Program-made: the position numbers and the translations under genes | Shown here: piece after piece, positions 1 through 64,000 of the stretch | How positions within the stretch are numbered: the first letter of the stretch is position 1 | Layout of the letters: each line of letters opens with the position of its first letter | The notes under the pieces: generated by a model | Seen by the model: the letters and a program-made list of their open reading frames with translations, nothing else | Databases searched by the model: none | What the model was told of the DNA's origin: nothing | Assembly: GCA_030418545.1 (NCBI GenBank) | Contig: QAIB01000005.1 | Span: forward strand, 248,001 to 312,000 | Direction: 5' to 3' | Source: Xenophilus aerolatus | GTDB lineage: Bacteria > Pseudomonadota > Gammaproteobacteria > Burkholderiales > Burkholderiaceae_C | Length of the DNA: 64,000 nt

Positions 1-2
1 GC

Positions 3-1151
<1,149 letters not shown>

Positions 1152-1182
1152 TCGACGCCGGCCCGCTCGGGGAAGCCGCCCG

Positions 1183-1812
1183 TCAGCGAAGCAGCTGCAC
1201 GAGCTGCCACAACGCCAGCCCGGCCAGCATCGCGGCCGAGCACAGGTTGATGGCGCGTTGCCAGCGTGCGTCGAAGCGCTCGCGCAGCAGGCCGACCCCG
1301 GTCGACAGCAGCAGCCACCACAGTGCCGAACCCACCAGCACCCCCGACACCATGGCCCAGGGCGAGGCCGATGCGGCCGGCGCCCGGCCGGCGAGCACGC
1401 CGAAGACGGCGATGAAGGACAAGATGGTGCTCGGGTTGGACAGCGTCAGCACGAAGGTGCCCGCGAGGTAGCGCAGCAGCGAGCGCCCCGATGCGCGCTC
1501 GTCGCTGCGCGGCGTGATGGGCTGGGTGGCGATGCGCCAGGCCATCCACAGCAGGAAGGCAGCGCCGAACAGCGCCAGCCACAGGCGAACGCCCAGCAGC
1601 CAGGTGATGAGCGTGGTCACGCCGAAGGCGCCGACGGCACCGTACACCGCATCCGCCAGCGCGGCCCCGAGGCCGGTCGCCAGCCCGGCGGCGCGGCCAT
1701 GGTCGAGGGTGCGCTGGATCGCGAGCACGCCGATCTGGCCGACCGGCGCGGCGATCGACAGGCCGATGAGCAGGGACTGCCAGAAGAGGGCGAGCGTGGC
1801 GGTGGAATGCAT
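1183..1812 (-). CDS. LysE/RhtB-family amino-acid exporter
   Basis: Predicted 209-residue inner-membrane exporter of amino acids or derivatives. The protein begins MHSTATLALF and has about six hydrophobic segments; the N-terminal AAPVGQIGVLAIQRTL corresponds to the conserved P-G-P region of LysE-type exporters, and LTLSNPSTILSF to the second conserved N-P half-motif. The open frame extends further upstream to 2229, but hydrophobic family-like sequence only begins at the ATG at 1812, which gives the usual family length of about 205-210. It ends 31 bp from pcaF in convergent orientation. Immediately upstream on the other strand is an Lrp/AsnC-like HTH fragment, the usual kind of partner for such exporters. 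The substrate cannot be told from sequence. Confidence 0.85.
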   Translation of the reverse strand: MHSTATLALFWQSLLIGLSIAAPVGQIGVLAIQRTLDHGRAAGLATGLGAALADAVYGAVGAFGVTTLITWLLGVRLWLALFGAAFLLWMAWRIATQPITPRSDERASGRSLLRYLAGTFVLTLSNPSTILSFIAVFGVLAGRAPAASASPWAMVSGVLVGSALWWLLLSTGVGLLRERFDARWQRAINLCSAAMLAGLALWQLVQLLR

Positions 1813-1908
1813 GCCAAGGATTGTGCGAAGCCGGCGCTGCCGCGCCCAGCTGGAATTCCAGGCAGGAACGGCCGATCGCTCGCTATTTTTCCAGGCAGGG
1901 ACCCCGCG

Positions 1909-2090
1909 ATGGCTGAATCTCCCCCGCCCCTGCAGCTCGACGCCCGCGCCTGGAAACTGCTGCAGCACGGCCATCCCTTGCTCAAGGCCCTGGCCGCGGC
2001 GGCCGGGCTGTCGGTGCCGGCGACGGCCGAGCGGCTCGAGCGCCTGCAGGACGCTGGCATCGCGCGCTGGTGCCGCCCGGCGGTTCGCGC
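1909..2090 (+). pseudogene. Lrp/AsnC-type HTH fragment, apparently truncated
   Basis: An ATG at 1909 opens a frame whose first 55 or so residues (LQLDARAWKLLQHG, then AAAAGLSVPATAERLERLQDAGI) resemble the winged-helix DNA-binding half of Lrp/AsnC regulators. The expected ligand-binding RAM domain does not follow. Instead the frame runs on, without a stop, antisense through the ornithine cyclodeaminase-like gene. It is divergent from the LysE-type gene, the arrangement expected for a regulator of an amino-acid exporter. I read this as a regulator that lost its C-terminal half when the neighbouring gene was joined here. It could instead be chance similarity in an Ala/Leu/Arg-rich frame; the end coordinate is approximate. 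Confidence 0.4.
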
Positions 2091-2105
2091 TGAGGGGCCG
2101 GGCGC

Positions 2106-3047
2106 TCAGCGCTCCGTCGCCTGCTGCCACACCCGCGTGGCCGCGGTGAGGTCTTCCAGCGCGCTGCCCACCGCCTTGAACACGGTTCGCTCCTGCGCGT
2201 TCTGCCGGCCGGCGCACTCGCCGCGACACAGTTGCGCCAGGGTGGGCGGCACGCTGCTGGCCGCCAGCGTGCCCGCGGCCCGGGCGTCAAGCAGATCGCC
2301 GGCCTTGGCGAGCGCTTCCTCGGTGTCGATGGCGACGCGCGCGCCGTCGAAGCACGCGGGGTCGGCTTCGCGCATCAGCGGCGTGAAGCTGCCGATCAGG
2401 TCCAGGTGCGAGCCCGGCGCCAACCAGGCGCCCTGCACCAGCGGTGCGGTGGCCAGCGTGGCGCAACTCACGATGTCGGCGGCGCGCACGGCGGCCGGCA
2501 GGTCGGTCACGGCTTGCGCGTCGATGCCCTCGGCGCGCCACTGTGCGGCCAGGGCTTCGGCACCCGCGGGCCGGTGGTTCCACACCTGCACCCGGTCGAT
2601 GGCGCGCACGCTGGCGAAGGCGGCCGGCAGCAGCCGGGCGACGCGCCCGCTGCCCAGCACCAGCAGCCGGCGTGCATCGGCACGCGCCAGGAAGGAGGCG
2701 CCCAGCGCCGCTGCGGCGGCCGTGCGGTGGGCGGTGATCTCGTTGCCGTCCATCAACGCCAGCGGCACGCCGGTGGTGGCGTCGTACAGCACATAGGTGG
2801 CGTGCAGGCCGGGCAGGCCGAGTGCGGCGTTGGCCGCAAAGATGTTGATCGTCTTGATGCCGAGGAAGGACTCGTTCCACGCCGGCATGATGAGCACAGT
2901 GCCCGCGCCGGGCGTTCCCGGACCGAGCGCGTGCACGTGGCGCGGCGGCACCACGGCAGCGGTCGACGCGAAGGCGGTGCGCAGGGCCGGCACCAGCGCA
3001 TCGAAGGGCAGGGCGGCGCGGGTGGCGGCGGCGTCGAAGGTCTGCAT
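2106..3047 (-). CDS. Ornithine cyclodeaminase/mu-crystallin family protein
   Basis: NAD(P)-dependent enzyme of the ornithine cyclodeaminase / mu-crystallin / alanine dehydrogenase fold, 313 residues from the ATG at 3047 (MQTFDAAATR). A start 21 codons further upstream is possible but that extension is basic and unlike the family. Visible landmarks are GIKTINIFAANAALGLPG in the catalytic half, LMDGNEITAHRTAAAAAL, and the Rossmann glycine motif LVLGSGRVARL. The substrate is open: relatives include ornithine cyclodeaminases, ketimine reductases and delta-1-pyrroline-carboxylate reductases. Its 3' end abuts the truncated Lrp-like fragment, and its start faces away from tctB across 311 bp. Confidence 0.85.
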   Translation of the reverse strand: MQTFDAAATRAALPFDALVPALRTAFASTAAVVPPRHVHALGPGTPGAGTVLIMPAWNESFLGIKTINIFAANAALGLPGLHATYVLYDATTGVPLALMDGNEITAHRTAAAAALGASFLARADARRLLVLGSGRVARLLPAAFASVRAIDRVQVWNHRPAGAEALAAQWRAEGIDAQAVTDLPAAVRAADIVSCATLATAPLVQGAWLAPGSHLDLIGSFTPLMREADPACFDGARVAIDTEEALAKAGDLLDARAAGTLAASSVPPTLAQLCRGECAGRQNAQERTVFKAVGSALEDLTAATRVWQQATER

Positions 3048-3358
3048 GGGCCGAGTATGGCCGGGGCACGTGCCTCGGGACCGGGCCGCGGCGTGGACCG
3101 TCATGCTCACCGAAAACGCACCCCGCGGCGATCGTCACGGGCGTGACCAATTCGGCTGCAACGCCCGCTGCGCCAGGGCTGCAGGCCGATTGCACTCGCC
3201 AATTTCGCAAACGCCGGCCGCGCGTACCGGCGAGGCCGCGCTAGGGACAACCCTTACGTACTACCCACGCCGCCCGGGTCAGACGGCGATCAGGCATGAA
3301 AGCTGACCATCACCGGACTTTCCATCGCGCGAGTCCTTCACCGGCCGCATTCCTTCCA
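3048..3358. other. Intergenic gap between OCD-like gene and tctB
   Basis: This 311-bp stretch separates two divergent genes and so should hold both promoters. I see no convincing coding sequence, RNA gene or terminator. The only structure noted is a short dyad AGGG-N4-CCCT at about 3243-3254 followed by an AT-richer stretch (TTACGTACTAC), which may be part of the promoter or operator of tctBA. The first 63 bases before 3359 are in frame with tctB and could be an N-terminal extension if the ATG at 3296 is used. Confidence 0.5.
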
Positions 3359-3784
3359 ATGATCGACAAAAACCTGGCAAGAGGCATCTTCATCCTGCTG
3401 CTCGCCCTTCTCTTCGGCGTGCCGGCGGTTCTGCACTATCCCATCGGCAACTTCGCGCGCGGCGGGCCGGGCCTGTTCCCGACCATGGTCTCGTGCATCC
3501 TGGGCGTCATCGGCCTGGCGATGGTGATCCGCTCGCGCTTCATCCCCAGCGAGCCGCTGGAACTGAACCTCAAGAACATCGGCATCATCATCGCGAGCCT
3601 GGTCGCTTTCGCGCTGGTGTCCGAGCACCTGAACATGATCGCCGGCATCGTGCTGATGGTCTTCATCGCCGCGCTGGCCGGCACCAACTACTCGTGGTGG
3701 CGCAACGTCAAGGTGTCGGCCATGCTGGTGCTCTTCGCCTTCGGCTTCCAGCGTCTGCTGGGCCTGAACCTTCCCCTGTACTGA
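3359..3784 (+). CDS. tctB: Tripartite tricarboxylate transporter small subunit (TctB family)
   Basis: Small membrane subunit of a TTT-family carboxylate importer. From the ATG at 3359 (MIDKNLARG) the protein is 141 residues with about four hydrophobic helices, including LARGIFILLLALLFGVPAV and SAMLVLFAFGFQRLL, as expected for TctB. An in-frame ATG at 3296 would add 21 residues (MKADHHRTFHRA) with no hydrophobic character; the shorter form fits the family better. It lies 13 bp upstream of tctA. No TctC/Bug binding protein gene flanks the pair, so the substrate receptor must be encoded elsewhere; an orphan Bug gene at about 32.4-33.4 kb is one candidate. Confidence 0.85.
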   Translation: MIDKNLARGIFILLLALLFGVPAVLHYPIGNFARGGPGLFPTMVSCILGVIGLAMVIRSRFIPSEPLELNLKNIGIIIASLVAFALVSEHLNMIAGIVLMVFIAALAGTNYSWWRNVKVSAMLVLFAFGFQRLLGLNLPLY

Positions 3785-3797
3785 GGCGCTGCACACC

Positions 3798-5327
3798 ATG
3801 GATGCACTCCACAACCTGGCGTTCGGCTTCGAGCACGCGCTGACCATCCACAACCTGCTGTACTGCGCCCTCGGCTGCGCCGTCGGCACGTTCGTCGGCC
3901 TGCTGCCCGGCCTGGGCCCGCTGGCCACCATCAGCCTGCTGCTGCCGCTCACCTACTCGATGGACACCACCGGCGCGCTCATCATGCTGGCCGGCATCTA
4001 CTACGGGGCGCAGTATGGCGACAGCGTGTCGGCCATCACGATGAAGATCCCGCATGCGAGTTCGATCGTCGCCTGTATCGACGGCTACGCGATGACGCTC
4101 AAGGGGCAGACCGGGCTGGCGCTGTTCACCGCGGGCTTCTCCAGCTTCATCGGCGGCACGGTCGCCATCGTGGTGCTGACCTTCCTCGCGCCCTCGCTGG
4201 GCGAGGTGGCCTTCCTCTTCGGCCCGGCCGACTACTGCGCACTGATGCTGGTGGGCTTCGTGTGCGTCAGCTTCGTCACCACCGGCAGCCTGCTCAACGG
4301 CCTGGCCATGTGCATGGTGGGCGTGCTGCTGGGCCAGATCGGCACCGACGTGAACAGCGGCATGCAGCGCTACACCATGGACCTGCCCTTCCTGGCCGAC
4401 GGTGTCGGGCTGGTCAGCATCGCGCTGGGCTGCTTCGGCATCGCCGAGATCACCAAGAACCTCGACGAGCGCAAGGAACGCTCGCCCTTCAACGGCACGA
4501 TCAAGCTGATGCCGACCTGGACCGAGTTCAAGCGCATCTGGCCCAGCGCGCTGCGCGGCAGCGTCATCGGGTCCTTCCTGGGCATCCTGCCCGGCGGCGG
4601 CCCGGCCATCGCCCAGTTCGCCGCCTATGCGGCGGACAAGAAGATGAGCAAGTACAAGCACGAGATCGGCACCGGCTGCATCGAGGGCGTGGCCGGCCAG
4701 GCCGCGGCCGACGAGGCCGCCTCGCGCACCAGCTTCATCCCGCTGATGAGCATCGGCATCCCCGAGAACCCGGTGATGGCGCTGATGATGGCCGCCTTCA
4801 TCATCAAGGGCATCCAGCCCGGCCCGAACATGATCGCCGGCCACCCCGAACTCTTCTGGGGCCTGGTCGCGAGCATGTGGATCGGCGGCTGCTTCCTGCT
4901 GGTGCTGAACGTGCCGCTGGTGCGCTACCTGCTGTCGATCTTCAAGATCCCGTACAACGTGCTGTTCCCGGCGATCCTGTTCTTCTGCTGCATCGGCACG
5001 TACAGCGTGAACAACAGCATCGACGACATCTACATCACGGCCGTGTTCGGCATCCTGGGCTTCGCGTTCATGCGGCTCAAGCTCGACGCGTCACCGCTGA
5101 TGCTGGGTTTCATCCTCGGGCCGATGCTGGAGGAGAACTTCCGCCGGGCCCTGCTCATCAGCCGCGGCAGCTTCGGTGTGTTCGTGTCGCGGCCCATCAG
5201 CGGCACGCTGCTCGGGCTGATCGCGGCCTTCGTCGTGTGGCAGGTCGTCGCCTTCGTGCTCGCCGCGCGCAAGCGCCGCAGTCTGCCGCAGGTCGAGGTC
5301 GCGCCGCCGCTGGCCGACGCGCACTGA
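3798..5327 (+). CDS. tctA: Tripartite tricarboxylate transporter large permease TctA
   Basis: Large 509-residue permease of a TTT transporter, importing carboxylates with help of the ion gradient and a periplasmic Bug receptor. The N-terminal LGCAVGTFVGLLPGLGPLAT and the central GILPGGGPAIAQFAAYA are the two repeated glycine/proline-rich TctA signatures, embedded in about 11 hydrophobic helices. The motif GVAGQAAADEAASRTSFIPL is also typical. Length matches the family (about 500). It follows tctB in an operon and is closed by a strong hairpin terminator 19 bp after its stop codon. The transported acid cannot be deduced. Confidence 0.93.
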   Translation: MDALHNLAFGFEHALTIHNLLYCALGCAVGTFVGLLPGLGPLATISLLLPLTYSMDTTGALIMLAGIYYGAQYGDSVSAITMKIPHASSIVACIDGYAMTLKGQTGLALFTAGFSSFIGGTVAIVVLTFLAPSLGEVAFLFGPADYCALMLVGFVCVSFVTTGSLLNGLAMCMVGVLLGQIGTDVNSGMQRYTMDLPFLADGVGLVSIALGCFGIAEITKNLDERKERSPFNGTIKLMPTWTEFKRIWPSALRGSVIGSFLGILPGGGPAIAQFAAYAADKKMSKYKHEIGTGCIEGVAGQAAADEAASRTSFIPLMSIGIPENPVMALMMAAFIIKGIQPGPNMIAGHPELFWGLVASMWIGGCFLLVLNVPLVRYLLSIFKIPYNVLFPAILFFCCIGTYSVNNSIDDIYITAVFGILGFAFMRLKLDASPLMLGFILGPMLEENFRRALLISRGSFGVFVSRPISGTLLGLIAAFVVWQVVAFVLAARKRRSLPQVEVAPPLADAH

Positions 5328-5346
5328 GCGGGCAGCCGTCCGATCG

Positions 5347-5381
5347 AAAAAGGGCCGGCGCCGGGGCGCGCGGCCCTTTTT
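5347..5381 (+). terminator. Intrinsic terminator after tctBA
   Basis: A perfect 10-bp stem, AAAAAGGGCC at 5347-5356 against GGCCCTTTTT at 5372-5381, encloses a G/C-rich 15-base loop and ends in a T tract. It lies between the tctA stop and the converging 3' end of the next gene, and the A-tract on the other side means it could act in both directions. Confidence 0.85.
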
Positions 5382-5401
5382 CCTTTCGTGCGCCGGCCGC
5401 T

Positions 5402-6007
5402 TCAGCGCACCAGCGCCTCGTACGCCGCCCGCGTGTGCGGCGACACGGAGTCCAGCACCTGCTGGTAAGGCGTCTGGTGGCGCGACAGCAGGCGTGCCGA
5501 GGCCACCGTCTTCGAGCGGCAGAACCAGTGGCAGGTGTGCTGCATCAGATACAGCTCGGCGGTCATCATGTACGCCTTGGACTTGGGCGGTAGGTCCAGT
5601 GCGTTGTTGGCACTGGCCTCGATGCCGCGCGCGTGCACGGCGAACACCTTGCGCGCGTCGAAGAGGCGATGGCCCGGCAGCAGCGGCTGCGCGTAGGGGA
5701 TGGCAAAGGGCAGCTTGCTCACCTGCGCCAGTGGGGCCTCGATCTTCGAGAAGTCGGCCACGAAGCTGTTGAACTGGTTCGCCAGCGCCTGCTCGGTGCC
5801 CTGCAGCACGCCCCAGACCTGCTCGCGCCGGTCGGTGTCCTTCTCGTCGAGCCAGCGCAGGTAGCCTTCGGTGAGGTTTTCCATCAGCTGCTCGATCTGG
5901 TACTTGCCCAGCGCGCTGCCGAGCAGGGCGATGCGCCGCTGCTGCTCGCGGTTCTTGACGATGTAGGCACCAAGGATGGCGAAGGCCATCAGCGCTAGAA
6001 GTTCCAT
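5402..6007 (-). CDS. Membrane-anchored protein of unknown function
   Basis: A 201-residue protein that I do not recognise. From the ATG at 6007 it starts MELLALMAFAILGAYIV, a single N-terminal hydrophobic helix, followed by KNREQQRRI and a mostly alpha-helical cytoplasmic-looking body rich in Gln, Leu and charged residues. A short cluster MQHTCHWFCRSK near residue 160 contains His and two Cys but no recognisable metal motif. Codon use matches the neighbours, and the frame is clearly more protein-like than the longer open extension upstream. It is convergent with tctA across a bidirectional terminator and divergent from the GspE-like ATPase gene. Confidence 0.75.
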   Translation of the reverse strand: MELLALMAFAILGAYIVKNREQQRRIALLGSALGKYQIEQLMENLTEGYLRWLDEKDTDRREQVWGVLQGTEQALANQFNSFVADFSKIEAPLAQVSKLPFAIPYAQPLLPGHRLFDARKVFAVHARGIEASANNALDLPPKSKAYMMTAELYLMQHTCHWFCRSKTVASARLLSRHQTPYQQVLDSVSPHTRAAYEALVR

Positions 6008-6263
6008 GGAAGGCTTGGCCGGTGGAAGAACAAAGGCAGGGCCGCCAGTGTAGGCAGGCGGCCACCGGTCGCCGGCCGATTGGCACTTTCGTATCCATTG
6101 CGGGCGCTCCCGGCGCGTGGCATGGGCCGCATTGCGTTGTTGTCCTGCAATTGCGGGCTCGATCGGTGTCCATCGTGGGCCGCCGTTGATACAGTGCCGA
6201 GCCCAGGGAGTCCTGTGCGCCACGAGCGCCTGTCGAGCGGGTTCACCCCGCCATTTTCTTGCC

Positions 6264-8768
6264 ATGCCGACTCCTTCGTCGCCCGAGTGGACCCTCGAGG
6301 CCACCACCGCACCTGCCGCCGCGCCATCGCCCTCGGCCTTCGTATGGCCGCGACCACCCGGCGGGCTGTATCCGCCAGCACGCCCGCTCGACGAGGCGCG
6401 GCCGTGCGAGATCATCGGCCTCAACGGCACCCGCGTCGAAGGCCGCATCAGTGCCTTCGATCCGGCGGCGGCGACGGTCGACGTGCAGCTGCAGCGCGGA
6501 CGCGGCCCGCTCACCTTGCGCTTCGACCAGTTCCGTGCGCTCACGCTGGTCGAGCGGGTCGAGCCGCTGTCGCCGCCCGCTTTCGTCTCGCCCGAAGGCG
6601 AGCGGCTCATGCCCGGCACCGCCAAGGTCCGGGTGCGGCTGGGCAAGGCCGCCGTGCTCAACTGCCGCACGGTGGGCCAGGTGGAGACGGCCCACGGGCT
6701 GTTCCTCTTTCCGACCGTGGGCGGTGCCGGCGCGGTGCACTGCACCTTCGTCCCGCGCGTGGCCTATGACCACATCGATCGGGAACCATTGGCCCCCGAG
6801 CCCGACGAGGCGCTCTCCGTCGACATGGGGCTCGACGACGCCCCGCTCGATGCGCCCGGCACCGGCGCGATCGACGCGCCGCGCCTGTCGCAGACGGTGC
6901 TCACGCGCGAGGCCCTGGTGGAGGCGCTGGAGTTCCAGGCGCGCATGCCCATCGTGCGCATCGGCGAGGCCCTGCAGGCGCTCGGCATGGTCGACGCGCA
7001 GGAACTCCAGGACGCGCTCGTGCAGCAGCGCGAGCAGGGTGGCCTGCCCCTGGGCGAGGTGCTGGTGCGCCGCGGCACGGTGTCGCGCGCCGACCTGCAG
7101 ACGGCGCTGACGCGCAAGATGGGCTACCCGCTGGTGGACCTCGAGCGCTACGAACCCGAGGCCGAGGCGCTGCGCAAGCTGAGCTACTCGGCGGCGCAGC
7201 GCCTGCAGGTCATGCCGCTGGCCATCGTCGAGGGGCGCCTGGTGGTGGCGCTCGACGACCCTGCGAACCGGCGCACGGCGCTGGACGAGGTCGAGTTCAG
7301 CGCGCAGATGAAGCTCGCGCCGGTGCTGGGCCAGTGCCGCGATCTCGACCGCGTGCTGCACCAGGCCTACGACAAGATCGGTGCGGCGGGAGAGGGCCGC
7401 AGCGGCGCGGCGCTGGCGCCGATCGATTTCGACCCGGGCGACACCAGCGCGCTGCTGCAGACGCTGGAGAAGGAAGGCCAGCAGGAACGCGAGGGGTCCG
7501 AGGACGCGCAGATCGAGCAGTCCGACAACTCGCTGGTGCGCATGATCAACCGCATGGTGGTGGAAGCGCATGCCGAGGGCGTGTCCGACATCCACATCGA
7601 GAGCTACCCCGGGCGCGAGAAGATCCGCATCCGCTTCCGCAAGGACGGCATCCTGCGCACCTACCTGGAGCTGCCGTCCAACTACCGCAACGCGATGATC
7701 GCGCGCATCAAGATCATGGCCGAGCTGGACATCAGCGAACGGCGCAAGCCGCAGGACGGGAAGATCAACTTCGCGCGCTTCTCGCCGCAGCATCGCATCG
7801 AACTGCGCGTGGCCTCGATACCCACCAACAACGGGCTCGAGGACGTGGTGATGCGCATCCTGGCCTCGGCGCGTCCGCTGCCCCTGGACCGGCTGGGCCT
7901 GACGCCGTCGAACTTCGAGCGCCTGCGCAACGCGATCGAGCGGCCCTACGGCATGGTGCTGTGCGTGGGCCCGACCGGCTCGGGCAAGACCACCACGCTG
8001 CATTCGGCGCTGAGCCACCTGAACACGCCGGAGCGCAAGATCTGGACCGCCGAGGACCCGATCGAGATCACGCAGGCGGGCCTGCGCCAGGTGCAGGTCA
8101 ACCCGCGCATCGAGTGGACCTTCGCCAAGGCGCTGCGTTCCTTCCTGCGCGCCGACCCGGACGTGGTCATGGTCGGCGAGATCCGCGACGAGGAGACGGC
8201 CAAGGTGGCCATCGAGGCGTCGCTGACGGGCCACCTGGTGATGTCGACGCTGCACACCAACAGCGCGCCCGAGACGGTGACGCGGCTGCTGGACATGGGC
8301 ATGGATCCGTTCAACTTCGCGGATTCGCTGCTGGCGGTGCTGGCGCAGCGGCTCGTGCGGCGGCTGTGCCCGGACTGCCTTACCCACCGGCCGGCGACCG
8401 ACGAGGAGGTCGCCGAACTGCTGGACGACTACGTGCACGCGTACCCGGCGCAGGACGCGCCCGAGTCGCGGGAGGACGTGCTCGCGCGCTGGTCGGGTCG
8501 GCACGCCCGGGATGGCCGCCTCCAGATGCATTCGAGCGCCGGCTGTGCGGCCTGCGCCGACACGGGCTTTCGCGGCCGCGTGGGCCTGCACGAACTGATG
8601 GTGGTCTCGCGCGAGCTGCGTCACCTCATCCAGACCGGATCGCGCGCCGAGGTCCTGCAGGCGACGGCGCTGCGTGAAGGCATGCGCACCCTGCGGCAGG
8701 ACGGCATCGAGAAGGTGCTCGCTGGCCAGACCACGATCGAGGAAGTGCGCGCCACGAGCAACGTGTGA
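6264..8768 (+). CDS. GspE/PilB-type secretion ATPase with MshEN-like c-di-GMP-binding repeats
   Basis: Hexameric ATPase of the type II secretion / type IV pilus family, 834 residues from the ATG at 6264. The C-terminal half has a full motor: Walker A GPTGSGKT (about 569-576), Asp box IWTAEDPIE, Walker B DVVMVGEIRDEETA, His box LVMSTLHTNSA, and the zinc-binding pairs CPDC and CAAC. Around residues 232-290 are two tandem helical repeats, RIGEALQALGMVDAQELQDAL and PLGEVLVRRGTVSRADLQTAL, matching the MshEN pattern that binds c-di-GMP in MshE. About 200 residues precede this, including a beta-rich stretch near 48-95. At 834 residues it is longer than typical PilB (about 570). No pilin or platform genes are adjacent; c-di-GMP enzymes lie just downstream. 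Confidence 0.88.
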   Translation: MPTPSSPEWTLEATTAPAAAPSPSAFVWPRPPGGLYPPARPLDEARPCEIIGLNGTRVEGRISAFDPAAATVDVQLQRGRGPLTLRFDQFRALTLVERVEPLSPPAFVSPEGERLMPGTAKVRVRLGKAAVLNCRTVGQVETAHGLFLFPTVGGAGAVHCTFVPRVAYDHIDREPLAPEPDEALSVDMGLDDAPLDAPGTGAIDAPRLSQTVLTREALVEALEFQARMPIVRIGEALQALGMVDAQELQDALVQQREQGGLPLGEVLVRRGTVSRADLQTALTRKMGYPLVDLERYEPEAEALRKLSYSAAQRLQVMPLAIVEGRLVVALDDPANRRTALDEVEFSAQMKLAPVLGQCRDLDRVLHQAYDKIGAAGEGRSGAALAPIDFDPGDTSALLQTLEKEGQQEREGSEDAQIEQSDNSLVRMINRMVVEAHAEGVSDIHIESYPGREKIRIRFRKDGILRTYLELPSNYRNAMIARIKIMAELDISERRKPQDGKINFARFSPQHRIELRVASIPTNNGLEDVVMRILASARPLPLDRLGLTPSNFERLRNAIERPYGMVLCVGPTGSGKTTTLHSALSHLNTPERKIWTAEDPIEITQAGLRQVQVNPRIEWTFAKALRSFLRADPDVVMVGEIRDEETAKVAIEASLTGHLVMSTLHTNSAPETVTRLLDMGMDPFNFADSLLAVLAQRLVRRLCPDCLTHRPATDEEVAELLDDYVHAYPAQDAPESREDVLARWSGRHARDGRLQMHSSAGCAACADTGFRGRVGLHELMVVSRELRHLIQTGSRAEVLQATALREGMRTLRQDGIEKVLAGQTTIEEVRATSNV

Positions 8769-8790
8769 GCGCGCCGCACGGCGGGCTGGC

Positions 8791-9618
8791 TCAGTCGCCG
8801 CGCGGCGGACGCTGCGGCCACAGCGGCGCCTGTTCGTAGCCTCTCAGCCAGGGCAGGAACTCGTCGGGCGGCAGCGGCGGCGCGATCGCGAAGCCCTGCC
8901 CGATCTCGCATCCCAGCGCGAGCAGGCACTCGCCCTGGGCGGCCGACTCCACGCCTTCGCCCACGACCGCCAGGCCGAGTTCTTTCGCCAGTGCCGCCAG
9001 GTGGCGCACGATGGCGGTGTCCGCCGCGCTGTGCGGCAGCCCGGCCACGAAGGCGCGGTCGAGCTTGAGCGATGACACCGGCAACCGGCTGAGCCAGGCC
9101 AGCGCACTGTTGCCCGCGCCGAAATCGTCCAGGGCCACGCCCACGCCCGCGCGGTGGCAGGTCTCGATGCGCTGCGCCATGAGATCGAAGTCGTCGATGA
9201 CGCTGGACTCGAGCAACTCGAGTTCGAGCCGGGTGGACGGCGCCAGTGCCAGTGCCTGCACATGCGCATCGAGCCGCGCCGGCCACTGTGCGTCGAGCAG
9301 CTGGGCCGCGCCGATGTTGACGCCCACGCGCAGCCCATGCCCTTGTGCATGCCATGCCAGCGCGCACCGCAGCGCCTGCCCGACGGCCCAGTCGGCCAGC
9401 GCCAGGCCGCATGCCGCATCGCCGTCCAGCGCGAACAGGAAGTCCTCGGGGTTCAGCAGGCCATGGCGCGGGTGCTGCCAGCGGCACAGGGCTTCGGCGC
9501 CGACCACGCGCCCGCGCCGCAGGTCGACCTGCGGCTGGAAGAGCAGGAACAGCTCACCGCGCTGCAGGGCGCGCGCCAGTTCGCCCCGCAGGCCCGCGTC
9601 GACGCGGCCGGCGCTCAT
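8791..9618 (-). CDS. Stand-alone EAL-domain c-di-GMP phosphodiesterase
   Basis: A 275-residue protein consisting of little but an EAL domain, predicted to hydrolyse c-di-GMP. Catalytic landmarks are present: EAL in GAEALCRW (Glu42), VNIGAAQL (Asn), ELELLESSVIDD, the metal-binding ALDDFGAGNS, LKLDRAF (Lys) and VGEGVES. Its ATG overlaps the stop codon of the upstream GGDEF gene as ATGA, so the two are probably translationally coupled and made in fixed proportion. Together they resemble a GGDEF-EAL protein cut into two polypeptides. It ends 22 bp from the ATPase gene in convergent orientation. Confidence 0.9.
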   Translation of the reverse strand: MSAGRVDAGLRGELARALQRGELFLLFQPQVDLRRGRVVGAEALCRWQHPRHGLLNPEDFLFALDGDAACGLALADWAVGQALRCALAWHAQGHGLRVGVNIGAAQLLDAQWPARLDAHVQALALAPSTRLELELLESSVIDDFDLMAQRIETCHRAGVGVALDDFGAGNSALAWLSRLPVSSLKLDRAFVAGLPHSAADTAIVRHLAALAKELGLAVVGEGVESAAQGECLLALGCEIGQGFAIAPPLPPDEFLPWLRGYEQAPLWPQRPPRGD

Positions 9619-11075
9619 GCCAGGCTGCGCTGGCCGGCAGGCGTGTCGTAATGCCGCGCCTTGTCGACGTACATGGCGCGATCGGCACGCTGCAGCGCGG
9701 CCTCCAGCGACTCGCCCGACTGGCAGGTCGCCGCACCGACCGCGAAGCTCAGGTGGTGTCCGCTGGTGCCCACATAGAACTGGTTGTTCATGTCGAGCAG
9801 GGACTGCAGACGCTCGCGCGTCGCCGCCGCGCCGCGCTCGTCGGTGCCCGGCATCAGCACGGCAAATTCGTCGCCACCCACACGCGCCGCGCACGAGGGG
9901 GCGTCGACCACCTTGGACAGCACCTCGCCGGCCCGGCGCAGCAGGGCGTCGCCCGCGGCGTGGCCGACTTCGTCGTTGACCCGCTTCAGCCCGTTCATGT
10001 CGATGGCCAGCACCGACACCGGCCACGGGCCCTTGCGCGCGAGGCGCTTGATCTCCTCGGAGTAGTAGGTCCGGTTGCGCAGCTTGGTCAACACGTCGTG
10101 GGTGCCCAGGTACTCCAGGTAGGCCTCGGCACGCTTGCGCGCGGTGATGTCGACCAGCGAGATCAGCACCAGGTCCCACTGGTCGAGGTGCTCCTGCAGC
10201 ACGGCGAACTGCATGTAGATGTGGATCGGCTCGCCGCCCAGGCTGTAGTTCAGCACCTCGCGCTGCTGCAGCGTCTTGCCGTCCCACAGGTCGCGCAGCT
10301 GCTCGGCGAAGGAGTCCTCCATCTCGTCGCGAAAGATGTGCGGCAGGTTGCGAAGGAGGTGCTGCTTGTCGGTGGCGCCGAACATGCGCAGCGTTTCCTC
10401 GTTCACGTCGAGCACGCGGATCTCCTGCATGCAGCGGTTGACGAAGTCCGGATGCACCTTCAGGAAGGTGCCGAAATCCTGGATGCCCTGCGCACGCACG
10501 CCGGCCAGCAGCTGCTTGATGGCGCTGAAGTCCTCCACCCACAGCGACACGGGCGAGCGCTCGAAGAGTCCGCGCGCATAGTTGGCCGTGGCATCGCGGG
10601 CGGCCTCGGCCCGCACGCGTTCGGAGATGTCGTCGACCGAGACCAGCACGCGGTCCCAGCGCGCCTCGTGGCCCGGCAGCACGCGGATGCGCACGTGGAC
10701 ATCCAGGCGCCGGCCGTCGAGCGAGTAGTTCACCGTCTGGTTGTCGAAATCGAGGTTGCCGTGCCACAGCTGCGTCAGCTCGTAGAGCACCGGCTCGGCC
10801 ATCTCGTCGCGGAACACTTCGCCGAGCCGGCCGACCAGTTCCTCCTGGCTCGCCGCTCCCAGCAGCCGCAGGGTCTGGCGGTTGACCTGCACCACCTTGA
10901 GTTCGGCCATGCACAGTGCGACGCGCGCAGGGTCGGCCTTCAGGTGGGCGCGGATGTCGTCCACGCCCTCGGCGCGCCAACGGTCGAACAGGGCCTTCAG
11001 GCCACTCCAGTCCTCGAGCCACAGCGAGACGGGCGCGAGGTCGAACATGGATCGGTGGTCGTCGGAGGGCAGCAT
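9615..11075 (-). CDS. Sensor diguanylate cyclase with two PAS-like domains and GGDEF
   Basis: Predicted cytoplasmic diguanylate cyclase, 486 residues. Two sensor modules follow each other with the same internal pattern, APVSLWLEDWSGLKALF near residue 13 and SPVSLWVEDFSAIKQLL near 174, each followed by a PAS-like beta core ending in a VxDISER / VDITARK linker. The GGDEF domain follows, with an intact VGGDEFAVL (400-404), so it should be active. The RxxD inhibitory site normally five residues before GGDEF is not seen (the position reads VDAP), which suggests no product inhibition there. No membrane segment is visible. The stop overlaps the start of the EAL gene by four bases. Confidence 0.9.
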   Translation of the reverse strand: MLPSDDHRSMFDLAPVSLWLEDWSGLKALFDRWRAEGVDDIRAHLKADPARVALCMAELKVVQVNRQTLRLLGAASQEELVGRLGEVFRDEMAEPVLYELTQLWHGNLDFDNQTVNYSLDGRRLDVHVRIRVLPGHEARWDRVLVSVDDISERVRAEAARDATANYARGLFERSPVSLWVEDFSAIKQLLAGVRAQGIQDFGTFLKVHPDFVNRCMQEIRVLDVNEETLRMFGATDKQHLLRNLPHIFRDEMEDSFAEQLRDLWDGKTLQQREVLNYSLGGEPIHIYMQFAVLQEHLDQWDLVLISLVDITARKRAEAYLEYLGTHDVLTKLRNRTYYSEEIKRLARKGPWPVSVLAIDMNGLKRVNDEVGHAAGDALLRRAGEVLSKVVDAPSCAARVGGDEFAVLMPGTDERGAAATRERLQSLLDMNNQFYVGTSGHHLSFAVGAATCQSGESLEAALQRADRAMYVDKARHYDTPAGQRSLA

Positions 11076-11350
11076 GGCGGGGGCGGACGTGCATCCCGGG
11101 CGCGTGCTTGGCGACGCGCCGTGGGCCGGCCTGCGGCCGGTCGTGACTCCCTGTTGACGCAGGGGATGCTAGCAGCGCGCCGCGCAACCCCCCAGGCCCG
11201 TGAGCGATCACTCCCACTTTTGCAACGGATGAGTACTTTCCGCTGATGTTGGTGCCTCGCATCGGCGACGCGGACGGCGCGTCCGGTTGCCGCGACAATC
11301 GCCACGGTCGGCACGTGGTGTGCCGCCCTCTGAAAGTGCCACCGGGCCCC

Positions 11351-12433
11351 ATGATTCCGACCTTGCGCAGACTCGTCCGGCCGTGCCTGCAGACCCTGAC
11401 CTTGTGCATGCCGCTGCTGCTCGGCGGCATCGCGCAGGCGGCGTCGCCGGCACCTGAGCTGCGCCTGCGCGTGGTGGGCGGGCTGGCGGGCGTCAGCCAG
11501 TACACGCGTCACGAGCGCCGCTTCTGGGCCGAGGACCTGGCCCGGCTCAGCGGCGGTCGCTACAGCGCCAGCATCGTGCCTTTCAACGAGGCGGGCCTGG
11601 CCGCACAGGACATGCTCAACCTCGTCCGTCTGGGGGTGGTACCGATCGGCACCGTCCTGCTGAGCCAGGCGGCCGTCGAGGACCCGGACCTCGGCATGGC
11701 CGACATGGCGGGCCAGAATCCCGACGTCGCGAGCCTTCGCCGCACGCTCGAGGCCTTGCGGCCGTCGATGGCCCAGATCCTGCACGAACGCTTCGGCGCA
11801 CGCCTGCTCGCGGTCTACATCTACCCGGCGCAGATGCTGTTCTGCCAGCGACCGGTGGCGCACCTGACCGACCTGGCGGGCCGGCGCGTGCGCGTGTCGG
11901 GCATCAGCCAGGCCGATTTCGTCCAGGCGCTCAAGGCCACGCCCGTGTTCACCGACTTCGCCGACATCGTGGCCAATGTGCGGGCCGGCAATGCCGAATG
12001 CGCGGTGACCGGTTCGATGTCGGGGCACACGCTGGGCCTGGACCGCGTGACGCAGTCGCTCTTCACGATGCCGATCTCGTGGGGCCTCGCGCTGGCGGTC
12101 GTCAACGAGCAGAGCTGGCGCTCCTACCCCCCCGAACTGCAGGCGCTGATCGAGGCGCAGATGCCCAAGCTGGAGGCGGCCGTGTGGGCCGAGTCGGCCC
12201 GCGAGACCGATGTCGGCGTGGCCTGCAGCACGGGCGCCGAGGGTTGCGACCGCACGCGCAAGGGCAGCATGGTCGCCAGCCGGCCCACGGCGGAAGACGA
12301 GGCGCGCCGGCGTGAGATCTTCGCGCGCCGCGTGGTGCCCGCATGGATGAAGCGATGCGGCCCCACTTGCGTCACGCTGTGGAACCGCACCCTCGCCGCA
12401 CAGGCCGGCGTGCGTGCACAAGGACCCGAATAA
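11351..12433 (+). CDS. DctP-like periplasmic solute-binding protein without TRAP permease
   Basis: A 360-residue exported protein with the fold signature of TRAP DctP receptors. Residues 1-33 (MIPTLRRLV, then TLCMPLLLGGIAQAAS) form a Sec signal peptide; LTDLAGRRVRVSG matches the conserved region that carries the substrate-binding Arg in DctP proteins. The C-terminal part has four cysteines (two near ACSTGAEGC, two in CGPTC) that might form disulfides. There is no DctQ/DctM permease nearby. Its stop codon lies only 4 bp before the start of a membrane GGDEF-EAL protein, so a sensory rather than transport role is likely by context. Start chosen for the signal peptide; an ATG at 11246 would bury it. 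Confidence 0.82.
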   Translation: MIPTLRRLVRPCLQTLTLCMPLLLGGIAQAASPAPELRLRVVGGLAGVSQYTRHERRFWAEDLARLSGGRYSASIVPFNEAGLAAQDMLNLVRLGVVPIGTVLLSQAAVEDPDLGMADMAGQNPDVASLRRTLEALRPSMAQILHERFGARLLAVYIYPAQMLFCQRPVAHLTDLAGRRVRVSGISQADFVQALKATPVFTDFADIVANVRAGNAECAVTGSMSGHTLGLDRVTQSLFTMPISWGLALAVVNEQSWRSYPPELQALIEAQMPKLEAAVWAESARETDVGVACSTGAEGCDRTRKGSMVASRPTAEDEARRREIFARRVVPAWMKRCGPTCVTLWNRTLAAQAGVRAQGPE

Positions 12434-12437
12434 GCCG

Positions 12438-15434
12438 ATGAGTCGCAAATTGCCCCTGCGTGTCAGCGCGGCGCTGTATGGCGGCGCAGCCGCGCTCGTG
12501 GTGGCGGTGATCGTGGCCGCCGTGGCCATGATCTGGCAGATGCGCGAGAGCGCGCTGGCCGACACCGAGGGCCAGGCCACGCGCTTCGCCAGCGGCGCCG
12601 AAGCCGCGATCAACCGCAGCCTGGTGGGCGGCGACGTCCTGCTGGCCAGCCTGGGGGCGCTGTTCGAGGGCAGCACCGCCGAGCAGGCGCAGGGTAAACC
12701 GATGCGCGGCCGCCTCACTGCGGTGATGCGCGAGATGGCGCGTCAGAGCCTGCTGGTGCGGCAGTTCGCGCTGGTGCAGGCCGATGGCCGCATCCTCGCG
12801 CCGGCCACGGCGCAGGGGATGGCGACGCCGCTGGAACTGCCCGAGGGCTTCGTGCGCGAGGTGCTGGCGCAACCGGTGTCGAGCCTGCAGGTGAGCGAGC
12901 CGACCGTGAGTCCCGTGAGCAGCCAGCGCGTGCTGTACCTCGCGCGCGCGCTCACGCTGCAGGACGGCACCCGGCTGGTGGCGGTCGCCGAGGTGGCCGT
13001 GTCCACCTTCACCACCATCCTCACGCAGGGCGCGGACATCGCCGGGCTGGAGGTGACGCTGGAACGCAGCGGCGGCGCGGTGCTCGCCAGCATGCCGCCG
13101 CGCGACGATCCGGCGGTCCGTGCGAAGCGCCAGCCGCTGGACGAACGCCAGGCCGACGGCCATCCGAAGTTCATGACCTCGCGCCTGACCGGCGTGCCGG
13201 CCGTCGTGGTCTACCGGCCCACGCTGCACCGGAACCTGCTGGTCGTGGCCGGCATTCCGCTGGAGGTGGCCTTGGCCGACTGGCAGGTGCAGCGCGACTT
13301 CATCATCGGCGTGGCCATCGTGCTCGTGCTGATGGTGCTGGCGGTGGCCGCCTTCGGACTGCACCAGCTGCGCCGGCAGTGGTGGCACCGCGCCAGCCTG
13401 CAGCGCTCGAAGGCGACGCTCGACCAGGCGCTCGACGCGATGAGCGACGGCTTCGTGCTGCTCGATGCGCAGGGCCGCGCCCAGCTGTGGAACCCGCGGC
13501 TGCTCGACCTGTTCCCGGGCATGGAAGCGCTCGTGGGCAGCGACGAGGTGTTCCAGTTGCCGGGCGATGACCCTGCGCGCGCAGCTGGCGGCGCGGTGGG
13601 CCTGGCCGACGGCGAGCACGAACTGCGTCTCGCCGACGGCCGGCGCATCGTGGCGATGCGCAGCCCGACACCGGATGGCGGGCAGGTGTGCGTGTTCCGC
13701 GACGTGACCGAGCGACTGCGGCAGATCGCCGAGGTGGTGGAGGGACGGGCCCAGCTGCAGGCCACCCTCGATGCCGTGCCGGACGCGATGCTTGAGGTGG
13801 GGCTGGACGGGCTCTGCCACCGCTACCACCCTCCGCGCACCGCGTCGGCCGCGGCACCCTTCCAGGGCGATCCGGTCGGACACACGCTGGCCGAGCTGTT
13901 CACGCCCGATGCGGCGACCCAGATCATGAACGCGCTGCGCGAGGCCTACCAGCAGGGCCTGTCGGCGGGGCAGCAGATCGAGCGCCGCGCCGAGCAGGGC
14001 ACCGCGTGGTTCGAGCTGTCGGTCTCGCGCATGGACGTGGGCGAGGGGCAGGACGCGCGCTTCATCGTCATGCTGCGCGACATCACCGAGCACAAGGCGG
14101 CCGCGCAGGAGATCGAGCACCTCGCCTTCTACGACCCGCTCACCGGCCTGCCCAACCGGCGGCTGCTGCTGCACCGGCTGCAGGCCGTGGTCGAGAACAA
14201 CGCGCACCGCGGGCGGCAGGGCGCACTGCTCTTCCTCGACCTCGACCATTTCAAGACGCTCAACGACGCGCAGGGCCAGGCCATGGGCGACGTCCTGTTG
14301 CGCCAGGTGGCGGACCGGCTGCGCGCCCTGCTCGGCATGGGCGACACGGTGGCGCGGCTGGGCGGCGACGAGTTCGTGATCCTGGTCGACAACCTCGGCA
14401 TCGACCCGGTCCGCGCCGCCGTGCAGACGCAGGCCTTCGGCGAAGGCGTGCTGGCCGACCTCGGGCGGCCCTACCAGCTCGGCAACTACACGTACCACGG
14501 CACCACGAGCATCGGCGCCACGGTGTTCGGCGACCGCCCGCAGTCGCTGGACGAACTGCTCAAGCAGGCCGACATCGCCATGTTCCACGCCAAGGAGGCC
14601 GGTGGCAACGGGCTGCGCTTCTTCGAGGCGCCGATGCAGACCACGATCACCGCGCGTGCCACGCTGGAGAACGAACTGCATGCCGCCCTCAAGGGCCACC
14701 AGTTCACGCTGCACTACCAGCGCCAGGTTGCCGCCGCCGGCGAGATCACCGGTGCGGAGGTGCTGATCCGCTGGCGCCATCCGCACCGCGGCCTGATCCC
14801 GCCGGCGGCCTTCATCGACGTCGCCGAGGGCACGGGGCTCATCGTGCCCATCGGCATCTGGGTGCTGGAGCAGGCCTGCCGCCAGCTGGAGCAGTGGAGC
14901 CACCACCCGCGGCGGCGCCACCTGCAGCTGGCCGTGAACGTGAGCGCGCGGCAGTTCCAGCGCGAGGACTTCGCCGACCAGGTTCGCGAGGTCTTCATCC
15001 GCACCGGTGCCGATCCCTCCCGGCTCAAGCTCGAGCTGACCGAGAGCCTGCTGCAGGACAAGGTCGAGGAGACCATCCGCAAGATGAAGTCGCTGGCCGC
15101 CATCGGCATCCGCTTCGCGATGGACGATTTCGGCACCGGCTATTCGTCCCTGTCGTACATGGCGCAGCTGCCGCTGCATCAGGTGAAGATCGACAAGTTC
15201 TTCGTCAGCGGCATCGGCAGCAATCCCAAGATCGAGTTGCTGATCCAGACCATCATCGGCATGGCGCGCAACCTCGACCTCGAGGTGGTGGCCGAAGGCG
15301 TCGAGACGCCCGAACAGCTGGCTTTCCTGGAGCAGCATGGCTGCCGCCTGTTCCAGGGCTATCTGTTCGGCCGCCCGCTGAACATCGAGGAGCTCGAGCG
15401 CGAGCTCGACATCGAACTGGTCAGCCCGAACTGA
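12438..15434 (+). CDS. Membrane PAS-GGDEF-EAL c-di-GMP enzyme with periplasmic sensor
   Basis: A 998-residue bifunctional-type c-di-GMP enzyme. One helix (about 9-32, ending in WQMRES) and a second near 288-310 (IIGVAIVLVLMVLAVAAFGL) bracket a 250-residue periplasmic sensor region of CACHE-like character. Two PAS segments (KATLDQALDAMSDGFVLLD and QATLDAVPDAMLEV) precede a GGDEF domain with LGGDEFVIL at about 642-646. The EAL domain carries the common variant EVL (GAEVLIRWRHP, Glu774), plus MDDFGTGYSS and VVAEGVET, so phosphodiesterase residues are kept. The position of the inhibitory RxxD reads GMGD. The ATG at 12438, 4 bp after the SBP stop, is preferred over an upstream one at 12414. It overlaps the convergent cyclase gene by 14 bp. 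Confidence 0.92.
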   Translation: MSRKLPLRVSAALYGGAAALVVAVIVAAVAMIWQMRESALADTEGQATRFASGAEAAINRSLVGGDVLLASLGALFEGSTAEQAQGKPMRGRLTAVMREMARQSLLVRQFALVQADGRILAPATAQGMATPLELPEGFVREVLAQPVSSLQVSEPTVSPVSSQRVLYLARALTLQDGTRLVAVAEVAVSTFTTILTQGADIAGLEVTLERSGGAVLASMPPRDDPAVRAKRQPLDERQADGHPKFMTSRLTGVPAVVVYRPTLHRNLLVVAGIPLEVALADWQVQRDFIIGVAIVLVLMVLAVAAFGLHQLRRQWWHRASLQRSKATLDQALDAMSDGFVLLDAQGRAQLWNPRLLDLFPGMEALVGSDEVFQLPGDDPARAAGGAVGLADGEHELRLADGRRIVAMRSPTPDGGQVCVFRDVTERLRQIAEVVEGRAQLQATLDAVPDAMLEVGLDGLCHRYHPPRTASAAAPFQGDPVGHTLAELFTPDAATQIMNALREAYQQGLSAGQQIERRAEQGTAWFELSVSRMDVGEGQDARFIVMLRDITEHKAAAQEIEHLAFYDPLTGLPNRRLLLHRLQAVVENNAHRGRQGALLFLDLDHFKTLNDAQGQAMGDVLLRQVADRLRALLGMGDTVARLGGDEFVILVDNLGIDPVRAAVQTQAFGEGVLADLGRPYQLGNYTYHGTTSIGATVFGDRPQSLDELLKQADIAMFHAKEAGGNGLRFFEAPMQTTITARATLENELHAALKGHQFTLHYQRQVAAAGEITGAEVLIRWRHPHRGLIPPAAFIDVAEGTGLIVPIGIWVLEQACRQLEQWSHHPRRRHLQLAVNVSARQFQREDFADQVREVFIRTGADPSRLKLELTESLLQDKVEETIRKMKSLAAIGIRFAMDDFGTGYSSLSYMAQLPLHQVKIDKFFVSGIGSNPKIELLIQTIIGMARNLDLEVVAEGVETPEQLAFLEQHGCRLFQGYLFGRPLNIEELERELDIELVSPN

Positions 15435-17094
15435 GTCGTGCGCCAGGGCGGGCCCTGCTCGCACTGCGCAGCCGGGCCAGCGCGGCGGCATCGAGTGCAT
15501 GGACCCTCAACGGCTGCGAGCGCCCGCGCACCTCCACGTCGATCGCCCGCATGCCGGGCACCTGCAGCCCGGCCTGCCGTGCCGCGAACTCCGAAAGCAC
15601 CAAGCGGGCCTGCGCGACCTTGCTGTGGTCCTGCAGCCGGCTGGCGGTGTTCACCACTTCGCCCACCGCCGTGAGGCTGGTGGTGTCCTGGTAGCCGACC
15701 TCGCCCACCGCCACGCGTCCCGCGTGCAGGCCCATGCCGAAGTCCAGCCGCTGGCCGAACTCGGCGGCCAGGCCATCGCCCCAGGCACCGAGCTCGGCAT
15801 CGATGCGCACCGCGGCGTCGACGGCCGCGCTGCAGGCACTGGGCAGGTCGCCCTGCAGCCCGAAGATCGCCATCACGCTGTCGCCGATGAACTGGTTGGG
15901 AACGCCGCCGTGCGCGCGCACCGCCTCGCCGACCAGCGCGAAGTACCGGTCCAGCACGTATACCAAGTCGAAGGGCAGTTGCTGTTCCGCCAGGCGCGAC
16001 CAGCGCCGCAGGTCGACGAACAGCACCGCCACATCGCGCTCGGTGCCGAAGCGATGCACCGGCGGCGACGGCGAGGACGAGAAGAGCGGCAGCACTTCGA
16101 TGTCGCCCCGGGGCCGCAGCTGGCAGGCCAGGCGGACGTCGGCTGGCGCGTGCACCCGCGCCAGCGTGCGTTGTTCGTCGGCGGACGGCGGCGGCAGGTG
16201 GCCGGCCGGCGCGCGCACGCGCACCCGGCAGGTGGAGCAGCGGGCCCGGCCGCCGCACACCGACAGGTGGGCGATGCCGTGCGCGCGGCTGGCCTCCAGC
16301 ACCGACCAGCCCGGCGGCACCTGCACCGCGCGCTGCGGATAGCGCAGCGTGAGCCGGGGCGTGCCGGCGAAGCGGCCCCACGCGGCCCGGCCGAGGCGCG
16401 CAAGCAGCAGTGCCACGAGCCCCGCGCCCCATACCCAGCGCAGCCGGTCGGCGACGAGGTCCAGGTCGGCGCCGCGCGTATGGGGTGCCGCGGTGGCCAG
16501 CCCCGTCCAGGCGATCTCGCGGCCCATCGCGGCGAAGCCGGTGGCGGCGAGCACGGGCAGCAGGATCGCCGCGGCGAGCAGCGGTGCGGCGGCCCGGCGC
16601 CACCACGGCCGCGCACGCAGCGCCAGGTGCAGGCCCAGGCAGCCGTGGGCCCAGGCCGCGCTCATCATCGTCAACTGGAACACCGCACCGGGCGTGCCCC
16701 ACAGCCCGCCGGCCACGCGCAGGTAGGAGCCATCCAGCCCATAGGCTTCATGCGCCCAGCGCATCGCCGTCAGGTGCGACGCGAGCAGCAGGGGCAGCGA
16801 CAGGCCCAGCACCAGCCGCACAGCCTCGATCCACGACATGCGCAGGCTGCGCCGCTCCCACAGGGCCGACACCGCCATGGCGATGTGGGTGGCCGCCGCG
16901 CCGTAGAGCAGCAGCGTGCCCGGCAGGCTGTGCCAGACCGCGCGCGCGACGCCCAGCACGGCTTCGGCCGCCGCGAGCGACACCAGCCCCAGCGCGTGGT
17001 TCGCGAGATGCAGCGTGACGTAGGCCATCAGCACCAGGCCGCTGGCCCAGCGCAGATCTCGGCGCGAGGGCCGGGGGAATGGGCGAACGGTCAT
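15421..17094 (-). CDS. Class III adenylate/guanylate cyclase with membrane domain and 2Fe-2S ferredoxin domain
   Basis: A 557-residue three-part protein. Residues about 20-240 hold six or so helices with histidines at helix ends (TLHLANHALG, THIAM, ASHLTAMRWAHE, AWAHGCLGLHLAL), resembling haem-b binding SdhC/FrdC-type anchors. A ferredoxin domain follows with the cluster motif CGGRARCSTC and a fourth Cys in LACQL. The C-terminal cyclase domain has the metal site VAVLFVDLRRW and NQFIGDSVMAIFG, and VGEVVNTASRLQ. This architecture recalls CyaC of Sinorhizobium, whose membrane anchor binds two haems and responds to quinones. The start at 17094 lies 32 bp from a divergent Crp-type gene, suggesting a cAMP circuit. 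ATP versus GTP preference is not provable here. Confidence 0.88.
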   Translation of the reverse strand: MTVRPFPRPSRRDLRWASGLVLMAYVTLHLANHALGLVSLAAAEAVLGVARAVWHSLPGTLLLYGAAATHIAMAVSALWERRSLRMSWIEAVRLVLGLSLPLLLASHLTAMRWAHEAYGLDGSYLRVAGGLWGTPGAVFQLTMMSAAWAHGCLGLHLALRARPWWRRAAAPLLAAAILLPVLAATGFAAMGREIAWTGLATAAPHTRGADLDLVADRLRWVWGAGLVALLLARLGRAAWGRFAGTPRLTLRYPQRAVQVPPGWSVLEASRAHGIAHLSVCGGRARCSTCRVRVRAPAGHLPPPSADEQRTLARVHAPADVRLACQLRPRGDIEVLPLFSSSPSPPVHRFGTERDVAVLFVDLRRWSRLAEQQLPFDLVYVLDRYFALVGEAVRAHGGVPNQFIGDSVMAIFGLQGDLPSACSAAVDAAVRIDAELGAWGDGLAAEFGQRLDFGMGLHAGRVAVGEVGYQDTTSLTAVGEVVNTASRLQDHSKVAQARLVLSEFAARQAGLQVPGMRAIDVEVRGRSQPLRVHALDAAALARLRSASRARPGARLSSG

Positions 17095-17126
17095 GCGGCG
17101 CCGAGCATAATCCGCGCCGCCTGCCC

Positions 17127-17864
17127 ATGACCCTGCCCGCACGCTCCAGCCTCGCCCTGCGTCGCATCGCGCTGCTTGATGCGGTCGACGACGCGCGGCT
17201 GGACAGCCTGGCGCAGGCCTGTCGCTGGCAGCGCGTGGCCGCCGGGCAGGCCCTGCTGCTGCGGGCTCAGGACCGCGGCGAGGTGTTCTTCCTCGTCGAC
17301 GGCCGGGTGCGCGTCACGACCTACGCCGCCAACGGCCGGCAGGTCACTTTTCGCGACACCGCGGCCGGCGAAGTGGTGGGGGACATCGCGGCCATCGATG
17401 GCCAGCCGCGCTCGGCCGATGTGCTGACGCTGGAAGACAGCGTGGTCGCGGTGCTCGATCGCGAACCCTTCCTGCAGCTGCTGCACGAGGTGCCGGCCTT
17501 GTCGCTGCGCATGATGCAGCGGCTGGCGCTGCTGGTGCGCCAGTTGTCGGAGCGGGTCATCGACCTCAGCACGCTGGGCGTCCAGAACCGCCTGCATGCG
17601 GAACTGCTGCGCATGGCGCGCGCGGCCGGTGTCGCGGGCAACAGCGCCCGGCTGGCGCCGGCGCCGCGGCACGTGGACCTGGCCGGCCAGATCAGCACCA
17701 ACCGCGAGCAGGTCACGCGCGAGCTGAACGCGCTGGCGCGCGCCGGGCTCCTGCGCAAGGAGGCCGGCGCGCTCGTGGTGGTCGACGTCGACCGGCTCGC
17801 CCGCATGGTGGCCGAGGTGCGCGGGGAGGCCGCGCCCACGGCCGCGGGCGACGTGCTCAGTTGA
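17127..17864 (+). CDS. Crp/Fnr-family transcription regulator, cAMP-binding type
   Basis: A 245-residue regulator with an N-terminal cyclic-nucleotide-binding jelly roll and a C-terminal winged helix. The phosphate-binding cassette reads GDIAAIDGQPRSADV: the Arg-Ser pair that holds the cAMP phosphate in Crp is kept, while the Glu is replaced by Asp. There are no Fnr-type cysteines, so an Fe-S oxygen sensor is unlikely. The recognition region is HVDLAGQISTNREQVTRELN. It is divergent from the redox cyclase gene with only 32 bp between start codons, so promoters must overlap the coding ends. It overlaps the convergent DoxX gene by 8 bp. ATG at 17127 preferred to an upstream one at 17079. Confidence 0.9.
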   Translation: MTLPARSSLALRRIALLDAVDDARLDSLAQACRWQRVAAGQALLLRAQDRGEVFFLVDGRVRVTTYAANGRQVTFRDTAAGEVVGDIAAIDGQPRSADVLTLEDSVVAVLDREPFLQLLHEVPALSLRMMQRLALLVRQLSERVIDLSTLGVQNRLHAELLRMARAAGVAGNSARLAPAPRHVDLAGQISTNREQVTRELNALARAGLLRKEAGALVVVDVDRLARMVAEVRGEAAPTAAGDVLS

Positions 17865-18306
17865 AGCGGCCCTGCGCGCCGCCCAGGCTGATGCGCCCGG
17901 CGCCCAGCAGCGCCACGGCCAGCGCACCGAACAGGTACAGACCCTGCAGCTCGAGTGCCCAGCCGCCCTGGCCGGTCAGCGCGAAGAGCTGGCCCATGTG
18001 CACCAAGCCGAAGGCGAACAGCATGTTGATCGCGACCACCCCTGCGGCGGCGCGCGTCCACAGCCCCGCGATCATGAGCAGCGGGGCGACGATCTCTCCC
18101 ACGTACACCAGGTAGGCGAGGCCACCGGGCAGCCCGGCGGCGCCCAGCATCTTGATGACGAAGCCCGGTCCGCTGCCGATCTTGAACAGCCCGTGCAGCA
18201 GCATCAGCACGCCGACCGACGCGCGCAGCAGCAGCTTGCCGGCGTCATCGCGCGTGAAGGGCATGGCCGCGCCGGCCGGCGGCGTGAGGGTGGCGCTGGC
18301 GGTCAT
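17857..18306 (-). CDS. DoxX-family membrane protein
   Basis: A 149-residue integral membrane protein with four hydrophobic helices, starting MTASATLTPPAG before LLLRASVGVLMLLHGLFKI, the typical first helix of DoxX/DoxD proteins. LVYVGEIVAPLLMIAGLWTR and ALEGLYLFGALAVALLGAGR-like segments follow. The family is linked to thiosulfate oxidation in some archaea and to membrane redox functions in bacteria, but most members are uncharacterised. It lies 8 bp downstream of a DUF4148 gene in the same direction and probably shares its transcript. Confidence 0.85.
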   Translation of the reverse strand: MTASATLTPPAGAAMPFTRDDAGKLLLRASVGVLMLLHGLFKIGSGPGFVIKMLGAAGLPGGLAYLVYVGEIVAPLLMIAGLWTRAAAGVVAINMLFAFGLVHMGQLFALTGQGGWALELQGLYLFGALAVALLGAGRISLGGAQGRFN

Positions 18307-18314
18307 CGTTCGGC

Positions 18315-18710
18315 TCACAGGCGTTCGCCGCCGGCTGCGGACTGGGCGGCGCGGGTGCCGACGTCGCCGCGCAGGTACTCGGCCGGCACCGTGCTGTTGA
18401 AGAAGGCCTTGCGATCCAGGTTCTGGTTGGGCGCATGCGCGGCCGCCACCGCCTCGGCGCGCACGCTGGCGCGGTCGCGCCCGGCGCCGAGCGCGACGGG
18501 ACGGTTTTCCGTGCCGAGCGCCTCGCCGGCGGCGAGCAGCTCGCCGCGCTGGGCGGCCTGTGCGAGCTGCCCCTGCACCTCGGCGCGCGAGTACGTGCCG
18601 GTGAAGGGCGTGCGGTTCTGGAGGATGTCGTCGGCCTGCGATTCCGCGAAGGCCGGTGCGGCGGCCAGCGCGACGAGCAGCGCGGCGGCGAGGGGGAGGG
18701 GCTTGTGCAT
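18315..18710 (-). CDS. DUF4148-type periplasmic protein
   Basis: A 131-residue exported protein. The signal peptide MHKPLPLAAALLVALAAAP ends in AFAES. The mature part contains TYSRAEVQGQLAQAAQRGEL, the characteristic DUF4148 core, and a second similar stretch (NLDRKAFFNSTVPAEYLRGD). This family is expanded in Burkholderiales and has no established function. It sits upstream of doxX in the same orientation. A second, shorter member occurs at 42.0-42.3 kb. The 220 bp upstream to the TSUP gene should hold divergent promoters, but I could not pick out boxes with confidence. Confidence 0.82.
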   Translation of the reverse strand: MHKPLPLAAALLVALAAAPAFAESQADDILQNRTPFTGTYSRAEVQGQLAQAAQRGELLAAGEALGTENRPVALGAGRDRASVRAEAVAAAHAPNQNLDRKAFFNSTVPAEYLRGDVGTRAAQSAAGGERL

Positions 18711-18930
18711 GGAGAGGTCCTTTCAAGGGGCGGCGCCTGGGGCGTGCCGAGGGTTGGGCCGGGCGATCCCTTCCTGGGGGCAACGCGCCGGAGCGATGGA
18801 TCGCAGTGTGGGCACCCCCGGCGGCGCTGGAAGTGCGTTTACGCACACGCCGACGCAGATCGCCGCCGGCCGCGACAATGCGGCGCGGGCCGCACGCACT
18901 GCCGCCGCCCCTCGCCCGTCCCTGCCTGCC

Positions 18931-19695
18931 TTGACCTTCTCCTTCCCCCTCATCACCGACCCCGTCTTCTATGCCGTCGCCGTGCCGGCGGTGCTGCTGC
19001 TGGGCATCAGCAAGAGCGGCTTCGGCGCGGGGTTCGGATCGCTCGCGGTGCCGCTCATGTCGCTGGCCGTGTCGGTGCCGCAGGCGGCGGCGATCATGAT
19101 GCCGCTGCTGCTGGTGATGGACGTGCTGGGGCTCGCCGCCTTCAGACGCGACTTCGACGCGGCGCTGCTGCGCTTCCTGGTGCCGTGGGCGCTGGTCGGC
19201 ACGGTGGCCGGCACGCTGCTGTTCCGCGTGCTGCCGGCGCACACGGTGGCGGGCATCGTCGGCGTCTTCACGCTCCTTTTCCTGGCGCAGCGCGTGCTGC
19301 GCCCCCCGCGGCCGGAGGACCCGCCGCCCTCCAGGCCCCTGGGGGCGCTGCTCACGGTGCTGTCGGGCTTCACCAGCTTCATCTCGCATGCGGGCGGGCC
19401 GCCGCTCAATGCGTACCTGATCCCGCTGCGGCTGTCGCCCGTCGTCTTCACGGCCACGGTGGCCTACCTCTTCTTCGTCGTGAACCTCAGCAAGTGGGTG
19501 CCCTACGCGTGGCTGGGCCTGCTGGACCTGCGCAACCTCGCGACCTCGCTGGTGCTGATGCCGCTGGCGCCGCTTGGCGTGTGGATCGGCGTGCGCGTGG
19601 CGCGGCGCATCGACCCCACATGGTTCTACCGCTGCGTCTATGCCGGCATGCTGCTCACCGGGCTCAAGCTCGTGTGGGACGGGTTCATCGCGTGA
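18931..19695 (+). CDS. TSUP/TauE-SafE family membrane permease
   Basis: A 254-residue membrane protein of the sulfite exporter TauE/SafE family, with about eight hydrophobic segments in two repeats. The signature near the N terminus is LLLGISKSGFGAGFG and the second half has FTSFISHAGGPPLNAYLIP, the standard TSUP glycine-rich motif pair. A TTG at 18931 (LTFSFPLITD) is chosen as start because it gives a family-like N terminus just before the first helix; the next in-frame ATG upstream (about 18796) would add an unlikely polar extension. The substrate may be a sulfur oxyanion or an organic acid; the neighbour doxX weakly favours sulfur chemistry. Confidence 0.85.
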   Translation: MTFSFPLITDPVFYAVAVPAVLLLGISKSGFGAGFGSLAVPLMSLAVSVPQAAAIMMPLLLVMDVLGLAAFRRDFDAALLRFLVPWALVGTVAGTLLFRVLPAHTVAGIVGVFTLLFLAQRVLRPPRPEDPPPSRPLGALLTVLSGFTSFISHAGGPPLNAYLIPLRLSPVVFTATVAYLFFVVNLSKWVPYAWLGLLDLRNLATSLVLMPLAPLGVWIGVRVARRIDPTWFYRCVYAGMLLTGLKLVWDGFIA

Positions 19696-19721
19696 AACAC
19701 CCCCCATGCCGCTTCGCGGCT

Positions 19722-19755
19722 CCCCCCTCTCTGGCGCCTTCGGCTTGGAGGGGGG
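19722..19755. terminator. Hairpin downstream of the TSUP gene
   Basis: CCCCCCTC at 19722-19729 pairs with GAGGGGGG at 19748-19755 around an 18-base loop. It lies 26 bp after the TSUP stop, in a 209-bp gap that otherwise has no coding sequence. There is no T tract, so this may be a Rho-type or mRNA-stabilising hairpin or part of a family-specific intergenic repeat rather than a true intrinsic terminator. Confidence 0.45.
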
Positions 19756-19904
19756 CGCACCCAGCGCCCTGGCCGAGCCAGTTCCGCGGGTGCCCTGAGG
19801 GCTTTGCTTCGCTCGCCGGCTGCAAGGAGTCTCATGCGGTGCCGGTGCGTAGCACCCCTGGAAGCTGAGATTTCCCCAACCCCACCTTGCATCAGGAGCC
19901 TTCG

Positions 19905-20660
19905 ATGTCCGACCTCTTCATCCTCACCGGTGCGTCCCGCGGCATGGGCCGCGCCATGGCCGCGCAGTTGCTGCAACGCGATGGCGTGCAGTTGCTGTGC
20001 CTCTCGCGCGGGCGCGACGCCGCGCTGGAGCGCCGCCCCGCGGGCGCCGGAAGCCGTGCCGAGCAGTGGCAGGTCGACCTGGCCGATCCGCTGCCGGCCG
20101 CCGAGCGCGTGCGGGAGTGGCTCGCGGGCCTGGACGGCGCGGGCTTTCGCTCGGCCACGCTGATCAACAACGCCGGCACGGTCGGCCATCCCGCACCGCT
20201 GGCCAAGGCCTCGCTGGCCGAGCTGTCGCAGTCGCTGCGCGTGGGGCTGGAGGCGGCCCTGCTGCTCACGGCGTCCTTCCTCGGCGCCACCGCCGGCTGG
20301 CCGGGCCGCCGGCAGGTGCTGAACATCTCCTCCGGCCTGGGCCGCAATGCGCTGGGCAGCCAGGCGCCGTACTGCGCGGCCAAGGCGGGCATGGACCATT
20401 TCTCGCGCGCCGTGGCGCTCGAGGAGCAGGGCGAGGGCGGCGCGCGCATCGTCTCGCTGGCGCCGGGCGTCATCGACACCGACATGCAGGTGCAACTGCG
20501 CGGCACCGATGCGGCGCTCTTCCCCGACCGCGGCCGCTTCGAGAAGCTCAAGGCCGACGGGCTGCTCGACTCGCCCGAAGCGGCCGCGCGCAAGGTGCTG
20601 GCCTGGCTCGAGCGCCCCGACTTCGGTGCACAGCCTGTGGGCGACGTGCGGCAGCCCTGA
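19905..20660 (+). CDS. SDR-family oxidoreductase (benzil/sepiapterin-reductase-like)
   Basis: A 251-residue short-chain dehydrogenase. The NAD(P)-binding motif TGASRGMGRAM begins at residue 8, NNAG follows at about residue 88, and the catalytic YCAAKAG and Ser in NISSGLG are in place. A basic residue after the glycine motif (LLCLSRGRD) suggests NADPH. The GASRGMGRAMA start together with LNISSGLGRNALGSQ resembles the YueD/sepiapterin reductase branch rather than fatty-acid FabG proteins. The start at 19905 has AGGAG eight bases upstream. It is followed by a GAF-domain gene 85 bp on. Confidence 0.85.
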   Translation: MSDLFILTGASRGMGRAMAAQLLQRDGVQLLCLSRGRDAALERRPAGAGSRAEQWQVDLADPLPAAERVREWLAGLDGAGFRSATLINNAGTVGHPAPLAKASLAELSQSLRVGLEAALLLTASFLGATAGWPGRRQVLNISSGLGRNALGSQAPYCAAKAGMDHFSRAVALEEQGEGGARIVSLAPGVIDTDMQVQLRGTDAALFPDRGRFEKLKADGLLDSPEAAARKVLAWLERPDFGAQPVGDVRQP

Positions 20661-20745
20661 CGCGGTGCCGGACTACGCGGGCCGGCCCTCCGTCCTGTCC
20701 GCCGCGGCCCGGCGCCCGGCGTTGAATGCCGGAGGAAAACAACGA

Positions 20746-21276
20746 ATGGCGCGCGCACCCCGTCCCGACCGCTCCCCCACCCAGGACTTCGAGGCCGAGC
20801 TGGCCCGCCTGCAGGTCGCCACGGCCGATGGCGGCAGCCGCGGCTTGTCCATGCTGCTGTCGCCCGTGCTGAAGCTGGTGCGCGAACACCTCGGCATGGA
20901 CGTCGTCTTCGTGGCCCAGTTCGTGGGTGACGACAACGTGTTCCGCCATGTCGAGGCCGCGCCGGGGCGCCGCGTGATGGCCATCGGCGAAGCGTGCGCT
21001 CGCGAGCGCAGCTATTGCCAGCGCGTGGTCGACGGCCGCCTGCCGCCGCTGGAGCGCAACGTGCCGGCGCGCGAGGACTTCTCGCGGCTGCCCACCTTCG
21101 ACTTTCCCATCGGTTGCTACCTCAGCGTGCCGCTGCGGCTGCAGGGCGGCCGCATCTACGGCGTGCTGTGCTGCTTCAGCTTCGCGCCCAACGAAGACTT
21201 GGGCCAGCGCGACCTGCGGCGCCTGGAGATGGCGGCGCAGCTCGCCACGCGGCTGATCGAAGAGCTCGGGACCTGA
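20746..21276 (+). CDS. Stand-alone GAF-domain protein
   Basis: A 176-residue protein that is mainly one GAF domain. The N terminus is basic and polar (MARAPRPDRSPTQDFEAEL); the GAF core runs from about residue 45, with HLGMDVVFVAQF, a bend reading PIGCYLSVPLRLQGGRIYGVL and a final amphipathic helix. ARERSYCQRVVDG contains one Cys. There is no attached output domain, so it may act as a small-molecule sensing partner or a modified enzyme such as a methionine-sulfoxide reductase; the typical fRMsr cysteines are not clearly present. The start at 20746 has GGAGG ten bases upstream. Confidence 0.8.
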   Translation: MARAPRPDRSPTQDFEAELARLQVATADGGSRGLSMLLSPVLKLVREHLGMDVVFVAQFVGDDNVFRHVEAAPGRRVMAIGEACARERSYCQRVVDGRLPPLERNVPAREDFSRLPTFDFPIGCYLSVPLRLQGGRIYGVLCCFSFAPNEDLGQRDLRRLEMAAQLATRLIEELGT

Positions 21277-21280
21277 GTGT

Positions 21281-21343
21281 CATGAACGGAATCGGCCGCC
21301 AGGGCCCACCCTGCGGGCGCGTGCAGCTATCGATTTCGTAGCA
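21281..21343 (-). repeat. 63-bp dispersed repeat, copy 1
   Basis: On the minus strand it begins TGCTACGAAATCGATAGCTG and ends in a GGCGGCCGATTCCG-like tail. It starts 4 bp after the stop of the GAF gene and lies just beyond the 3' end of maiA on the other strand. Same length and layout as the other copies at 30.6, 37.9, 42.4, 54.4, 55.8 and 60.9 kb. Confidence 0.75.
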
Positions 21344-21368
21344 AAGAGTCCTGGGCTCGACGCCGGTA

Positions 21369-22007
21369 TCAGGCAACGTCCGGCTGGCGCTGCGGTTCGG
21401 CCGCCTGAAAGGCCGGCTGCGCCATCGCATGTGCGACCACGCGCGTGATGCGCATGAAGCCGTCCGTGTCGCAGCCCATGCGGCGCGCGTTGGCCACCTG
21501 TGGCACCAGGCAGCAGTCGGCCAGCGTCGGCGCGTCGCCGAAGCACCAGGCGCCGTGGCCATGCCGTTCGAGGAGGCGCTCGACCATGGCCAGGCCGTCG
21601 GCCACCCAATGGGCGTACCAGGCGTCCTTCTGCTCGGGCGTGACCTTGAGCACATCCTGCAGGTAGCGCAGCACGCGCAGGTTGTTCACCGGATGGATGT
21701 CGCAGGCGATCACGTTCGACAGCTCGAGCACGCGGGCACGTGCTCCAGTCTCCAGCGGGATCAGCCGCGGTTCGGGATGCACCTGGTCGAGCCAGTCGAT
21801 GATCGCCATCGACTGGCCGAGGTGGAAGCCGCCGTCGACGATGGCCGGCACCGAGGCCGAGGCGTTGACGCCGGCCACGTAGTCGGCCGCGCGGTGCCCG
21901 CCCGTGCGGATGTTGACCGGCAGGTAGTCGTACGGCAGCCCCTTGAGGGCGAGCGCGATGCGCACCCGGTAGGAGGTGGAGCTGTTGAAGAAGCTGTGCA
22001 GCTGCAT
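21369..22007 (-). CDS. maiA: Maleylpyruvate/maleylacetoacetate isomerase (zeta-class GST)
   Basis: A 212-residue glutathione-dependent cis-trans isomerase. The active-site stretch FFNSSTSYRVRIALALKG carries the zeta-class S-S-x-S motif that binds glutathione. The C-terminal helical domain shows IACDIHPVNNLRVL and GDAPTLADCCLVPQ, both typical. In this operon, downstream of gentisate dioxygenase and a fumarylpyruvate hydrolase-type gene, the substrate is most likely maleylpyruvate, giving fumarylpyruvate (the NagL role). Its start codon overlaps the upstream stop by one base (TGATG), implying coupled translation. Confidence 0.93.
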   Translation of the reverse strand: MQLHSFFNSSTSYRVRIALALKGLPYDYLPVNIRTGGHRAADYVAGVNASASVPAIVDGGFHLGQSMAIIDWLDQVHPEPRLIPLETGARARVLELSNVIACDIHPVNNLRVLRYLQDVLKVTPEQKDAWYAHWVADGLAMVERLLERHGHGAWCFGDAPTLADCCLVPQVANARRMGCDTDGFMRITRVVAHAMAQPAFQAAEPQRQPDVA

Positions 22008-22705
22008 CACACCACGCGCACCGAAATTTCGCCCAGGCGATCGATGCCCACCTTCATCAGGTCGCCGGTCTTCACCGCGCCGACGCCTTCGGGCGTGCCG
22101 GTGAAGATCAAATCGCCGGGCTCGAGGCGGAAGTAGCGCGACAGGTCGGCAATGGTTTCGGCCACCGACCAGATCAGGTGCGACACGTTGCTGCGCTGTC
22201 GGTCCGCGCCGTTGACTGTGAGCCAGATCGCGGCATCGGTGAAGTGCCCGACCTTGCTCGCCGGGTGCAGCGGCCCCGTGGGCGCGGAGGCGTCGAAGGC
22301 CTTGCCGATCTCCCAGGGGCGGCCCATCTCGCGCATCTTCATCTGCAGGTCGCGACGCGTCATGTCCAGGCCCACGGCGTAGCCCCAGGCATGGCCGAGC
22401 GCCTGTTCGACCGGAATGTCGGAGCCGGCCTGGCCGATCGCGACGACGAGTTCGGCCTCGTAGTGGTAGTTGGCGGTCTGCGTGGGGTAGGGCAATTCCA
22501 GCGTCTGGCCCTCGGGCACGGGCACGACCGCATCGGCCGGCTTGCAGAAGAAGAAGGGCGGCTCGCGCTCGGGGTCGAAGCCCATCTCGCGCGCATGCGC
22601 CGCGTAGTTGCGGCCGACGCAATAGACACGGCGCACGGCGAAACGGTCGTCGCTGCCGGCGACCGGAAGGGTGACGGGAGCGGGGGCGGGAAAAACGAGG
22701 GCCAT
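22007..22705 (-). CDS. Fumarylpyruvate hydrolase (FAH family)
   Basis: A 232-residue FAH-superfamily hydrolase that should cleave fumarylpyruvate to fumarate and pyruvate, the end of the gentisate route. VYCVGRNYAAHAREMG and PFFFCKPADAVV are the conserved N-terminal region; HYEAELVVAIG and the following GYAVGLDMTRRDLQ carry the Glu/Glu/Asp metal ligands of the family, and LIFTGTPEGVGAVKTGD the C-terminal loop. Length matches the NagK type rather than the 420-residue eukaryotic-like fumarylacetoacetases. It sits between the dioxygenase and the isomerase gene on one transcript. Confidence 0.92.
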   Translation of the reverse strand: MALVFPAPAPVTLPVAGSDDRFAVRRVYCVGRNYAAHAREMGFDPEREPPFFFCKPADAVVPVPEGQTLELPYPTQTANYHYEAELVVAIGQAGSDIPVEQALGHAWGYAVGLDMTRRDLQMKMREMGRPWEIGKAFDASAPTGPLHPASKVGHFTDAAIWLTVNGADRQRSNVSHLIWSVAETIADLSRYFRLEPGDLIFTGTPEGVGAVKTGDLMKVGIDRLGEISVRVV

Positions 22706-22753
22706 GGGATGTCCTGGCAGTGACTGCCGATTGATGAAGAAAAACGGGGATGG

Positions 22754-22776
22754 AAAGGCGGGACTGCTGGCCCGCC
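22754..22776 (-). terminator. Stem-loop between gtdA and the hydrolase gene
   Basis: GGCGGG at 22757-22762 and CCCGCC at 22771-22776 form a 6-bp stem; read on the minus strand it is followed by TTTCC. It lies in the 95-bp gap inside the operon, so it may reduce read-through or protect the upstream message rather than stop all transcription. Confidence 0.35.
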
Positions 22777-22800
22777 GTGGACCGCCCGGCTGGGGCCGGC

Positions 22801-23862
22801 TTACAGCCGCTCTTCGCGCAGCAGGTTCAGCGCGGCCTGCACCGGCCGGTCCGAATAGCTGAAGAGCACCGCGTCGTCGACCGACGCGAGCTGCACCGGC
22901 TGCCAGGAGGGCACGACGAACACGTCGCGTGGCTCGAATCGGAACTGCTGCTCGCCGATGCGCGCCGTGCCGTGGCCTTCGACCACGCTGAACACGGTGG
23001 CGTCGCTGGTGCGGTAGGTCTTGCCCTGGAAGCCCTTGGGCAGGAACTGCATGAAGGTCGCCATCGTGGGCATGGGCCAGCCGCCGGTGGCGGGGTTCAC
23101 GTAGCGCAGCTTCACGCCGTCCCAGGCGTCGATCTCGCCGCGCTGGTACAGCGCGTCGAGCGCCTCGCGCGTGCGGGCATAGGGGTAGCTGAAGATCGGC
23201 GAGCTGGGGTCGGTCACCCGGTGCCGCACCGGCGCCATGTTGTGGCCGAAGCGCGCCCAGCTGCTGCCTTCGGGCCGCACCACGGCTTGGGTGGAGGCGC
23301 TGTGGTTCTCGGCGAAGCCGGCGTCCAGGTGCTGGATCAGCGGGATGTCCAGGCCGTCCAGCCACACGACGGGCTCACCGCCTTCCTCCACCGTGGCATT
23401 GCCGTGGTCGTGCCAGTTCCAGGAGGGCGTGATGATGAAGTCGCCCGGGTGCATGGTCGTGCGCTCGCCGTTGACGGCCGTCCAGGCGCCCTGGCCCTCG
23501 ACGATGAAGCGCAGCGCCGACTGCGTGTGCCGGTGGCTGGGCGCGATCTCGCCCGGCAGGATGAGCTGCAGGCCGGCATAGAGGGTGGAGGTGATGCTCG
23601 AGCTGCCCGGCAGGCCCGGGTTCTCGAGGATCAGCACGCGGCGCACCGCCTCTTCGGCGCTGATCAGCTGGCCGGCCTGCATCACCAGCGGGCGCACCTC
23701 GTTCCATTTCCACAGGGCCGCCACGGCCTTGGGGCGCGGGTGCGGCGGCACCAGGGCGTGCAGCGACTCCCACAGGGGCGCCATGTTCTGGCGGCCGATG
23801 CGCTCGTAGTAGGCGGCTCGGCCGTCGCTGGTGGCAGGGGCGGTCCTGGGAAGGGCTGACAT
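22801..23862 (-). CDS. gtdA: Gentisate 1,2-dioxygenase
   Basis: A 353-residue bicupin ring-cleavage enzyme that opens gentisate to maleylpyruvate using Fe(II) and oxygen. The metal-binding histidines of the first cupin are visible in [14 protein letters not shown] and WNWHDHGN; the second cupin ([15 protein letters not shown], ending DVFVVPSW) lacks them, as usual. The start at 23862 (MSALPRTAP) has a GGAGA ribosome site eight bases upstream; an earlier in-frame start at 23958 would overlap the divergent promoter region. First gene of the gentisate operon, divergent from a LysR regulator. Confidence 0.94.
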
Positions 23863-23960
23863 GGTGTCTCCGAAAAGTCGTTGGAGTCGGCCGAGCCGAC
23901 CCTCTCCGTGCATTATTCGGCGCGAGCTATGGTTCGTAAAATCACCATTCGTTCTCACTC

Positions 23961-23976
23961 ATACGCGAAGTCGTAT
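23961..23976. promoter_or_regulatory. Palindrome in gtdA/LysR divergent promoter region
   Basis: ATACG at 23961-23965 and CGTAT at 23972-23976 form a perfect inverted repeat with a 6-base spacer, 18 bp upstream of the LysR start codon. It has the general shape of a LysR-type recognition site, though the T-to-A spacing is 12 rather than the classical 11. Likely target of the adjacent regulator. Confidence 0.45.
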
Positions 23977-23994
23977 TGCTCTAAGGGTTAACCC

Positions 23995-24936
23995 GTGGAT
24001 TGGACCCAGCGCCTGCGTTTGCGCCATCTGCAGTTGCTTTTGAGCCTCGCGCGTACCGGCAACATGAGCCAGTCGGCGCAGGAACTGCACACCACGCAGC
24101 CGGGCTTGTCGAAGTGGCTGCGGGAACTCGAGGACGACATCGGCCTGCCGCTCTTCGAGCGCCACGCACGGGGGCTGCATCCCACCGCGCATGGCGAGGC
24201 GCTCATCGCCCACGCCCGCCGCATCGAGGCCCAGCTCGACACCGCGCGCGACGACATGGCGGCGCTGCGCGCGGGCGGCAGCGGCCTCGTGGTGGTCGGC
24301 ACCTCCGGCGCCTCCGCCTCCGACACCGTGCCCCTGGCCACGCTCAAGCTGCTGCAGCAGATGCCGCGTGCGCAACTGCGGGTCGTGGAGAGCACGATGG
24401 ACCTGCTGATGGACCGGCTCGCGCACGGCGAGCTCGACATCGTCGTCGGCCGCACCACGACCGGCCACCACCACGAGCAGATGCGCGCCGAGATGCTCTA
24501 CATGGAGCCGCTGCACTTCGTCGCGCGGCCGCAGCACCCGCTGTTCAAGCGCCCGTCGCTGGCGTGGCGCGACCTCATGGACTTCCGCTGGGTCGTGTGG
24601 CCGCGCGGCACGCCGATCCGCGACGCGCTGGAGGCGGCCCTGGCCGAGGCCGGCCAGCAGCTCCCGCGCGACCACGTCGAGTCGAACTCGGTGGCCGTGA
24701 ACCTCACCCTCATCAACAGCAGCCCGATGATCGGCATCGCCTCGCATCGCACCGCGCAGCGCTTCGCGCGACTGGGGGCGATGCGCATCCTGCCGCTGCG
24801 GCTGGCGGGCTTCGGGTCGGTGTCGATGTACTGGAACGCGGCGGGCGCGAACCGTGCCGCCGTGGCGGCGATGCTGGAGTGCCTGCGCACGGCCGACAGC
24901 GAGGTCGATGCCGGCGTGGCCGGCGAGGGGATGTGA
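23995..24936 (+). CDS. LysR-type regulator of the gentisate operon
   Basis: A 313-residue LysR-family regulator starting at GTG 23995 (MDWTQRLRLRHLQLL). The N-terminal winged helix includes MSQSAQELHTTQPGLSKWLREL and LPLFERHARGL; the effector domain has LVVVGTSGA and NSSPMIGIASHRTAQR. The divergent position 132 bp from gtdA makes it the probable activator of gentisate breakdown with gentisate or a precursor as inducer. This is inference from layout. It is followed convergently by the TAXI protein gene. Confidence 0.9.
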   Translation: MDWTQRLRLRHLQLLLSLARTGNMSQSAQELHTTQPGLSKWLRELEDDIGLPLFERHARGLHPTAHGEALIAHARRIEAQLDTARDDMAALRAGGSGLVVVGTSGASASDTVPLATLKLLQQMPRAQLRVVESTMDLLMDRLAHGELDIVVGRTTTGHHHEQMRAEMLYMEPLHFVARPQHPLFKRPSLAWRDLMDFRWVVWPRGTPIRDALEAALAEAGQQLPRDHVESNSVAVNLTLINSSPMIGIASHRTAQRFARLGAMRILPLRLAGFGSVSMYWNAAGANRAAVAAMLECLRTADSEVDAGVAGEGM

Positions 24937-24954
24937 GCCGAGCCCGCCGCCCGC

Positions 24955-26037
24955 TCAGCGCCGGCAGATGCCCAGCACCCGTTCCTGTTCGGAGCAGGCG
25001 CGCAGGCTCGGCGCGGCCGCGGTCGGCGGGGACGACGACTGTGCCCGCGCGCTGCGCTCCGCGATGCAGGCGCGCAGCTGCCTTTCCACCGGCGGGTAGT
25101 AGACCCAGCCGCGCTGCAGGGGCGGAAGCTCGAGCTTGACCTGCTTCCACTTGGGATGCCCCTCGGCCTGCAGGCGATCGAAGTTGGCGCACAGCGAGTC
25201 GGCAAAGCGCCGCAGGCTGCCCACCGTGGACTGCAGGGCGTAGTCGTACGACACGAGATAGGCCTTCACCGTCAGCGTGGGGATGTCGCTGGTGAGCCAT
25301 GACGGGTAGCTCGATGCGCGCAGCGTGCCGGGAAAGTAGGTGCGCTTGGCACGTGCGGTTTCGGGCGCGCTCTCGTCCAGCCGCAGGATCTTGATGTAGT
25401 TGCGCGCTTCTGGCTTCATGTCCGCGAACAGCTTGGCCGGCTGGCCAGCGACGATGATGGCGACGTCGATGCTCTTGTCCACGGTAAGCCTGGCCAGCGC
25501 CTCCTCGTTGGTGAGGTAATGGGCGTTCGACGGCGCCAGCGCTTCCCCGAACATGAGCTGGTAGAGGGTGCGCGCGCTCAGCGCGGTGCCGCTGCCGAGG
25601 GGGCCGACGCCCAGCGCCTTGCCCTTGATCTGGTGGATGGATTCGAGCGGCGAATCGGCACGGGCGACGAAGTAGATCTCCTCGTCGTACAGCGGCAGCA
25701 GCAGCCGCAGCGGCCGGATGATGTTGGCCGCGTCGGCATTGCCGGCCTTGGCCTCGTCCAGGAAGGCCTGGTACACGTCCGACTGCACCAGTGCCAGCTT
25801 CACGCCCGGCTCGAAGCGCAGCCGGTTCACGTTCTCGGCCGAGCCCTTGGATTCCAGCACCTCCAGGTCGAGGCCGGCCGGCTCCGCCACGTAGCGTGCG
25901 AGGTCGCGGCCGATCTGGATGTAGGTGCCGGTCTTGGACGCCGTCACGATCTTGTACTGCGGCCGCGGCGCGGCCGCGCTCGCCAGCGTGGTGGCTGCGA
26001 GCAGCATCAGCCCGGCGAGGAAGAAGTCGATTCGCAT
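24955..26037 (-). CDS. TAXI-family TRAP solute-binding protein
   Basis: A 360-residue periplasmic protein. The signal peptide is MRIDFFLAGLMLLAATTLASA; then YKIVTASKTGTYIQIGRDLARY, the hallmark TAXI motif, GSAENVNRLRF and VGPLGSGTALSARTL. The C-terminal 60 residues extend beyond the usual family end (family about 320) and contain three cysteines (RACIAERS, LRACSEQ, LGICRR). There is no TRAP fused permease next to it; instead it is the last gene of a three-gene operon with two unrecognised proteins. Role may be sensory or it may serve a distant permease. Confidence 0.88.
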   Translation of the reverse strand: MRIDFFLAGLMLLAATTLASAAAPRPQYKIVTASKTGTYIQIGRDLARYVAEPAGLDLEVLESKGSAENVNRLRFEPGVKLALVQSDVYQAFLDEAKAGNADAANIIRPLRLLLPLYDEEIYFVARADSPLESIHQIKGKALGVGPLGSGTALSARTLYQLMFGEALAPSNAHYLTNEEALARLTVDKSIDVAIIVAGQPAKLFADMKPEARNYIKILRLDESAPETARAKRTYFPGTLRASSYPSWLTSDIPTLTVKAYLVSYDYALQSTVGSLRRFADSLCANFDRLQAEGHPKWKQVKLELPPLQRGWVYYPPVERQLRACIAERSARAQSSSPPTAAAPSLRACSEQERVLGICRR

Positions 26038-26058
26038 GGCGGTCTCCTGGTCTCTCGT

Positions 26059-26808
26059 TCAGCGGCCCGGCGGCGTGCACAGCGACAGCGCCGCCAGCGC
26101 CCCCGGGCAGGCGGTGCCCTGCAATGGCGCCGGCGGAGCCGCGAAGGGCTCGGCGCCGGGCGGCGGCTCCGGCGCAACGGCGGGAAGCGAGGCCGGGGCG
26201 GGCGCAGGAGGCGGCGCGGCGGGCGGCGATGCGTCCGCTGCCGCGCCCGGCGCCATCGGCGCTGCCGGCGCTGGCGCGGCAGACGATGACGGCGCCGGCG
26301 CGCGCACCCGCGCCGGCGTGAGCGGTACCAGCGGCGGCGCGGGCTCGGCCGCAGCTGGCGCCGCGGGCAACGGGGCCGGCGGCGGCGCTGGGGCAGTCTG
26401 CGCCGGCGCCGCCCTCTGGGCCGCAGCGGACTCGGGCGGTGCATCGGCCAAGGCGAGGTAGACGATGACCGCCGCGAGCACCACGACCAGTGCCGTGAGG
26501 GCGATCACCAGGCGGCGTGCCGATGCCTGCGGATCGCCCGGCCGCGGCGCGGGCTGCAGCGGCGCGCTGGCGTTGGTCGGCGGGACGGCGGCGTCGTCCG
26601 GCACGCCCGGCGAGGCCGACACGAGGGCGGGCGTCGGCACCGCCGTGGCTGGCACCGGCGCGCGCGCCGCCGGCCCCGGCGCCGATTCGCCCGGCGTGCC
26701 GCAGTAGGGACAGAAGGCGACCGGCCCTTGCAACATGTGCAGGCAATGGCTGCATGCCCGACTCGCCTGCCGGTGTGCGCCTTGGAGGTCCAGCGGCAGG
26801 GCTGCCAT
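26059..26808 (-). CDS. Zinc-ribbon, single-TM, Pro/Ala-rich protein of unknown function
   Basis: A 249-residue protein built from three parts. An N-terminal zinc ribbon has two cysteine pairs, CSHC and CPYC, 12 residues apart (about 20-38). A Pro/Ala-rich linker leads to one transmembrane helix, LVIALTALVVVLAAVIVYLAL. The rest, about 120 residues, is an extremely Pro/Ala-rich, probably extended and extracytoplasmic arm ending in a short segment with two Cys (GTACPGALAALSLC). The start at 26808 lies 2 bp after the upstream stop. I do not recognise the protein; the shape suggests a membrane tether whose periplasmic arm could reach the TAXI protein encoded next. Confidence 0.75.
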   Translation of the reverse strand: MAALPLDLQGAHRQASRACSHCLHMLQGPVAFCPYCGTPGESAPGPAARAPVPATAVPTPALVSASPGVPDDAAVPPTNASAPLQPAPRPGDPQASARRLVIALTALVVVLAAVIVYLALADAPPESAAAQRAAPAQTAPAPPPAPLPAAPAAAEPAPPLVPLTPARVRAPAPSSSAAPAPAAPMAPGAAADASPPAAPPPAPAPASLPAVAPEPPPGAEPFAAPPAPLQGTACPGALAALSLCTPPGR

Positions 26809-26810
26809 GG

Positions 26811-28256
26811 CTAGACGGCGCACTGCCAGCCCGGCAGCGTGGGGAGTTCGGGATGGTGGAGGTACAGGCGCCCCGCGTAGAGGAAGGCCTGCGTCGTCCA
26901 GGGGCGGCTCAGGCGCGCCGCGAAAAAGGGCGCGGTGGCTTCGACACCGGCCAGTTCGAAGGTCGTCAGGTAGCTTTCCTTCGTGCCGAAGCCGCTGCTC
27001 ACGCGGCGCGGATCCTCCAGGCGCGCGCGCAGCGTCGCGGAGGTGGTGGTCGAGGCCAGCAGGCTCGTGCCGCGGTCCCTGGCCGCGCTCCCGTCGTCGT
27101 CGTCGCCGTTGTCGTCGCCGGCCGGCTCCAGCAAGACCAGACCGGCCGTACCCAGCTGCACCGACACGACCCGCCCGCCCTGCGCGTCGCGCAGGAAGCA
27201 GGGCTGCCAGAGATGGCCGGCGGCCAGGCCCGGGCTGCCCAGGTCGAAGCGCGGCGAGACGCCTGCCGGCCAGGGGAGGAAAGACACCGCCTCGGCCGGC
27301 CCGGCCGGCTCGGCCCGCACCAGCAGCTGGCCGCGCGAGCCCATCCAGACGATGTGCTGCGGGTCGGCCACCGGCCGCAGCCAGCGGTGGGCCGCCGGGT
27401 CCAGGCCGCTCACCGGCATCCGCTCCAGGGACAGGTCATCGGGCCGGACGGCCTGCACGAACACCACCCCGTCGCGATCGATCATCGGCACGTGCAACCG
27501 TCCGCGCCACAGCACCGGCGCGCCGACGCAGGCCGACCCCAGGATGTGCACGTCGCAGCGCCCGGCCAGGAGGTTGATGCCGAGCACGGCCAGCCCGTCG
27601 TCGCTGGGCAGGAAGAGCTGCAGCGTGCCCTCGTGCTCCAGCGCCGCGAGGGACCAGGCATCCTCGCCCAGCGAACTGGGGCCCAGCCGGGCGTCGCCGA
27701 GCGGTGTCAACTCGGCCCAGCGGCGGGAGTGGGGCAGCCATTGGCGCAGCACCCCGCGCGCGACCTCCAGCGCGACCAGGCGCGATTCGCAGGCCGAGAA
27801 CGCCGCGACGATGAAGTGGCACGGGCCTTCGCAGGGCAGGGGAAGTTCGTCGTCGGGGTCGGCGTCGGGCGTGAGGCCGCCGCGCAGCGACAGCCGCGCG
27901 GAAGTGAGGCGCAGGCCCTGCAGCCGCTGCGCGCCGCCGCGTTCGCCCCCGAAGGGCGGCAACCAGACGTCGGAGCCCAGGTGCGGTGCAGCTGCGAGCG
28001 GGTGCCCGGTGGCGGGCGAATAGCGGAACTCGCCGGGGAAGAGCGCCAGCGGTCGGCCGACGCAGTCCGCCGGGTCATGGCTGAGCCGTGCGCCGACCAG
28101 GCCGGCCCAGTCCAGCGGATGGACCGCGGCACTCGCCGTGCCGAGTTGGCGATAGCCCAGCAATTCGAACACGCCCGTGGCCGGATCGCGCGCCCAGAGC
28201 TGATCCCCCAAGTCCCAGGACTCGTTCTCCCGCTCCGACAGCATCGTCGTGGCCAT
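26811..28256 (-). CDS. Large soluble protein of unknown function, possibly propeller-like
   Basis: A 481-residue protein without signal peptide or membrane segment. It is rich in short beta-strand-like stretches repeating patterns such as GAPVLWRGRLHVPM, HIVWMGSRGQLLVR and AFLYAGRLYLHHPE, which suggests repeated blades, though I cannot assign a named family. A polyacidic loop (DDNGDDDDG) lies near residue 380. It is first in a compact operon with the zinc-ribbon membrane protein and the TAXI binding protein. Composition fits the genome, so recent transfer is not indicated. Function unknown. Confidence 0.72.
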   Translation of the reverse strand: MATTMLSERENESWDLGDQLWARDPATGVFELLGYRQLGTASAAVHPLDWAGLVGARLSHDPADCVGRPLALFPGEFRYSPATGHPLAAAPHLGSDVWLPPFGGERGGAQRLQGLRLTSARLSLRGGLTPDADPDDELPLPCEGPCHFIVAAFSACESRLVALEVARGVLRQWLPHSRRWAELTPLGDARLGPSSLGEDAWSLAALEHEGTLQLFLPSDDGLAVLGINLLAGRCDVHILGSACVGAPVLWRGRLHVPMIDRDGVVFVQAVRPDDLSLERMPVSGLDPAAHRWLRPVADPQHIVWMGSRGQLLVRAEPAGPAEAVSFLPWPAGVSPRFDLGSPGLAAGHLWQPCFLRDAQGGRVVSVQLGTAGLVLLEPAGDDNGDDDDGSAARDRGTSLLASTTTSATLRARLEDPRRVSSGFGTKESYLTTFELAGVEATAPFFAARLSRPWTTQAFLYAGRLYLHHPELPTLPGWQCAV

Positions 28257-28344
28257 TGGGCCAGTCTAATACGTTCGTTTTCATTCCGGGTGCATAAAAA
28301 GGGCGAGGCACCCGTCCCGTTGCGTCGCCGGCACGCGGCGAACG

Positions 28345-28833
28345 CTACAGGTAGATCTTCTGCAGCAGGCGGATCAGCGTCTCCCGCTCGCGGGCCGAAA
28401 GCTTGCTGCTGGCCTCCGCCTCGAGCTCGATCACGGCGCGTTCGGCTTCCTTGACCAGCGCTTCGCCGGCGGGCGTGAGGTGCAGGCCCACCGCGCGGCC
28501 GTCGAAGGGGTGCGGCTTGCGCTCGATCAGGCCGCGGCGGTCCATCGCGGCGACGATGTTGACGAAATTGGGCGGCAGGATGTCGAGCTTGGCGCACAGC
28601 TGGCGCGAGGTGGCGCCGGGGTTGTGGGCCAGCAGCGACAGCACCGAGAAATCGACCGGCTTGAGCCCGTAGGCCGCCATGCGTTCGGCGAACACGGCAC
28701 CGATGACCAGGAACGCGCGCCGGGTGTTGTAGCCGACCAGGCTTTCGAGCACGTGGCTGTCGAGGCGGTCGTTGCCGGAATCGGCGGAGGCGGGCTTGGC
28801 GCGGCTGCGCAGGCGAGAGGTCGTCGAGGCCAT
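28345..28833 (-). CDS. MarR-family regulator, probably of hydroxycinnamate catabolism
   Basis: A 162-residue MarR regulator. The winged helix is ATSRQLCAKLDILPPNFVNIV with the wing around RRGLIERKPHPFDGRAVGL, followed by LTPAGEALVKEAE. The ATG at 28833 is chosen; a TTG three codons earlier is possible. It lies at the 3' end of a catabolic operon that includes feruloyl-CoA synthase. In other bacteria MarR proteins (FerC, CouR, HcaR types) repress such operons and respond to the CoA thioester, so the same role is inferred here. A candidate operator lies at 36939-36961. Confidence 0.88.
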   Translation of the reverse strand: MASTTSRLRSRAKPASADSGNDRLDSHVLESLVGYNTRRAFLVIGAVFAERMAAYGLKPVDFSVLSLLAHNPGATSRQLCAKLDILPPNFVNIVAAMDRRGLIERKPHPFDGRAVGLHLTPAGEALVKEAERAVIELEAEASSKLSARERETLIRLLQKIYL

Positions 28834-28894
28834 TGGCGCCAAGCCTACCCCAGCGCGGCACAGCCGGGCGCAGGGAACATCCCTGTCGGCCGGA

Positions 28895-30604
28895 TCATGC
28901 CGCCACGGGGGCGATGACCGCCTCGCAGGCCTTCTTGACGATGCCTGCGCGCATTTCGAACTCGGGCAGCACCCAGCGGCGGAAGGCCGCCGCGCTGGCG
29001 GCCTGCGCGGCGGTGGCGCCGGGCGCGGCCTCGATGCGGCACCAGGCCCAGGCGAGCATCGCCAGCATCACGATGCGCAGGTAATCGTCGGCCACCTCGT
29101 AGGGCAGGCGCGGCGCGGCCTGTGCGGCCATCGCGAGCTGCGTGGTGAGGTAGCGCAGTTGGGCGAAGCGGCGCTGCGCGTCGGCATCGCTGTCGCGCGA
29201 GGCGTCCAGCTCGTCGCGCAGCGCGAGCAGCGTGCGGGCGAAGCCGGCGCCCGCATCGGGCAGCACCTTGCGCACCAGCAGGTCGATGGCCTGGATCTCG
29301 TTGGTGCCCTCGTAGATCATGGTGACGCGCGCATCGCGCACGACCTGCTCGATGCCCCACTCGCGCACGTAGCCGTGGCCGCCGAAGACCTGCAGGCAGG
29401 CGCTCGCGCCCTCGAAGGCCTGCTGCGTGCACGCGGCCTTGAGGACCGGCGTGACATAGCTGCACCACTGCTGCGCGGCCGCGCGCGCCTTGGCATCGGA
29501 ATGGTGGCGCGCCAAGTCGAGCTGCAGCCCGGTGCGGTAGGCGATGAGGCGCGCCCCATCGATCCAGGCGCGCTGGGTGTCGAGGATGCGGGCGATGGCG
29601 GGGTGTTCGGCGATGAGGCTGGCCTCGGTGCCGACCGCACCTGGCGCCTTCATTTGTCGACGCTCGTCGGCGTACGCGCGTGCCTTCTGCCACGCGGCAT
29701 CGAGCAGCCCGATGCCCTGCAGCGCCACATGCAGCCGGGCCGAGTTCATCATCACGAACATGGCCGCCAGGCCCTGGCCGGGCTCGCCCACCAGCCAGCC
29801 GGTCGCGCCGTCGAAGCGCATCACGCAGGTGGGGCTGCCGTGCAGGCCCATCTTCTCCTCGATGCGTTCGCAGTGGACGGCGTTGCGCGTGCCGTCGTCC
29901 AGCACCTTGGGCGCCAGCACCAGCGACAGGCCCTTGGGCCCGGGCGGAGCATCGGGCAGGCGGCACAGCACCAGGTGCACGATGTTGTCGGTGAGGTCGT
30001 GCTCGCCGCCGGAGATGAAGATCTTGCTGCCGTCGAGGCGCACGCTGCCATCCGCCTGTGGCACGGCCTTGGTGCGCACGCGGCCCAGGTCGCTGCCCGC
30101 ATGCGCCTCGGTCAGGCACATGGTGGCCAGCCATTCGCCGCTGGCGATCTTCGGCAGGTAGCGGGCCTTCAGCGCGTCGCTGCCGTGGTGGCGCAGGCAT
30201 TCGTAGGCGCCGTGCAGCAGCCCGGGCGCCATGGTGAAGCCGTGGTTGGCGGCGGCCAGCCATTCGTAGAGCACCGCCTCGAGCACGGCCGGCAGGCCCT
30301 GGCCGCCGTCTTCGGACGCGGCCGAGAGGGCGGGCCAGCCGGCCTGCCAGAAGGCACGGTACGCGTCGGCGAAGCCGTGCGGGGTGGCGACGCGGCCGGC
30401 CTCGAAGCGGCAGCCGGTCTCGTCGCCCGTGCGGTTCAGCGGCGCGATCACCTCGGCGACGAACTTGCCCGCTTCCTCCAGCACCTGGGCCTGCAACTCG
30501 GCATCGGCCTCGGCGAAGGGCGGCAGCGCCTGCAACTGCGCCGGCGCACCGAGCACGCCGTGGAGCAGGGACAGGATGTCGTCGGGGCGGGGCTGGTAGT
30601 CCAT
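28895..30604 (-). CDS. Acyl-CoA dehydrogenase
   Basis: A 569-residue FAD-dependent acyl-CoA dehydrogenase. FAD/substrate motifs appear as ATMCLTEAHAGSDLG and KIFISGGEHD, and the catalytic Glu is in MIYEGTNEIQAIDLL near residue 430. The long form (about 570-600 residues with a C-terminal helical extension) is the type seen in aromatic side-chain or medium-chain acyl-CoA metabolism rather than the 380-residue short forms. It is downstream of the tannase, Bug, SDR, feruloyl-CoA synthase and crotonase genes in one direction, separated from the tannase gene by a dispersed repeat copy. Confidence 0.92.
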   Translation of the reverse strand: MDYQPRPDDILSLLHGVLGAPAQLQALPPFAEADAELQAQVLEEAGKFVAEVIAPLNRTGDETGCRFEAGRVATPHGFADAYRAFWQAGWPALSAASEDGGQGLPAVLEAVLYEWLAAANHGFTMAPGLLHGAYECLRHHGSDALKARYLPKIASGEWLATMCLTEAHAGSDLGRVRTKAVPQADGSVRLDGSKIFISGGEHDLTDNIVHLVLCRLPDAPPGPKGLSLVLAPKVLDDGTRNAVHCERIEEKMGLHGSPTCVMRFDGATGWLVGEPGQGLAAMFVMMNSARLHVALQGIGLLDAAWQKARAYADERRQMKAPGAVGTEASLIAEHPAIARILDTQRAWIDGARLIAYRTGLQLDLARHHSDAKARAAAQQWCSYVTPVLKAACTQQAFEGASACLQVFGGHGYVREWGIEQVVRDARVTMIYEGTNEIQAIDLLVRKVLPDAGAGFARTLLALRDELDASRDSDADAQRRFAQLRYLTTQLAMAAQAAPRLPYEVADDYLRIVMLAMLAWAWCRIEAAPGATAAQAASAAAFRRWVLPEFEMRAGIVKKACEAVIAPVAA

Positions 30605-30608
30605 GGAA

Positions 30609-30671
30609 TGCTACTGATTTGATAGCTGCCCGCGCCCGTATGACGGGCGCTGCAGGCCGATTCGGCTCGAA
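30609..30671 (+). repeat. 63-bp dispersed repeat, copy 2
   Basis: Starts TGCTACTGATTTGATAGCTG and ends TTCGGCTCGAA. It fills nearly all of the 70-bp gap between the acyl-CoA dehydrogenase start and the tannase stop, inside an operon running on the other strand. Confidence 0.75.
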
Positions 30672-30674
30672 TAA

Positions 30675-32387
30675 CTAGGGCGTTGTGCAGGCAAAGCTCT
30701 CGGCCCGCTCGACGTCGCCACCGCGCCAGCGTGCCACCTGCGGGAAGGGGCACAGCGGCCGGCTGCGTTGCGGCGACCAGCTGGCCGGCACCTCGGGGTT
30801 GGGCACCGGCGTGCCGGCGCCGCGCGCGCGGGCCGTCACGGCGACAGGCGCCTGTCCTTGCTCGACCCAGGCGACCAGCGGCGAGAGCAGGTCGAACTGG
30901 TCCGTGGCCGGGCCGCCGCGGCAGTGGTTCATGGCGGGCACCGGGTAGTAGCGCGCGAAGCCTGCGGCCTGGCCGCGCTGTGTGGCGTCCAGCTCGCTCC
31001 ACCAGCGCGCCGTGTCCGAGGCCGAGAACACGCCGTCGCCGGTGCCGTGGTAGACGATCATCTTGGCGCCGCGGTTGCGCAGCGCCGACAGGTCGCCGGC
31101 CGGCGGCCGCATGAAGTCGAGCGCCGAGGTTCGGTAGGTGCCGTCGGTGGCGGCGATGCGCGGCGCGTCGCGGTCCATGTCGAAGCCGAGTGCGAAGGGC
31201 AGCCCCTGCGCCCGGTCGGCCAAGGGCGGCGTGCTGAAGATGAAGGCCACCGCGGCCGCGTCACGTGTGCCGGGCGAGGCGAACTTCCAGTCGCGCCAGT
31301 CAGCGCCCGAGAGTCCCGGGTCGAAGGGGAAGGCGCTGTACAGCGCCTGGCCGCGGCTGTCGCGCGCACCGGCGAACACGCGCGCGAGCGTGTCCTTCTG
31401 GGCCGGGGTGAGGCACTGGCCGTTGCGTTCGCCGCTGCAGGCCGGCACGTCGCGCGCGATGTCGAACTGCTTCTGGCAGGCCTGCACGTCGCCGACGATG
31501 CCGTCGGCCACGCCGTCGAGTGCATCGCAGCGCGCACGGATGCGCTCGGCCACGAGCGCGAGTTCCTGCGGCGTGAAGGCGCTCTGCAGGTCGGGTTGCC
31601 CTGCCGGCGTGCGGCCCGTCGCGATCTTCGCGTACTGCTGCGCACCCCACAGCTGCGCCACGGCGGCGCGCGGCAGCTGGAAGCCGGGGTTGCCGGCCAG
31701 CACGCCGTCGTACTCGCCCGGCAGCCGTGCGGCAGCGACCATGGCGTGGCGTCCGCCGTTGGAGCAGCCGGCGATGTACGAACGGTCCGGGCCGCGCCCG
31801 TAGGCCGAGGCGATGAGCTGCTTGGCCACCGGCGTGAGCTGCGCGACGGCGTTGTAGCCGTAGTCCAGTCGCGCCTGCGGGTCGAGGCCGAAGCGCGGGT
31901 TCTGCGCGCCGCTGTGGCCGGCGTCGGAGCTCACCACGGCAAAGCCCTGCTGCAGGGCGGTGTGCGTCGGCCCGCCGCCACCGATCTGCCCCATGGCCGG
32001 CACCACGGCACCGTCGAGCCCGCCGTTGACCTGGTGCAGGAAGCGGCCGTTCCAGGCCTCGGGCAGGCGCAGCTCGAAGCCGATCGCGTAGCGCTGGCCG
32101 TCGACCGGGCTGGTGCGCTCGTTGAGCTCGCCCTGGACCAGGCAGTGGCCCGGCACCGCGACCGCGGCACCGCCGGCCTGCACCGTGCCCGCCGCCACGG
32201 GCTCGACGCGCGTCAGCCGCGTGCCGGCGGGCAAGGCGCCGCGCGCGAGGTCGGCGCAATGCTGCAGCGTGCCCGGCTGGGCCGCAGCCAGGCGCGGCAG
32301 GCTCGCCCCGGCATCGGGACGGCCGCCGCAGGCGGCCAACGCCAGGGCAGCCCCGGCCGCCAGGGTGGTGCGGAGCGCGGCGCCCAT
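30675..32387 (-). CDS. Tannase/feruloyl esterase family lipoprotein
   Basis: A 570-residue exported alpha/beta-hydrolase of the tannase/feruloyl esterase family, predicted to release hydroxycinnamates or gallate from esters. The N terminus has a lipoprotein signal, TTLAAGAALALAACGG, with lipobox LAAC. The family's CS-D-HC arrangement is visible: Cys208-Ser209 in AGCSNGGRHA and His488-Cys489 in MNHCRGG, the two cysteines forming the disulfide that links nucleophile and base. It is encoded 5 bp after a Bug binding protein. Together with feruloyl-CoA synthase this suggests use of plant cell-wall esters, with the esterase acting outside the cytoplasm. Confidence 0.9.
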   Translation of the reverse strand: MGAALRTTLAAGAALALAACGGRPDAGASLPRLAAAQPGTLQHCADLARGALPAGTRLTRVEPVAAGTVQAGGAAVAVPGHCLVQGELNERTSPVDGQRYAIGFELRLPEAWNGRFLHQVNGGLDGAVVPAMGQIGGGGPTHTALQQGFAVVSSDAGHSGAQNPRFGLDPQARLDYGYNAVAQLTPVAKQLIASAYGRGPDRSYIAGCSNGGRHAMVAAARLPGEYDGVLAGNPGFQLPRAAVAQLWGAQQYAKIATGRTPAGQPDLQSAFTPQELALVAERIRARCDALDGVADGIVGDVQACQKQFDIARDVPACSGERNGQCLTPAQKDTLARVFAGARDSRGQALYSAFPFDPGLSGADWRDWKFASPGTRDAAAVAFIFSTPPLADRAQGLPFALGFDMDRDAPRIAATDGTYRTSALDFMRPPAGDLSALRNRGAKMIVYHGTGDGVFSASDTARWWSELDATQRGQAAGFARYYPVPAMNHCRGGPATDQFDLLSPLVAWVEQGQAPVAVTARARGAGTPVPNPEVPASWSPQRSRPLCPFPQVARWRGGDVERAESFACTTP

Positions 32388-32392
32388 GGCGG

Positions 32393-33379
32393 TCAGGACT
32401 CTGCAGTGAAGCCGATCTGCTTGACCAGGGGTCCCCAGCGGTCGTACTCGGCCTTCTGGTCGGCCGCCATCTCCTGCGCCGTGCTGCCGTGGGCCACCAG
32501 GCCCACCAGCGCCAGCGAATCGATGACCGATTTGTCCTTGAGCGCCGCGGTGATCGCCGCGTTGGCCGAGGCGATGGTGGCGGCGGGCGTTTTGGCCGGC
32601 GCGTAGAAGCCGAACCATTCCTCCGAGGTCACGTCGGGATAGCCCAACTCGGTGAAGGTCGGCACGTCGGGCAGGTAGGGCGAGCGCTTCTTGCCCGAGG
32701 TGGCGAGCACGCGAACGCGGCCGTTCTTCATGTACTGCAGGTAGTCGCCGCTGGGGTTCATGGCCGCGGCGATCTGGCCGCCCACCAGGTCGGTGATGCT
32801 GGGCACCGTGCCGCGGTAGGGCACGTGCTTGAGTTCGACGCCCGAGCGCAGGCCCAGCAGCGCGCCCAGCAGGTGCGGCATCGAGCCGGCACCGGGCGAG
32901 CCGTAGCTGGCCTGGCCCGGGTTGGCCTTGGCCCAGGCGAGGAAGTCCTTCAGCGTCTTCACTTCGGCCGGCACCGCCGGGCCCACGGCCAGGCCGTGGA
33001 ACATGATGGCGCCGATGGAGACCTGCGTGACGTCCTCGGGTTTGTAGGCGAGCTTGGGGTAGATGTACGGGTACACCGAGAGGGCCGACACCGGCGCCAG
33101 CGTGAGCACCGAGCCGTCGGCGGGCGAGTTCTTCAGCGTCTCGACCGCGATGCGGCCGCCGGCGCCGGGCTTGTTCTCGACGAAGGCGCCCTTGGCGTAG
33201 GGCGTGCCGGCGATCTTCTCGGCCACGCGGCGCGCCACGCTGTCGCCGGCGCTGCCGGCCGGAAAGCCGTACATGATCTTGACCTGCTCGATGGCCTGCG
33301 CGAAGGCGCTCAGGGGCGCAAGGGCACCCAGTGCGGCGGCGCCGCCGAGCGTGTGGAGGAACTGACGACGGTGTTGCAT
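32393..33379 (-). CDS. Bug-family tripartite tricarboxylate transporter receptor
   Basis: A 328-residue periplasmic receptor of the Bug/TctC family. The signal peptide starts MQHRRQFLHTLGGAAALG with an RR pair, so export may be Tat-like or Sec. The ligand regions are visible as FPAGSAGDSVARRVA, VENKPGAGGRIAVETL, and the second motif YGSPGAGSMPHLLG followed by HVPYRGTVPSITDLVGG. It is embedded in the hydroxycinnamate operon but no TctA/TctB permease is next to it, whereas the tctBA pair at 3.4-5.3 kb lacks a receptor. The ligand may be a phenylpropanoid acid. Confidence 0.92.
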   Translation of the reverse strand: MQHRRQFLHTLGGAAALGALAPLSAFAQAIEQVKIMYGFPAGSAGDSVARRVAEKIAGTPYAKGAFVENKPGAGGRIAVETLKNSPADGSVLTLAPVSALSVYPYIYPKLAYKPEDVTQVSIGAIMFHGLAVGPAVPAEVKTLKDFLAWAKANPGQASYGSPGAGSMPHLLGALLGLRSGVELKHVPYRGTVPSITDLVGGQIAAAMNPSGDYLQYMKNGRVRVLATSGKKRSPYLPDVPTFTELGYPDVTSEEWFGFYAPAKTPAATIASANAAITAALKDKSVIDSLALVGLVAHGSTAQEMAADQKAEYDRWGPLVKQIGFTAES

Positions 33380-33408
33380 GGTGGTCTCCTTGGGAATCGG
33401 GTTGGGGG

Positions 33409-34173
33409 TCAGCGGGGGGCCATGCGCAGGGCGCCGTCCAGGCGGATGACTTCGCCGTTGAGGTGGCCGTTGGTCACGATGTGGCAGGCCAGCTCGGCGA
33501 ACTCCGAGGGCTTGCCCAGGCGCGGCGGGAAGGGGATCGACGCCGCCAGCGACTGCTGCACCGGCTCGGGCAGCTCCAGCAGGAGCGGCGTGGCGAAGAT
33601 GCCGGGCGCCACCGTGCACACGCGGATGCCGTGCTGCGCCAGGTCGCGCGCCATCGGCAGCGTCATGCCCACCAGCCCGCCCTTGGACGCGCTGTAGGCC
33701 TGCTGGCCCACCTGCCCGTCGAAGGCCGCGACCGAGGCGGTGAACATCATCACGCCGCGCTCGCCGCCCTCGGTCGGTTCCAGCTTCGCGCAGCGCGCCG
33801 CGAACAGGCGGCTCATGTTGTAGGTGCCCAGCAGGTTGACGCGGATGACGCGCTCGAAATCCTCCAGCGGCGCCGCGCTGCCGTCCTTGCCGACGATGCG
33901 CTTGGCGCTGCCGATGCCGGCCACGTTCATCAGGATGCGCGCCGGGCCGTGCGCCGCTTCGGCACCGGCCAGCGCCGCTTCGACGCTGGCGGTGTCGGTG
34001 ATGTCGCAGGCGAAGGCCGCGCCGCCGATGTCGGCCGCCACCTTCTTCGCCTGATCGATGTTGCGGTCGAGCACCGCCACCTTCGCGCCCAGGCGCGCCA
34101 GTTCGCGTGCGGTGGCCTCGCCCAGGCCCGACGCGCCGCCGGTCACGAGTGCGCTTTGTCCTTCGATCTTCAT
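33409..34173 (-). CDS. SDR-family 3-hydroxyacyl-CoA dehydrogenase-like protein
   Basis: A 254-residue short-chain dehydrogenase similar to type II 3-hydroxyacyl-CoA dehydrogenase (HSD10). TGGASGLGEATARELA is the NAD-binding motif, VAVLDRNIDQA suggests NAD rather than NADP, and YSASKGGLVGMTLPMARDLA carries the catalytic Tyr and Lys. The C-terminal RLGKPSEFAELACHIV and LDGALRMAPR are typical of this branch. Within the operon it could oxidise the 3-hydroxyacyl-CoA formed by the crotonase, giving a beta-oxidation type of side-chain shortening. Confidence 0.9.
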   Translation of the reverse strand: MKIEGQSALVTGGASGLGEATARELARLGAKVAVLDRNIDQAKKVAADIGGAAFACDITDTASVEAALAGAEAAHGPARILMNVAGIGSAKRIVGKDGSAAPLEDFERVIRVNLLGTYNMSRLFAARCAKLEPTEGGERGVMMFTASVAAFDGQVGQQAYSASKGGLVGMTLPMARDLAQHGIRVCTVAPGIFATPLLLELPEPVQQSLAASIPFPPRLGKPSEFAELACHIVTNGHLNGEVIRLDGALRMAPR

Positions 34174-34201
34174 GCTGCTTGTCTCCTCGGAATGGATGGA
34201 C

Positions 34202-36097
34202 TCATTGCCATTGCGGCTTGAGGGTGAAGGGCAGGGTGTCGCCGTGCAGGGCCTGGACCTCGGCGTCGCGGTGCTTGAGCACGGCGCGCTGGTTGATCGA
34301 GCCCTTGTCGGTCACCTCGCCCTTGTCGATCGACGGCGGCTGCGACACCAGCGCCGCGCGGGCGATGCGGTTGGCACTGCCGGTGGCGTCGCCGGCCAGG
34401 CGGTCGATCACCTTCTGGAAGTGCTCCTGCACCTCGGCGCTCTCGAGCACGTCCTTCAGCGGCGCGCCGGCCGGCAGGCGCGACAGCTCGCGCACCGCCT
34501 GCGTCGGGAAGATCAGCGCGCCGACTTCCTTGAGGTTCAGGCCGGTGAGCACCACGTCCTGGATGTAGGGCGCGCCGAAGGCGATCACCTTGGCGCGCAG
34601 CGGACCCACGCTGACGAAGGTGCCGGTGGCGAGCTTGAAGTCCTCGGCGATGCGGCCGTCGAAGCGCAGGCCCAGGTGGATGTTCTCCGGGTCGATCCAG
34701 GTCACGGCGTCGCCGGTCTTGAAATAGCCTTCCTCGTCGAAGGCGTCGTGCGTGGCCTCGGGCATCCGCCAGTAGCCCGGCGTGACGTTCGGCCCGCGGT
34801 AGCGGATCTCGACCTTGCCGTCGGTGGGCACCAGCTTGACCTCCATGCCCGGCGTGGGCAGGCCCAGGTCGCCGGTCTGCACCTGGGGCCGCGTGATGTA
34901 CAGGCCGAAGGGGCCGGACTCGGTCATGCCCAGGCCGGTGCCCATGACCAGGCGCTCGCCGATCTCGGCCTCCTGGATGCGGTGCAACTGGTCCCACACG
35001 GCCTGCGGCAGGGCCGCGCCGGCGTAGAAGAACATGCGGCAGCGCGACAGCAGCTTCTTGCGCAGCACCGGGTCTTCTTCCATCGCCTGTGCGACGTATT
35101 CGAAGCCGGTCGGCACGTTGAAGTACACGGTGGGCGCGATCTCGCGCAGGTTGCGCAGCGTCTCGGCGATGCCGGCCGGCGTGGGCTTGCCGTCGTCGAT
35201 GTACAGCGTGCCGCCGTTGTCCAGCACGATGCCCACGTTGTGGTTGCCGCCGAAGGTGTGATTCCACGGCAGCCAGTCGACCAGCACCGGCGGCTCCTCG
35301 CCCAGCGCGGGGATGGAGGCGCGCAGCTGGGCCTGGTTGGCGCACCACATGCGGTGCGTGTTGACGACCGCCTTCGGGTTCTTGGTCGACCCCGAGGTGA
35401 AGAGGAACTTGGTGATCGTGCCCGGGTGCGTGGCGTGCATCGCCGTCTCGACCGCGGCCGTCGGCTCGGCCGCCAGCAGCTCCGACAGCGGCGTCACGCG
35501 GCGGCCCTCGAGCGCGCCGCCGCCCAGCACCACCTCGGTGTCGGCCGGCACGGTGGCGGCGATGGCGGCCGCATAGCGCGTGTCGGCGGCAAACACCAGC
35601 CCCGGCGTGAGCGTGGCCATGACGTGGCGCAGCTTCTCGTAGTCCTTGCTCACCAGCGAGTAGGGCGGCGAGACGGGGCAGTGCGGGATGCCGACGTAGA
35701 GGCAGCCCAGCGCCAGCAGCGCGTGCTCGATGCCGTTCTCGCTCAGGATCGCGACCGGCCGCTCGGCCGAGAGCCCGCGGTCGAGCAGCGCCTGTCCGAT
35801 GGCGCGCGCCTTGGCCAGCGCCTCGCGGTAGCTGACGCGCACCCAGTCGCCGGTGCTGCCGTCCGCATTGCGGGCGCGGCGGGCGATGAAAGTGCGCTCC
35901 GGTGCCATCGCGGCCCAGTACACCAGCCGGTCGGTCATGCGGTGGGCATGGGGGCCGAGCGGCGTCTCGGCCGCCAGGTACTGCACGCCGCCTTCGCCCT
36001 CGCGCAGCACGCCGCGCGTCACGCCGAAGGCCAGGGGCCGGTATTTGGGCGCAGCCGCCTGCGTGCGGCCGGCGGCCGCCATCGTTGTCTCCGTCAT
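34202..36097 (-). CDS. fcs: Feruloyl-CoA synthase
   Basis: A 631-residue AMP-forming acyl-CoA synthetase. The P-loop-like motif is FLFTSGSTKNPKAVVNTH, the A5 region MGTGLGMTESGP, and A7/A8 regions YFKTGDAVTWID and LRFDGRIAEDFKLATG. Length and sequence style match the feruloyl-CoA synthase group, which activates ferulate, caffeate or p-coumarate with ATP and CoA. It lies 28 bp upstream of the SDR gene and downstream of the crotonase gene, so one operon provides activation, hydration and oxidation. Exact acid specificity is not determinable. Confidence 0.9.
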   Translation of the reverse strand: MTETTMAAAGRTQAAAPKYRPLAFGVTRGVLREGEGGVQYLAAETPLGPHAHRMTDRLVYWAAMAPERTFIARRARNADGSTGDWVRVSYREALAKARAIGQALLDRGLSAERPVAILSENGIEHALLALGCLYVGIPHCPVSPPYSLVSKDYEKLRHVMATLTPGLVFAADTRYAAAIAATVPADTEVVLGGGALEGRRVTPLSELLAAEPTAAVETAMHATHPGTITKFLFTSGSTKNPKAVVNTHRMWCANQAQLRASIPALGEEPPVLVDWLPWNHTFGGNHNVGIVLDNGGTLYIDDGKPTPAGIAETLRNLREIAPTVYFNVPTGFEYVAQAMEEDPVLRKKLLSRCRMFFYAGAALPQAVWDQLHRIQEAEIGERLVMGTGLGMTESGPFGLYITRPQVQTGDLGLPTPGMEVKLVPTDGKVEIRYRGPNVTPGYWRMPEATHDAFDEEGYFKTGDAVTWIDPENIHLGLRFDGRIAEDFKLATGTFVSVGPLRAKVIAFGAPYIQDVVLTGLNLKEVGALIFPTQAVRELSRLPAGAPLKDVLESAEVQEHFQKVIDRLAGDATGSANRIARAALVSQPPSIDKGEVTDKGSINQRAVLKHRDAEVQALHGDTLPFTLKPQWQ

Positions 36098-36128
36098 GTC
36101 GATCTCCGTCGAGTGTTGGGTGCGAGCC

Positions 36129-36905
36129 TCAGCCCTTGGTGACCTTGCCGGCCTTGCCTTCGAGGAAGGCGCGCACGCGTTCCTTGGCGTCGGGTGCGTC
36201 CTGCACGATGCCGGAAATCAGCGCCTCGGTGAAGAAGCCGTGGTCGGCCGGCTGCTCGGCGATGCGCGGCAGCGCGTGCATCAGCGCGTAATTGGTCAGC
36301 GGAGCGTTGGTGGCGACGCGGCGGGCGATCTCGATCGCCTTGTCGAGCGCGGCGCCCTCGGGCACCAGGTACTGGGCGAAGTTGGCGCGCTCGCCGTCCT
36401 CGGCGTTGTAGACACGGCCGGTCATCATCATGTCGGTCATGCGGGCCACGCCGATGAGCTTGGGAATGCGCACCGAGCCGCCGCCGCCCACGAAGATGCC
36501 GCGCGAACCCTCGGGCAGCGCATAGAAGGTGGAGGCATCGGCCACGCGGATGTGGCAGGCGCTCGCCAGCTCGAGCCCGCCGCCGACCACGGCGCCGTGC
36601 AGCGCGGCGACCACGGGCACCGGGCCCTGCTCGATGCAGGCCAGCGCCTGGTGCCACATGCGCGAGTGCATCAGGCCCTGGCCGGCGTCGCGCTCCTTGA
36701 TCTCCGACAGGTCGAGGCCGGCGCAGAAGTGCGGGCCCTCGCCGTCGATGACGACGGCACGCACCGACGATGGCAGGTTCTGGAAGGTGTCGCGCAGGGC
36801 GAGGATGAGCGCGTCGTTCAGCGCGTTGCGCTTGCTCGCGCGGGTCAGGCGCACGATGGCGATGTCGCCCTGGAGGTCGAGTTGGAGATCTGCGGAAGTG
36901 CTCAT
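36129..36905 (-). CDS. Crotonase/enoyl-CoA hydratase family protein
   Basis: A 258-residue crotonase. The oxyanion-hole segments are GPHFCAGLDLSEI and HGAVVGGGLELASAC; the position of the second catalytic Glu reads LPEGSRGIFVGGGGS. It is first in the catabolic operon, divergent from an amidohydrolase gene. It could hydrate hydroxycinnamoyl-CoA, either as a simple hydratase followed by the SDR dehydrogenase, or as a hydratase-lyase (Ech) releasing the aldehyde. The absence of a vanillin dehydrogenase gene nearby and the presence of SDR and acyl-CoA dehydrogenase genes favour the first. Confidence 0.9.
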   Translation of the reverse strand: MSTSADLQLDLQGDIAIVRLTRASKRNALNDALILALRDTFQNLPSSVRAVVIDGEGPHFCAGLDLSEIKERDAGQGLMHSRMWHQALACIEQGPVPVVAALHGAVVGGGLELASACHIRVADASTFYALPEGSRGIFVGGGGSVRIPKLIGVARMTDMMMTGRVYNAEDGERANFAQYLVPEGAALDKAIEIARRVATNAPLTNYALMHALPRIAEQPADHGFFTEALISGIVQDAPDAKERVRAFLEGKAGKVTKG

Positions 36906-36938
36906 GGGGGCGTCATCATTGCGGTCTGGGAGTGAATC

Positions 36939-36961
36939 GATTATGGTTATGGAAAATAATC
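36939..36961. promoter_or_regulatory. AT-rich inverted repeat between crotonase and amidohydrolase genes
   Basis: GATTAT at 36939-36944 and ATAATC at 36956-36961 flank an 11-base spacer in an otherwise GC-rich 115-bp divergent intergenic region. Size and AT-richness fit a MarR-family operator, and a MarR gene lies at the far end of the same operon. Binding is an inference. Confidence 0.45.
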
Positions 36962-37020
36962 AATTCAAGCGCCGCATCGGCCCGCCGACTCAGTACTTAC
37001 CCGAACCCCGGAGACACGCC

Positions 37021-37902
37021 ATGGACATCGACAACCTCATCGCCATCGACATGCACACCCATGCCGAGGTGAGCTGCTGGAACCCCTTCGACAACTACGG
37101 CGAGGAGTACGACCGCGCGGCCGACAAGTACTTCAAGTCGGGCCGCCGCCCGACCATTCAGGAAAGCATCGACTACTACCGCGAGCGCAGGATCGGCCTG
37201 GTGATGTTCATGGTCGATGCCGAGTCGAACATGGGCCGCCGCCGCATCCCGAACGAGGAGATCGCCGAGGCGGCGCAGAAGAACAGCGACGTCATGATCG
37301 CCTTCGGCAGCATCGACCCGCACAAGGGCAAGATGGGTGCGCGCGAGGCGCGCCGGCTGATCGAGGAGCACGGCGTCAAGGGCTTCAAGTTCCACCCCAC
37401 GGTGCAGGGCTACCACCCCTACGACAGGATGGCCTGGCCGATCTACGAGGTGATCGCCGAATACAAGCTGCCCGCCGTCTTCCACACCGGGCACAGCGGC
37501 ATCGGCTCGGGCATGCGCTGCGGCGGCGGCCTGCGGCTGGAGTACAGCAACCCGATGCACCTGGACGACGTCGCGATCGACTTCCCCGACATGCAGATCA
37601 TCATGGCGCACCCCAGCTTCCCGTGGCAGGACGAGGCGCTGTCGGTGGCCACGCACAAGCCCAACGTGTGGATCGACCTGTCGGGCTGGAGCCCGAAGTA
37701 CTTCCCGAAGCAGCTGGTGCAGTACGCCAACACGCTGCTCAAGGACCGCATCCTCTTCGGCAGCGACTACCCGCTCATCACGCCCGACCGCTGGATGAAG
37801 GACTTCGAAGATGCCGGCTTCAAGCCCGAGGTGATGCCCGGCATCCTCAAGGGCAATGCGATGCGCTTGCTGAAGCTGTCGGGCAGCTCAGCCGCGGCCT
37901 GA
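37021..37902 (+). CDS. Amidohydrolase-family protein (COG2159, decarboxylase/hydrolase type)
   Basis: A 293-residue TIM-barrel metallohydrolase. The metal motif is at the very N terminus, IDMHTHAEVS; FKFHPTVQGYHP, PAVFHTGHSG, IMAHPSFPW and FGSDYPLITPDRW supply the remaining His and Asp ligands, as in the ACMSD/gamma-resorcylate decarboxylase branch. The ATG at 37021 has GGAGA eight to twelve bases upstream. It is divergent from the feruloyl-CoA operon with a shared regulatory region, so it probably acts on a product of that route, perhaps a decarboxylation or ring-acid step. The exact reaction is unknown. Confidence 0.87.
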   Translation: MDIDNLIAIDMHTHAEVSCWNPFDNYGEEYDRAADKYFKSGRRPTIQESIDYYRERRIGLVMFMVDAESNMGRRRIPNEEIAEAAQKNSDVMIAFGSIDPHKGKMGAREARRLIEEHGVKGFKFHPTVQGYHPYDRMAWPIYEVIAEYKLPAVFHTGHSGIGSGMRCGGGLRLEYSNPMHLDDVAIDFPDMQIIMAHPSFPWQDEALSVATHKPNVWIDLSGWSPKYFPKQLVQYANTLLKDRILFGSDYPLITPDRWMKDFEDAGFKPEVMPGILKGNAMRLLKLSGSSAAA

Positions 37903-37909
37903 GCGGATC

Positions 37910-37972
37910 TGCTATCGAAGGCATAGCTGTCCGCACAGGAGGGACGGGCGTCAGGCCCGGATTTCCTTCGGA
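37910..37972 (+). repeat. 63-bp dispersed repeat, copy 3
   Basis: Starts TGCTATCGAAGGCATAGCTG. It fills the gap between the amidohydrolase stop and the converging kefC-like gene and runs into the latter, so its far end encodes the last residues and the stop codon of that protein. Confidence 0.75.
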
Positions 37973-39816
37973 TCCTCGGCGTGCTCTTCGCGCAGCTCCG
38001 GGTCCCAGTGGCGGCCCGAGCGCTGCTGGCGCTGCTCGCGCTCGCGCGCCATCTGCTCCTCGAACTGCTGGCGCCCTTCCTTGGCCACCGCGATCAGCTT
38101 GGCGCGGTCCTTGTAGTGCGGGTAGCTGGCCTCCGCGATCTGGATGTTCCGGCGCCTGAAGCGCATGGCCGTCTCGCGTGCCTCGTGCGCCGGCCAGCCC
38201 AGCGACTCGAGCACCGAGCGGGCGCTGCGCAGCGAGGACTCGAACACCTCGCGCTCGGCCATGTCCACGCCACGGTCGCGCAGCTGGTAGTAGTGGCCCA
38301 TGTTGCGGGCGCGGGCGACGATCTTCGCCTGCGGGAAGTTCTCCTGCACCAGGTCGACGATCTCCATCGAGGTCTCGATCTCGTCCACCGCCACCACGAT
38401 GACCTTGGCCGTCGCGCCGCCGGCGATGCGCAGCAGGTCCAGGCGCGTCGCGTCGCCGTAGAAGACGCGAAAGCCGAACTCGCGCAGGCCCTCGACCGTG
38501 TCGGGGTCGTGGTCCAGCACCGTGACCCGCATGCCCTGCGACAGCAGCACCCGCCCGACGATCTGGCCGTAGCGGCCGAAGCCGCAGATCAGCACCTTCG
38601 CCTCCTGCTGCTCCGAGATCTCCTCCAGCTCGGTGGGCGGCTTCTCGCGGTAGCGCACCAGCACGTAGCGGTCGATGGCCACCAGCAGCAGCGGCGACAC
38701 CAGCATCGACAGCGCCACCGCGCCGATCAGCAGCGAGGTCGTCTCGGCCGGCAGCACCTGCGGGCCGGCGGCCTGGAACACGACGAAGGCGAATTCGCCC
38801 CCCTGCGCCAGCAGCAGCGTGAACACCGGCCGCTGCACCTTGGGTATGTCCATCGCCTTGGCCAGCAGGTAGATGACGACGAACTTCACCGCCATGAAGC
38901 CGAGCACCAGCGCGGCGATGAGCAGGGGGTGCGCGAGCACCACGCCGAAATCGATGCTCATGCCGACCGCGATGAAGAACAGCCCCAGCAGCAGCCCCTT
39001 GAAGGGCTCGATGTCGGTCTCGAGTTCGCGCCGGTACTCGCTCTCGGCCAGCAGCACGCCTGCGAGGAAGGCGCCCAGCGCCATCGACAGGCCCACGAAC
39101 TGCATCAGTGCCGCGATCGCCACCACCAGCAGCAGCGCGGTGGCGGTGAAGATCTCGGGCGTGTTGCTGCGCGCGATCCAGCGCAGCAGCGGGCGCAACA
39201 GCAGGCGGCCGCCGAGGATGATGCCGGCGATCACGCCGACGATCTTGGCGGCCTCGATGGCGCGGTCGGGCGCGGCGATGGGCACATGGTCGGTGCTGCC
39301 GGCGAGCAGGGGCAGCAGGGCGAGGATGGGAATGGCGGCCACGTCCTGGAACAGCAGGATCGAGAAGCCGGCCTGGCCGCTCGCGGTCTTGAGCAGGTTG
39401 CGCTCGCCGAACACCTGCAGCGCGATCGCGGTGGACGACAGCGCCAGCCCCAGCGACGCCACCAGCGACACGCGCCAGTCCACACCCAGCGCGCAGCCGA
39501 TGGCGAACAGCACCGCGGCGCAACCGAGCACCTGGGCCGTGCCCCAGCCGAAGATGGGCCGCCGCAGGTTCCACAGCCGCTTGGGCTCGAGTTCCAGGCC
39601 AACCAGGAAGAGCATCAGCACGACGCCGAACTCGGCGAAGTGCAGGACGTCCTCGACGCTGGACACCAGGCCCAGGCCCGAGGGGCCGATCGCGATGCCG
39701 GCCACCAGGTAGCCGATGATGGCGCCCAACCCCAGTGCGCGCGACAGCGGCACCACGATGACGGCGGCACTCAGGTAGATGAGGCTGTTGGTCAGCCAGG
39801 CGGGGGCGTGTTCCAT
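37951..39816 (-). CDS. KefC-type monovalent cation/H+ antiporter with RCK domain
   Basis: A 621-residue K+ efflux protein. About 12 membrane helices make a CPA2 exchanger domain with IGYLVAGIAIGPSGLGLV, ALSSTAIALQVF and LFFIAVGMSIDFG; then an RCK domain with the nucleotide motif ICGFGRYGQIVGRVLL and GDATRLDLLRIAG. A charged C-terminal tail (EEQMAREREQRQQRSGR) follows. It is preceded by a KefF-like gene whose stop overlaps its start (TGATG), matching the KefF-KefC pairing that protects cells from electrophiles by glutathione-gated K+ loss. That gating is known for E. coli and inferred here. Confidence 0.92.
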   Translation of the reverse strand: MEHAPAWLTNSLIYLSAAVIVVPLSRALGLGAIIGYLVAGIAIGPSGLGLVSSVEDVLHFAEFGVVLMLFLVGLELEPKRLWNLRRPIFGWGTAQVLGCAAVLFAIGCALGVDWRVSLVASLGLALSSTAIALQVFGERNLLKTASGQAGFSILLFQDVAAIPILALLPLLAGSTDHVPIAAPDRAIEAAKIVGVIAGIILGGRLLLRPLLRWIARSNTPEIFTATALLLVVAIAALMQFVGLSMALGAFLAGVLLAESEYRRELETDIEPFKGLLLGLFFIAVGMSIDFGVVLAHPLLIAALVLGFMAVKFVVIYLLAKAMDIPKVQRPVFTLLLAQGGEFAFVVFQAAGPQVLPAETTSLLIGAVALSMLVSPLLLVAIDRYVLVRYREKPPTELEEISEQQEAKVLICGFGRYGQIVGRVLLSQGMRVTVLDHDPDTVEGLREFGFRVFYGDATRLDLLRIAGGATAKVIVVAVDEIETSMEIVDLVQENFPQAKIVARARNMGHYYQLRDRGVDMAEREVFESSLRSARSVLESLGWPAHEARETAMRFRRRNIQIAEASYPHYKDRAKLIAVAKEGRQQFEEQMAREREQRQQRSGRHWDPELREEHAEDPKEIRA

Positions 39817-40571
39817 CAGCGTGCCTCTCGGGCCAGCGCGCCAGGGGCGATCGCGGCGCCCGGCGTCCTCGCGCGGCCCAGCGTGTCCTGCAGGGCGGTG
39901 AAGAAGGCGCGGCCGGCGGGGTGGTCGCCCGTGTGGCTGGCATCGGCGGGCCGGTCGGAACCGGGCACCTCGCAGGTCGGGCAGGCGCCCAGTTCGTCCA
40001 TCTCGGGCCACTGCGGGTAGCTGGCGAGCCGGTCGGCGAAGGTCTTCACATGGGCCACCACCTCCGCCTCGGGCGCGCTGCGCGCGCCGTGCAGCACCAG
40101 CGGTGGCAGGAAGCGCATGCCGCACAGGGCGGCGGTCTGCTCGTAGGGGGGCAGGAAGGCGTCGAAGAAGTAGCGGTTGTAGCTCGTGGGGTGGTAGCTG
40201 GCCTCGGGGCCGCCGGTGGTGGCGACCAGCCACAGGTCCTTGCCGCGCAGCGCGTGGCCGCCCTGGCCGTAGGCCCATCCGTAGGTGAGCACATCGTCGA
40301 GCCAGAGCTTCTGCAGCGGCGGCATCGAGTACCACTGGATCGGGTGCAGCATCACCAGCAAGTCGGCCCGCGCCAGCCGTTCCTGCTCGACCTCGACGTC
40401 GATGGCGTAGTCGGGATAGGTGGCATACAGGTCGTTGACGTCCACGCCCGGCACCTCGCGGGCGGCCGCCAGCAGCCGGCGGTTCACGCGCGAGTCGCGC
40501 CAGCGCGGGTGGGCGGCCAGCAGGTAGATGGACGCAGGACTCCCCGGAGTCTTCGGTGTTGTTGTCGTCAT
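39816..40571 (-). CDS. KefF-like NAD(P)H oxidoreductase, extended C terminus
   Basis: A flavodoxin-fold quinone reductase, 251 residues. IYLLAAHPRWRDSRVNRRLL is the FMN-binding start, LVMLHPIQWYSMPPLQKLW and TTGGPEASYHPTSYN complete the active site. KefF of E. coli is about 176 residues; here about 60 residues follow the core and include CPTC and a polar tail of unknown role. The overlap with the antiporter gene indicates coupled expression as ancillary activator. An ATG upstream at 40652 is open but not supported by homology-like sequence. Confidence 0.88.
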   Translation of the reverse strand: MTTTTPKTPGSPASIYLLAAHPRWRDSRVNRRLLAAAREVPGVDVNDLYATYPDYAIDVEVEQERLARADLLVMLHPIQWYSMPPLQKLWLDDVLTYGWAYGQGGHALRGKDLWLVATTGGPEASYHPTSYNRYFFDAFLPPYEQTAALCGMRFLPPLVLHGARSAPEAEVVAHVKTFADRLASYPQWPEMDELGACPTCEVPGSDRPADASHTGDHPAGRAFFTALQDTLGRARTPGAAIAPGALAREAR

Positions 40572-40675
40572 GGCCGCGAACATAGCGCAAGCCGGCCGCC
40601 CGCGCCGCGCGCAGGACGGCGCCGCCTGCCAGGCTCTACCATCGGCCCCCATCGCACGTTGCAGGAGTCGCTGCC

Positions 40676-41299
40676 ATGCCGGTCGTTCTGGTCGCCAATC
40701 CCAAGGGCGGCGTGGGCAAATCCACGCTCGCGACGAACATCGCGGGCTATTTCGCCAGCCAGGGCCATGCCGTGATGCTGGGCGACATCGACCGCCAGCA
40801 GTCCTCGCGCCTGTGGCTGGGGCTGCGGCCGTCGGCGGCGGCGCCGATCCGCAGCTGGGGTGCGAACGCCGACGGCGACCTGCTCAAGCCGCCGCCCGGC
40901 ACCACCCATGCGGTGCTCGATTCGCCGGCCGGGCTGCACGGCAAGCGCCTGAAGGAGGTGCTGGCGCTGGCCGACGCGGTGGTGGTGCCGCTGCAGCCGA
41001 GCATCTTCGACATCTATGCCACGCGCGATTTCCTCGACCGGCTGGCCGAGCGCACGGCGGGCACGCGCACACGGGTCGGGCTGGTCGGCATGCGGGTGGA
41101 CGCGCGCACGCTGGCGGCCGAGCGCCTGCGCGAGTTCGTCGGCCAGCTCGGCCTGCCGGTGGTGGCCGAGCTGCGCGACACCCAGAACTACGTGCAACTG
41201 GCGGCGCGCGGGCTCACGCTCTACGACATCGCGCCGGGCCGCGTGCAGCGCGACCTGGAACAGTGGCAGCCCCTGACGGCCTGGCTGGACGCGCGCTGA
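40676..41299 (+). CDS. Solo ParA-family ATPase
   Basis: A 207-residue ParA/MinD-type ATPase. The deviant Walker A, KGGVGKST, is at residues 10-17; the Walker A' region reads DIDRQQSSRLW and the Walker B region VLDSPAGLHG. There is no ParB or other partner nearby, so it is not obviously a replicon partition gene; solo members position diverse cargo such as chemotaxis clusters or pili, or are undefined. It is divergent from the kefF-like gene and followed by a MaoC gene. Confidence 0.88.
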   Translation: MPVVLVANPKGGVGKSTLATNIAGYFASQGHAVMLGDIDRQQSSRLWLGLRPSAAAPIRSWGANADGDLLKPPPGTTHAVLDSPAGLHGKRLKEVLALADAVVVPLQPSIFDIYATRDFLDRLAERTAGTRTRVGLVGMRVDARTLAAERLREFVGQLGLPVVAELRDTQNYVQLAARGLTLYDIAPGRVQRDLEQWQPLTAWLDAR

Positions 41300-41370
41300 G
41301 GTGAATCCCTGAGCCGGCTTGTCGCGGCGCCGACATCGCGGCCTGCGCCGCCGGCGCCAGAATGCGCCGC

Positions 41371-41832
41371 ATGACGAAGAAGACCTTCCAGACCCTTCAG
41401 GACCTGGCCGCCTGCGTCGGCCAGCAGGTGGCGACCAGCGACTGGATCACCGTGACGCAGGAACAGGTGAACCAGTTCGCCGAGGCGACGGGCGACCACC
41501 AGTGGATCCACGTCGACGTCGAGCGGGCCAAGGCCGGGCCCTTCGGCGCGCCGATCGCGCACGGCTTTCTCACGCTGTCGCTGCTGCCGAAGATCTTCGA
41601 GGCCGGCGTCGAGGTGGTCGAGTCGCGCATGGGCGTGAACTACGGCCTCAACCGCGTGCGCTTCATGTCGCCGGTGCCGGTGGGCAGCCGCCTGCGCGGC
41701 CACATGAAGCTGCTGTCGAGCGAGCCGATCGACGGCGGCGGCCTGCAGATGGTGTGGGAGACCACCATCGAGCTCGAAGGCGCCACCAAGCCGGCCTGCG
41801 TGGCCGAATCGGTGGTGCGGCGCTACCCTTAA
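41371..41832 (+). CDS. MaoC-family (R)-specific enoyl-CoA hydratase-like protein
   Basis: A 153-residue single hot-dog domain protein. The catalytic motif is VNQFAEATGDHQWIHVD with Asp and His, followed by PFGAPIAHGFLTLSLLP. This size and motif match the NodN/MaoC dehydratases that hydrate trans-2-enoyl-CoA. An ATG three codons earlier (41362) is equally possible. It is the last gene before a long palindromic intergenic sequence. Confidence 0.9.
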   Translation: MTKKTFQTLQDLAACVGQQVATSDWITVTQEQVNQFAEATGDHQWIHVDVERAKAGPFGAPIAHGFLTLSLLPKIFEAGVEVVESRMGVNYGLNRVRFMSPVPVGSRLRGHMKLLSSEPIDGGGLQMVWETTIELEGATKPACVAESVVRRYP

Positions 41833-41992
41833 GAAGCCGTGAACGAATCCGTCATGCCCGCTCGCCCTGCCAAAACACACCCACTCGGCGTTGCAAATGC
41901 TCGCCATAGCCCTTGCTATGGCTGCGCTTTGCGCCTTGATTGGGCGTGTTTTCGCAGTCCGCTCGGTCACGCCGAATTCATTCACAGCTTCT
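41832..41992. repeat. 160-bp imperfect palindrome between maoC-like and DUF4148 genes
   Basis: Two arms of roughly 75-78 bases are inverted copies: the left begins AGAAGCCGTGAACGAATCCG and the right ends in its near complement (CGAATTCATTCACAGCTTCT). The centre is GCCATAGCCCTTGCTATGGC, a perfect 8-base dyad with a four-base loop. Inner parts share AAAACACACCCA / TGGGCGTGTTTT and GCAAATGCTCG / GGCTGCGCTTTGC with a few mismatches. No coding sequence is present. Confidence 0.8.
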
Positions 41993-42012
41993 GAGGGCGG
42001 CGCCGCGCCCGC

Positions 42013-42300
42013 TCACATCGGCATGCCGATGGTGCCGTAGCTGGCCGAACCGCGGCGGGCCGCGGCCACAGCGCCGGCGCGCACGGCTTCGCGGTCGATG
42101 TTGCCGGCGGTCTGGCGCTGGACACCAGTGCCGCCGTTGCCGATCGGCTGTGCCTGGCGGGCCTGGGCCTGCACCTCGGCGCGCGAGAGCGTCGGCTGGA
42201 AGGGGGCGGGCGGGTTGGGGTTCTGTTCGCCCTGGAAGGCCTGGGCGCCGGTGGCGGCGACGAGGGCAAGGGCGGCGAGGCTGAGGGACATGCGCGTCAT
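42013..42300 (-). CDS. DUF4148-type small periplasmic protein
   Basis: A 95-residue exported protein. From the ATG at 42300, preceded by AGGAG, the signal peptide is MTRMSLSLAALALVAATGAQA. The mature part has TLSRAEVQAQARQAQ, the DUF4148 core, then a Gly-rich tail. It is the second member in this window, shorter than the one at 18.3 kb. Function unknown; it lies alone, ending within 21 bp of the large palindrome. Confidence 0.82.
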   Translation of the reverse strand: MTRMSLSLAALALVAATGAQAFQGEQNPNPPAPFQPTLSRAEVQAQARQAQPIGNGGTGVQRQTAGNIDREAVRAGAVAAARRGSASYGTIGMPM

Positions 42301-42402
42301 GGCGGACTCCTGGAAAGGTTGGACGAAGGGGCGTGGCGCACGGCGCGCCACCCTTGTCCATACGCCGCGGCCGCCGGTGCGGATTCAGCCGGGGAGGGTG
42401 TT

Positions 42403-42465
42403 TTCAAGCCAAATCGGCCGCAAGCCCTCGTCCTGCTTGCGCGAGCAGCTATGAATTTGATAGTG
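42403..42465 (-). repeat. 63-bp dispersed repeat, copy 4
   Basis: On the minus strand it runs from CACTATCAAATTCATAGCTG to GATTTGGCTTGAA. The TAG stop codon of trmL (42449-42451) is the TAG of the repeat's ATAGCTG motif, and the last few residues of TrmL come from the repeat. Confidence 0.75.
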
Positions 42466-42928
42466 GATCGCCGAAGCCGTTCTGCCGCCAGGCTTCGAAC
42501 ACCGTGACCGCGACGGCATTCGACAGGTTCAGGCTGCGCTGGCCCGGCCGCATCGGCAGGCGCAGCAGCTGGGCCGGCGGGAAGCGCTCGCGCAGCTCCG
42601 GCGCGAGGCCGCGCGTCTCGGCCCCGAACACCAGCCAGTCGCCGGGCTGGAAGGCCGTGCCGTGCACGCTGCCGGTGCCACGGGTGCTCAGGCCGAAGAC
42701 CCGCGCGGGATCGGGCCGGCAGGCGGCGAGGAAGGCGTTCCAGTCCGCATGGCGGCGCACCTCGGCGTACTCGTGGTAGTCGAGCCCGGCCCGGCGCAGC
42801 AGGCGGTCGTCCATCGAGAAGCCCAGCGGTTCGATCAGGTGCAAGTCGCAGCCGGTGTTGGCGGCGAGCCGGATCACGTTGCCGGTGTTGGGCGGGATCT
42901 CGGGCTCCACCAGGACGATGTGGAACAT
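42449..42928 (-). CDS. trmL: tRNA (cytidine/uridine-2'-O-)-methyltransferase TrmL
   Basis: A 159-residue SPOUT methyltransferase that 2'-O-methylates the wobble base of tRNA-Leu isoacceptors. The sequence MFHIVLVEPEIPPNTGNVIRLAANTG is split across the conserved N-P-x-N-x-G-N and R motifs; LVFGAETRGLAPEL and LPMRPGQRSLNLSNAVAV form the trefoil knot that binds S-adenosylmethionine. Length is normal for TrmL. Its C terminus, after the knot (NGFGDPLSNS), overlaps a dispersed repeat copy, an addition with no likely effect on the core. Confidence 0.94.
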   Translation of the reverse strand: MFHIVLVEPEIPPNTGNVIRLAANTGCDLHLIEPLGFSMDDRLLRRAGLDYHEYAEVRRHADWNAFLAACRPDPARVFGLSTRGTGSVHGTAFQPGDWLVFGAETRGLAPELRERFPPAQLLRLPMRPGQRSLNLSNAVAVTVFEAWRQNGFGDPLSNS

Positions 42929-42983
42929 GAATGGGCGCGGGAGGGTGGGGCGCGAAGGATAGCCGCCCCGGCCGGTCGAAGGG

Positions 42984-43697
42984 TCAGGGGGCCGGCGTGC
43001 GCGCGAGCACCAGCGCGTCGACGTACCGGGCGCCGGCTTCGCGCAGCACCTGCGCGGCGGCGGCGAGCGAGGCGCCGGTGGTCATCACGTCGTCGACCAG
43101 CAGCACGCGGCTGCTGTCGACCTCGGCCCGGCGCAGCGGCTCGAGGGCGAAGGCCCCGCGCAGGTTGCGCAGGCGCTGGGCGCGCGGCAGGCCGGCCTGG
43201 GCGGGCGTGTCGCGCACACGCAGGAGCAGGGTGGCGTCGCAGCGGCCGGGCGCCAGCCGGCGCGCGAGCGCGAGGGCCTGGTTGAAGCCGCGCTCGCGCA
43301 GCCGCTGCGCGAAGAGCGGCATGGGCAGCACGAGTTCGGCCGCCTCCAGCGCCGGCTCGGCCCAGGGCGTGGCGCGCATCAGGGTCGCCAGCGGTGTGGC
43401 CCAGCCGGCCTCGCCCTGGAATTTGAAGCGGGCGATGCAGTCGGTCCAGGGCCAGGCATAGTCGCAGGCGGCCAGGCAGGCATCCAGCGGCGGCGGGTGG
43501 CGCAGGCAGGCGCCGCAATGCGCCACGCCCGCCGGCACGCGCAGCGCACAGGTGCGGCAGCGCGGCACCGGCTGGGCGAAGCGGGCCACGCAGGCATCGC
43601 ACAGGGTGCGGGCGGGCCAGGCGTGGCAGACGGCGCACTGGCTGGGCAGGCCGCCGAGCCAGGAGCGGAACAGCCGTGCAGGAGAAAGGGTGGGCAT
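42984..43697 (-). CDS. comF: ComF-family phosphoribosyltransferase-like protein
   Basis: A 237-residue ComF protein, associated with DNA uptake in competent bacteria. The N-terminal half has a cysteine cluster (CAVCHAWPARTLCDAC, then CRTC and CGAC) that should bind zinc. The C-terminal phosphoribosyltransferase domain has ERGFNQALALAR and the PRPP loop VLLVDDVMTTGASLAAAA. The position next to a BioC-like methyltransferase is common in betaproteobacteria. Whether this organism is competent is not shown here. Confidence 0.9.
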   Translation of the reverse strand: MPTLSPARLFRSWLGGLPSQCAVCHAWPARTLCDACVARFAQPVPRCRTCALRVPAGVAHCGACLRHPPPLDACLAACDYAWPWTDCIARFKFQGEAGWATPLATLMRATPWAEPALEAAELVLPMPLFAQRLRERGFNQALALARRLAPGRCDATLLLRVRDTPAQAGLPRAQRLRNLRGAFALEPLRRAEVDSSRVLLVDDVMTTGASLAAAAQVLREAGARYVDALVLARTPAP

Positions 43698-43780
43698 GCC
43701 TTCCTATACTGGCGCGCTTTCGCGATGCCGGCCTCCCCGCCATTGGGGCTTGCGCCCGGCATTCGTGACCTTTTTGCCCC

Positions 43781-44695
43781 ATGTCCATCGAATCCCACCG
43801 GCGCCCGCCGACCATCGACCCCGTGGCGGCGCAGCGCTGGTCCCGGCACGTGCCGGCCGAGGGCTCGCCCTGGCTGCATGAGGAGATCGGCCGGCGCATG
43901 GAAGATCGGCTGCAGTGGATCAAGGCACGGCCGCGCCATTGGGCCGACTGGTCACCGCTGCGTGGCGGCCTGGAGGCGCATGCCCTGGTCGCCCAGCGCT
44001 ATCCCGACGCGCAGGCCTGGGTCGTCGAGCCCGAACCCGGGCTGCAGCCGGCCACCGCGCAGGCCCTGGCGTCGCCCTGGTGGAGCGCGAAGCGCTGGCG
44101 CGGCGGCCGCACGCACCTGTTCGAGCCGCTGCCCGAGGGCGGCGTCGACCTGCTCTGGGCCAACATGGCGCTGCACATGGCGGCCGACCCCGAAGCGCTC
44201 ATCGGACTGTGGCACCGGCAGGTCGCGGTGGACGGCTTCCTGATGTTCTCCTGCCTGGGGCCCGACACGGTCCGTGAGCTGCGCGCGTTGCATGCCCGCC
44301 TGGGCGGGCCGCCCGCGGGCCACGAGTTCACCGACATGCACGACTGGGGCGACATGCTGGTCCACGCCGGCTTTGCCGAGCCGGTGATGGACATGGAGCG
44401 CATCGTGCTGACCTGGGGCTCGCCCGAAGCTGCACTCGCTGAACTACGCACGTTGGGCCGCAACCTGCACCCCGCGCGCTTCCCGGCGCTGCGCGGCCGC
44501 AGGTGGAAGGGCGCGCTGATGGAGGCGCTGGGCGGCCTCGCCGCGCCGGGCGAGCACGACGGCCGCATCGCGCTGACCTTCGAGGTCATCTACGGGCACG
44601 CCTTCCGGCCGGCCGCGCGGGTGTCGGTGGCGAACGAGAGCGCGGTCTCGCTGCGCGACATGAAGGCGATGCTGGGCCGCGGCCGGCCCGGCTGA
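43781..44695 (+). CDS. BioC-like SAM-methyltransferase-fold protein with degenerate motif I
   Basis: A 304-residue protein that aligns in outline with BioC, the malonyl-ACP methyltransferase of biotin synthesis: RMEDRLQWIKARP at the start, the acidic strand-2 end AWVVEPEPGL, the LLWANMALHM motif and the LMFSCLGPDTVRELR stretch. However, the glycine-rich SAM loop that should precede AHALVAQRYP reads ADWSPLRGGLE rather than D-x-G-x-G-x-G, so cofactor binding may be weak or lost. It is divergent from comF. Neighbouring bio genes are absent. Could be active with an altered loop or a non-enzymatic homologue. Confidence 0.75.
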   Translation: MSIESHRRPPTIDPVAAQRWSRHVPAEGSPWLHEEIGRRMEDRLQWIKARPRHWADWSPLRGGLEAHALVAQRYPDAQAWVVEPEPGLQPATAQALASPWWSAKRWRGGRTHLFEPLPEGGVDLLWANMALHMAADPEALIGLWHRQVAVDGFLMFSCLGPDTVRELRALHARLGGPPAGHEFTDMHDWGDMLVHAGFAEPVMDMERIVLTWGSPEAALAELRTLGRNLHPARFPALRGRRWKGALMEALGGLAAPGEHDGRIALTFEVIYGHAFRPAARVSVANESAVSLRDMKAMLGRGRPG

Positions 44696-44827
44696 GTGCC
44701 GGGGCCGGGGCCGGGGACACAGGGAAATCCCCGAGAGCGCCCGAGCCCTTGCGCACGGGCGTCGCGCAGCGGACTCACACGCGCCCCGTGCCGGTGCGCG
44801 GGCGCCGGGATCGCGGGATGCCCGCGC

Positions 44828-44833
44828 TACAAT
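44828..44833 (+). promoter_or_regulatory. Candidate -10 box upstream of the cytochrome oxidase locus
   Basis: TACAAT lies about 100 bp before the DUF2244 start in a 237-bp gap that otherwise shows no gene. No good -35 box is visible at 17 bp, so an activator would be needed if this is used. Confidence 0.3.
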
Positions 44834-44932
44834 CCTTCGTTGCGTGAACCTCGGGGGATGGTCCCCTGACCAAAGTCCCCGGATTCCCGTCCGGCCCGGC
44901 TTGGCGCACCACCCGATCTGCTGAACTCGCAC

Positions 44933-45409
44933 GTGCCGAATTCCGTGTTTCGCTTCGCCACCGTCTCGGGCCAGAACGTCCACTGGTTCCTGAGGCGCAA
45001 CTGCTCGATCACGCCGAGCCAGCTGGGCTGGCTGTACGCGTCGTTGTGCGTGGTGTCGATGGGCATCGGGCTGGTCTTCTGGGTGCATGGCGCCCGCCTC
45101 GTGCTTCCTTTCGCCTGGCTCGAACTCGCGGCGGTCGGGCTGGCCTTCATCCTTTACGCGCGCCACGCCACCGATGGCGAACGCATCGCCCTCGAGCAGG
45201 GACGCCTGGTCGTCGAACTCGAGAACGGCGGCACCGTGGAGCGCGCCGAATTTCTGCAGCACCAGGTCCGGGTGGAACCTCAGGCCAGCGACCGTTCGCT
45301 GATCGAGGTCTCGGGCCAGGGGCGGTCGGTACGGGTGGGGCGCTACGTGCGCCCCGAATTGCGTGCTGCGCTGGCGAGGGAGATTCGCATGGCCCTGCGC
45401 GGCGCTTGA
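44933..45409 (+). CDS. DUF2244 membrane protein of the oxidase locus
   Basis: A 158-residue protein starting at GTG 44933. RRNCSITPSQLGWLY is the DUF2244 signature, followed by two close hydrophobic helices (LYASLCVVSMGIGLVF and LVLPFAWLELAAVGLAFILY) and a soluble C-terminal beta domain. Members of this family are regularly encoded just upstream of coxB in alpha- and betaproteobacteria, so a role in oxidase biogenesis is likely though unproven. It is 66 bp from coxB. Confidence 0.82.
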   Translation: MPNSVFRFATVSGQNVHWFLRRNCSITPSQLGWLYASLCVVSMGIGLVFWVHGARLVLPFAWLELAAVGLAFILYARHATDGERIALEQGRLVVELENGGTVERAEFLQHQVRVEPQASDRSLIEVSGQGRSVRVGRYVRPELRAALAREIRMALRGA

Positions 45410-45475
45410 AGCGCCCAGGGGCCCGCGAGCGGCGGAGCCGGTGGATTGATTGGAAGCCTTGAAGAAGTGAACACG

Positions 45476-46645
45476 ATGAAGAGCATTTGGACCAAGCCGG
45501 CGGCACTGCTGCTGGTGGCCGGCGCGGCGTTCAGCAGTGCGGCGCATGCGGTGAACGACCTGCCTGGCGGCCCGGCCGTGCGCCAGCTCAACCTGCCGGT
45601 GGGCGTGACCAAGATTTCCGAAGAGCAGCACTTCCTGCACAACGCCCTGCTGGTGCTGTGCAGCGTGATCTTCGTCGCCGTGTTCGCGGTGATGTTCTAT
45701 TCGATCTGGAAGCACCGCAAGTCGGTGGGCCACAAGGCCGCCAACTTCCACGAGTCGGTGGTGGTCGAGGTGATCTGGACCATCGTGCCCTTCATCATCG
45801 TGATCCTCATGGCCCTGCCCGCGACCAAGGTGCTGGTGGCCCAGAAGGACACCACCAACGCCGACCTCACCATCAAGGTGACCGGCTACCAGTGGAAGTG
45901 GGGCTACGACTACATCAAGGGCGAGGGCGAGGGCCTGTCCTTCATCTCCACGCTGGACAGCTCGCACCGCGCGCTGTCCGACGCCGGCGCCAAGGGCGAG
46001 GTGCCCCCCGACTACCTGCTCAAGGTCGACAACCCGCTGGTCGTGCCCGAGAAGCAGAAGATCCGCATCATCACCACGGCCAACGACGTGATCCACGCCT
46101 TCGCGGTGCCGCAGTTCGGCATCAAGCAGGACGCGATTCCCGGCTTCGTGCGCGACACCTGGTTCCGCGCCGAGAAGGTCGGCGACTACTACGGCCAGTG
46201 CCAGGAGCTGTGCGGCAAGGAACACGCCTACATGCCGATCCACGTGAAGGTGGTCTCGGCCGCCGACTACAAGGTCTGGGTCGACACCAAGAAGAAGGAA
46301 GCCGCGGCCAAGCTCGACGACCCGACCAAGGTCTGGACGCTGCCGGACATCCTGGCGCGCGGCGAGAAGGTCTACGCCGCCAACTGCGCGGCCTGCCACC
46401 AGGCCAACGGCAAGGGCGGCGGCCCGATCAAGGCGCTCGACGGCTCGCCCGTGGTGCTCGACACCGACCATGCCAAGCAGATCCACGTGCTGCTCAACGG
46501 CCAGAACAACGGCGCGATGCCGTCCTGGAAGCAGTTGAGCGACACGGACCTCGCGGCCGTGGCCAGCTACACCAAGAACAGCTGGTCGAACAAGACCGGC
46601 CAGATCGTCCAGCCCGCCGAAGTGCTGGCCCAGCGCGGCAAGTAA
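45476..46645 (+). CDS. coxB: Cytochrome c oxidase subunit II, caa3 type
   Basis: A 389-residue subunit II. A signal peptide (LLLVAGAAFSSAAHA) and two transmembrane helices are followed by the CuA cupredoxin domain with ligands in FRAEKVGDYYGQCQELCGKEH (cysteine pair four apart) and HAYMPIHV. The C-terminal 90 residues form a fused cytochrome c domain with the haem motif CAACH, which makes this a caa3-type enzyme accepting electrons through its own haem c. The ATG at 45476 is preferred over an upstream TTG at 45446. Confidence 0.95.
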   Translation: MKSIWTKPAALLLVAGAAFSSAAHAVNDLPGGPAVRQLNLPVGVTKISEEQHFLHNALLVLCSVIFVAVFAVMFYSIWKHRKSVGHKAANFHESVVVEVIWTIVPFIIVILMALPATKVLVAQKDTTNADLTIKVTGYQWKWGYDYIKGEGEGLSFISTLDSSHRALSDAGAKGEVPPDYLLKVDNPLVVPEKQKIRIITTANDVIHAFAVPQFGIKQDAIPGFVRDTWFRAEKVGDYYGQCQELCGKEHAYMPIHVKVVSAADYKVWVDTKKKEAAAKLDDPTKVWTLPDILARGEKVYAANCAACHQANGKGGGPIKALDGSPVVLDTDHAKQIHVLLNGQNNGAMPSWKQLSDTDLAAVASYTKNSWSNKTGQIVQPAEVLAQRGK

Positions 46646-46684
46646 GCCGCCGCCGACGACGAATAGCCAAGGAAGACAGTCCCC

Positions 46685-48319
46685 ATGAGCGCAGTCCTCG
46701 ATCCCCACGGCCACGCCGGCCACGGCGACCACGTCCACGACGAGCACCACGACCATCCGCACGGCTGGCGCCGCTGGGTGTTCGCGACCAACCACAAGGA
46801 CATCGGCACGCTGTACCTGCTGTTCTCGTTCACCATGCTCATGGTGGGCGGCGTGCTGGCCCTGCTGATTCGCGCCGAGCTGTTCCAGCCCGGCCTGCAG
46901 CTGGTGAACCCGGAGCTGTTCAACCAGTTCACCACCATGCACGGCCTGATCATGGTGTTCGGCGCCATCATGCCGGCCTTCGTGGGCTTCGCGAACTGGA
47001 TGATCCCGCTGCAGATCGGCGCGTCCGACATGGCCTTCGCGCGGATGAACAACTTCAGCTTCTGGCTGATGATCCCTGCCGCGTTGATGCTCGTGGGCTC
47101 GTTCTTCATGCCCGGCGGCGCGCCCGCCGCAGGCTGGACGCTCTACGCGCCGCTGACGCTGCAAATGGGCCCGTCGATGGATGCCGGCATCTTCGCGATG
47201 CACATCCTGGGCGCCAGCTCGATCATGGGCTCGATCAACATCATCGTCACCATCCTCAACATGCGCGCCCCCGGCATGACGCTGATGAAGATGCCGATGT
47301 TCTGCTGGACCTGGCTCATCACCGCCTACCTGCTGATCGCCGTCATGCCCGTGCTGGCCGGCGCGATCACCATGACGCTGACCGACCGCCACTTCGGCAC
47401 CAGCTTCTTCAACCCCGCCGGCGGCGGCGACCCGGTGATGTATCAGCACATCTTCTGGTTCTTCGGCCACCCCGAGGTCTACATCATGATCCTGCCCGCC
47501 TTCGGGATCATCAGCCAGATCGTGCCGGCCTTCGCGCGCAAGAAGCTCTTCGGCTATGCCTCGATGGTGTACGCGACCAGCTCCATCGCCATCCTGAGCT
47601 TCATCGTGTGGGCGCACCACATGTTCACCACCGGCATGCCGGTGACGGGCCAGCTCTTCTTCATGTACGCGACCATGCTGATCGCGGTGCCCACGGCCGT
47701 GAAGATCTTCAACTGGATCGCGACCATGTGGCAGGGCTCGATGACCTTCGAGACCCCGATGCTGTTCGCCGTCGGCTTCATCTTCGTGTTCACGATGGGT
47801 GGCTTCACCGGCCTGATCCTCGCCGTGGCCCCGATCGACATCCAGCTGCAGGACACCTACTACGTGGTGGCGCACTTCCACTACGTGCTGGTGGCCGGTT
47901 CGCTCTACGCCATGTTCGCGGGCTACTACTACTGGGCGCCCAAGTGGACGGGCGTGATGTACAACGAGACGCGCGGCAAGATCCACTTCTGGTGGTCGCT
48001 GATCTCCTTCAACATCACCTTCTTCCCGATGCACTTCCTGGGGCTGGCCGGCATGCCGCGTCGCTACGCCGACTACCCCATGCAGTTCGCCGACTTCAAC
48101 GCCATCGCCACGGTGGGCGCCTTCGGCTTCGGCCTGGCGCAGGTGTACTTCTTCCTGTTCGTCGTGCTGCCCACGATGCGCGGCAAGGGCGAACCGGCCC
48201 CGCAGAAGCCCTGGGAAGCGGCCGAAGGCCTGGAATGGGAAGTGCCGTCGCCGGCGCCCTTCCACACCTTCGAGAACCCGCCCAAGCTCGATGCGACCGC
48301 CACCAAGGTGATCGGCTGA
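46685..48319 (+). CDS. ctaD: Cytochrome c oxidase subunit I
   Basis: The 544-residue catalytic subunit with 12 helices, housing haem a and the haem a3-CuB centre. [15 protein letters not shown] contains a haem a His, [14 protein letters not shown] the CuB His and cross-linked Tyr, [10 protein letters not shown] the two other CuB His, and [12 protein letters not shown] the paired haem ligands. A His-rich N terminus ([20 protein letters not shown]) precedes the first helix and may hold copper or other metal. Directly downstream of coxB, 39 bp apart. Confidence 0.97.
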
Positions 48320-48339
48320 GCCGGGAGCACGAGACGTCC

Positions 48340-48450
48340 ATGACGCCCGAACAGAAGAGGAACAACCGCCGCATGGGGCTCACGCTGGCCTCCATCGCGC
48401 TGATTTTCTTCATCGGTTTCATCGTACGCATGGTCTGGGTGGGGCACTGA
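48340..48450 (+). CDS. 36-residue cytochrome oxidase small assembly protein
   Basis: A short gene often missed by annotation: MTPEQKRNNRRMGLTLASIA followed by LIFFIGFIVRMVWVGH, a basic N terminus and a single transmembrane helix. Its stop overlaps the ctaG start (TGATG). A protein of this shape is conserved between ctaD and ctaG in Burkholderiales and is described as a small assembly protein of the oxidase. Function inferred from position. Confidence 0.8.
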   Translation: MTPEQKRNNRRMGLTLASIALIFFIGFIVRMVWVGH

Positions 48451-49064
48451 TGTCTCGCCTGCGCCGCGCCAACGTCCGCATGGTCGGCAAGCTGGCCGTC
48501 GTGGCGGCTGGCATGTTCGCCTTCGGCTATGCGCTGGTCCCGCTGTACCGCGCGATCTGCGAGATGACCGGCATCAACGTGCTGGCCCGTTCCGAGCTGG
48601 AAGTGCCCGGCGGCGCCAAGGGCGGGGCTCAGGTCAAGCTGCCGGCCAACACGCAGGTCGACACCTCGCGCACCATCACCGTCGAATTCGACGCCAACGC
48701 GCGCGGCCTGTGGGAGTTCGCGCCCGCGCAGCGTTCGATGCAGGTGCACCCCGGTGAACTGCACACGGTGATGTACGAGTTCCAGAACACCCAGAACCGT
48801 CGCATGGCCGCGCAGGCGATTCCGAGCTATGCGCCGCAGCAGGCGGCGCCGTACTTCAACAAGCTTGAGTGCTTCTGCTTCAACCAGTACACGCTGGATG
48901 CCGGGGAGAAGAAGCTGTGGCCGGTCGCCTTCGTGATCGACCCCAAGATCTCGAAGGACGTGAAGACGATCACCCTGTCGTACACCTTCTTCGAGGTGGG
49001 CGGCAAGACGCCCGCCGCGCCGACCGCCGGCGCCACGCAACTGCCCGCGGAGCCGCGCTCGTGA
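48450..49064 (+). CDS. ctaG: Cytochrome c oxidase assembly protein CtaG/Cox11
   Basis: A 204-residue copper chaperone that delivers CuB to subunit I. One N-terminal helix (VGKLAVVAAGMFAFGYALVPLY) anchors a periplasmic beta domain with the copper motif KLECFCFNQYTL (C-x-C). PSYAPQQAAPYFNK just before it is also conserved. The start codon overlaps the preceding small gene, and its stop overlaps the GTG start of the DUF2970 gene. Confidence 0.95.
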   Translation: MSRLRRANVRMVGKLAVVAAGMFAFGYALVPLYRAICEMTGINVLARSELEVPGGAKGGAQVKLPANTQVDTSRTITVEFDANARGLWEFAPAQRSMQVHPGELHTVMYEFQNTQNRRMAAQAIPSYAPQQAAPYFNKLECFCFNQYTLDAGEKKLWPVAFVIDPKISKDVKTITLSYTFFEVGGKTPAAPTAGATQLPAEPRS

Positions 49065-49276
49065 CCCAGGTCGACGACGGCAGCCCGCAAAAGAAGGCCT
49101 CCCTGTGGCGCACCGTGAAGGCGGTGGCCTGGGGCTTCTTCGGCGTGCGCAAGAACAGCGAATACCAGAAGGACATCGCCAGCCTGTCGCCCCTGCACAT
49201 CGTGGCCGTGGGCTTCGTCGCGGTGCTCGTCTTCATCGGCGTGCTGGTTGCGCTGGTGAAGTTCGCCGTGGCCTGA
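49061..49276 (+). CDS. DUF2970 family small membrane protein
   Basis: A 71-residue protein starting with GTG at 49061, overlapping ctaG as GTGA. SLWRTVKAVAWGFFGVRK is the DUF2970 signature, followed by one helix (HIVAVGFVAVLVFIGVLVAL). It occurs widely next to ctaG/ctaE in Betaproteobacteria. Function not established. Confidence 0.82.
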   Translation: MTQVDDGSPQKKASLWRTVKAVAWGFFGVRKNSEYQKDIASLSPLHIVAVGFVAVLVFIGVLVALVKFAVA

Positions 49277-49335
49277 GCCGGTGCACGGGCCCGCAATGCT
49301 TTGATTGAGTCAGAAGAGAAAGCCCAGGAGCTGAA

Positions 49336-50217
49336 ATGAGTTCGACCACCCACGGCGCCACGCCTTACTACTTCGTGCCCGGGCCTTCGCGGCATCCGGT
49401 GATGGCGGCCATCGGCCTGTTCTTCGTCATCCTCGGTGCGGGGCAGTGGATCAACGGCCACACCTGGGGCGCCTATTCGCTGGGCTTCGGCCTGCTGTGG
49501 TGGTGGATGGTGCTGTACCAATGGTTCGGCGAGGCCGTGCGCGAGAGCGAGAGCGGCCGCTACGGCCACAAGATCGACCTGTCGTTCCGCTGGAGCATGA
49601 GCTGGTTCATCTTCTCGGAAGTGATGTTCTTCGGCGCCTTCTTCACCGCGCTGTGGTGGGCCCGCACGCATGCGCTGCCCAACCTCGGCAGCCTGGACAA
49701 CGCGCTGCTCTGGCCCGACTTCAAGGCCGTGTGGCCCAGCATGCAGGCCGGTGCGACCGGCTCGCCCGCGGGCATCGTGGAGCCCTTCCAGACGGTGGGC
49801 CCGTTCTGGCTGCCGACCATCAACACCGCGCTGCTGCTGACCTCGGGCGTCACGCTGACCATCGCGCACCACGCCTTGCGTGCCGACCACCGCGCACAGT
49901 GCATCCGCTTCATGTGGCTCACGGTGCTGCTGGGCGTGGTCTTCCTCGGCGTGCAGATTTACGAGTACCACCACCTGTACACCGAACTGAACCTCAAGCT
50001 CAGCTCCGGCACCTACGGTTCCACCTTCTTCATGCTCACGGGCTTCCACGGCCTGCACGTGTTCGTCGGCATGCTGATGCTGCTGTTCATCACGCTGCGG
50101 CTGATGAAGGGCCACTTCACGCCCGAGCGGCACTTCGGCTTCGAAGGCGCGGCCTGGTACTGGCACTTCGTCGACGTGGTGTGGCTGGGCTTGTATGTCC
50201 TCGTCTACTGGATGTAA
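49336..50217 (+). CDS. ctaE: Cytochrome c oxidase subunit III
   Basis: A 293-residue, seven-helix subunit. The beginning MSSTTHGATPYYFVPGPSRHP is followed by WSMSWFIFSEVMFFGAFFTAL with the conserved Glu, TFFMLTGFHGLHVFVG, and WYWHFVDVVWLGLYVLVYW at the end, all standard. The start at 49336 has AGGAG before it. A strong hairpin terminator follows 21 bp after the stop, closing the structural operon. Confidence 0.96.
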   Translation: MSSTTHGATPYYFVPGPSRHPVMAAIGLFFVILGAGQWINGHTWGAYSLGFGLLWWWMVLYQWFGEAVRESESGRYGHKIDLSFRWSMSWFIFSEVMFFGAFFTALWWARTHALPNLGSLDNALLWPDFKAVWPSMQAGATGSPAGIVEPFQTVGPFWLPTINTALLLTSGVTLTIAHHALRADHRAQCIRFMWLTVLLGVVFLGVQIYEYHHLYTELNLKLSSGTYGSTFFMLTGFHGLHVFVGMLMLLFITLRLMKGHFTPERHFGFEGAAWYWHFVDVVWLGLYVLVYWM

Positions 50218-50238
50218 GCCAAGCGCATGACTCACAAC

Positions 50239-50266
50239 AAAAAAAGCGCCGCAAGGCGCTTTTTTT
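50239..50266. terminator. Bidirectional intrinsic terminator after ctaE
   Basis: AAAAAAAGCGCC (50239-50250) pairs with GGCGCTTTTTTT (50255-50266) around a GCAA loop. The A/T tracts on both sides suit the convergent layout of ctaE and the DUF2909-type gene. Confidence 0.9.
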
Positions 50267-50310
50267 CATGGGGCGCGTGGGGCCGCGATCCGCAGGCGGA
50301 GCGCCTGGCC

Positions 50311-50532
50311 TCACTTGCCGACCGGCAGGCCCCCTGGCTGGATGTACCCGAACTTCCACGCCAGCAGGATGCACAGGAACAAAAGCACCGACAGGCCGAT
50401 CCGAACCGTGAGGGCGCGCGCCATGCCGCCCGACTTGGCGCGGCCGTCGCGCCCGTCCTTCAGCATGTAGAACAGCGCCCAGCCCAGGCTCGCCAGGATG
50501 CCGACGAAGGCCAGGACGACAAGGTATTTCAT
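50311..50532 (-). CDS. Twin transmembrane helix small protein (DUF2909)
   Basis: A 73-residue protein with two helices, MKYLVVLAFVGILASLGWALF and LTVRIGLSVLLFLCILLAWKF, joined by a short basic loop (KDGRDGRAKSGG). This family is encoded between ctaE and SURF1 in many betaproteobacteria, usually convergent as here. An ATG three codons earlier (50541) is possible. Function unknown, likely linked to the oxidase. Confidence 0.8.
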   Translation of the reverse strand: MKYLVVLAFVGILASLGWALFYMLKDGRDGRAKSGGMARALTVRIGLSVLLFLCILLAWKFGYIQPGGLPVGK

Positions 50533-50568
50533 GACTCCCATTATCGGCCGCAGCCGCCAGCAGACCCC

Positions 50569-51390
50569 ATGCGCGACGTGCCGCTGACCCCGCTGGACAG
50601 CAGACAGACGCGCCGCCGCAGCCGCACGCGCTTCTGGATCATGACGCTGGCCACGCTGGCGATGGTGGCGCTCACGCTGTCGCTCGGCCGCTGGCAGCTT
50701 TCGCGTGCCGCGCAGAAGGAAGCGCTGCAGGCGCGCATCGCGGCGCAGGAGGCCTTTCCTCCGCTCGACGCCTCGGCATTCCTGTCGGTCGAGGACATGC
50801 CCAGCGAACTGCACCGTCGCGTGAAGCTGCGCGGCCTGTGGATCCCCACGCAGACCGTGCTGCTGGACAACCGCCAGATGAACGGCACGCCAGGCTTCTA
50901 TGTGCTCACGCCGCTGGCGCTCGAAGGCGTCGAGCAGACCGTGATGGTCCAGCGCGGCTGGGTGCAGCGCAACTTCATCGACCGCACCCAGGTGCCGGCC
51001 ATCGACACGCCGGCCGGCCTGGTCGACGTCGAGGCGCGCATCGAAGCACCGCCCGCACACCTGCTGCAGCTGGGCGCCGATCCACCGGCGCAGCCCGCGT
51101 CCACGGCCGCGCCGGGCCCGGCCAAGGCAGTCGATGTAGGGGCATCGCGCATCCGGCAGAATCTGGACCTCGCCGCCTTCAAGGCCGAGACCGGGCTGCC
51201 GCTGCGCACCGACATCTCGCTGCAGCAGGTGGGCGCGGCCTCGGAAGGGCTGCAGCGCGAGTGGCCGGCGCCCGCGCTGGGCATCGAGAAGCACTACGGC
51301 TACGCCTTCCAGTGGTTCGGCCTCGCGGCCCTCCTGGTCATCCTCTATGTCTGGTTCCAACTCATCGCTCCCCGCCGCCGCCGTGGCTGA
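50569..51390 (+). CDS. SURF1-family cytochrome oxidase assembly protein
   Basis: A 273-residue assembly factor thought to help haem a insertion into subunit I. A first helix (FWIMTLATLAMVALTLSLGRWQL) carries the LGRWQL motif, and a last helix (YAFQWFGLAALLVILYVWFQ) the W-F-x-L-A signature. Between them, VLLDNRQMNGTPGFYVLTPL and VQRGWVQRN are typical. The 3' end overlaps the start of the next gene, which shows the assembly genes are one operon. Confidence 0.93.
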   Translation: MRDVPLTPLDSRQTRRRSRTRFWIMTLATLAMVALTLSLGRWQLSRAAQKEALQARIAAQEAFPPLDASAFLSVEDMPSELHRRVKLRGLWIPTQTVLLDNRQMNGTPGFYVLTPLALEGVEQTVMVQRGWVQRNFIDRTQVPAIDTPAGLVDVEARIEAPPAHLLQLGADPPAQPASTAAPGPAKAVDVGASRIRQNLDLAAFKAETGLPLRTDISLQQVGAASEGLQREWPAPALGIEKHYGYAFQWFGLAALLVILYVWFQLIAPRRRRG

Positions 51391-52060
51391 CGAACCGCTC
51401 GGCCTGACGGTGCATTCCATGCCCACGGCGCGCGAAGCGATGGGGGAGCTCGACGCCGGCCGCCGCACGGCGCTGGGCCGCTGGAAGATGGTGGCCGTGC
51501 TGCTGTGCTGCGCGGCGCCGGTGATCGCCTCGTACTTCACCTATTACGTGGTACGGCCCGAAGGGCGCAGTGTCTATGGCCAGCTCGTGGATCCGCAGCG
51601 TCCCGTGCCCTCGGTCGTGGCCCGCGCACCCGACGGTGCCGAGGTCAACCTGCAGAGCCTCAAGGGCCAGTGGCTGCTCGTCGCGGTGGCCGGCGCCTCG
51701 TGCGATGCGCTGTGCGAACAGCAGCTGTACCTGCAGCGCCAGCTGCGCGAAACCCTGGGCCGCGAGAAGGACCGCGTCGACCGCGTCTGGCTGGTGTCCG
51801 ACGCGGCGCCGATCCCCGATCGCCTGGCCAACGGCCTGCACGGCGCCACCGTGCTGCGCGTACCGGCCGCGCAGATCGCGCAATGGCTGGCGCCCGAGGC
51901 CGGCCACGCCATCGGCGAGCACCTCTACGTGGTCGATCCCATGGGCAACTGGATGATGCGCTTCCCAGCCCGCATGGACGTGTCCGGCGCGGCCAAGGCC
52001 AAGCGCGACCTCGACCGCCTGCTGCGCGCCTCGTCCTCGTGGGACGAGGCCGGGCGTTGA
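51347..52060 (+). CDS. SCO-like thioredoxin-fold membrane protein of the oxidase operon
   Basis: A 237-residue protein (ATG 51347; a GTG at 51383 is a good alternative) with one helix, WKMVAVLLCCAAPVIASYFTYY, and a periplasmic domain. The domain has ASCDALCEQQL, a C-x3-C pair exactly as in SCO copper chaperones, after LKGQWLLVAVAG, and ends in HLYVVDPMGNWMMRF, comparable to the strand carrying the SCO metal His. A His is near that position but not in exact register. Lies between SURF1 and cox15. Probably assists copper or thiol chemistry in oxidase assembly. Confidence 0.75.
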   Translation: MSGSNSSLPAAAVADEPLGLTVHSMPTAREAMGELDAGRRTALGRWKMVAVLLCCAAPVIASYFTYYVVRPEGRSVYGQLVDPQRPVPSVVARAPDGAEVNLQSLKGQWLLVAVAGASCDALCEQQLYLQRQLRETLGREKDRVDRVWLVSDAAPIPDRLANGLHGATVLRVPAAQIAQWLAPEAGHAIGEHLYVVDPMGNWMMRFPARMDVSGAAKAKRDLDRLLRASSSWDEAGR

Positions 52061-52076
52061 CCGACCGGTGCCAGCG

Positions 52077-53282
52077 ATGAGCAGCAGCAGCCAGCCCCTC
52101 TACGACCTCGCGCCGATCGCCTGGCTGCTGGCGGTGGGCGTGCTGCTGGCCGTCGGGCCGGTGGCGTGGGTGTGGTGGCGCCATGCGGGCACGGGGCCCG
52201 CTCGGCGCTTGCACGCGCTCACCGTGCTCACGCTCTTCCTGACCTTCGACCTCACGCTCTTCGGCGCCTTCACCCGGCTCACCGATTCGGGTCTGGGCTG
52301 CCCCGACTGGCCGGGCTGCTATGGCAACGCCAGCCCGCTGGGTGCGCGACACGAGATCGCCATGGCCCAGGCGGCGCAGCCGACCGGCCCCGTCACCCAT
52401 TCCAAGGCCTGGGTGGAGATGGTCCACCGCTACCTGGCCACCGGCGTCGGCGCGCTGATCCTGGTGCTGGCCGTCGCGACCTGGGTCGCGCGGCGGCGCC
52501 AGCGCGTCTCGCCGGTGAGCCATGAGCAGCTGGTTCTGTCCTTATGGTGGCCGGCAGCCACGCTGGTCTGGGTCTGCCTGCAGGGCGCATTCGGTGCGTT
52601 GACCGTCACCTGGCGCCTCTACCCGGCCATCGTCACGCTGCACCTGCTGGGCGCGGTGGTGCTGCTGGCGCTGCTGTGCATCCAGGCCGTGCGCTACCGG
52701 CAGGCGGCCGAGGGGCGCCTGCCCACCGCCGTGCCGAACGGCCTGCGCGCGCTGTTGTGGGTCGGCGCCGCGTTGCTGCTGCTGCAGATCGCCCTGGGCG
52801 GCTGGGTCAGCACCAATTACGCGGTGCTGGCCTGCACCCAGTTCCCGACGTGCCAGGGCAGCTGGTGGCCGCCCATGAACTTCTCGCAGGCCTTCGAGAT
52901 CTGGCGCGAACTGGGCGAAACCAAGGCCGGCGTGCCCCTGGAGTTCGCGGCGCTCACGGCGATCCACTACACGCACCGGCTGGCGGCCTACCTGGTGTTC
53001 GCCGTGCTGGGTGTCCTGGCATTCAGGTTGATGCGCCTGGCCGCGCTGCGCGCCCAGGGCCGGTGGCTCGCAGGGCTGGCGCTGCTGCAACTGGCCACCG
53101 GCCTGGGCAACGTGCTGCTGGGCTGGCCACTGGTCGCCGCCGTGTTGCACACCGGCGGCGCCGCCGCCATGGCGGTGGTGCTGACCTGGTCGCTGTGCGA
53201 GAGCCGGCGCAAAGCCGCAGGCGCGCGCTCGCCGCTCGCCCATGTGCCGCCGCCCTCGCGCCGACTGGAGGCGGTCCGATGA
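52077..53282 (+). CDS. ctaA: Heme A synthase (COX15/CtaA)
   Basis: A 401-residue membrane enzyme converting haem O to haem A. Eight helices; conserved histidines in [34 protein letters not shown] and VLHTGGAAA match the haem ligands. The extracytoplasmic cysteine pairs CPDWPGC and CTQFPTC are present. The ATG at 52077 is used; a GTG at 52068 is also open. Its stop overlaps the next start as ATGA. Confidence 0.94.
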
Positions 53283-54181
53283 GCGCCCCCATCGCCCACA
53301 GCACCCCGATGGCCAGCGTGCTACGCCAGTTCTACGCGCTGACCAAGCCGCGGGTGGTGCAGCTGATCGTCTTCTGCGCGCTCATCGGCATGGTGCTCGC
53401 CGTGCCGGGCGTGCCGTCGATGGACGACGTCTGGCGCGCCTTCATCGCCTGCTTCGGCATCTGGCTAGTGGCAGGCGCGGCCGCGGCCTTCAACTGCCTG
53501 GTCGAGAAGGGCATCGACGCCAAGATGAAGCGCACCGCCTGGCGCCCCACGGCGCGCGGCGAGCTGAGCGACCGGCAGACGCTGCTGTTCTCGGCCGGCC
53601 TGTGCCTGCTCGGCTCGGCGATTCTCTGGTTCGCCGTCAACCCGCTGACCATGTGGCTGACCTTCGCCACCTTCGTCGGCTATGCCGTCATCTACACCGT
53701 GGTGCTCAAGCCGCTGACGCCGCAGAACATCGTGATCGGCGGCGCCTCGGGTGCCATGCCGCCGGTGCTGGGCTGGGCGGCGATGACGGGCGAGGTCGGG
53801 CCGGAGGCGCTGATCCTGTTCCTCATCATCTTCCTGTGGACGCCGCCGCACTTCTGGGCGCTGGCGCTGTACCGCGTCGAGGACTACCGCAAGGCCGGGC
53901 TGCCCATGCTGCCGGTCACGCACGGCAACGAGTTCACGCGGCTGCAGATCCTGCTCTACACGCTGATCCTGTTCGCCGGCTGCCTCATGCCCTTCATCTA
54001 CGGCATGAGCGGCTGGCTGTACCTGGCGGTCGCCTTCGCCGTCAGCATCGGTTTCTGCGGCTACGGCTTCGCGCTGTGGCGGCGCTACTCCGACGCGCTC
54101 GCACGCAAGACCTTCCGCTTCTCGCTGATCCACCTGAGCGTGCTGTTTGCCGCACTGCTGATCGACCACTACATCAAGTGA
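53279..54181 (+). CDS. ctaB: Protoheme IX farnesyltransferase (COX10/CtaB)
   Basis: A 300-residue UbiA-type prenyltransferase that adds farnesyl to haem B to make haem O. The aspartate-rich or equivalent motifs are [15 protein letters not shown] and [33 protein letters not shown] at the start and [11 protein letters not shown] are family marks. Nine helices. Overlaps ctaA, so haem O and haem A steps are made together. Confidence 0.95.
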
Positions 54182-54201
54182 CCACCCCCAGTCTTCGCGC
54201 A

Positions 54202-54241
54202 CTGCGTGTCGCTCGCCAACCCCCTCAAGGGGCACACGCAG
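54202..54241. terminator. Nested hairpin between ctaB and SCO gene
   Basis: CTGCGTGT (54202-54209) pairs with ACACGCAG (54234-54241), and inside it CCCC-TCAA-GGGG (54221-54232) pairs again. No T tract follows. It is in a 171-bp gap and may be a family-type intergenic repeat that ends or attenuates the operon. Confidence 0.45.
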
Positions 54242-54352
54242 CGGCCCGGCAAAGCCGGTTCCACGCGCGTTCTGATATGGCCTGCTCCGCGGCCGACAGC
54301 GTCTTTGGACTGGCTCAACCACCGGCGAATCATGGCGTCATAGGTCTTAGAC

Positions 54353-54979
54353 ATGCACAAGCGAAATGCTCTTAAATTGATAGCTGGTGGCGCAGGCTGG
54401 GCGGGCGCTGCAAGCCTTTTCGGCTTCAGTCTCGCGGGCTGCAGCGAATCGAAGCCTACCTTCAACGCGGTCGACCTCACGGGCGCCGAATACGCCCGCG
54501 ACTTCAAGCTCACCGACATGAACGGCCAGGTGCGCACCCTGGGCAACTTCAAGGGCAAGGTGGTCGTCGTCTTCTTCGGCTATGCCCAGTGCCCGGACGT
54601 GTGCCCCACCACCATGACCGAGATGGCGCAGGTCAAGCAGAAGCTGGGCAAGGACGGCGACAAGCTGCAGGTGGTGTTCATCACCGTCGACCCCGAGCGC
54701 GACACGCCCGAGATCATGAAGGCGTACATGGGCGCCTTCGATCCGGCCTTCGTCGCCCTGATCCCCACGCCCGAGCAGCTCGCCGCCGTCGCGAAGGACT
54801 TCAAGGTCTACTACAAGAAGGTCGACGGCAAGACGCCCACCAGCTACTCGATGGACCACTCGGCCGCCCAGTACATCTACGACCCGCAAGGGCGCCTGCG
54901 CCTGTATGCGCGTTACGGCGCCGGGGTCGACCCGATGGTGGCAGACATCAAGGCGCTGCTGGCCTCCAGCGCGGCCTGA
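54353..54979 (+). CDS. SCO1/SenC-family copper chaperone lipoprotein
   Basis: A 208-residue lipoprotein that delivers copper to the CuA site of subunit II. The signal peptide ends with lipobox LAGC; the thioredoxin fold has the copper motif GYAQCPDVCPTT and the distal His in YSMDHSAAQYIYD. The hydrophobic core of the signal peptide (about residues 6-26) is encoded by a copy of the 63-bp dispersed repeat. It follows ctaB after a hairpin-containing gap and completes the oxidase assembly set. Confidence 0.94.
   Translation: MHKRNALKLIAGGAGWAGAASLFGFSLAGCSESKPTFNAVDLTGAEYARDFKLTDMNGQVRTLGNFKGKVVVVFFGYAQCPDVCPTTMTEMAQVKQKLGKDGDKLQVVFITVDPERDTPEIMKAYMGAFDPAFVALIPTPEQLAAVAKDFKVYYKKVDGKTPTSYSMDHSAAQYIYDPQGRLRLYARYGAGVDPMVADIKALLASSAA
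54367..54429 (+). repeat. 63-bp dispersed repeat, copy 5 (inside SCO signal peptide)
   Basis: Begins TGCTCTTAAATTGATAGCTG and ends CTTTTCGGCTTCAG. It aligns without gaps with copy 7 at 60896-60958 and is read in the same frame there. It encodes most of the SCO signal peptide. Confidence 0.8.
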
Positions 54980-54999
54980 TCGGCGCATCGCCAGCCGCC

Positions 55000-55815
55000 A
55001 TGTCGGTCGAGCACCTGCGCGCGCGCAAGGGCGCGTTCCGCATCGCGCTGATCCCGCCCGAGGTGCTGGGCGCGCTGAACGACGGCCTGCTCGAAACCGT
55101 CAACCTCAACGAGTTCCTGGCCCTGGACACCCCGCGCCTGGCCCGCGCGGTGGCCGGGCAGATCGGGCTCGACCCCGCGCACGAGCGCCTGGCCGACACA
55201 CTGGCCATGCTCGACGCCTTCAAGCCCATGCAGCGCCACACGCACATCGCGCGGGCGCTGTACGACCTGACGGCCGCACACCCCGAGCGCGACGCCATCG
55301 CCCAACGCTTGGCCACGCATCCCAGCGATGTGGCGCGCAGCTGGGCCGTGCAGTGGGTGCAAGTCGCCGGCCTGCCGCTGGCAGCGCGCCTGCAGGCCGT
55401 GCGCCGCTTCGCCGCCGACCCGCACTTCGGCGTGCGCGAGTTCGCTTGGATGGCGGTGCGCGACGCCGTGATCGGCGATGTCGACGCCGCCATCGCCGCG
55501 CTCGTGCCCTGGACGGGCGATGTCGACGAGAACATCCGCCGCTTCACCAGCGAGCTGACGCGCCCGCGGGGCGTGTGGTGTGCGCCCATCCCGGCGCTGC
55601 AGCGCGAACCGTGGCGCGCACTGCCGCTGCTGGAGTTGCTGCGCGCCGATGGCAGCCGCTACGTGCAGAACTCGGTCGCCAACTGGCTCAACGACGCCAG
55701 CAAGGGACAGGGCCCGTGGGTGCAGGCCCTGGCAGAGCGCTGGCTGGCCGAGAGCGACACGCCGGCCACGCGCTACATCGTCAAGCGGGCGCTGCGGACG
55801 CTATCGAAACCATAG
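55000..55815 (+). CDS. HEAT-repeat protein of DNA alkylation repair (AlkD-like) type
   Basis: A 271-residue all-helical protein with repeated pairs such as FGVREFAWMAVRDAVIGDVDAAI and ENIRRFTSELTRPRGVWCAPI, characteristic of the AlkD-like DNA alkylation repair family (COG4335). Whether it is a glycosylase cannot be told; the motif STLTRPRG-like stretch with Trp is also found in members of unknown activity. Gene starts 20 bp after the SCO stop. Its last residues and stop (LSKP-stop) overlap a dispersed repeat copy. Confidence 0.82.
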   Translation: MSVEHLRARKGAFRIALIPPEVLGALNDGLLETVNLNEFLALDTPRLARAVAGQIGLDPAHERLADTLAMLDAFKPMQRHTHIARALYDLTAAHPERDAIAQRLATHPSDVARSWAVQWVQVAGLPLAARLQAVRRFAADPHFGVREFAWMAVRDAVIGDVDAAIAALVPWTGDVDENIRRFTSELTRPRGVWCAPIPALQREPWRALPLLELLRADGSRYVQNSVANWLNDASKGQGPWVQALAERWLAESDTPATRYIVKRALRTLSKP

Positions 55816-55862
55816 CTGCGTGGGCCCGATCGGTGGGCCTTGTGGCGTGATTTGGGCTTGAA
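55799..55862 (+). repeat. 63-bp dispersed repeat, copy 6
   Basis: Starts CGCTATCGAAACCATAGCTG and ends TTGGGCTTGAA, one base longer than the other copies. Its left part encodes the last five codons of the HEAT-repeat protein including the stop (TAG). Confidence 0.75.
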
Positions 55863-55864
55863 CG

Positions 55865-55982
55865 CGGACTCCCGTACGCGAAGGGCGCAAAGGTTTCGCG
55901 AAGGACGCGAAGAAACATCCTTTCTTGGATTTCCTTTTGCGTCCTTCGCGTGACTTTCGCGCCCTTCGCGTACGGGAGTCCG
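55865..55982. repeat. Long inverted repeat downstream of the HEAT-repeat gene
   Basis: The left arm (about 55865-55911) begins CGGACTCCCGTACGCGAAGG and the right arm (about 55937-55982) is its near complement ending CCTTCGCGTACGGGAGTCCG. Repeated CGCGAAGG / CCTTCGCG motifs occur several times in each arm. The spacer of about 25 bases is AT-rich. The element lies between two converging genes and has no coding potential. Confidence 0.8.
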
Positions 55983-55986
55983 AATT

Positions 55987-56014
55987 GAAAAAGCCCGGCA
56001 CAGGGCCGGGCTCT
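55987..56014 (-). terminator. Intrinsic terminator of rpoH
   Basis: AGCCCGGC (55992-55999) pairs with GCCGGGCT (56005-56012) around a five-base loop; on the minus strand the hairpin is followed by a T tract. It starts 23 bp after the rpoH stop codon. Confidence 0.85.
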
Positions 56015-56036
56015 TCAACCGACAGGAAGGCTGCGA

Positions 56037-56978
56037 TCAGGCGTACGCCGCCAGCGCCTTCTTCATCTTCTTCATCGCCGCCGCTTCGATCTGGCGGATA
56101 CGCTCGGCCGAGACGCCGTAGTCGGCCGCCAGTTCGTGCAGCGTCATGCCGCCCGAGCCGTCGTCGTTCACCTTGAGCCAGCGCTCCTCGACGATGCGGC
56201 GGCTGCGGTCGTCCAGCGCTTCCAGCGCGGTGGCGATGCCGTCGCTCGACAGCCGGTCGCGCTGGCGCGATTCGAGCTGCGCGGTCGGCTCCTGCGAGGC
56301 GTCGGCCAGGTACGCGATCGGGCCGTAGGTGTCCTCGCCATCGTCGGCCGGGCCCGGGTCGAGCACCACGTCGCCGCCCGACAGGCGGGTCTCCATCTCG
56401 ATCACTTCCTCGGGCTTGACGTTCAGCTTGCGCGCCACCTCACCGATCTCGTCGGTGTTCAGCGTCTCGCGGTGCGTCTCGGCATCCGCCGCGGCGGCGT
56501 CGGCCTTGAAACCCTGCTTCATCGAGCGCAGATTGAAGAACAGCTTGCGCTGGGCCTTGGTCGTCGCGACCTTGACCATGCGCCAGTTCTTCAGGATGTA
56601 CTCGTGGATCTCGGCCTTGATCCAGTGCATGGCGTAGCTCACCAGCCGCACGCCCTGGTCCGGGTCGAAACGCTTCACGGCCTTCATCAGGCCGACATTG
56701 CCTTCCTGGATCAGGTCGCCGTGCGGCAGCCCGTAGCCCAGGTACTGGCGAGAGATCGAGATGACCAGGCGCAGGTGCGACAGGATCAGCGCCCCCGCAG
56801 CTTCCAGGTCGTTGTGGTCACGCAGCCGGCGCGCGAAGCCTTGCTCTTCCTCGAGGGTGAGCAGGGGCAGCCGGTTGGCGGCAGAGATGTAGGCGTCCAG
56901 ATTGCCGAGCGAAGGCACCATGGCCCACGGATTGGCCACGGCCAACTGGTTGGCAGAAGATCCAGACAGGCTTGTCAT
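56037..56978 (-). CDS. rpoH: RNA polymerase heat-shock sigma factor RpoH (sigma-32)
   Basis: A 313-residue sigma factor. Region 1.2/2.1 is LDAYISAANRLPLLTLEEEQ; region 2.2-2.4 includes GDLIQEGNVGLMKAVKRFD and LVSYAMHWIKAEIHEYI; the RpoH box QRKLFFNLR distinguishes it from other group 3 factors; region 4.2 is GVSAERIRQIEAAAMKKMK. The start at 56978 is fixed by AAGGAG eight bases upstream; an in-frame ATG at 57005 has no ribosome site and would be translated from inside the CIRCE sequence. Controls chaperone and protease genes at high temperature. A CIRCE operator lies just upstream. Confidence 0.95.
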   Translation of the reverse strand: MTSLSGSSANQLAVANPWAMVPSLGNLDAYISAANRLPLLTLEEEQGFARRLRDHNDLEAAGALILSHLRLVISISRQYLGYGLPHGDLIQEGNVGLMKAVKRFDPDQGVRLVSYAMHWIKAEIHEYILKNWRMVKVATTKAQRKLFFNLRSMKQGFKADAAAADAETHRETLNTDEIGEVARKLNVKPEEVIEMETRLSGGDVVLDPGPADDGEDTYGPIAYLADASQEPTAQLESRQRDRLSSDGIATALEALDDRSRRIVEERWLKVNDDGSGGMTLHELAADYGVSAERIRQIEAAAMKKMKKALAAYA

Positions 56979-56986
56979 AGGGGAAA

Positions 56987-56992
56987 CTCCTT
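56987..56992 (-). promoter_or_regulatory. Ribosome binding site deciding the rpoH start
   Basis: AAGGAG, read on the minus strand, ends 8 bases before the ATG at 56978. This favours that start over the upstream ATG at 57005, which lacks any such sequence. Confidence 0.8.
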
Positions 56993-57006
56993 GGTTGGCA
57001 TTCATA

Positions 57007-57033
57007 TTAGCACTCGGTTAGAGGGAGTGCTAA
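57007..57033. promoter_or_regulatory. Perfect CIRCE element (HrcA operator) upstream of rpoH
   Basis: TTAGCACTC (57007-57015), a 9-base spacer and GAGTGCTAA (57025-57033) match the CIRCE consensus exactly. It sits 28 bp before the rpoH start codon. HrcA, the CIRCE repressor, is not encoded in the window. Repression of rpoH by HrcA would put the sigma-32 regulon under a second heat-sensing layer. Confidence 0.95.
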
Positions 57034-57086
57034 AGCGGGAGTTCCCAATAAAACGTATCGGGTCGATAGTTTTTGTCGAACTCCCG

Positions 57087-57554
57087 TCAGGCCCGGATCC
57101 CCAGCTTCGCCAACCCCAGCCCGGCAACGAACAGCGGACCCACGTAAAGGTATTGGAGGTCCTCGAAGAAGGAAGGTTTCCTGCCTTCGATCTTGTGGCC
57201 GACGAACTGGAAGATCCAGCCCACCACGAAGATGGCCGCCGACACCGGCAGCACCAGGCTGCCCAAGGCGTGGACGGCGGCCAGCAGCACGGCGGTCCAG
57301 GCCAGCATCACCGCAAAGAACACCGGCGAGCGCAGCAGCGCGTAATACACGAGGCTGGCCGCCACGAAGGCATACGCCACCCAGGGGTGGATGGCGAACA
57401 GCAGGCCGACGATGCTGAGCATGATGGCCGGAATGGCCACGACATGGATCAGCTCGTTGGTCGGGTGGCGGTGGCTTTCGGCGTAGTGGGCCAGCAGGCG
57501 GTCCACCCGGCGGCGTGGGGCGGCGTCTTCCAGCGGGGCGGCGATGGTGTCCAT
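57087..57554 (-). CDS. Mpo1-like (DUF962) membrane protein
   Basis: A 155-residue protein with four or so helices. LLAHYAESHRHPTNELIHVVAIP contains the histidines typical of the DUF962/Mpo1 family, and WIFQFVGHKIEGRKPSFFED the second His motif. In yeast Mpo1 is an iron-dependent dioxygenase acting on 2-hydroxy fatty acids; for bacterial members this is inferred. It lies 53 bp upstream of the CIRCE element in the same direction as rpoH but separated by its promoter. Confidence 0.88.
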   Translation of the reverse strand: MDTIAAPLEDAAPRRRVDRLLAHYAESHRHPTNELIHVVAIPAIMLSIVGLLFAIHPWVAYAFVAASLVYYALLRSPVFFAVMLAWTAVLLAAVHALGSLVLPVSAAIFVVGWIFQFVGHKIEGRKPSFFEDLQYLYVGPLFVAGLGLAKLGIRA

Positions 57555-57747
57555 GGGCTTTTCCTGAATGCTGCGGCGCGGGGGCCGCCAATAAGTCACG
57601 TCCTGGGTCGATGTGAAACGAAAGTCAACATTTCGTCGATTTTTCACTCGCGGCGGCGCGCTGTCGGGCGCACAGTACGCCTTGCCGGCACCGGACACAA
57701 GTCTTCGTCCTCCGGCACTCACGAGGAGCGAGGGAGTGGAAGCCTTC

Positions 57748-58077
57748 ATGGACAAATTGATCATCACCAGTCGCCAGGGCGGGCGCAAGCTGGTCGACCT
57801 GGATCGTCCCCGCATGACCATCGGCCGTGCGCCGGGCAGCGACCTGCCGGTCGAGACGCCGCTGGCCAGCCGCGTGCATGCGTTGCTGTCGGCGCGCAGC
57901 GACGGCGTCTACGTCAGCGACCTGGACAGCAGCAACGGCACCTTCGTCAATGGCCGCAAGATCGAGCGGCACCTGCTGCGCCACCGCGACGTGATCCGCG
58001 TTGGCGACTGGGACATCCGCTACATCGACGGCAACGTCGAGCCCCAGCGCGAGACGACGGTCGCCCCGGCGATCTGA
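57748..58077 (+). CDS. Small FHA-domain protein
   Basis: A 109-residue protein that is a single forkhead-associated domain binding phosphothreonine. Landmarks are MTIGRAPGSDLPV, the SRVHALLS strand and LDSSNGTFVNGRKI, with the Arg, Ser, His and Asn that contact the phosphopeptide. A kinase partner is not encoded nearby. The start at 57748 is the first ATG with a reasonable purine-rich upstream; the frame is open to 57613. A hairpin terminator follows directly. Confidence 0.88.
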   Translation: MDKLIITSRQGGRKLVDLDRPRMTIGRAPGSDLPVETPLASRVHALLSARSDGVYVSDLDSSNGTFVNGRKIERHLLRHRDVIRVGDWDIRYIDGNVEPQRETTVAPAI

Positions 58078-58080
58078 TCC

Positions 58081-58108
58081 GCCGCCGCGCAGCGGCGGCT
58101 TTCTTCTT
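58081..58108 (+). terminator. Terminator after FHA gene
   Basis: GCCGCCGC (58081-58088) and GCGGCGGC (58092-58099) form a perfect 8-base stem with a three-base loop, followed by TTTCTTCTT. It lies 3 bp after the stop of the FHA gene and next to the converging end of ftsY. Confidence 0.8.
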
Positions 58109-59385
58109 CAACCCGCCAGCGCCTGCGCGAACTCGCGCGCGTCGAAGGTTTCCAGGTCTTCCAGCTTCTCGCCCACGCCGATGAAGTAGACCGGCACCGG
58201 CTTCTTGCCAGGCTGGGCCTTGGCCCGCTCCACCCCCCATTGCGCGATGGCACACAGCACGCCACCCTTGGCGGTGCCGTCGAGCTTGGTCACCACCAGG
58301 CCCGTGAGGTCCAGCGCCTCGTCGAAGGCCTTGACCTGCTGCAGGGCGTTCTGCCCGGTGTTGCCGTCGATGACCAGCAGCACCTCGTGCGGTGCCGTGG
58401 CATCGGCCTTCGTCACCACGCGCTTGATCTTCTTCAGCTCGTCCATCAGGTGCAGCTGCGTCGGCAGGCGCCCGGCGGTGTCGACCAGCACCACGTCCTT
58501 GCCGCGGGCCTTGCCGGCGTTCACGGCGTCGAAGCTCACGGCGGCCGGGTCGCCGCCTTCCTGGCTCACGATCTCGACCAGGTTGCGGTCGGCCCAAACG
58601 GCGAGCTGCTCGCGGGCCGCGGCGCGGAAGGTGTCGGCCGCAGCCAGCAGCACGGTGCAGCCTTCGTTGGCCAGGTGCTTGGTCAGCTTGCCGATGGAAG
58701 TCGTCTTGCCGGCGCCATTCACGCCCGCGACCATGATCACCGTCGGCGTGTGGCGTCCCACTTCGAGCGGCTTCTCCAGCGGCTTGAGCACTTCGGCCAC
58801 GGCGTCGACCAGCAGGGCGCGCACCTGCTCGGGCCGGGTCGCACTGGCGGCCCACACGCGGTCGCGCAGGTCCTGAAGGATGTGGGCGGCCGCCGGGATG
58901 CCGGTGTCGGCCATCAGCAGCGCGTCTTCCAGCTGCTCGTACAGCTCGTCGTCGATGGTGGCGTTGACGAACACGGCCTGGATGCCGCTGCCGGTCTTCT
59001 TGAGGCCCGACTTGAGCCGGTTCATCCAGCCCTGGCGCTCGGGCGCGGGGGCGGGCGCCGGGGCCGGTGCGGGCATGCGGGCTGGTGGTGCCGCCAAAGG
59101 CGCAGGTGGGGCGACCACTGGCGTCGGCGCTGCGGCCGGCGCAGGGGCGGGGGCAGGTGAGGGTGCCGGCGTCGCCACCGGTGCGGGCGCCGGCGCCGCC
59201 GCGGGAGCCGGCGCCTCGGCCGCCTTGCCGCCGCCGAACCAGCTCGATGGCGAGAACACCGAGCGCGTGGCGGGTGCGTCGGCCGGGGCGGGCGCGGGTG
59301 CGGCAGGCGCATCCGACGACGGGGCCGGCGCGGATGGCGAGGGGGCCTCGGCCGGCGGCGCCTTTTTCTTGAAGAAACTGAACAT
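58108..59385 (-). CDS. ftsY: Signal recognition particle receptor FtsY
   Basis: A 425-residue SRP receptor GTPase that brings ribosome-SRP complexes to the membrane. The N-terminal MFSFFKKK is a membrane-binding basic stretch, followed by a very Ala/Pro-rich A domain (about 10-115) and the NG domain: N helices from WMNRLKSGLKKTGSG, G1 GVNGAGKTTS, G3 DTAGRLPT, G4 TKLDGTAKGG. The ATG at 59385 is chosen because the preceding open frame is antisense to the M16 gene and not family-like. Divergent from the peptidase operon. Confidence 0.95.
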   Translation of the reverse strand: MFSFFKKKAPPAEAPSPSAPAPSSDAPAAPAPAPADAPATRSVFSPSSWFGGGKAAEAPAPAAAPAPAPVATPAPSPAPAPAPAAAPTPVVAPPAPLAAPPARMPAPAPAPAPAPERQGWMNRLKSGLKKTGSGIQAVFVNATIDDELYEQLEDALLMADTGIPAAAHILQDLRDRVWAASATRPEQVRALLVDAVAEVLKPLEKPLEVGRHTPTVIMVAGVNGAGKTTSIGKLTKHLANEGCTVLLAAADTFRAAAREQLAVWADRNLVEIVSQEGGDPAAVSFDAVNAGKARGKDVVLVDTAGRLPTQLHLMDELKKIKRVVTKADATAPHEVLLVIDGNTGQNALQQVKAFDEALDLTGLVVTKLDGTAKGGVLCAIAQWGVERAKAQPGKKPVPVYFIGVGEKLEDLETFDAREFAQALAG

Positions 59386-59415
59386 TCGGGGGATTTCTAG
59401 AATCCGATCGATTCT

Positions 59416-60876
59416 ATGAAACACCCCTCGCCACGCCGTTTCACGGCCGGCGTGGCGCTGCTGGCGGCCCTGGCCGGTCCGCTCGCGTCCGTCGCGCTCG
59501 CCCAGGCTCCGTCGCCCTCCCCGACGCCGGCCGCCCCGTCCTCCCTTCCCACCGCGTCCGTCAAGCCCGTCCAGTACACCCTGGCCAACGGCATGACGCT
59601 GATCGTCCAGCCCGACCGGCGCGCCCCCACCGCGGTGCAGATGCTGTGGGTGCGCGTGGGTTCGGTCGACGAGGTGGACGGCACCTCGGGCGTGGCCCAC
59701 GTGCTCGAACACATGATGTTCAAGGGCACGGCCACGCTCAAGCCAGGCGAGTTCTCACGCCGCGTGGCCGCGCTGGGCGGGCGCGAGAACGCCTTCACCA
59801 CCCGCGACTACACCGGCTACTACCAGCAGATCCCGGCCGAGAGGCTGGAAGACGTGATGAAGCTGGAGTCCGACCGCTTCGCCCACAACCAGTGGCCCGA
59901 CGACGAGTTCAAGCGCGAACTGGAGGTGGTGAAGGAAGAGCGCCGCATGCGCACCGAGGACCAGCCGCGCGCCCTCCTGGGCGAGCAGCAGAACGCGGCC
60001 GTGTTCATCGCCTCGCCCTACCACCGCCCGGTGGTCGGCTGGATGAGCGACCTCGACGCCATGACGCCGCAGGACGCGCGCGCCTTCTTCCAGCGCTGGT
60101 ACGTGCCGGCCAACGCCGCCGTGGTGGTGGCGGGCGACGTCGACCCCGAGCGCGTCCGCGCCCTGGCGGAGAAGTACTACGGCGGCATCCCCGCGCGCGC
60201 GGTGCCCGAGCGCAAGCCGCGCACCGAGCCGCCGCAGCGCGGCATCCGCCGCATCGAGTTCAAGGCCCCGGCCGAGCAGGCCTACGTGTCGCTGGCCTTC
60301 CGGGTGCCGCAGATGGAGCAACTCGACAGCCCCACCGACGCCTGGGCGCTGGTGGTGCTGTCGGCGGTGCTCGACGGCTACACCGGCTCGCGCCTCGACC
60401 GCACGCTCACGCAGGGCCCGGGCCGCGTGGCCGACAGCGTCGGTGCCGGCTACGGCTTTGCCGGCCGCGGGCCGCAGCTGTTCCAGCTGGTCGGCGTGCC
60501 AGCCGCCGGCCAGACCACCGAGACGGTCGAGGCGGCGCTGCGCGCCCAGGTCGCGCGCATCGCCAAGGAGGGCGTGGGCGCCGCGGAGCTGGCCCGGGTC
60601 AAGACGCAATGGGTGGCCAGCGAGACCTACAAGCGCGATTCGGTCATGGCCCAGGCGCGCGAACTCGGCAGCAACTGGGTGCAGGGGCTGCCGCTGGATG
60701 CGAGCGAACGCATCGTCAAGCACCTGCTGGCCGTCACGCCCGAACAGGTGCAGGCGGTGGCCGCCAAGTACTTCGGCGACGACCAGCTCACCGTCGCCAC
60801 GCTGCGGCCCCTGCCCATCGACCCGAACGCCCGGCGCGGCCGCGGTTTCGCCGCCCCGCAGGGAGAGATGCGATGA
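59416..60876 (+). CDS. M16 family zinc metallopeptidase, catalytic subunit
   Basis: A 486-residue pitrilysin-type protease. The signal peptide (FTAGVALLAALAGPLASVALAQA) exports it; the zinc motif is HVLEHMMFKG (His95, Glu98, His99) with the distal Glu in ELEVVKEERRMR. Two M16 halves (N and C) are recognisable, the C half having lower conservation. It forms an operon with a second M16 protein that lacks the zinc motif; such pairs form a heterodimer. Divergent from ftsY, the usual betaproteobacterial order. Confidence 0.93.
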   Translation: MKHPSPRRFTAGVALLAALAGPLASVALAQAPSPSPTPAAPSSLPTASVKPVQYTLANGMTLIVQPDRRAPTAVQMLWVRVGSVDEVDGTSGVAHVLEHMMFKGTATLKPGEFSRRVAALGGRENAFTTRDYTGYYQQIPAERLEDVMKLESDRFAHNQWPDDEFKRELEVVKEERRMRTEDQPRALLGEQQNAAVFIASPYHRPVVGWMSDLDAMTPQDARAFFQRWYVPANAAVVVAGDVDPERVRALAEKYYGGIPARAVPERKPRTEPPQRGIRRIEFKAPAEQAYVSLAFRVPQMEQLDSPTDAWALVVLSAVLDGYTGSRLDRTLTQGPGRVADSVGAGYGFAGRGPQLFQLVGVPAAGQTTETVEAALRAQVARIAKEGVGAAELARVKTQWVASETYKRDSVMAQARELGSNWVQGLPLDASERIVKHLLAVTPEQVQAVAAKYFGDDQLTVATLRPLPIDPNARRGRGFAAPQGEMR

Positions 60877-62288
60877 ACCGCCCCACACTTTCGTTTGCTA
60901 TGAAAAATGTAGCTGTTCACGCAGCACTGGCGGCGGCTGCAGCCCTTTTCGGCTTGAATGCGCAGGCCGGCGTGCCGATCGAGCGCTGGCAGCTGTCCAA
61001 CGGCGCGCAGGTCTACATGGCGGCGACCGACGCGCTGCCGATCGTCGACGTGCAGATCGACTTCGACGCCGGCAGTCGGCGCGACCCGCCCGCGCAGGCG
61101 GGTCTGGCCGGCGTGACGGCCGGCATGGTCGAGAAGGGCGTGAAAGGCGAGGGCTGCCGCCCGCCGGTGGGCAATGCGCCCGCCGCGTGCGCCACGCCGG
61201 CCCTCGACCAGAACCAGCTCGGCGAAGCTTGGGCCGACCTGGGGGCCGAGTTCGACGTCGGCGCCAGCGCCGACCGCATGAGCTTCACGCTGCGCAGCCT
61301 GGCCGACCCGGCGCTGCTGGCCAAGGCCGTGGCGCTGGCCGCGCGCGAGATCGGCGAGCCGTCCTTCCCCGACGACGTGTGGCAGCGCGAGCGCGAGCGT
61401 CTGTCCGCCGCCATCCGCGAGAGCAACACCAAGCCCGGCACGATCGCCAGCCGCACCTTCGGCCGCGACGTGTACGGCGGCCATCCCTACGGCGACGACG
61501 CGACCGAGGCCACGCTGGCCGCGATTTCCACCGCCGACATGCGCGCGCGCTACGCCCAGACCATCCTGCCGTGCCGGGCCAAGCTCACGGTGGTGGGCGC
61601 CGTCACCCGCGTGCAGGCCGAGCGCATCGCTACCGACCTGCTGGCGCGGCTGCCGGCGACGAATGGCGCCTGCCCCGCGCTGCCGCCCGTGGCCGAAGTG
61701 CCGCCACTCGCCAAGGCCGTCGTCGAACGCATCCCCTTCGACTCGGCGCAGGCCCACGTGTTCATCGGCCAGCCCGGCTATGCACGCCGCAACCCCGACC
61801 ACTTCGCGCTCACGCTGGGCAACTACATCCTGGGCGGTGGCGGATTCGTCTCGCGCCTGACGGACGAGGTGCGCGAGAAGCGCGGGCTGGCCTACAGCGT
61901 CTACAGCGGCTTCTCGCCGGGGCTGCATGCGGGCGCCTTCCGCGTCGGCTTCCAGACCCGGCCCGACCAGGCCGACGAAGCCGTGAAGGTGGCGCAGGAC
62001 GTGCTCGCGAAGTTCGTCGCCGACGGCCCGACCGAGGCCGAACTCAAGGCCGCCAAGGACAACCTCATCGGCGGCTTCCCGCTGCTCATGGACAGCAACC
62101 GCAAGCTGCTGGGCAACGTCGCCAACATCGCCTGGAACGACCTGCCGCTGGATTACCTCGACACCTGGACGGCGAAGATGAATGCGGTGACCGTGGCCGA
62201 CATCAAGGCCGCTTTTGCGCGCACGCTGCAGCCGCAGAAGATGGTGACGGTGGTGGTGGGCGGCGCCGAGCCATCCGCCAAAAAGTAG
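60873..62288 (+). CDS. M16 family protein, non-catalytic partner
   Basis: A 471-residue exported M16-like protein. Where the catalytic partner has HxxEH this one reads LAGVTAGMVEKG, so it cannot bind zinc. It keeps the C-terminal R/Y-type site region (REKRGLAYSVYSGFSP) that closes over the substrate in the partner. The start at 60873 overlaps the upstream stop as ATGA. The signal peptide core (about residues 9-29, from FAMKNVAVHAAL to LNAQA) is encoded by a copy of the 63-bp dispersed repeat. An alternative ATG at 60900 is inside the repeat itself. Confidence 0.92.
   Translation: MNRPTLSFAMKNVAVHAALAAAAALFGLNAQAGVPIERWQLSNGAQVYMAATDALPIVDVQIDFDAGSRRDPPAQAGLAGVTAGMVEKGVKGEGCRPPVGNAPAACATPALDQNQLGEAWADLGAEFDVGASADRMSFTLRSLADPALLAKAVALAAREIGEPSFPDDVWQRERERLSAAIRESNTKPGTIASRTFGRDVYGGHPYGDDATEATLAAISTADMRARYAQTILPCRAKLTVVGAVTRVQAERIATDLLARLPATNGACPALPPVAEVPPLAKAVVERIPFDSAQAHVFIGQPGYARRNPDHFALTLGNYILGGGGFVSRLTDEVREKRGLAYSVYSGFSPGLHAGAFRVGFQTRPDQADEAVKVAQDVLAKFVADGPTEAELKAAKDNLIGGFPLLMDSNRKLLGNVANIAWNDLPLDYLDTWTAKMNAVTVADIKAAFARTLQPQKMVTVVVGGAEPSAKK
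60896..60958 (+). repeat. 63-bp dispersed repeat, copy 7 (inside M16 signal peptide)
   Basis: Begins TGCTATGAAAAATGTAGCTG and ends CTTTTCGGCTTGAA. It aligns without gaps to copy 5 in the SCO gene and is read in the same phase. It supplies the alanine-rich hydrophobic core of the signal peptide. Confidence 0.8.
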
Positions 62289-62385
62289 GACCTGCTTTCG
62301 TCATCCCGCCAAGGGAACCGGGCCACGACGCCCGCCTGGCGGGCGCATCCGGCCATCGATGTCGTGGTGAAGTGGATGGCCTGCT

Positions 62386-63282
62386 TCAGTGCAACGCTGC
62401 CCGTGCCGCCCGCACCACGGCGGCCGTGAGCGCGGCCAGCAGCGTCGACGCGGCGCGCGCATGCTGCCAGTACAGCGGCACGTCCAGCACCGCGCCCGGC
62501 ACCAATTCGACGAGGCTGCCCTCGGCCAGGGCCGGCGCGGCCAGTGCGGCCGGATGCAGGCCCCAGCCCATGCCGGCCCGTGCCGCCTCCACGAAGGCGT
62601 GCGAGGAGGGCAGCCGGTGCTGCGGCAGCACCACCGCACGGTGGCACACGCGCCGCGCCCAGCGCGCCTGCAGCTGATCTTTATGGTCGAAGAGCAGGCT
62701 CGGCGCCTCGGCCAGCGAGCGCGCGCCCACGCCCTGCGCGAAGTGGCGGGCGATGAAGTCCGGGCTGGCGGCCGCCACATAGCGCATCGCGCCCAGCGGC
62801 TGCACGCTGCAGCCCGCGGCCGGCTGGGCCAGCGCCGTCACGGCGGCCAGCACGGCGCCGCTGCGCAGACGCTCGGCGGTGTGGTCCTGGTCGTCGACGG
62901 CGATGTCCAGCAGCACCGGCGTCTGCGCCGCGAATGCGGCAACGCCCGGGGTGAACCAAGTCGCGAGGCTGTCGGCGTTGACGGCCACGGGCAAGGTCGC
63001 GCGGGCGGGCGCTGCGCCGTCGGCATCGAGCGCGGGCAGGGCGGCGCCCAGGTCGTGCTCCATGAGCCGCACCTGCTCGACGTGCTGGCACAGGCGACGC
63101 CCGGCGTCGGTCGCCGTGCAGGGCTGGCCCCGGACCACCAGCGCGCCGCCCATGCGCTCCTCCAGCAACCGCACCCGTTGCGACACCGCCGAGGGGCTCA
63201 CGTGCAGCGCGCGGGCTGCGCGCTCGAAGCTCCCCTCGCGGACGACGGCGTGCAGGGCGGCCAGGGCGGCGTAATCGAGCAT
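62386..63282 (-). CDS. argP: LysR-family regulator ArgP (LysG)
   Basis: A 298-residue LysR regulator starting MLDYAALAALHAVVREGSF; a TTG start four codons earlier is possible. SFERAARALHVSPSAVSQRV is the DNA-binding helix pair and LLEERMGGALVVRGQPC the following wing. It is divergent from a LysE/ArgO exporter gene across 76 bp, the classical ArgP-ArgO layout, where lysine or arginine binding decides activation. A large palindrome overlapping the promoter region is probably its operator. Confidence 0.93.
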   Translation of the reverse strand: MLDYAALAALHAVVREGSFERAARALHVSPSAVSQRVRLLEERMGGALVVRGQPCTATDAGRRLCQHVEQVRLMEHDLGAALPALDADGAAPARATLPVAVNADSLATWFTPGVAAFAAQTPVLLDIAVDDQDHTAERLRSGAVLAAVTALAQPAAGCSVQPLGAMRYVAAASPDFIARHFAQGVGARSLAEAPSLLFDHKDQLQARWARRVCHRAVVLPQHRLPSSHAFVEAARAGMGWGLHPAALAAPALAEGSLVELVPGAVLDVPLYWQHARAASTLLAALTAAVVRAARAALH

Positions 63283-63283
63283 G

Positions 63284-63331
63284 GATGAAGCCAAACTGAA
63301 TCGAGTAAAGGAAATTCAGTTTGTCTTCATC
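63284..63331. promoter_or_regulatory. 48-bp palindrome in argP-argO divergent promoter
   Basis: Left arm GATGAAGCCAAACTGAAT (63284-63301) and right arm ATTCAGTTTGTCTTCATC (63314-63331) are inverted repeats with one mismatch over 18 bases and a 12-base spacer. It starts 1 bp from the argP start codon and ends 27 bp before argO. The inner 10-base arms are perfect. Confidence 0.85.
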
Positions 63332-63358
63332 GCGTGCCGGCGGCAAGCTCGGCCCCCG

Positions 63359-63988
63359 ATGACTGCTGCTTCCTTTCTTCTCGCCTTCGGCCAGGGCCTG
63401 CTGTTGAGCCTGGGCCTCATCGTCGCCATCGGCGCGCAGAACGCATTCGTGCTGCGCCAGGGCCTGCGGCGCGAGCATGTGGGCGAGGTCGTGATGTTCT
63501 GTGCGCTGGCCGATGCCGTGCTGGTGGCCGCGGGCGTGGCCGGCATGGCGCAGCTCCTGGCTGGGCGGCCGGACCTGGCGCGCGCGCTCGCCATGGCGGG
63601 CGCAGCCTTCCTCGCCGGCTATGGCCTGCGCGCCCTCTGGCGCAGCCGGCGCGGCGACGCGCTGCGTGCCGAGGCGGACCGCCCGGCCTTGCCGCGCGGC
63701 GCGGTGCTGGCACAGGCCGCCGCCTTCACGCTGCTGAACCCGCACGTCTACCTCGACACCGTGCTGCTGGTCGGCAGCATCGGCGCGCAGCATGCGCCGC
63801 TGCAGCGCCTCGCCTTCGTCGCGGGTGCTGCGCTGGCGAGTGCCGGCTGGTTCGTGGCGCTGGGCTACGGCGCGCGCCTGCTGGCGCCGCTCTTCGAACG
63901 GCCCCGGGCCTGGCAGGTGCTCGACGCCGGCATCGGGCTCACGATGCTGGCGCTGGCGGCGGGGCTGCTGACGCGCGCGCTCGCTTAA
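63359..63988 (+). CDS. argO: Arginine/lysine exporter ArgO (LysE family)
   Basis: A 209-residue LysE-family exporter with about six helices. SLGLIVAIGAQNAFVLRQGL is the LysE/ArgO signature and AAAFTLLNPHVYLDTVLLVG the second half-motif. Start ATG 63359 is favoured over one at 63281, which would translate through the palindrome. Distinct from the RhtB-like gene at 1.2-1.8 kb, which has AAPVGQIGVLA instead of IGAQNAF. Substrate arginine or lysine is inferred from pairing with argP. Confidence 0.93.
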   Translation: MTAASFLLAFGQGLLLSLGLIVAIGAQNAFVLRQGLRREHVGEVVMFCALADAVLVAAGVAGMAQLLAGRPDLARALAMAGAAFLAGYGLRALWRSRRGDALRAEADRPALPRGAVLAQAAAFTLLNPHVYLDTVLLVGSIGAQHAPLQRLAFVAGAALASAGWFVALGYGARLLAPLFERPRAWQVLDAGIGLTMLALAAGLLTRALA

Positions 63989-64000
63989 GCTCGCCGCATG
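63989..64000 (+). other. Window end; possible start codon of next gene
   Basis: The last three bases (63998-64000) are ATG on the plus strand, 9 bp after the argO stop. This could be the start of a following gene, but nothing can be said about its product. Confidence 0.25.

Follow-up and report, generated by a model that had tools for sequence, protein, structure and literature searches.

Signal peptides probably recruited from a palindromic repeat, and probably evolving in concert with it, in the Comamonadaceae

Here, we propose that a palindromic repeat of the Comamonadaceae was probably taken up early in the history of this family to serve as the signal peptide of several proteins, and that these coding copies then evolved in concert with the local repeats, which we consider the best reading of the data. 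This is based on copies of the repeat lying over the N-termini of M16, SCO1/SenC and SIMPL proteins, on their common frame and largely kept register, on the persistence of the peptides, and on the match between coding copies and the repeat variant of the genus in Xenophilus and Acidovorax. We use “the window” for the whole stretch of Xenophilus aerolatus DNA analysed (64,000 nt).

Results

The repeat is interspersed, palindromic and about 65 nt long, with 196 matches in about a third of the genome of the Xenophilus (Comamonadaceae) host. A strict repeat pattern matched the host genome 119 times, against 0 for the reversed pattern used as a chance control. Among the 181 copies scoring at least 25 bits in 2.06 Mb, 140 are centred in gaps and 41 lie inside genes, as judged from genes called by a purpose-made script; most copies are intergenic and close to stop codons, with convergent gaps favoured. 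Like REP elements, this repeat is abundant, short, extragenic and palindromic.

Over 30 copies, the arms GCTAY/RTAGC and GCGCCCG/CGGGCGC are paired in 88.7% and 85.7% of cells, respectively; a third stem that was tried is paired in just 42.5%, and covariation in the stems of these copies was not above that of shuffles. A reading of the repeat as an RNA structure was dropped, as the RNAalifold structure of R1 was odd and the pair counts came without covariation (R1 is a covariance model made from 30 other copies, with the SCO and M16 copies both excluded). Rfam gave 0 matches at the gathering score in the window. The coding copies in the window fold no better than shuffles (z of -0.67 and +0.27, against -2.97 for an intergenic copy).

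Eight copies lie in the window (Table 1). When compared with congeners, they occupy mostly aligned sites at which the sequence has been replaced or has decayed; the site at 21279 is shorter by 54 nt in X. aerolatus than in its congeners, and may be either empty or deleted. One might suppose that X. aerolatus has kept signal-peptide copies alone, which is true of the clear matches in one 70-kb stretch and fails genome-wide, where 142 of the 150 scored candidates have E<=1.

Table 1. Genes and repeat copies in the window, with R1 scores for the copies and Pfam matches for the genes
Feature	Position	Strand	Evidence and remarks
Copy, convergent gap	21279..21346	-	R1 50.4 bits
Near-consensus intergenic copy	30606..30673	+	R1 82.0 bits; copy part of the model
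Copy, convergent gap	37907..37974	+	R1 29.9 bits
Copy overlapping 3' end of a called gene	42401..42468	-	R1 53.6 bits
SCO1/SenC gene (P0002, 208 aa, lipobox-like LAGC)	54353..54979	+	Pfam PF02630 E 2.1e-46
Copy within SCO1/SenC signal peptide, sense frame f1	54364..54431	+	R1 62.3 bits, E 3.4e-15; copy absent from model
Decayed copy	55796..55863	+	R1 23.5 bits; orthologous copy in G012 52.9 bits
First M16 gene, immediately upstream of the second	59416..60876	+	Pfam PF00675 E 3e-24, PF05193 E 9.2e-32
Second M16 protein gene (P0001, 471 aa)	60873..62288	+	Pfam PF05193 E 6.6e-38, PF00675 E 6.6e-6
Putative Sec signal peptide of the second M16 protein, cleavage after AQA	60873..60968	+	Predicted from sequence
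Copy within M16 signal peptide, sense frame f1	60893..60960	+	R1 33.0 bits, E 6.8e-7; copy absent from model
Decayed copy	62305..62372	-	R1 25.5 bits; orthologous copy in G012 55.3 bits

The second M16 protein, with Peptidase_M16 and M16_C as its Pfam domains, starts at the ATG at 60873, with GGAGA upstream, and its N-terminus reads MNRPTLSFAMKNVAVHAALAAAAALFGLNAQA followed by GVPIERW. R1 finds the repeat in this N-terminus and in that of the SCO protein even though neither copy contributed to the model, which bears out an earlier note on this DNA that had taken the two for the same element. That note had set the repeat at 60873..60958, of which a copy at about 60893-60960 stands and the first 20 bases of the gene fall outside the repeat. 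The two copies do align without gaps, as it had claimed, with 45 of 66 bases identical, and both genes read them in the same phase, opening with GCT-xxx-AAA and closing with CTT-TTC-GGC. By a crude heuristic, the M16 signal peptide has 2 K/R, a hydropathy of 2.20 and AQA, and that of SCO has 3 K/R, a hydropathy of 1.56 and LAGC. With a positive n-region, a hydrophobic core and either AXA or a lipobox, both N-termini have the make-up of Sec or lipoprotein signal peptides, and the proteins are presumably exported. The AQA/GVPIERW junction is preserved in G040, G013, G012, G002, G008 and G005, and R1 scores the M16 copy at 65.0 bits in G012, 48.3 in G002, 36.3 in G008 and 31.6 in G013. A scan of viral contigs with the M16 protein found no relatives.

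M16 and SCO copies are present in five Xenophilus genomes besides G000. Repeat-like DNA also lies on the signal peptide of M16 in Rhodoferax, Ramlibacter, Polaromonas and Acidovorax, of SCO in Ramlibacter and Acidovorax, and of SIMPL in Polaromonas, Acidovorax, Rhodoferax, G023 and G017, with the repeat read in the same frame across several genera for all three proteins. Where two unrelated exported proteins had been thought to share a repeat-derived hydrophobic core, there are thus at least three, all predicted to be exported. The repeat lies 23 codons from the mature M16 protein in all 5 Xenophilus; of the 16 other loci counted, 15 have a distance of 24 codons and the MAG L302 has one of 27. 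For SIMPL the distance is 16 codons where the DNA is repeat-like, and the register of SCO in Xenophilus is shifted by 4 codons relative to Acidovorax/Ramlibacter. Likeness to the repeat is absent from SCO in Polaromonas (0 of 5) and from SIMPL in Acidovorax G041 and Ramlibacter G047. In 28 M16 orthologues of other families, the upstream region always scores below 0 when searched with the repeat matrix, the highest score being -7.3.

The strict 41-nt pattern has 0 matches in Rhodoferax (2 genomes), Polaromonas G044, Ramlibacter G048, Xylophilus and Hydrogenophaga. Where the repeat is decayed or unseen, similar signal peptides are still present, mostly recoded, and those of X. azovorans and Variovorax resemble recoded relatives of the repeat-derived ones. 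M-KKIA starts are common in signal peptides, so that protein-level likeness by itself says little for the M16 of Variovorax. At four Variovorax loci the sole R1 match is the SCO signal peptide, in register; dismissing these four GC-rich matches as false positives was rejected, since all of them are the SCO signal peptide. An insertion of the repeat within Xenophilus, in place of a non-repeat signal peptide that X. azovorans would still show, was likewise dropped, as the peptides of X. azovorans and Variovorax look recoded and X. azovorans has remnant copies.

Among 21 coding copies, hand-picked as still repeat-like with some left out, likeness is 69.9% between different genes of the same genus, 61.2% between the same gene of different genera and 60.2% where both differ. 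In 3000 label permutations none was as high as the same-genus likeness (p=0.0003, for pairs that are not independent), which was also reached by 0 of 5000 composition-preserving shuffles in the first set of 13 copies. Own-genus repeat matrices were made for Xenophilus and Acidovorax, and with these the M16 and SCO copies of Acidovorax and of Xenophilus other than X. azovorans score 27-52 bits, against a null maximum of -1.8. The log-likelihood ratios of the M16 and SCO copies are +27 to +36 bits in Acidovorax (leave-one-out mean of Acidovorax copies, +31) and -12 to -29 bits in Xenophilus (leave-one-out mean of Xenophilus copies, -26). The M16 copy of the Xenophilus genome G012 lies just 1.5 sd beyond its shuffle. 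SIMPL fits the genus variant poorly, at -7.6 in Xenophilus against -4.4 +- 8.9 for composition shuffles; in Acidovorax it scores +13.2 against 2.4 +- 9.5.

Across 167 copies, sense frame f1 is open in 82%, and 9% of copies reach a 12-residue hydropathy mean of at least 1.6, compared with 3% for dinucleotide shuffles. The suggestion that one frame is predisposed to encode a secretion signal holds in so far as sense f1 is open and exceeds shuffles in hydrophobicity, but the same is true of antisense f2, in which the BamB and TonB-receptor copies are read (83% open, with the hydropathy level reached in 7% against 0.8% of shuffles). Moreover, sense f2 and antisense f0 are open in just 4% and 11% of copies, which leaves little freedom in the choice of frame, and the consensus copy, with an Arg in the core, is not signal-like. 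Cytosolic genes (CysN and a methyltransferase) also carry copies, as putative fusions, and an efflux lipoprotein is a further candidate fusion. The genome-wide excess at exported N-termini that had been proposed is unsupported: with starts called in ignorance of export, there were 12 N-terminal fusions, of which 4 are signal-like, against 362 of 1749 genes (20.7%; p=0.22).

Discussion

In light of these findings, how might a repeat have come to serve as a signal peptide? The approximately 65-nt repeat, REP-like in placement, would have been recruited early in the family at the N-termini of M16, SCO1/SenC and SIMPL, and read in the only sense frame to be open as well as Ala/Leu-rich. Protein-level selection would have kept the signal peptides afterwards, with the DNA of the coding copies repeatedly rewritten along with the repeats of each genus, most likely by gene conversion or repeated in-place replacement. 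Given how loosely signal peptides are constrained, a local copy newly taking the place of the old one would explain the data as well as conversion does. In some lineages the repeat family may then have decayed, leaving the signal peptides as protein-level fossils with mostly recoded codons. We also put forward, tentatively, an ongoing sequence exchange through which every genus overwrites one common set of signal peptides, those of unrelated but widely conserved exported proteins, with the repeat variant of that genus, such that orthologous peptides diverge and paralogous ones stay alike.

Concerted evolution would be unnecessary if local copies had recently entered the same signal-peptide genes separately in each genus and been tolerated there. 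The match to the genus variant, the copies at other N-termini and the 4-codon shift in SCO register would all suit such re-insertions, which we nevertheless find unlikely: if the insertions had been independent, their registers within a gene should not agree, and M16 and SIMPL each keep one frame and a near-identical codon distance to the mature protein from genus to genus, and four Variovorax keep fossil SCO copies at loci with no other R1 match. It is quite unlikely that we are looking at ordinary palindromic repeats which occasionally run into genes, with the signal peptides as survivors, free of bias or concerted evolution, and their likeness owed to base composition and common M-KKIA starts. 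No composition-preserving shuffle reached the same-genus likeness, and the own-genus matrix scores stand clear of the null maximum, although the unenriched blind count, the copy in cytosolic CysN and the closeness of SIMPL to composition shuffles are what such repeats would give.

The direction might also be the reverse, with the repeat family born from signal-peptide coding DNA (for example that of SCO or M16), spreading from there, and the coding frame being the original one. This would account for sense f1 being open and Ala-rich and for fossils in signal peptides even where other copies are unseen, but it would have to explain why three unrelated genes carry the repeat, why the consensus copy has its core Arg and is not signal-like, and why the majority of copies are intergenic near 3' ends; we consider it highly improbable.

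If early recruitment followed by concerted evolution is correct, a non-coding repeat family shapes protein N-termini across a whole bacterial family, providing a traceable route for signal-peptide replacement and a natural test of the sequence change that a signal peptide tolerates. Derivation from the repeat may also lie behind unusual N-termini of low GC content, and wrongly annotated start sites, in these genomes.

Palindromic repeats that are read in-frame inside protein genes, as here, include the Rickettsia palindromic elements, which differ in being known as internal in-frame insertions and not as N-terminal signals. The likeness to REP/RAYT systems lies in the hundreds of copies, the hairpins and the intergenic 3'-end preference, and the difference lies in the Y1_Tnp gene, for which a RAYT link is unsupported: that of G000 is not flanked by the repeat (sole R1 match within ~1 kb, 10.6 bits, E 0.29). 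Of 21 genomes, 20 have Y1_Tnp, as a single gene except for the five of G043; among them are Variovorax G051 and G052, which lack the strict repeat, so that the gene does not track the repeat. The enterobacterial elements RU-1, RU-2 and RU-3 are short repeats whose open frames have become fused to genes, and RU-2 contributes to the predicted signal peptide of YPO1552, much as the Xenophilus repeat does in M16 and SCO (Delihas 2007, PMC2759123). As described in that paper, RU elements differ in being 103-168 bp long, MITE-like and single-gene cases, and the signal sequences of orthologues in other genera bear no relation to RU-2, with concerted evolution not shown. A pattern of repeat-derived, concertedly evolving signal peptides was not found described in the portions of the literature covered by our search; the motif section of PMC5217627 is silent on signal peptides, frames and concerted evolution. 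Table 7 of PMC5217627 reports the motif pairs GCTTAT(N)5AAGCG in Acidovorax ebreus and ATAGCT(N)22CAAAAG in Polaromonas naphthalenivorans as potential novel motifs, with 114 and 125 copies that are mostly intergenic, often between convergent genes, and near gene ends. Judged by motif fit, these very probably belong to the same repeat family: the P. naphthalenivorans motif fits the repeat by its first word and spacing, and that of A. ebreus fits the copies found here letter for letter.

The repeat within coding sequence

The ~65-nt interspersed repeat is a real element in a real coding position, read in a shared frame and register. Its covariance model, R1, was trained on 30 host-genome copies that excluded those of the second M16 protein gene (M16) and the SCO1/SenC gene (SCO), and finds both (see table); at E<=0.001 it locates eight copies in the window, decayed ones included. 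The earlier note was thus right to place a copy inside the M16 gene, to align it without gaps to the SCO copy (45/66 bases identical) and to have both genes read it in one frame, which we call sense f1.

Features of the window and of the host genome (G000; C numbers are its contigs)
Feature	Position	Details
M16 gene	window, start 60873	Pfam M16 domains
Repeat copy in M16 gene	window 60893-60960	R1 33.0 bits, E 6.8e-7
Repeat copy in SCO gene	window 54364-54431	R1 62.3 bits, E 3.4e-15
Repeat copy with a gene end	window 42401-42468 (-)	
Decayed repeat copy	window 55796-55863	
Inverted repeat	window 55858-55989	63 nt, 81% complementary, 6 nt between arms
Sense f1 copy at apparent CysN start	G000:C22:795921-795988	MTTATKSIAAPAGAAGAAGTFGSEPT...
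Y1_Tnp (RAYT-like) gene	G000:C32:153635-153961	

M16-start regions at 80 loci were scanned with a Xenophilus 41-nt matrix; in a null of host gene starts (up to 400 sampled), the 99th percentile was -6.2 and the highest score -1.8. Scores above 10 bits were found in repeat-rich Xenophilus (4/4), X. aerolatus (1/1), Rhodoferax (3/3), Acidovorax (2/2), Polaromonas (3/6), Ramlibacter (1/4), other MAGs (1/5) and Variovorax (1/51), and in none of X. azovorans, Xenophilus Q4582, Hydrogenophaga and Xylophilus (one each). For SCO (47 loci), they were found in Xenophilus (2/2), X. aerolatus (1/1), Acidovorax (1/1), Ramlibacter (1/3) and Variovorax (4/33), and not in Polaromonas (0/5), X. azovorans (0/1) or Xylophilus (0/1). 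By eye, a third exported protein, SIMPL, carries the repeat in Xenophilus, Polaromonas G043, Acidovorax G042, Rhodoferax G046 (more weakly in G045), G023 and G017, lacks it in Acidovorax G041 and Ramlibacter G047, and is recoded in Variovorax. Outside the family, M16 orthologues occur in 38/58 genomes, and none of 28 of these, nor one within the family (G085), scores above 0 (best -7.3, median -22.8); the signal peptides there are ordinary-looking.

Across these genera, M16, SCO and SIMPL all read the repeat in the same frame. The M16 distance between the ATA/GTA codon and the mature Pro codon is 23 codons in 5/5 Xenophilus and 24 in 15/16 other loci counted (two of them Variovorax), with 27 in the remaining one (L302). 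The distance is 16 codons in SIMPL where repeat-like and, in SCO, 21 in Xenophilus and one Variovorax locus (L288) and 17 in Acidovorax and Ramlibacter. We found no report of a family-wide signal-peptide pattern in the literature searched, where most subscription papers fell outside scope.

Probable concerted evolution and persistence of coding copies

Coding copies in Acidovorax and Xenophilus group with the variant of their own genus. Matrices from 40 Acidovorax copies (part of 139 matches in G041 and G042, with M16 and SCO excluded) and 152-156 Xenophilus copies tell the two genera apart, and their two-matrix score is positive for Acidovorax M16 (+27.0, +33.1), SCO (+35.8) and SIMPL (+13.2) and negative for Xenophilus M16 (-25.8, -19.4), SCO (-23.2) and SIMPL (-7.6). 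These copies lie 1.1-2.7 sd beyond shuffles of their own letters, save Xenophilus SIMPL (0.4 sd). Copies from Rhodoferax, Polaromonas and Ramlibacter give mixed scores on this scale (-17 to +9), which is that of the Acidovorax and Xenophilus matrices, not of their own genera.

Among 21 hand-picked M16, SCO and SIMPL copies from five genera, identity is 69.9% for different genes of the same genus (21 pairs), 61.2% for the same gene in different genera (71) and 60.2% where both differ (98); 0/3000 label permutations gave as high a same-genus value (p=0.0003). In the hairpin part only, the values are 68.8, 48.6 and 50.3%. An earlier run of 13 copies, its two Rhodoferax copies being from different genomes, gave 75.8, 66.4 and 65.5%; 0/5000 composition-preserving shuffles of the hairpin letters were as high, and the difference survived omission of any one genus. 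Excluded from the 21 were M16 of L302, L303 and L317 (no partner) and L311 (Ramlibacter, weak), SIMPL of G023 and G017 (no partner genus) and of G041 and G047 (not repeat-like), Variovorax, and additional Xenophilus genomes. These exclusions favour repeat-like copies, and the test therefore speaks to the variation of such copies and not to their frequency.

Coding copies also persist where others have been lost. A 70-kb stretch of X. aerolatus that takes in most of the window's synteny has two clear matches, SCO (44.7 bits) and M16 (36.3 bits), and one 21-bit partial match; its alignable intergenic copy sites are decayed or unlike. Across 51 Variovorax loci, R1 has four matches, each the sole one of its locus and coinciding exactly, and in register, with the SCO signal peptide. 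The X. azovorans SCO signal peptide matches that of the host at 50/78 bases (20, 19 and 11 of 26 by codon position), a pattern that fits protein-level constraint with recoded third positions.

How might this have arisen? We propose that, early in the family, repeats entered genes of already exported proteins and supplied (replaced) the signal peptide, that selection would then have preserved hydrophobicity and a lysine-bearing n-region, and that exchange with dispersed copies may rewrite the coding copies, by gene conversion or replacement, with which the data are equally compatible.

Reading frames and N-terminal copies

Is one frame predisposed to encode a secretion signal, as the earlier note suggested? 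Among 167 full copies of at least 25 bits, sense f1 is open in 82% and holds a hydrophobic window (12 residues, mean hydropathy >=1.6) in 9%, but antisense f2 behaves alike (83% and 7%), so the predisposition is not of one frame. The consensus copy is not signal-like. The other four frames give 0% and dinucleotide shuffles 0.7-4%; sense f2 and antisense f0 are almost never open. Several intergenic copies rank among the most hydrophobic, and the hydrophobic frames are therefore a trait of the repeat that is not confined to selected copies.

In the host, N-terminal copies assigned by eye, with proteins named from Pfam/NCBIfam, are in sense f1 in SCO, M16, SIMPL, a UgpB-like binding protein and MltB (weak, 25 bits), in antisense f2 in BamB and a TonB receptor, and in sense f0 in a GDPD lipoprotein and perhaps an outer-membrane efflux lipoprotein. 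Non-exported proteins with such copies are CysN, a methyltransferase and a SulP permease (start uncertain); cytosolic CysN, a non-exported use of sense f1, seems to begin directly 5' of its copy. The antisense BamB copy was seen by eye only in G000, G012, G002 and G008 among 15 genomes searched, with a similar peptide in X. azovorans and Variovorax (also by eye). Two X. aerolatus loci (L194, L197) also show repeat-derived hydrophobic N-termini on apparent membrane transporters.

An excess at exported N-termini genome-wide is suggested by a non-blind count: a blind start caller gave 12 fusions, 4 signal-like, against 362/1749 genes (p=0.22, not significant), and adding the four genes it missed (SCO, SIMPL, BamB, TonB receptor) makes 9/16 exported, including the efflux lipoprotein, which the heuristic does not call signal-like. 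Signal peptides were predicted by this crude heuristic, on draft genomes. GC3 is 0.46-0.73 in the four blind-fused signal peptides versus 0.87 +- 0.09 in other signal-like genes (p=7e-4).

Copy number, placement and distribution

The repeat runs from GCTAYnnnWWnnATAGCTG through the arm pair GCGC(CC/AG)G...CGGGCGC to GCAGGCC(G/T)(A/T)TTCGGCTT. The strict pattern matches the host genome 119 times and its reversed control never; R1 matches at E<=0.1 number 196 (137 in 1.264 Mb, 59 in a further 0.8 Mb), hence, by extrapolation, a few hundred per genome. Among 181 copies of at least 25 bits, the centre falls in a gap for 140 and inside a gene for 41, genes being those called by a home-made gene finder, some of whose calls around copies may be false. 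Gap copies are in excess in convergent gaps (46 observed, 19 expected by length; tandem 85, 85; divergent 9, 36; p=4e-13) and lie a median 8 nt from a stop codon (<=20 nt for 96/131), and placement is therefore REP-like. Those in tandem gaps show no orientation bias (44/41). Five stretches were folded: the intergenic copy at 30606 outdid its shuffles (z -2.97), and the window's SCO and M16 copies did not (z -0.67, +0.27).

Strict matches number 168-215 in three of 13 congeners and 0-6 in ten; among ten further genera of the family, four have 11-51 and six 0-3. The strict 41-nt pattern matched 4/12 genomes (Acidovorax 72 and 67, Ramlibacter G047 20, Polaromonas G043 3), with zero, which is not proof of absence, in two Variovorax, two Rhodoferax, one Polaromonas, one Ramlibacter, Xylophilus and Hydrogenophaga. 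X. aerolatus (G008) keeps many decayed copies (142/150 scored candidates at E<=1), and X. azovorans (G005) has 18 matches at E<=1, about ten convincing. A list of potential novel motifs in Acidovorax and Polaromonas (PMC5217627) very probably describes the same family, so the repeat itself would already be in print.

Occurrence of the Y1_Tnp gene does not follow that of the repeat among genomes examined. It is present in 20/21 Comamonadaceae genomes, Variovorax included, scores lower in G005, G006 and G001, and is missing from G003, all four repeat-poor. The inverted repeat of the window overlaps the final bases of a decayed copy (see table). Nine genes (copies of contigs C11 and C22 and of the window) take their stop codon from the TAG at model positions 18-20 of the repeat, and 41 called genes have their ends within the 181 copies; the repeat therefore also writes C-terminal ends.
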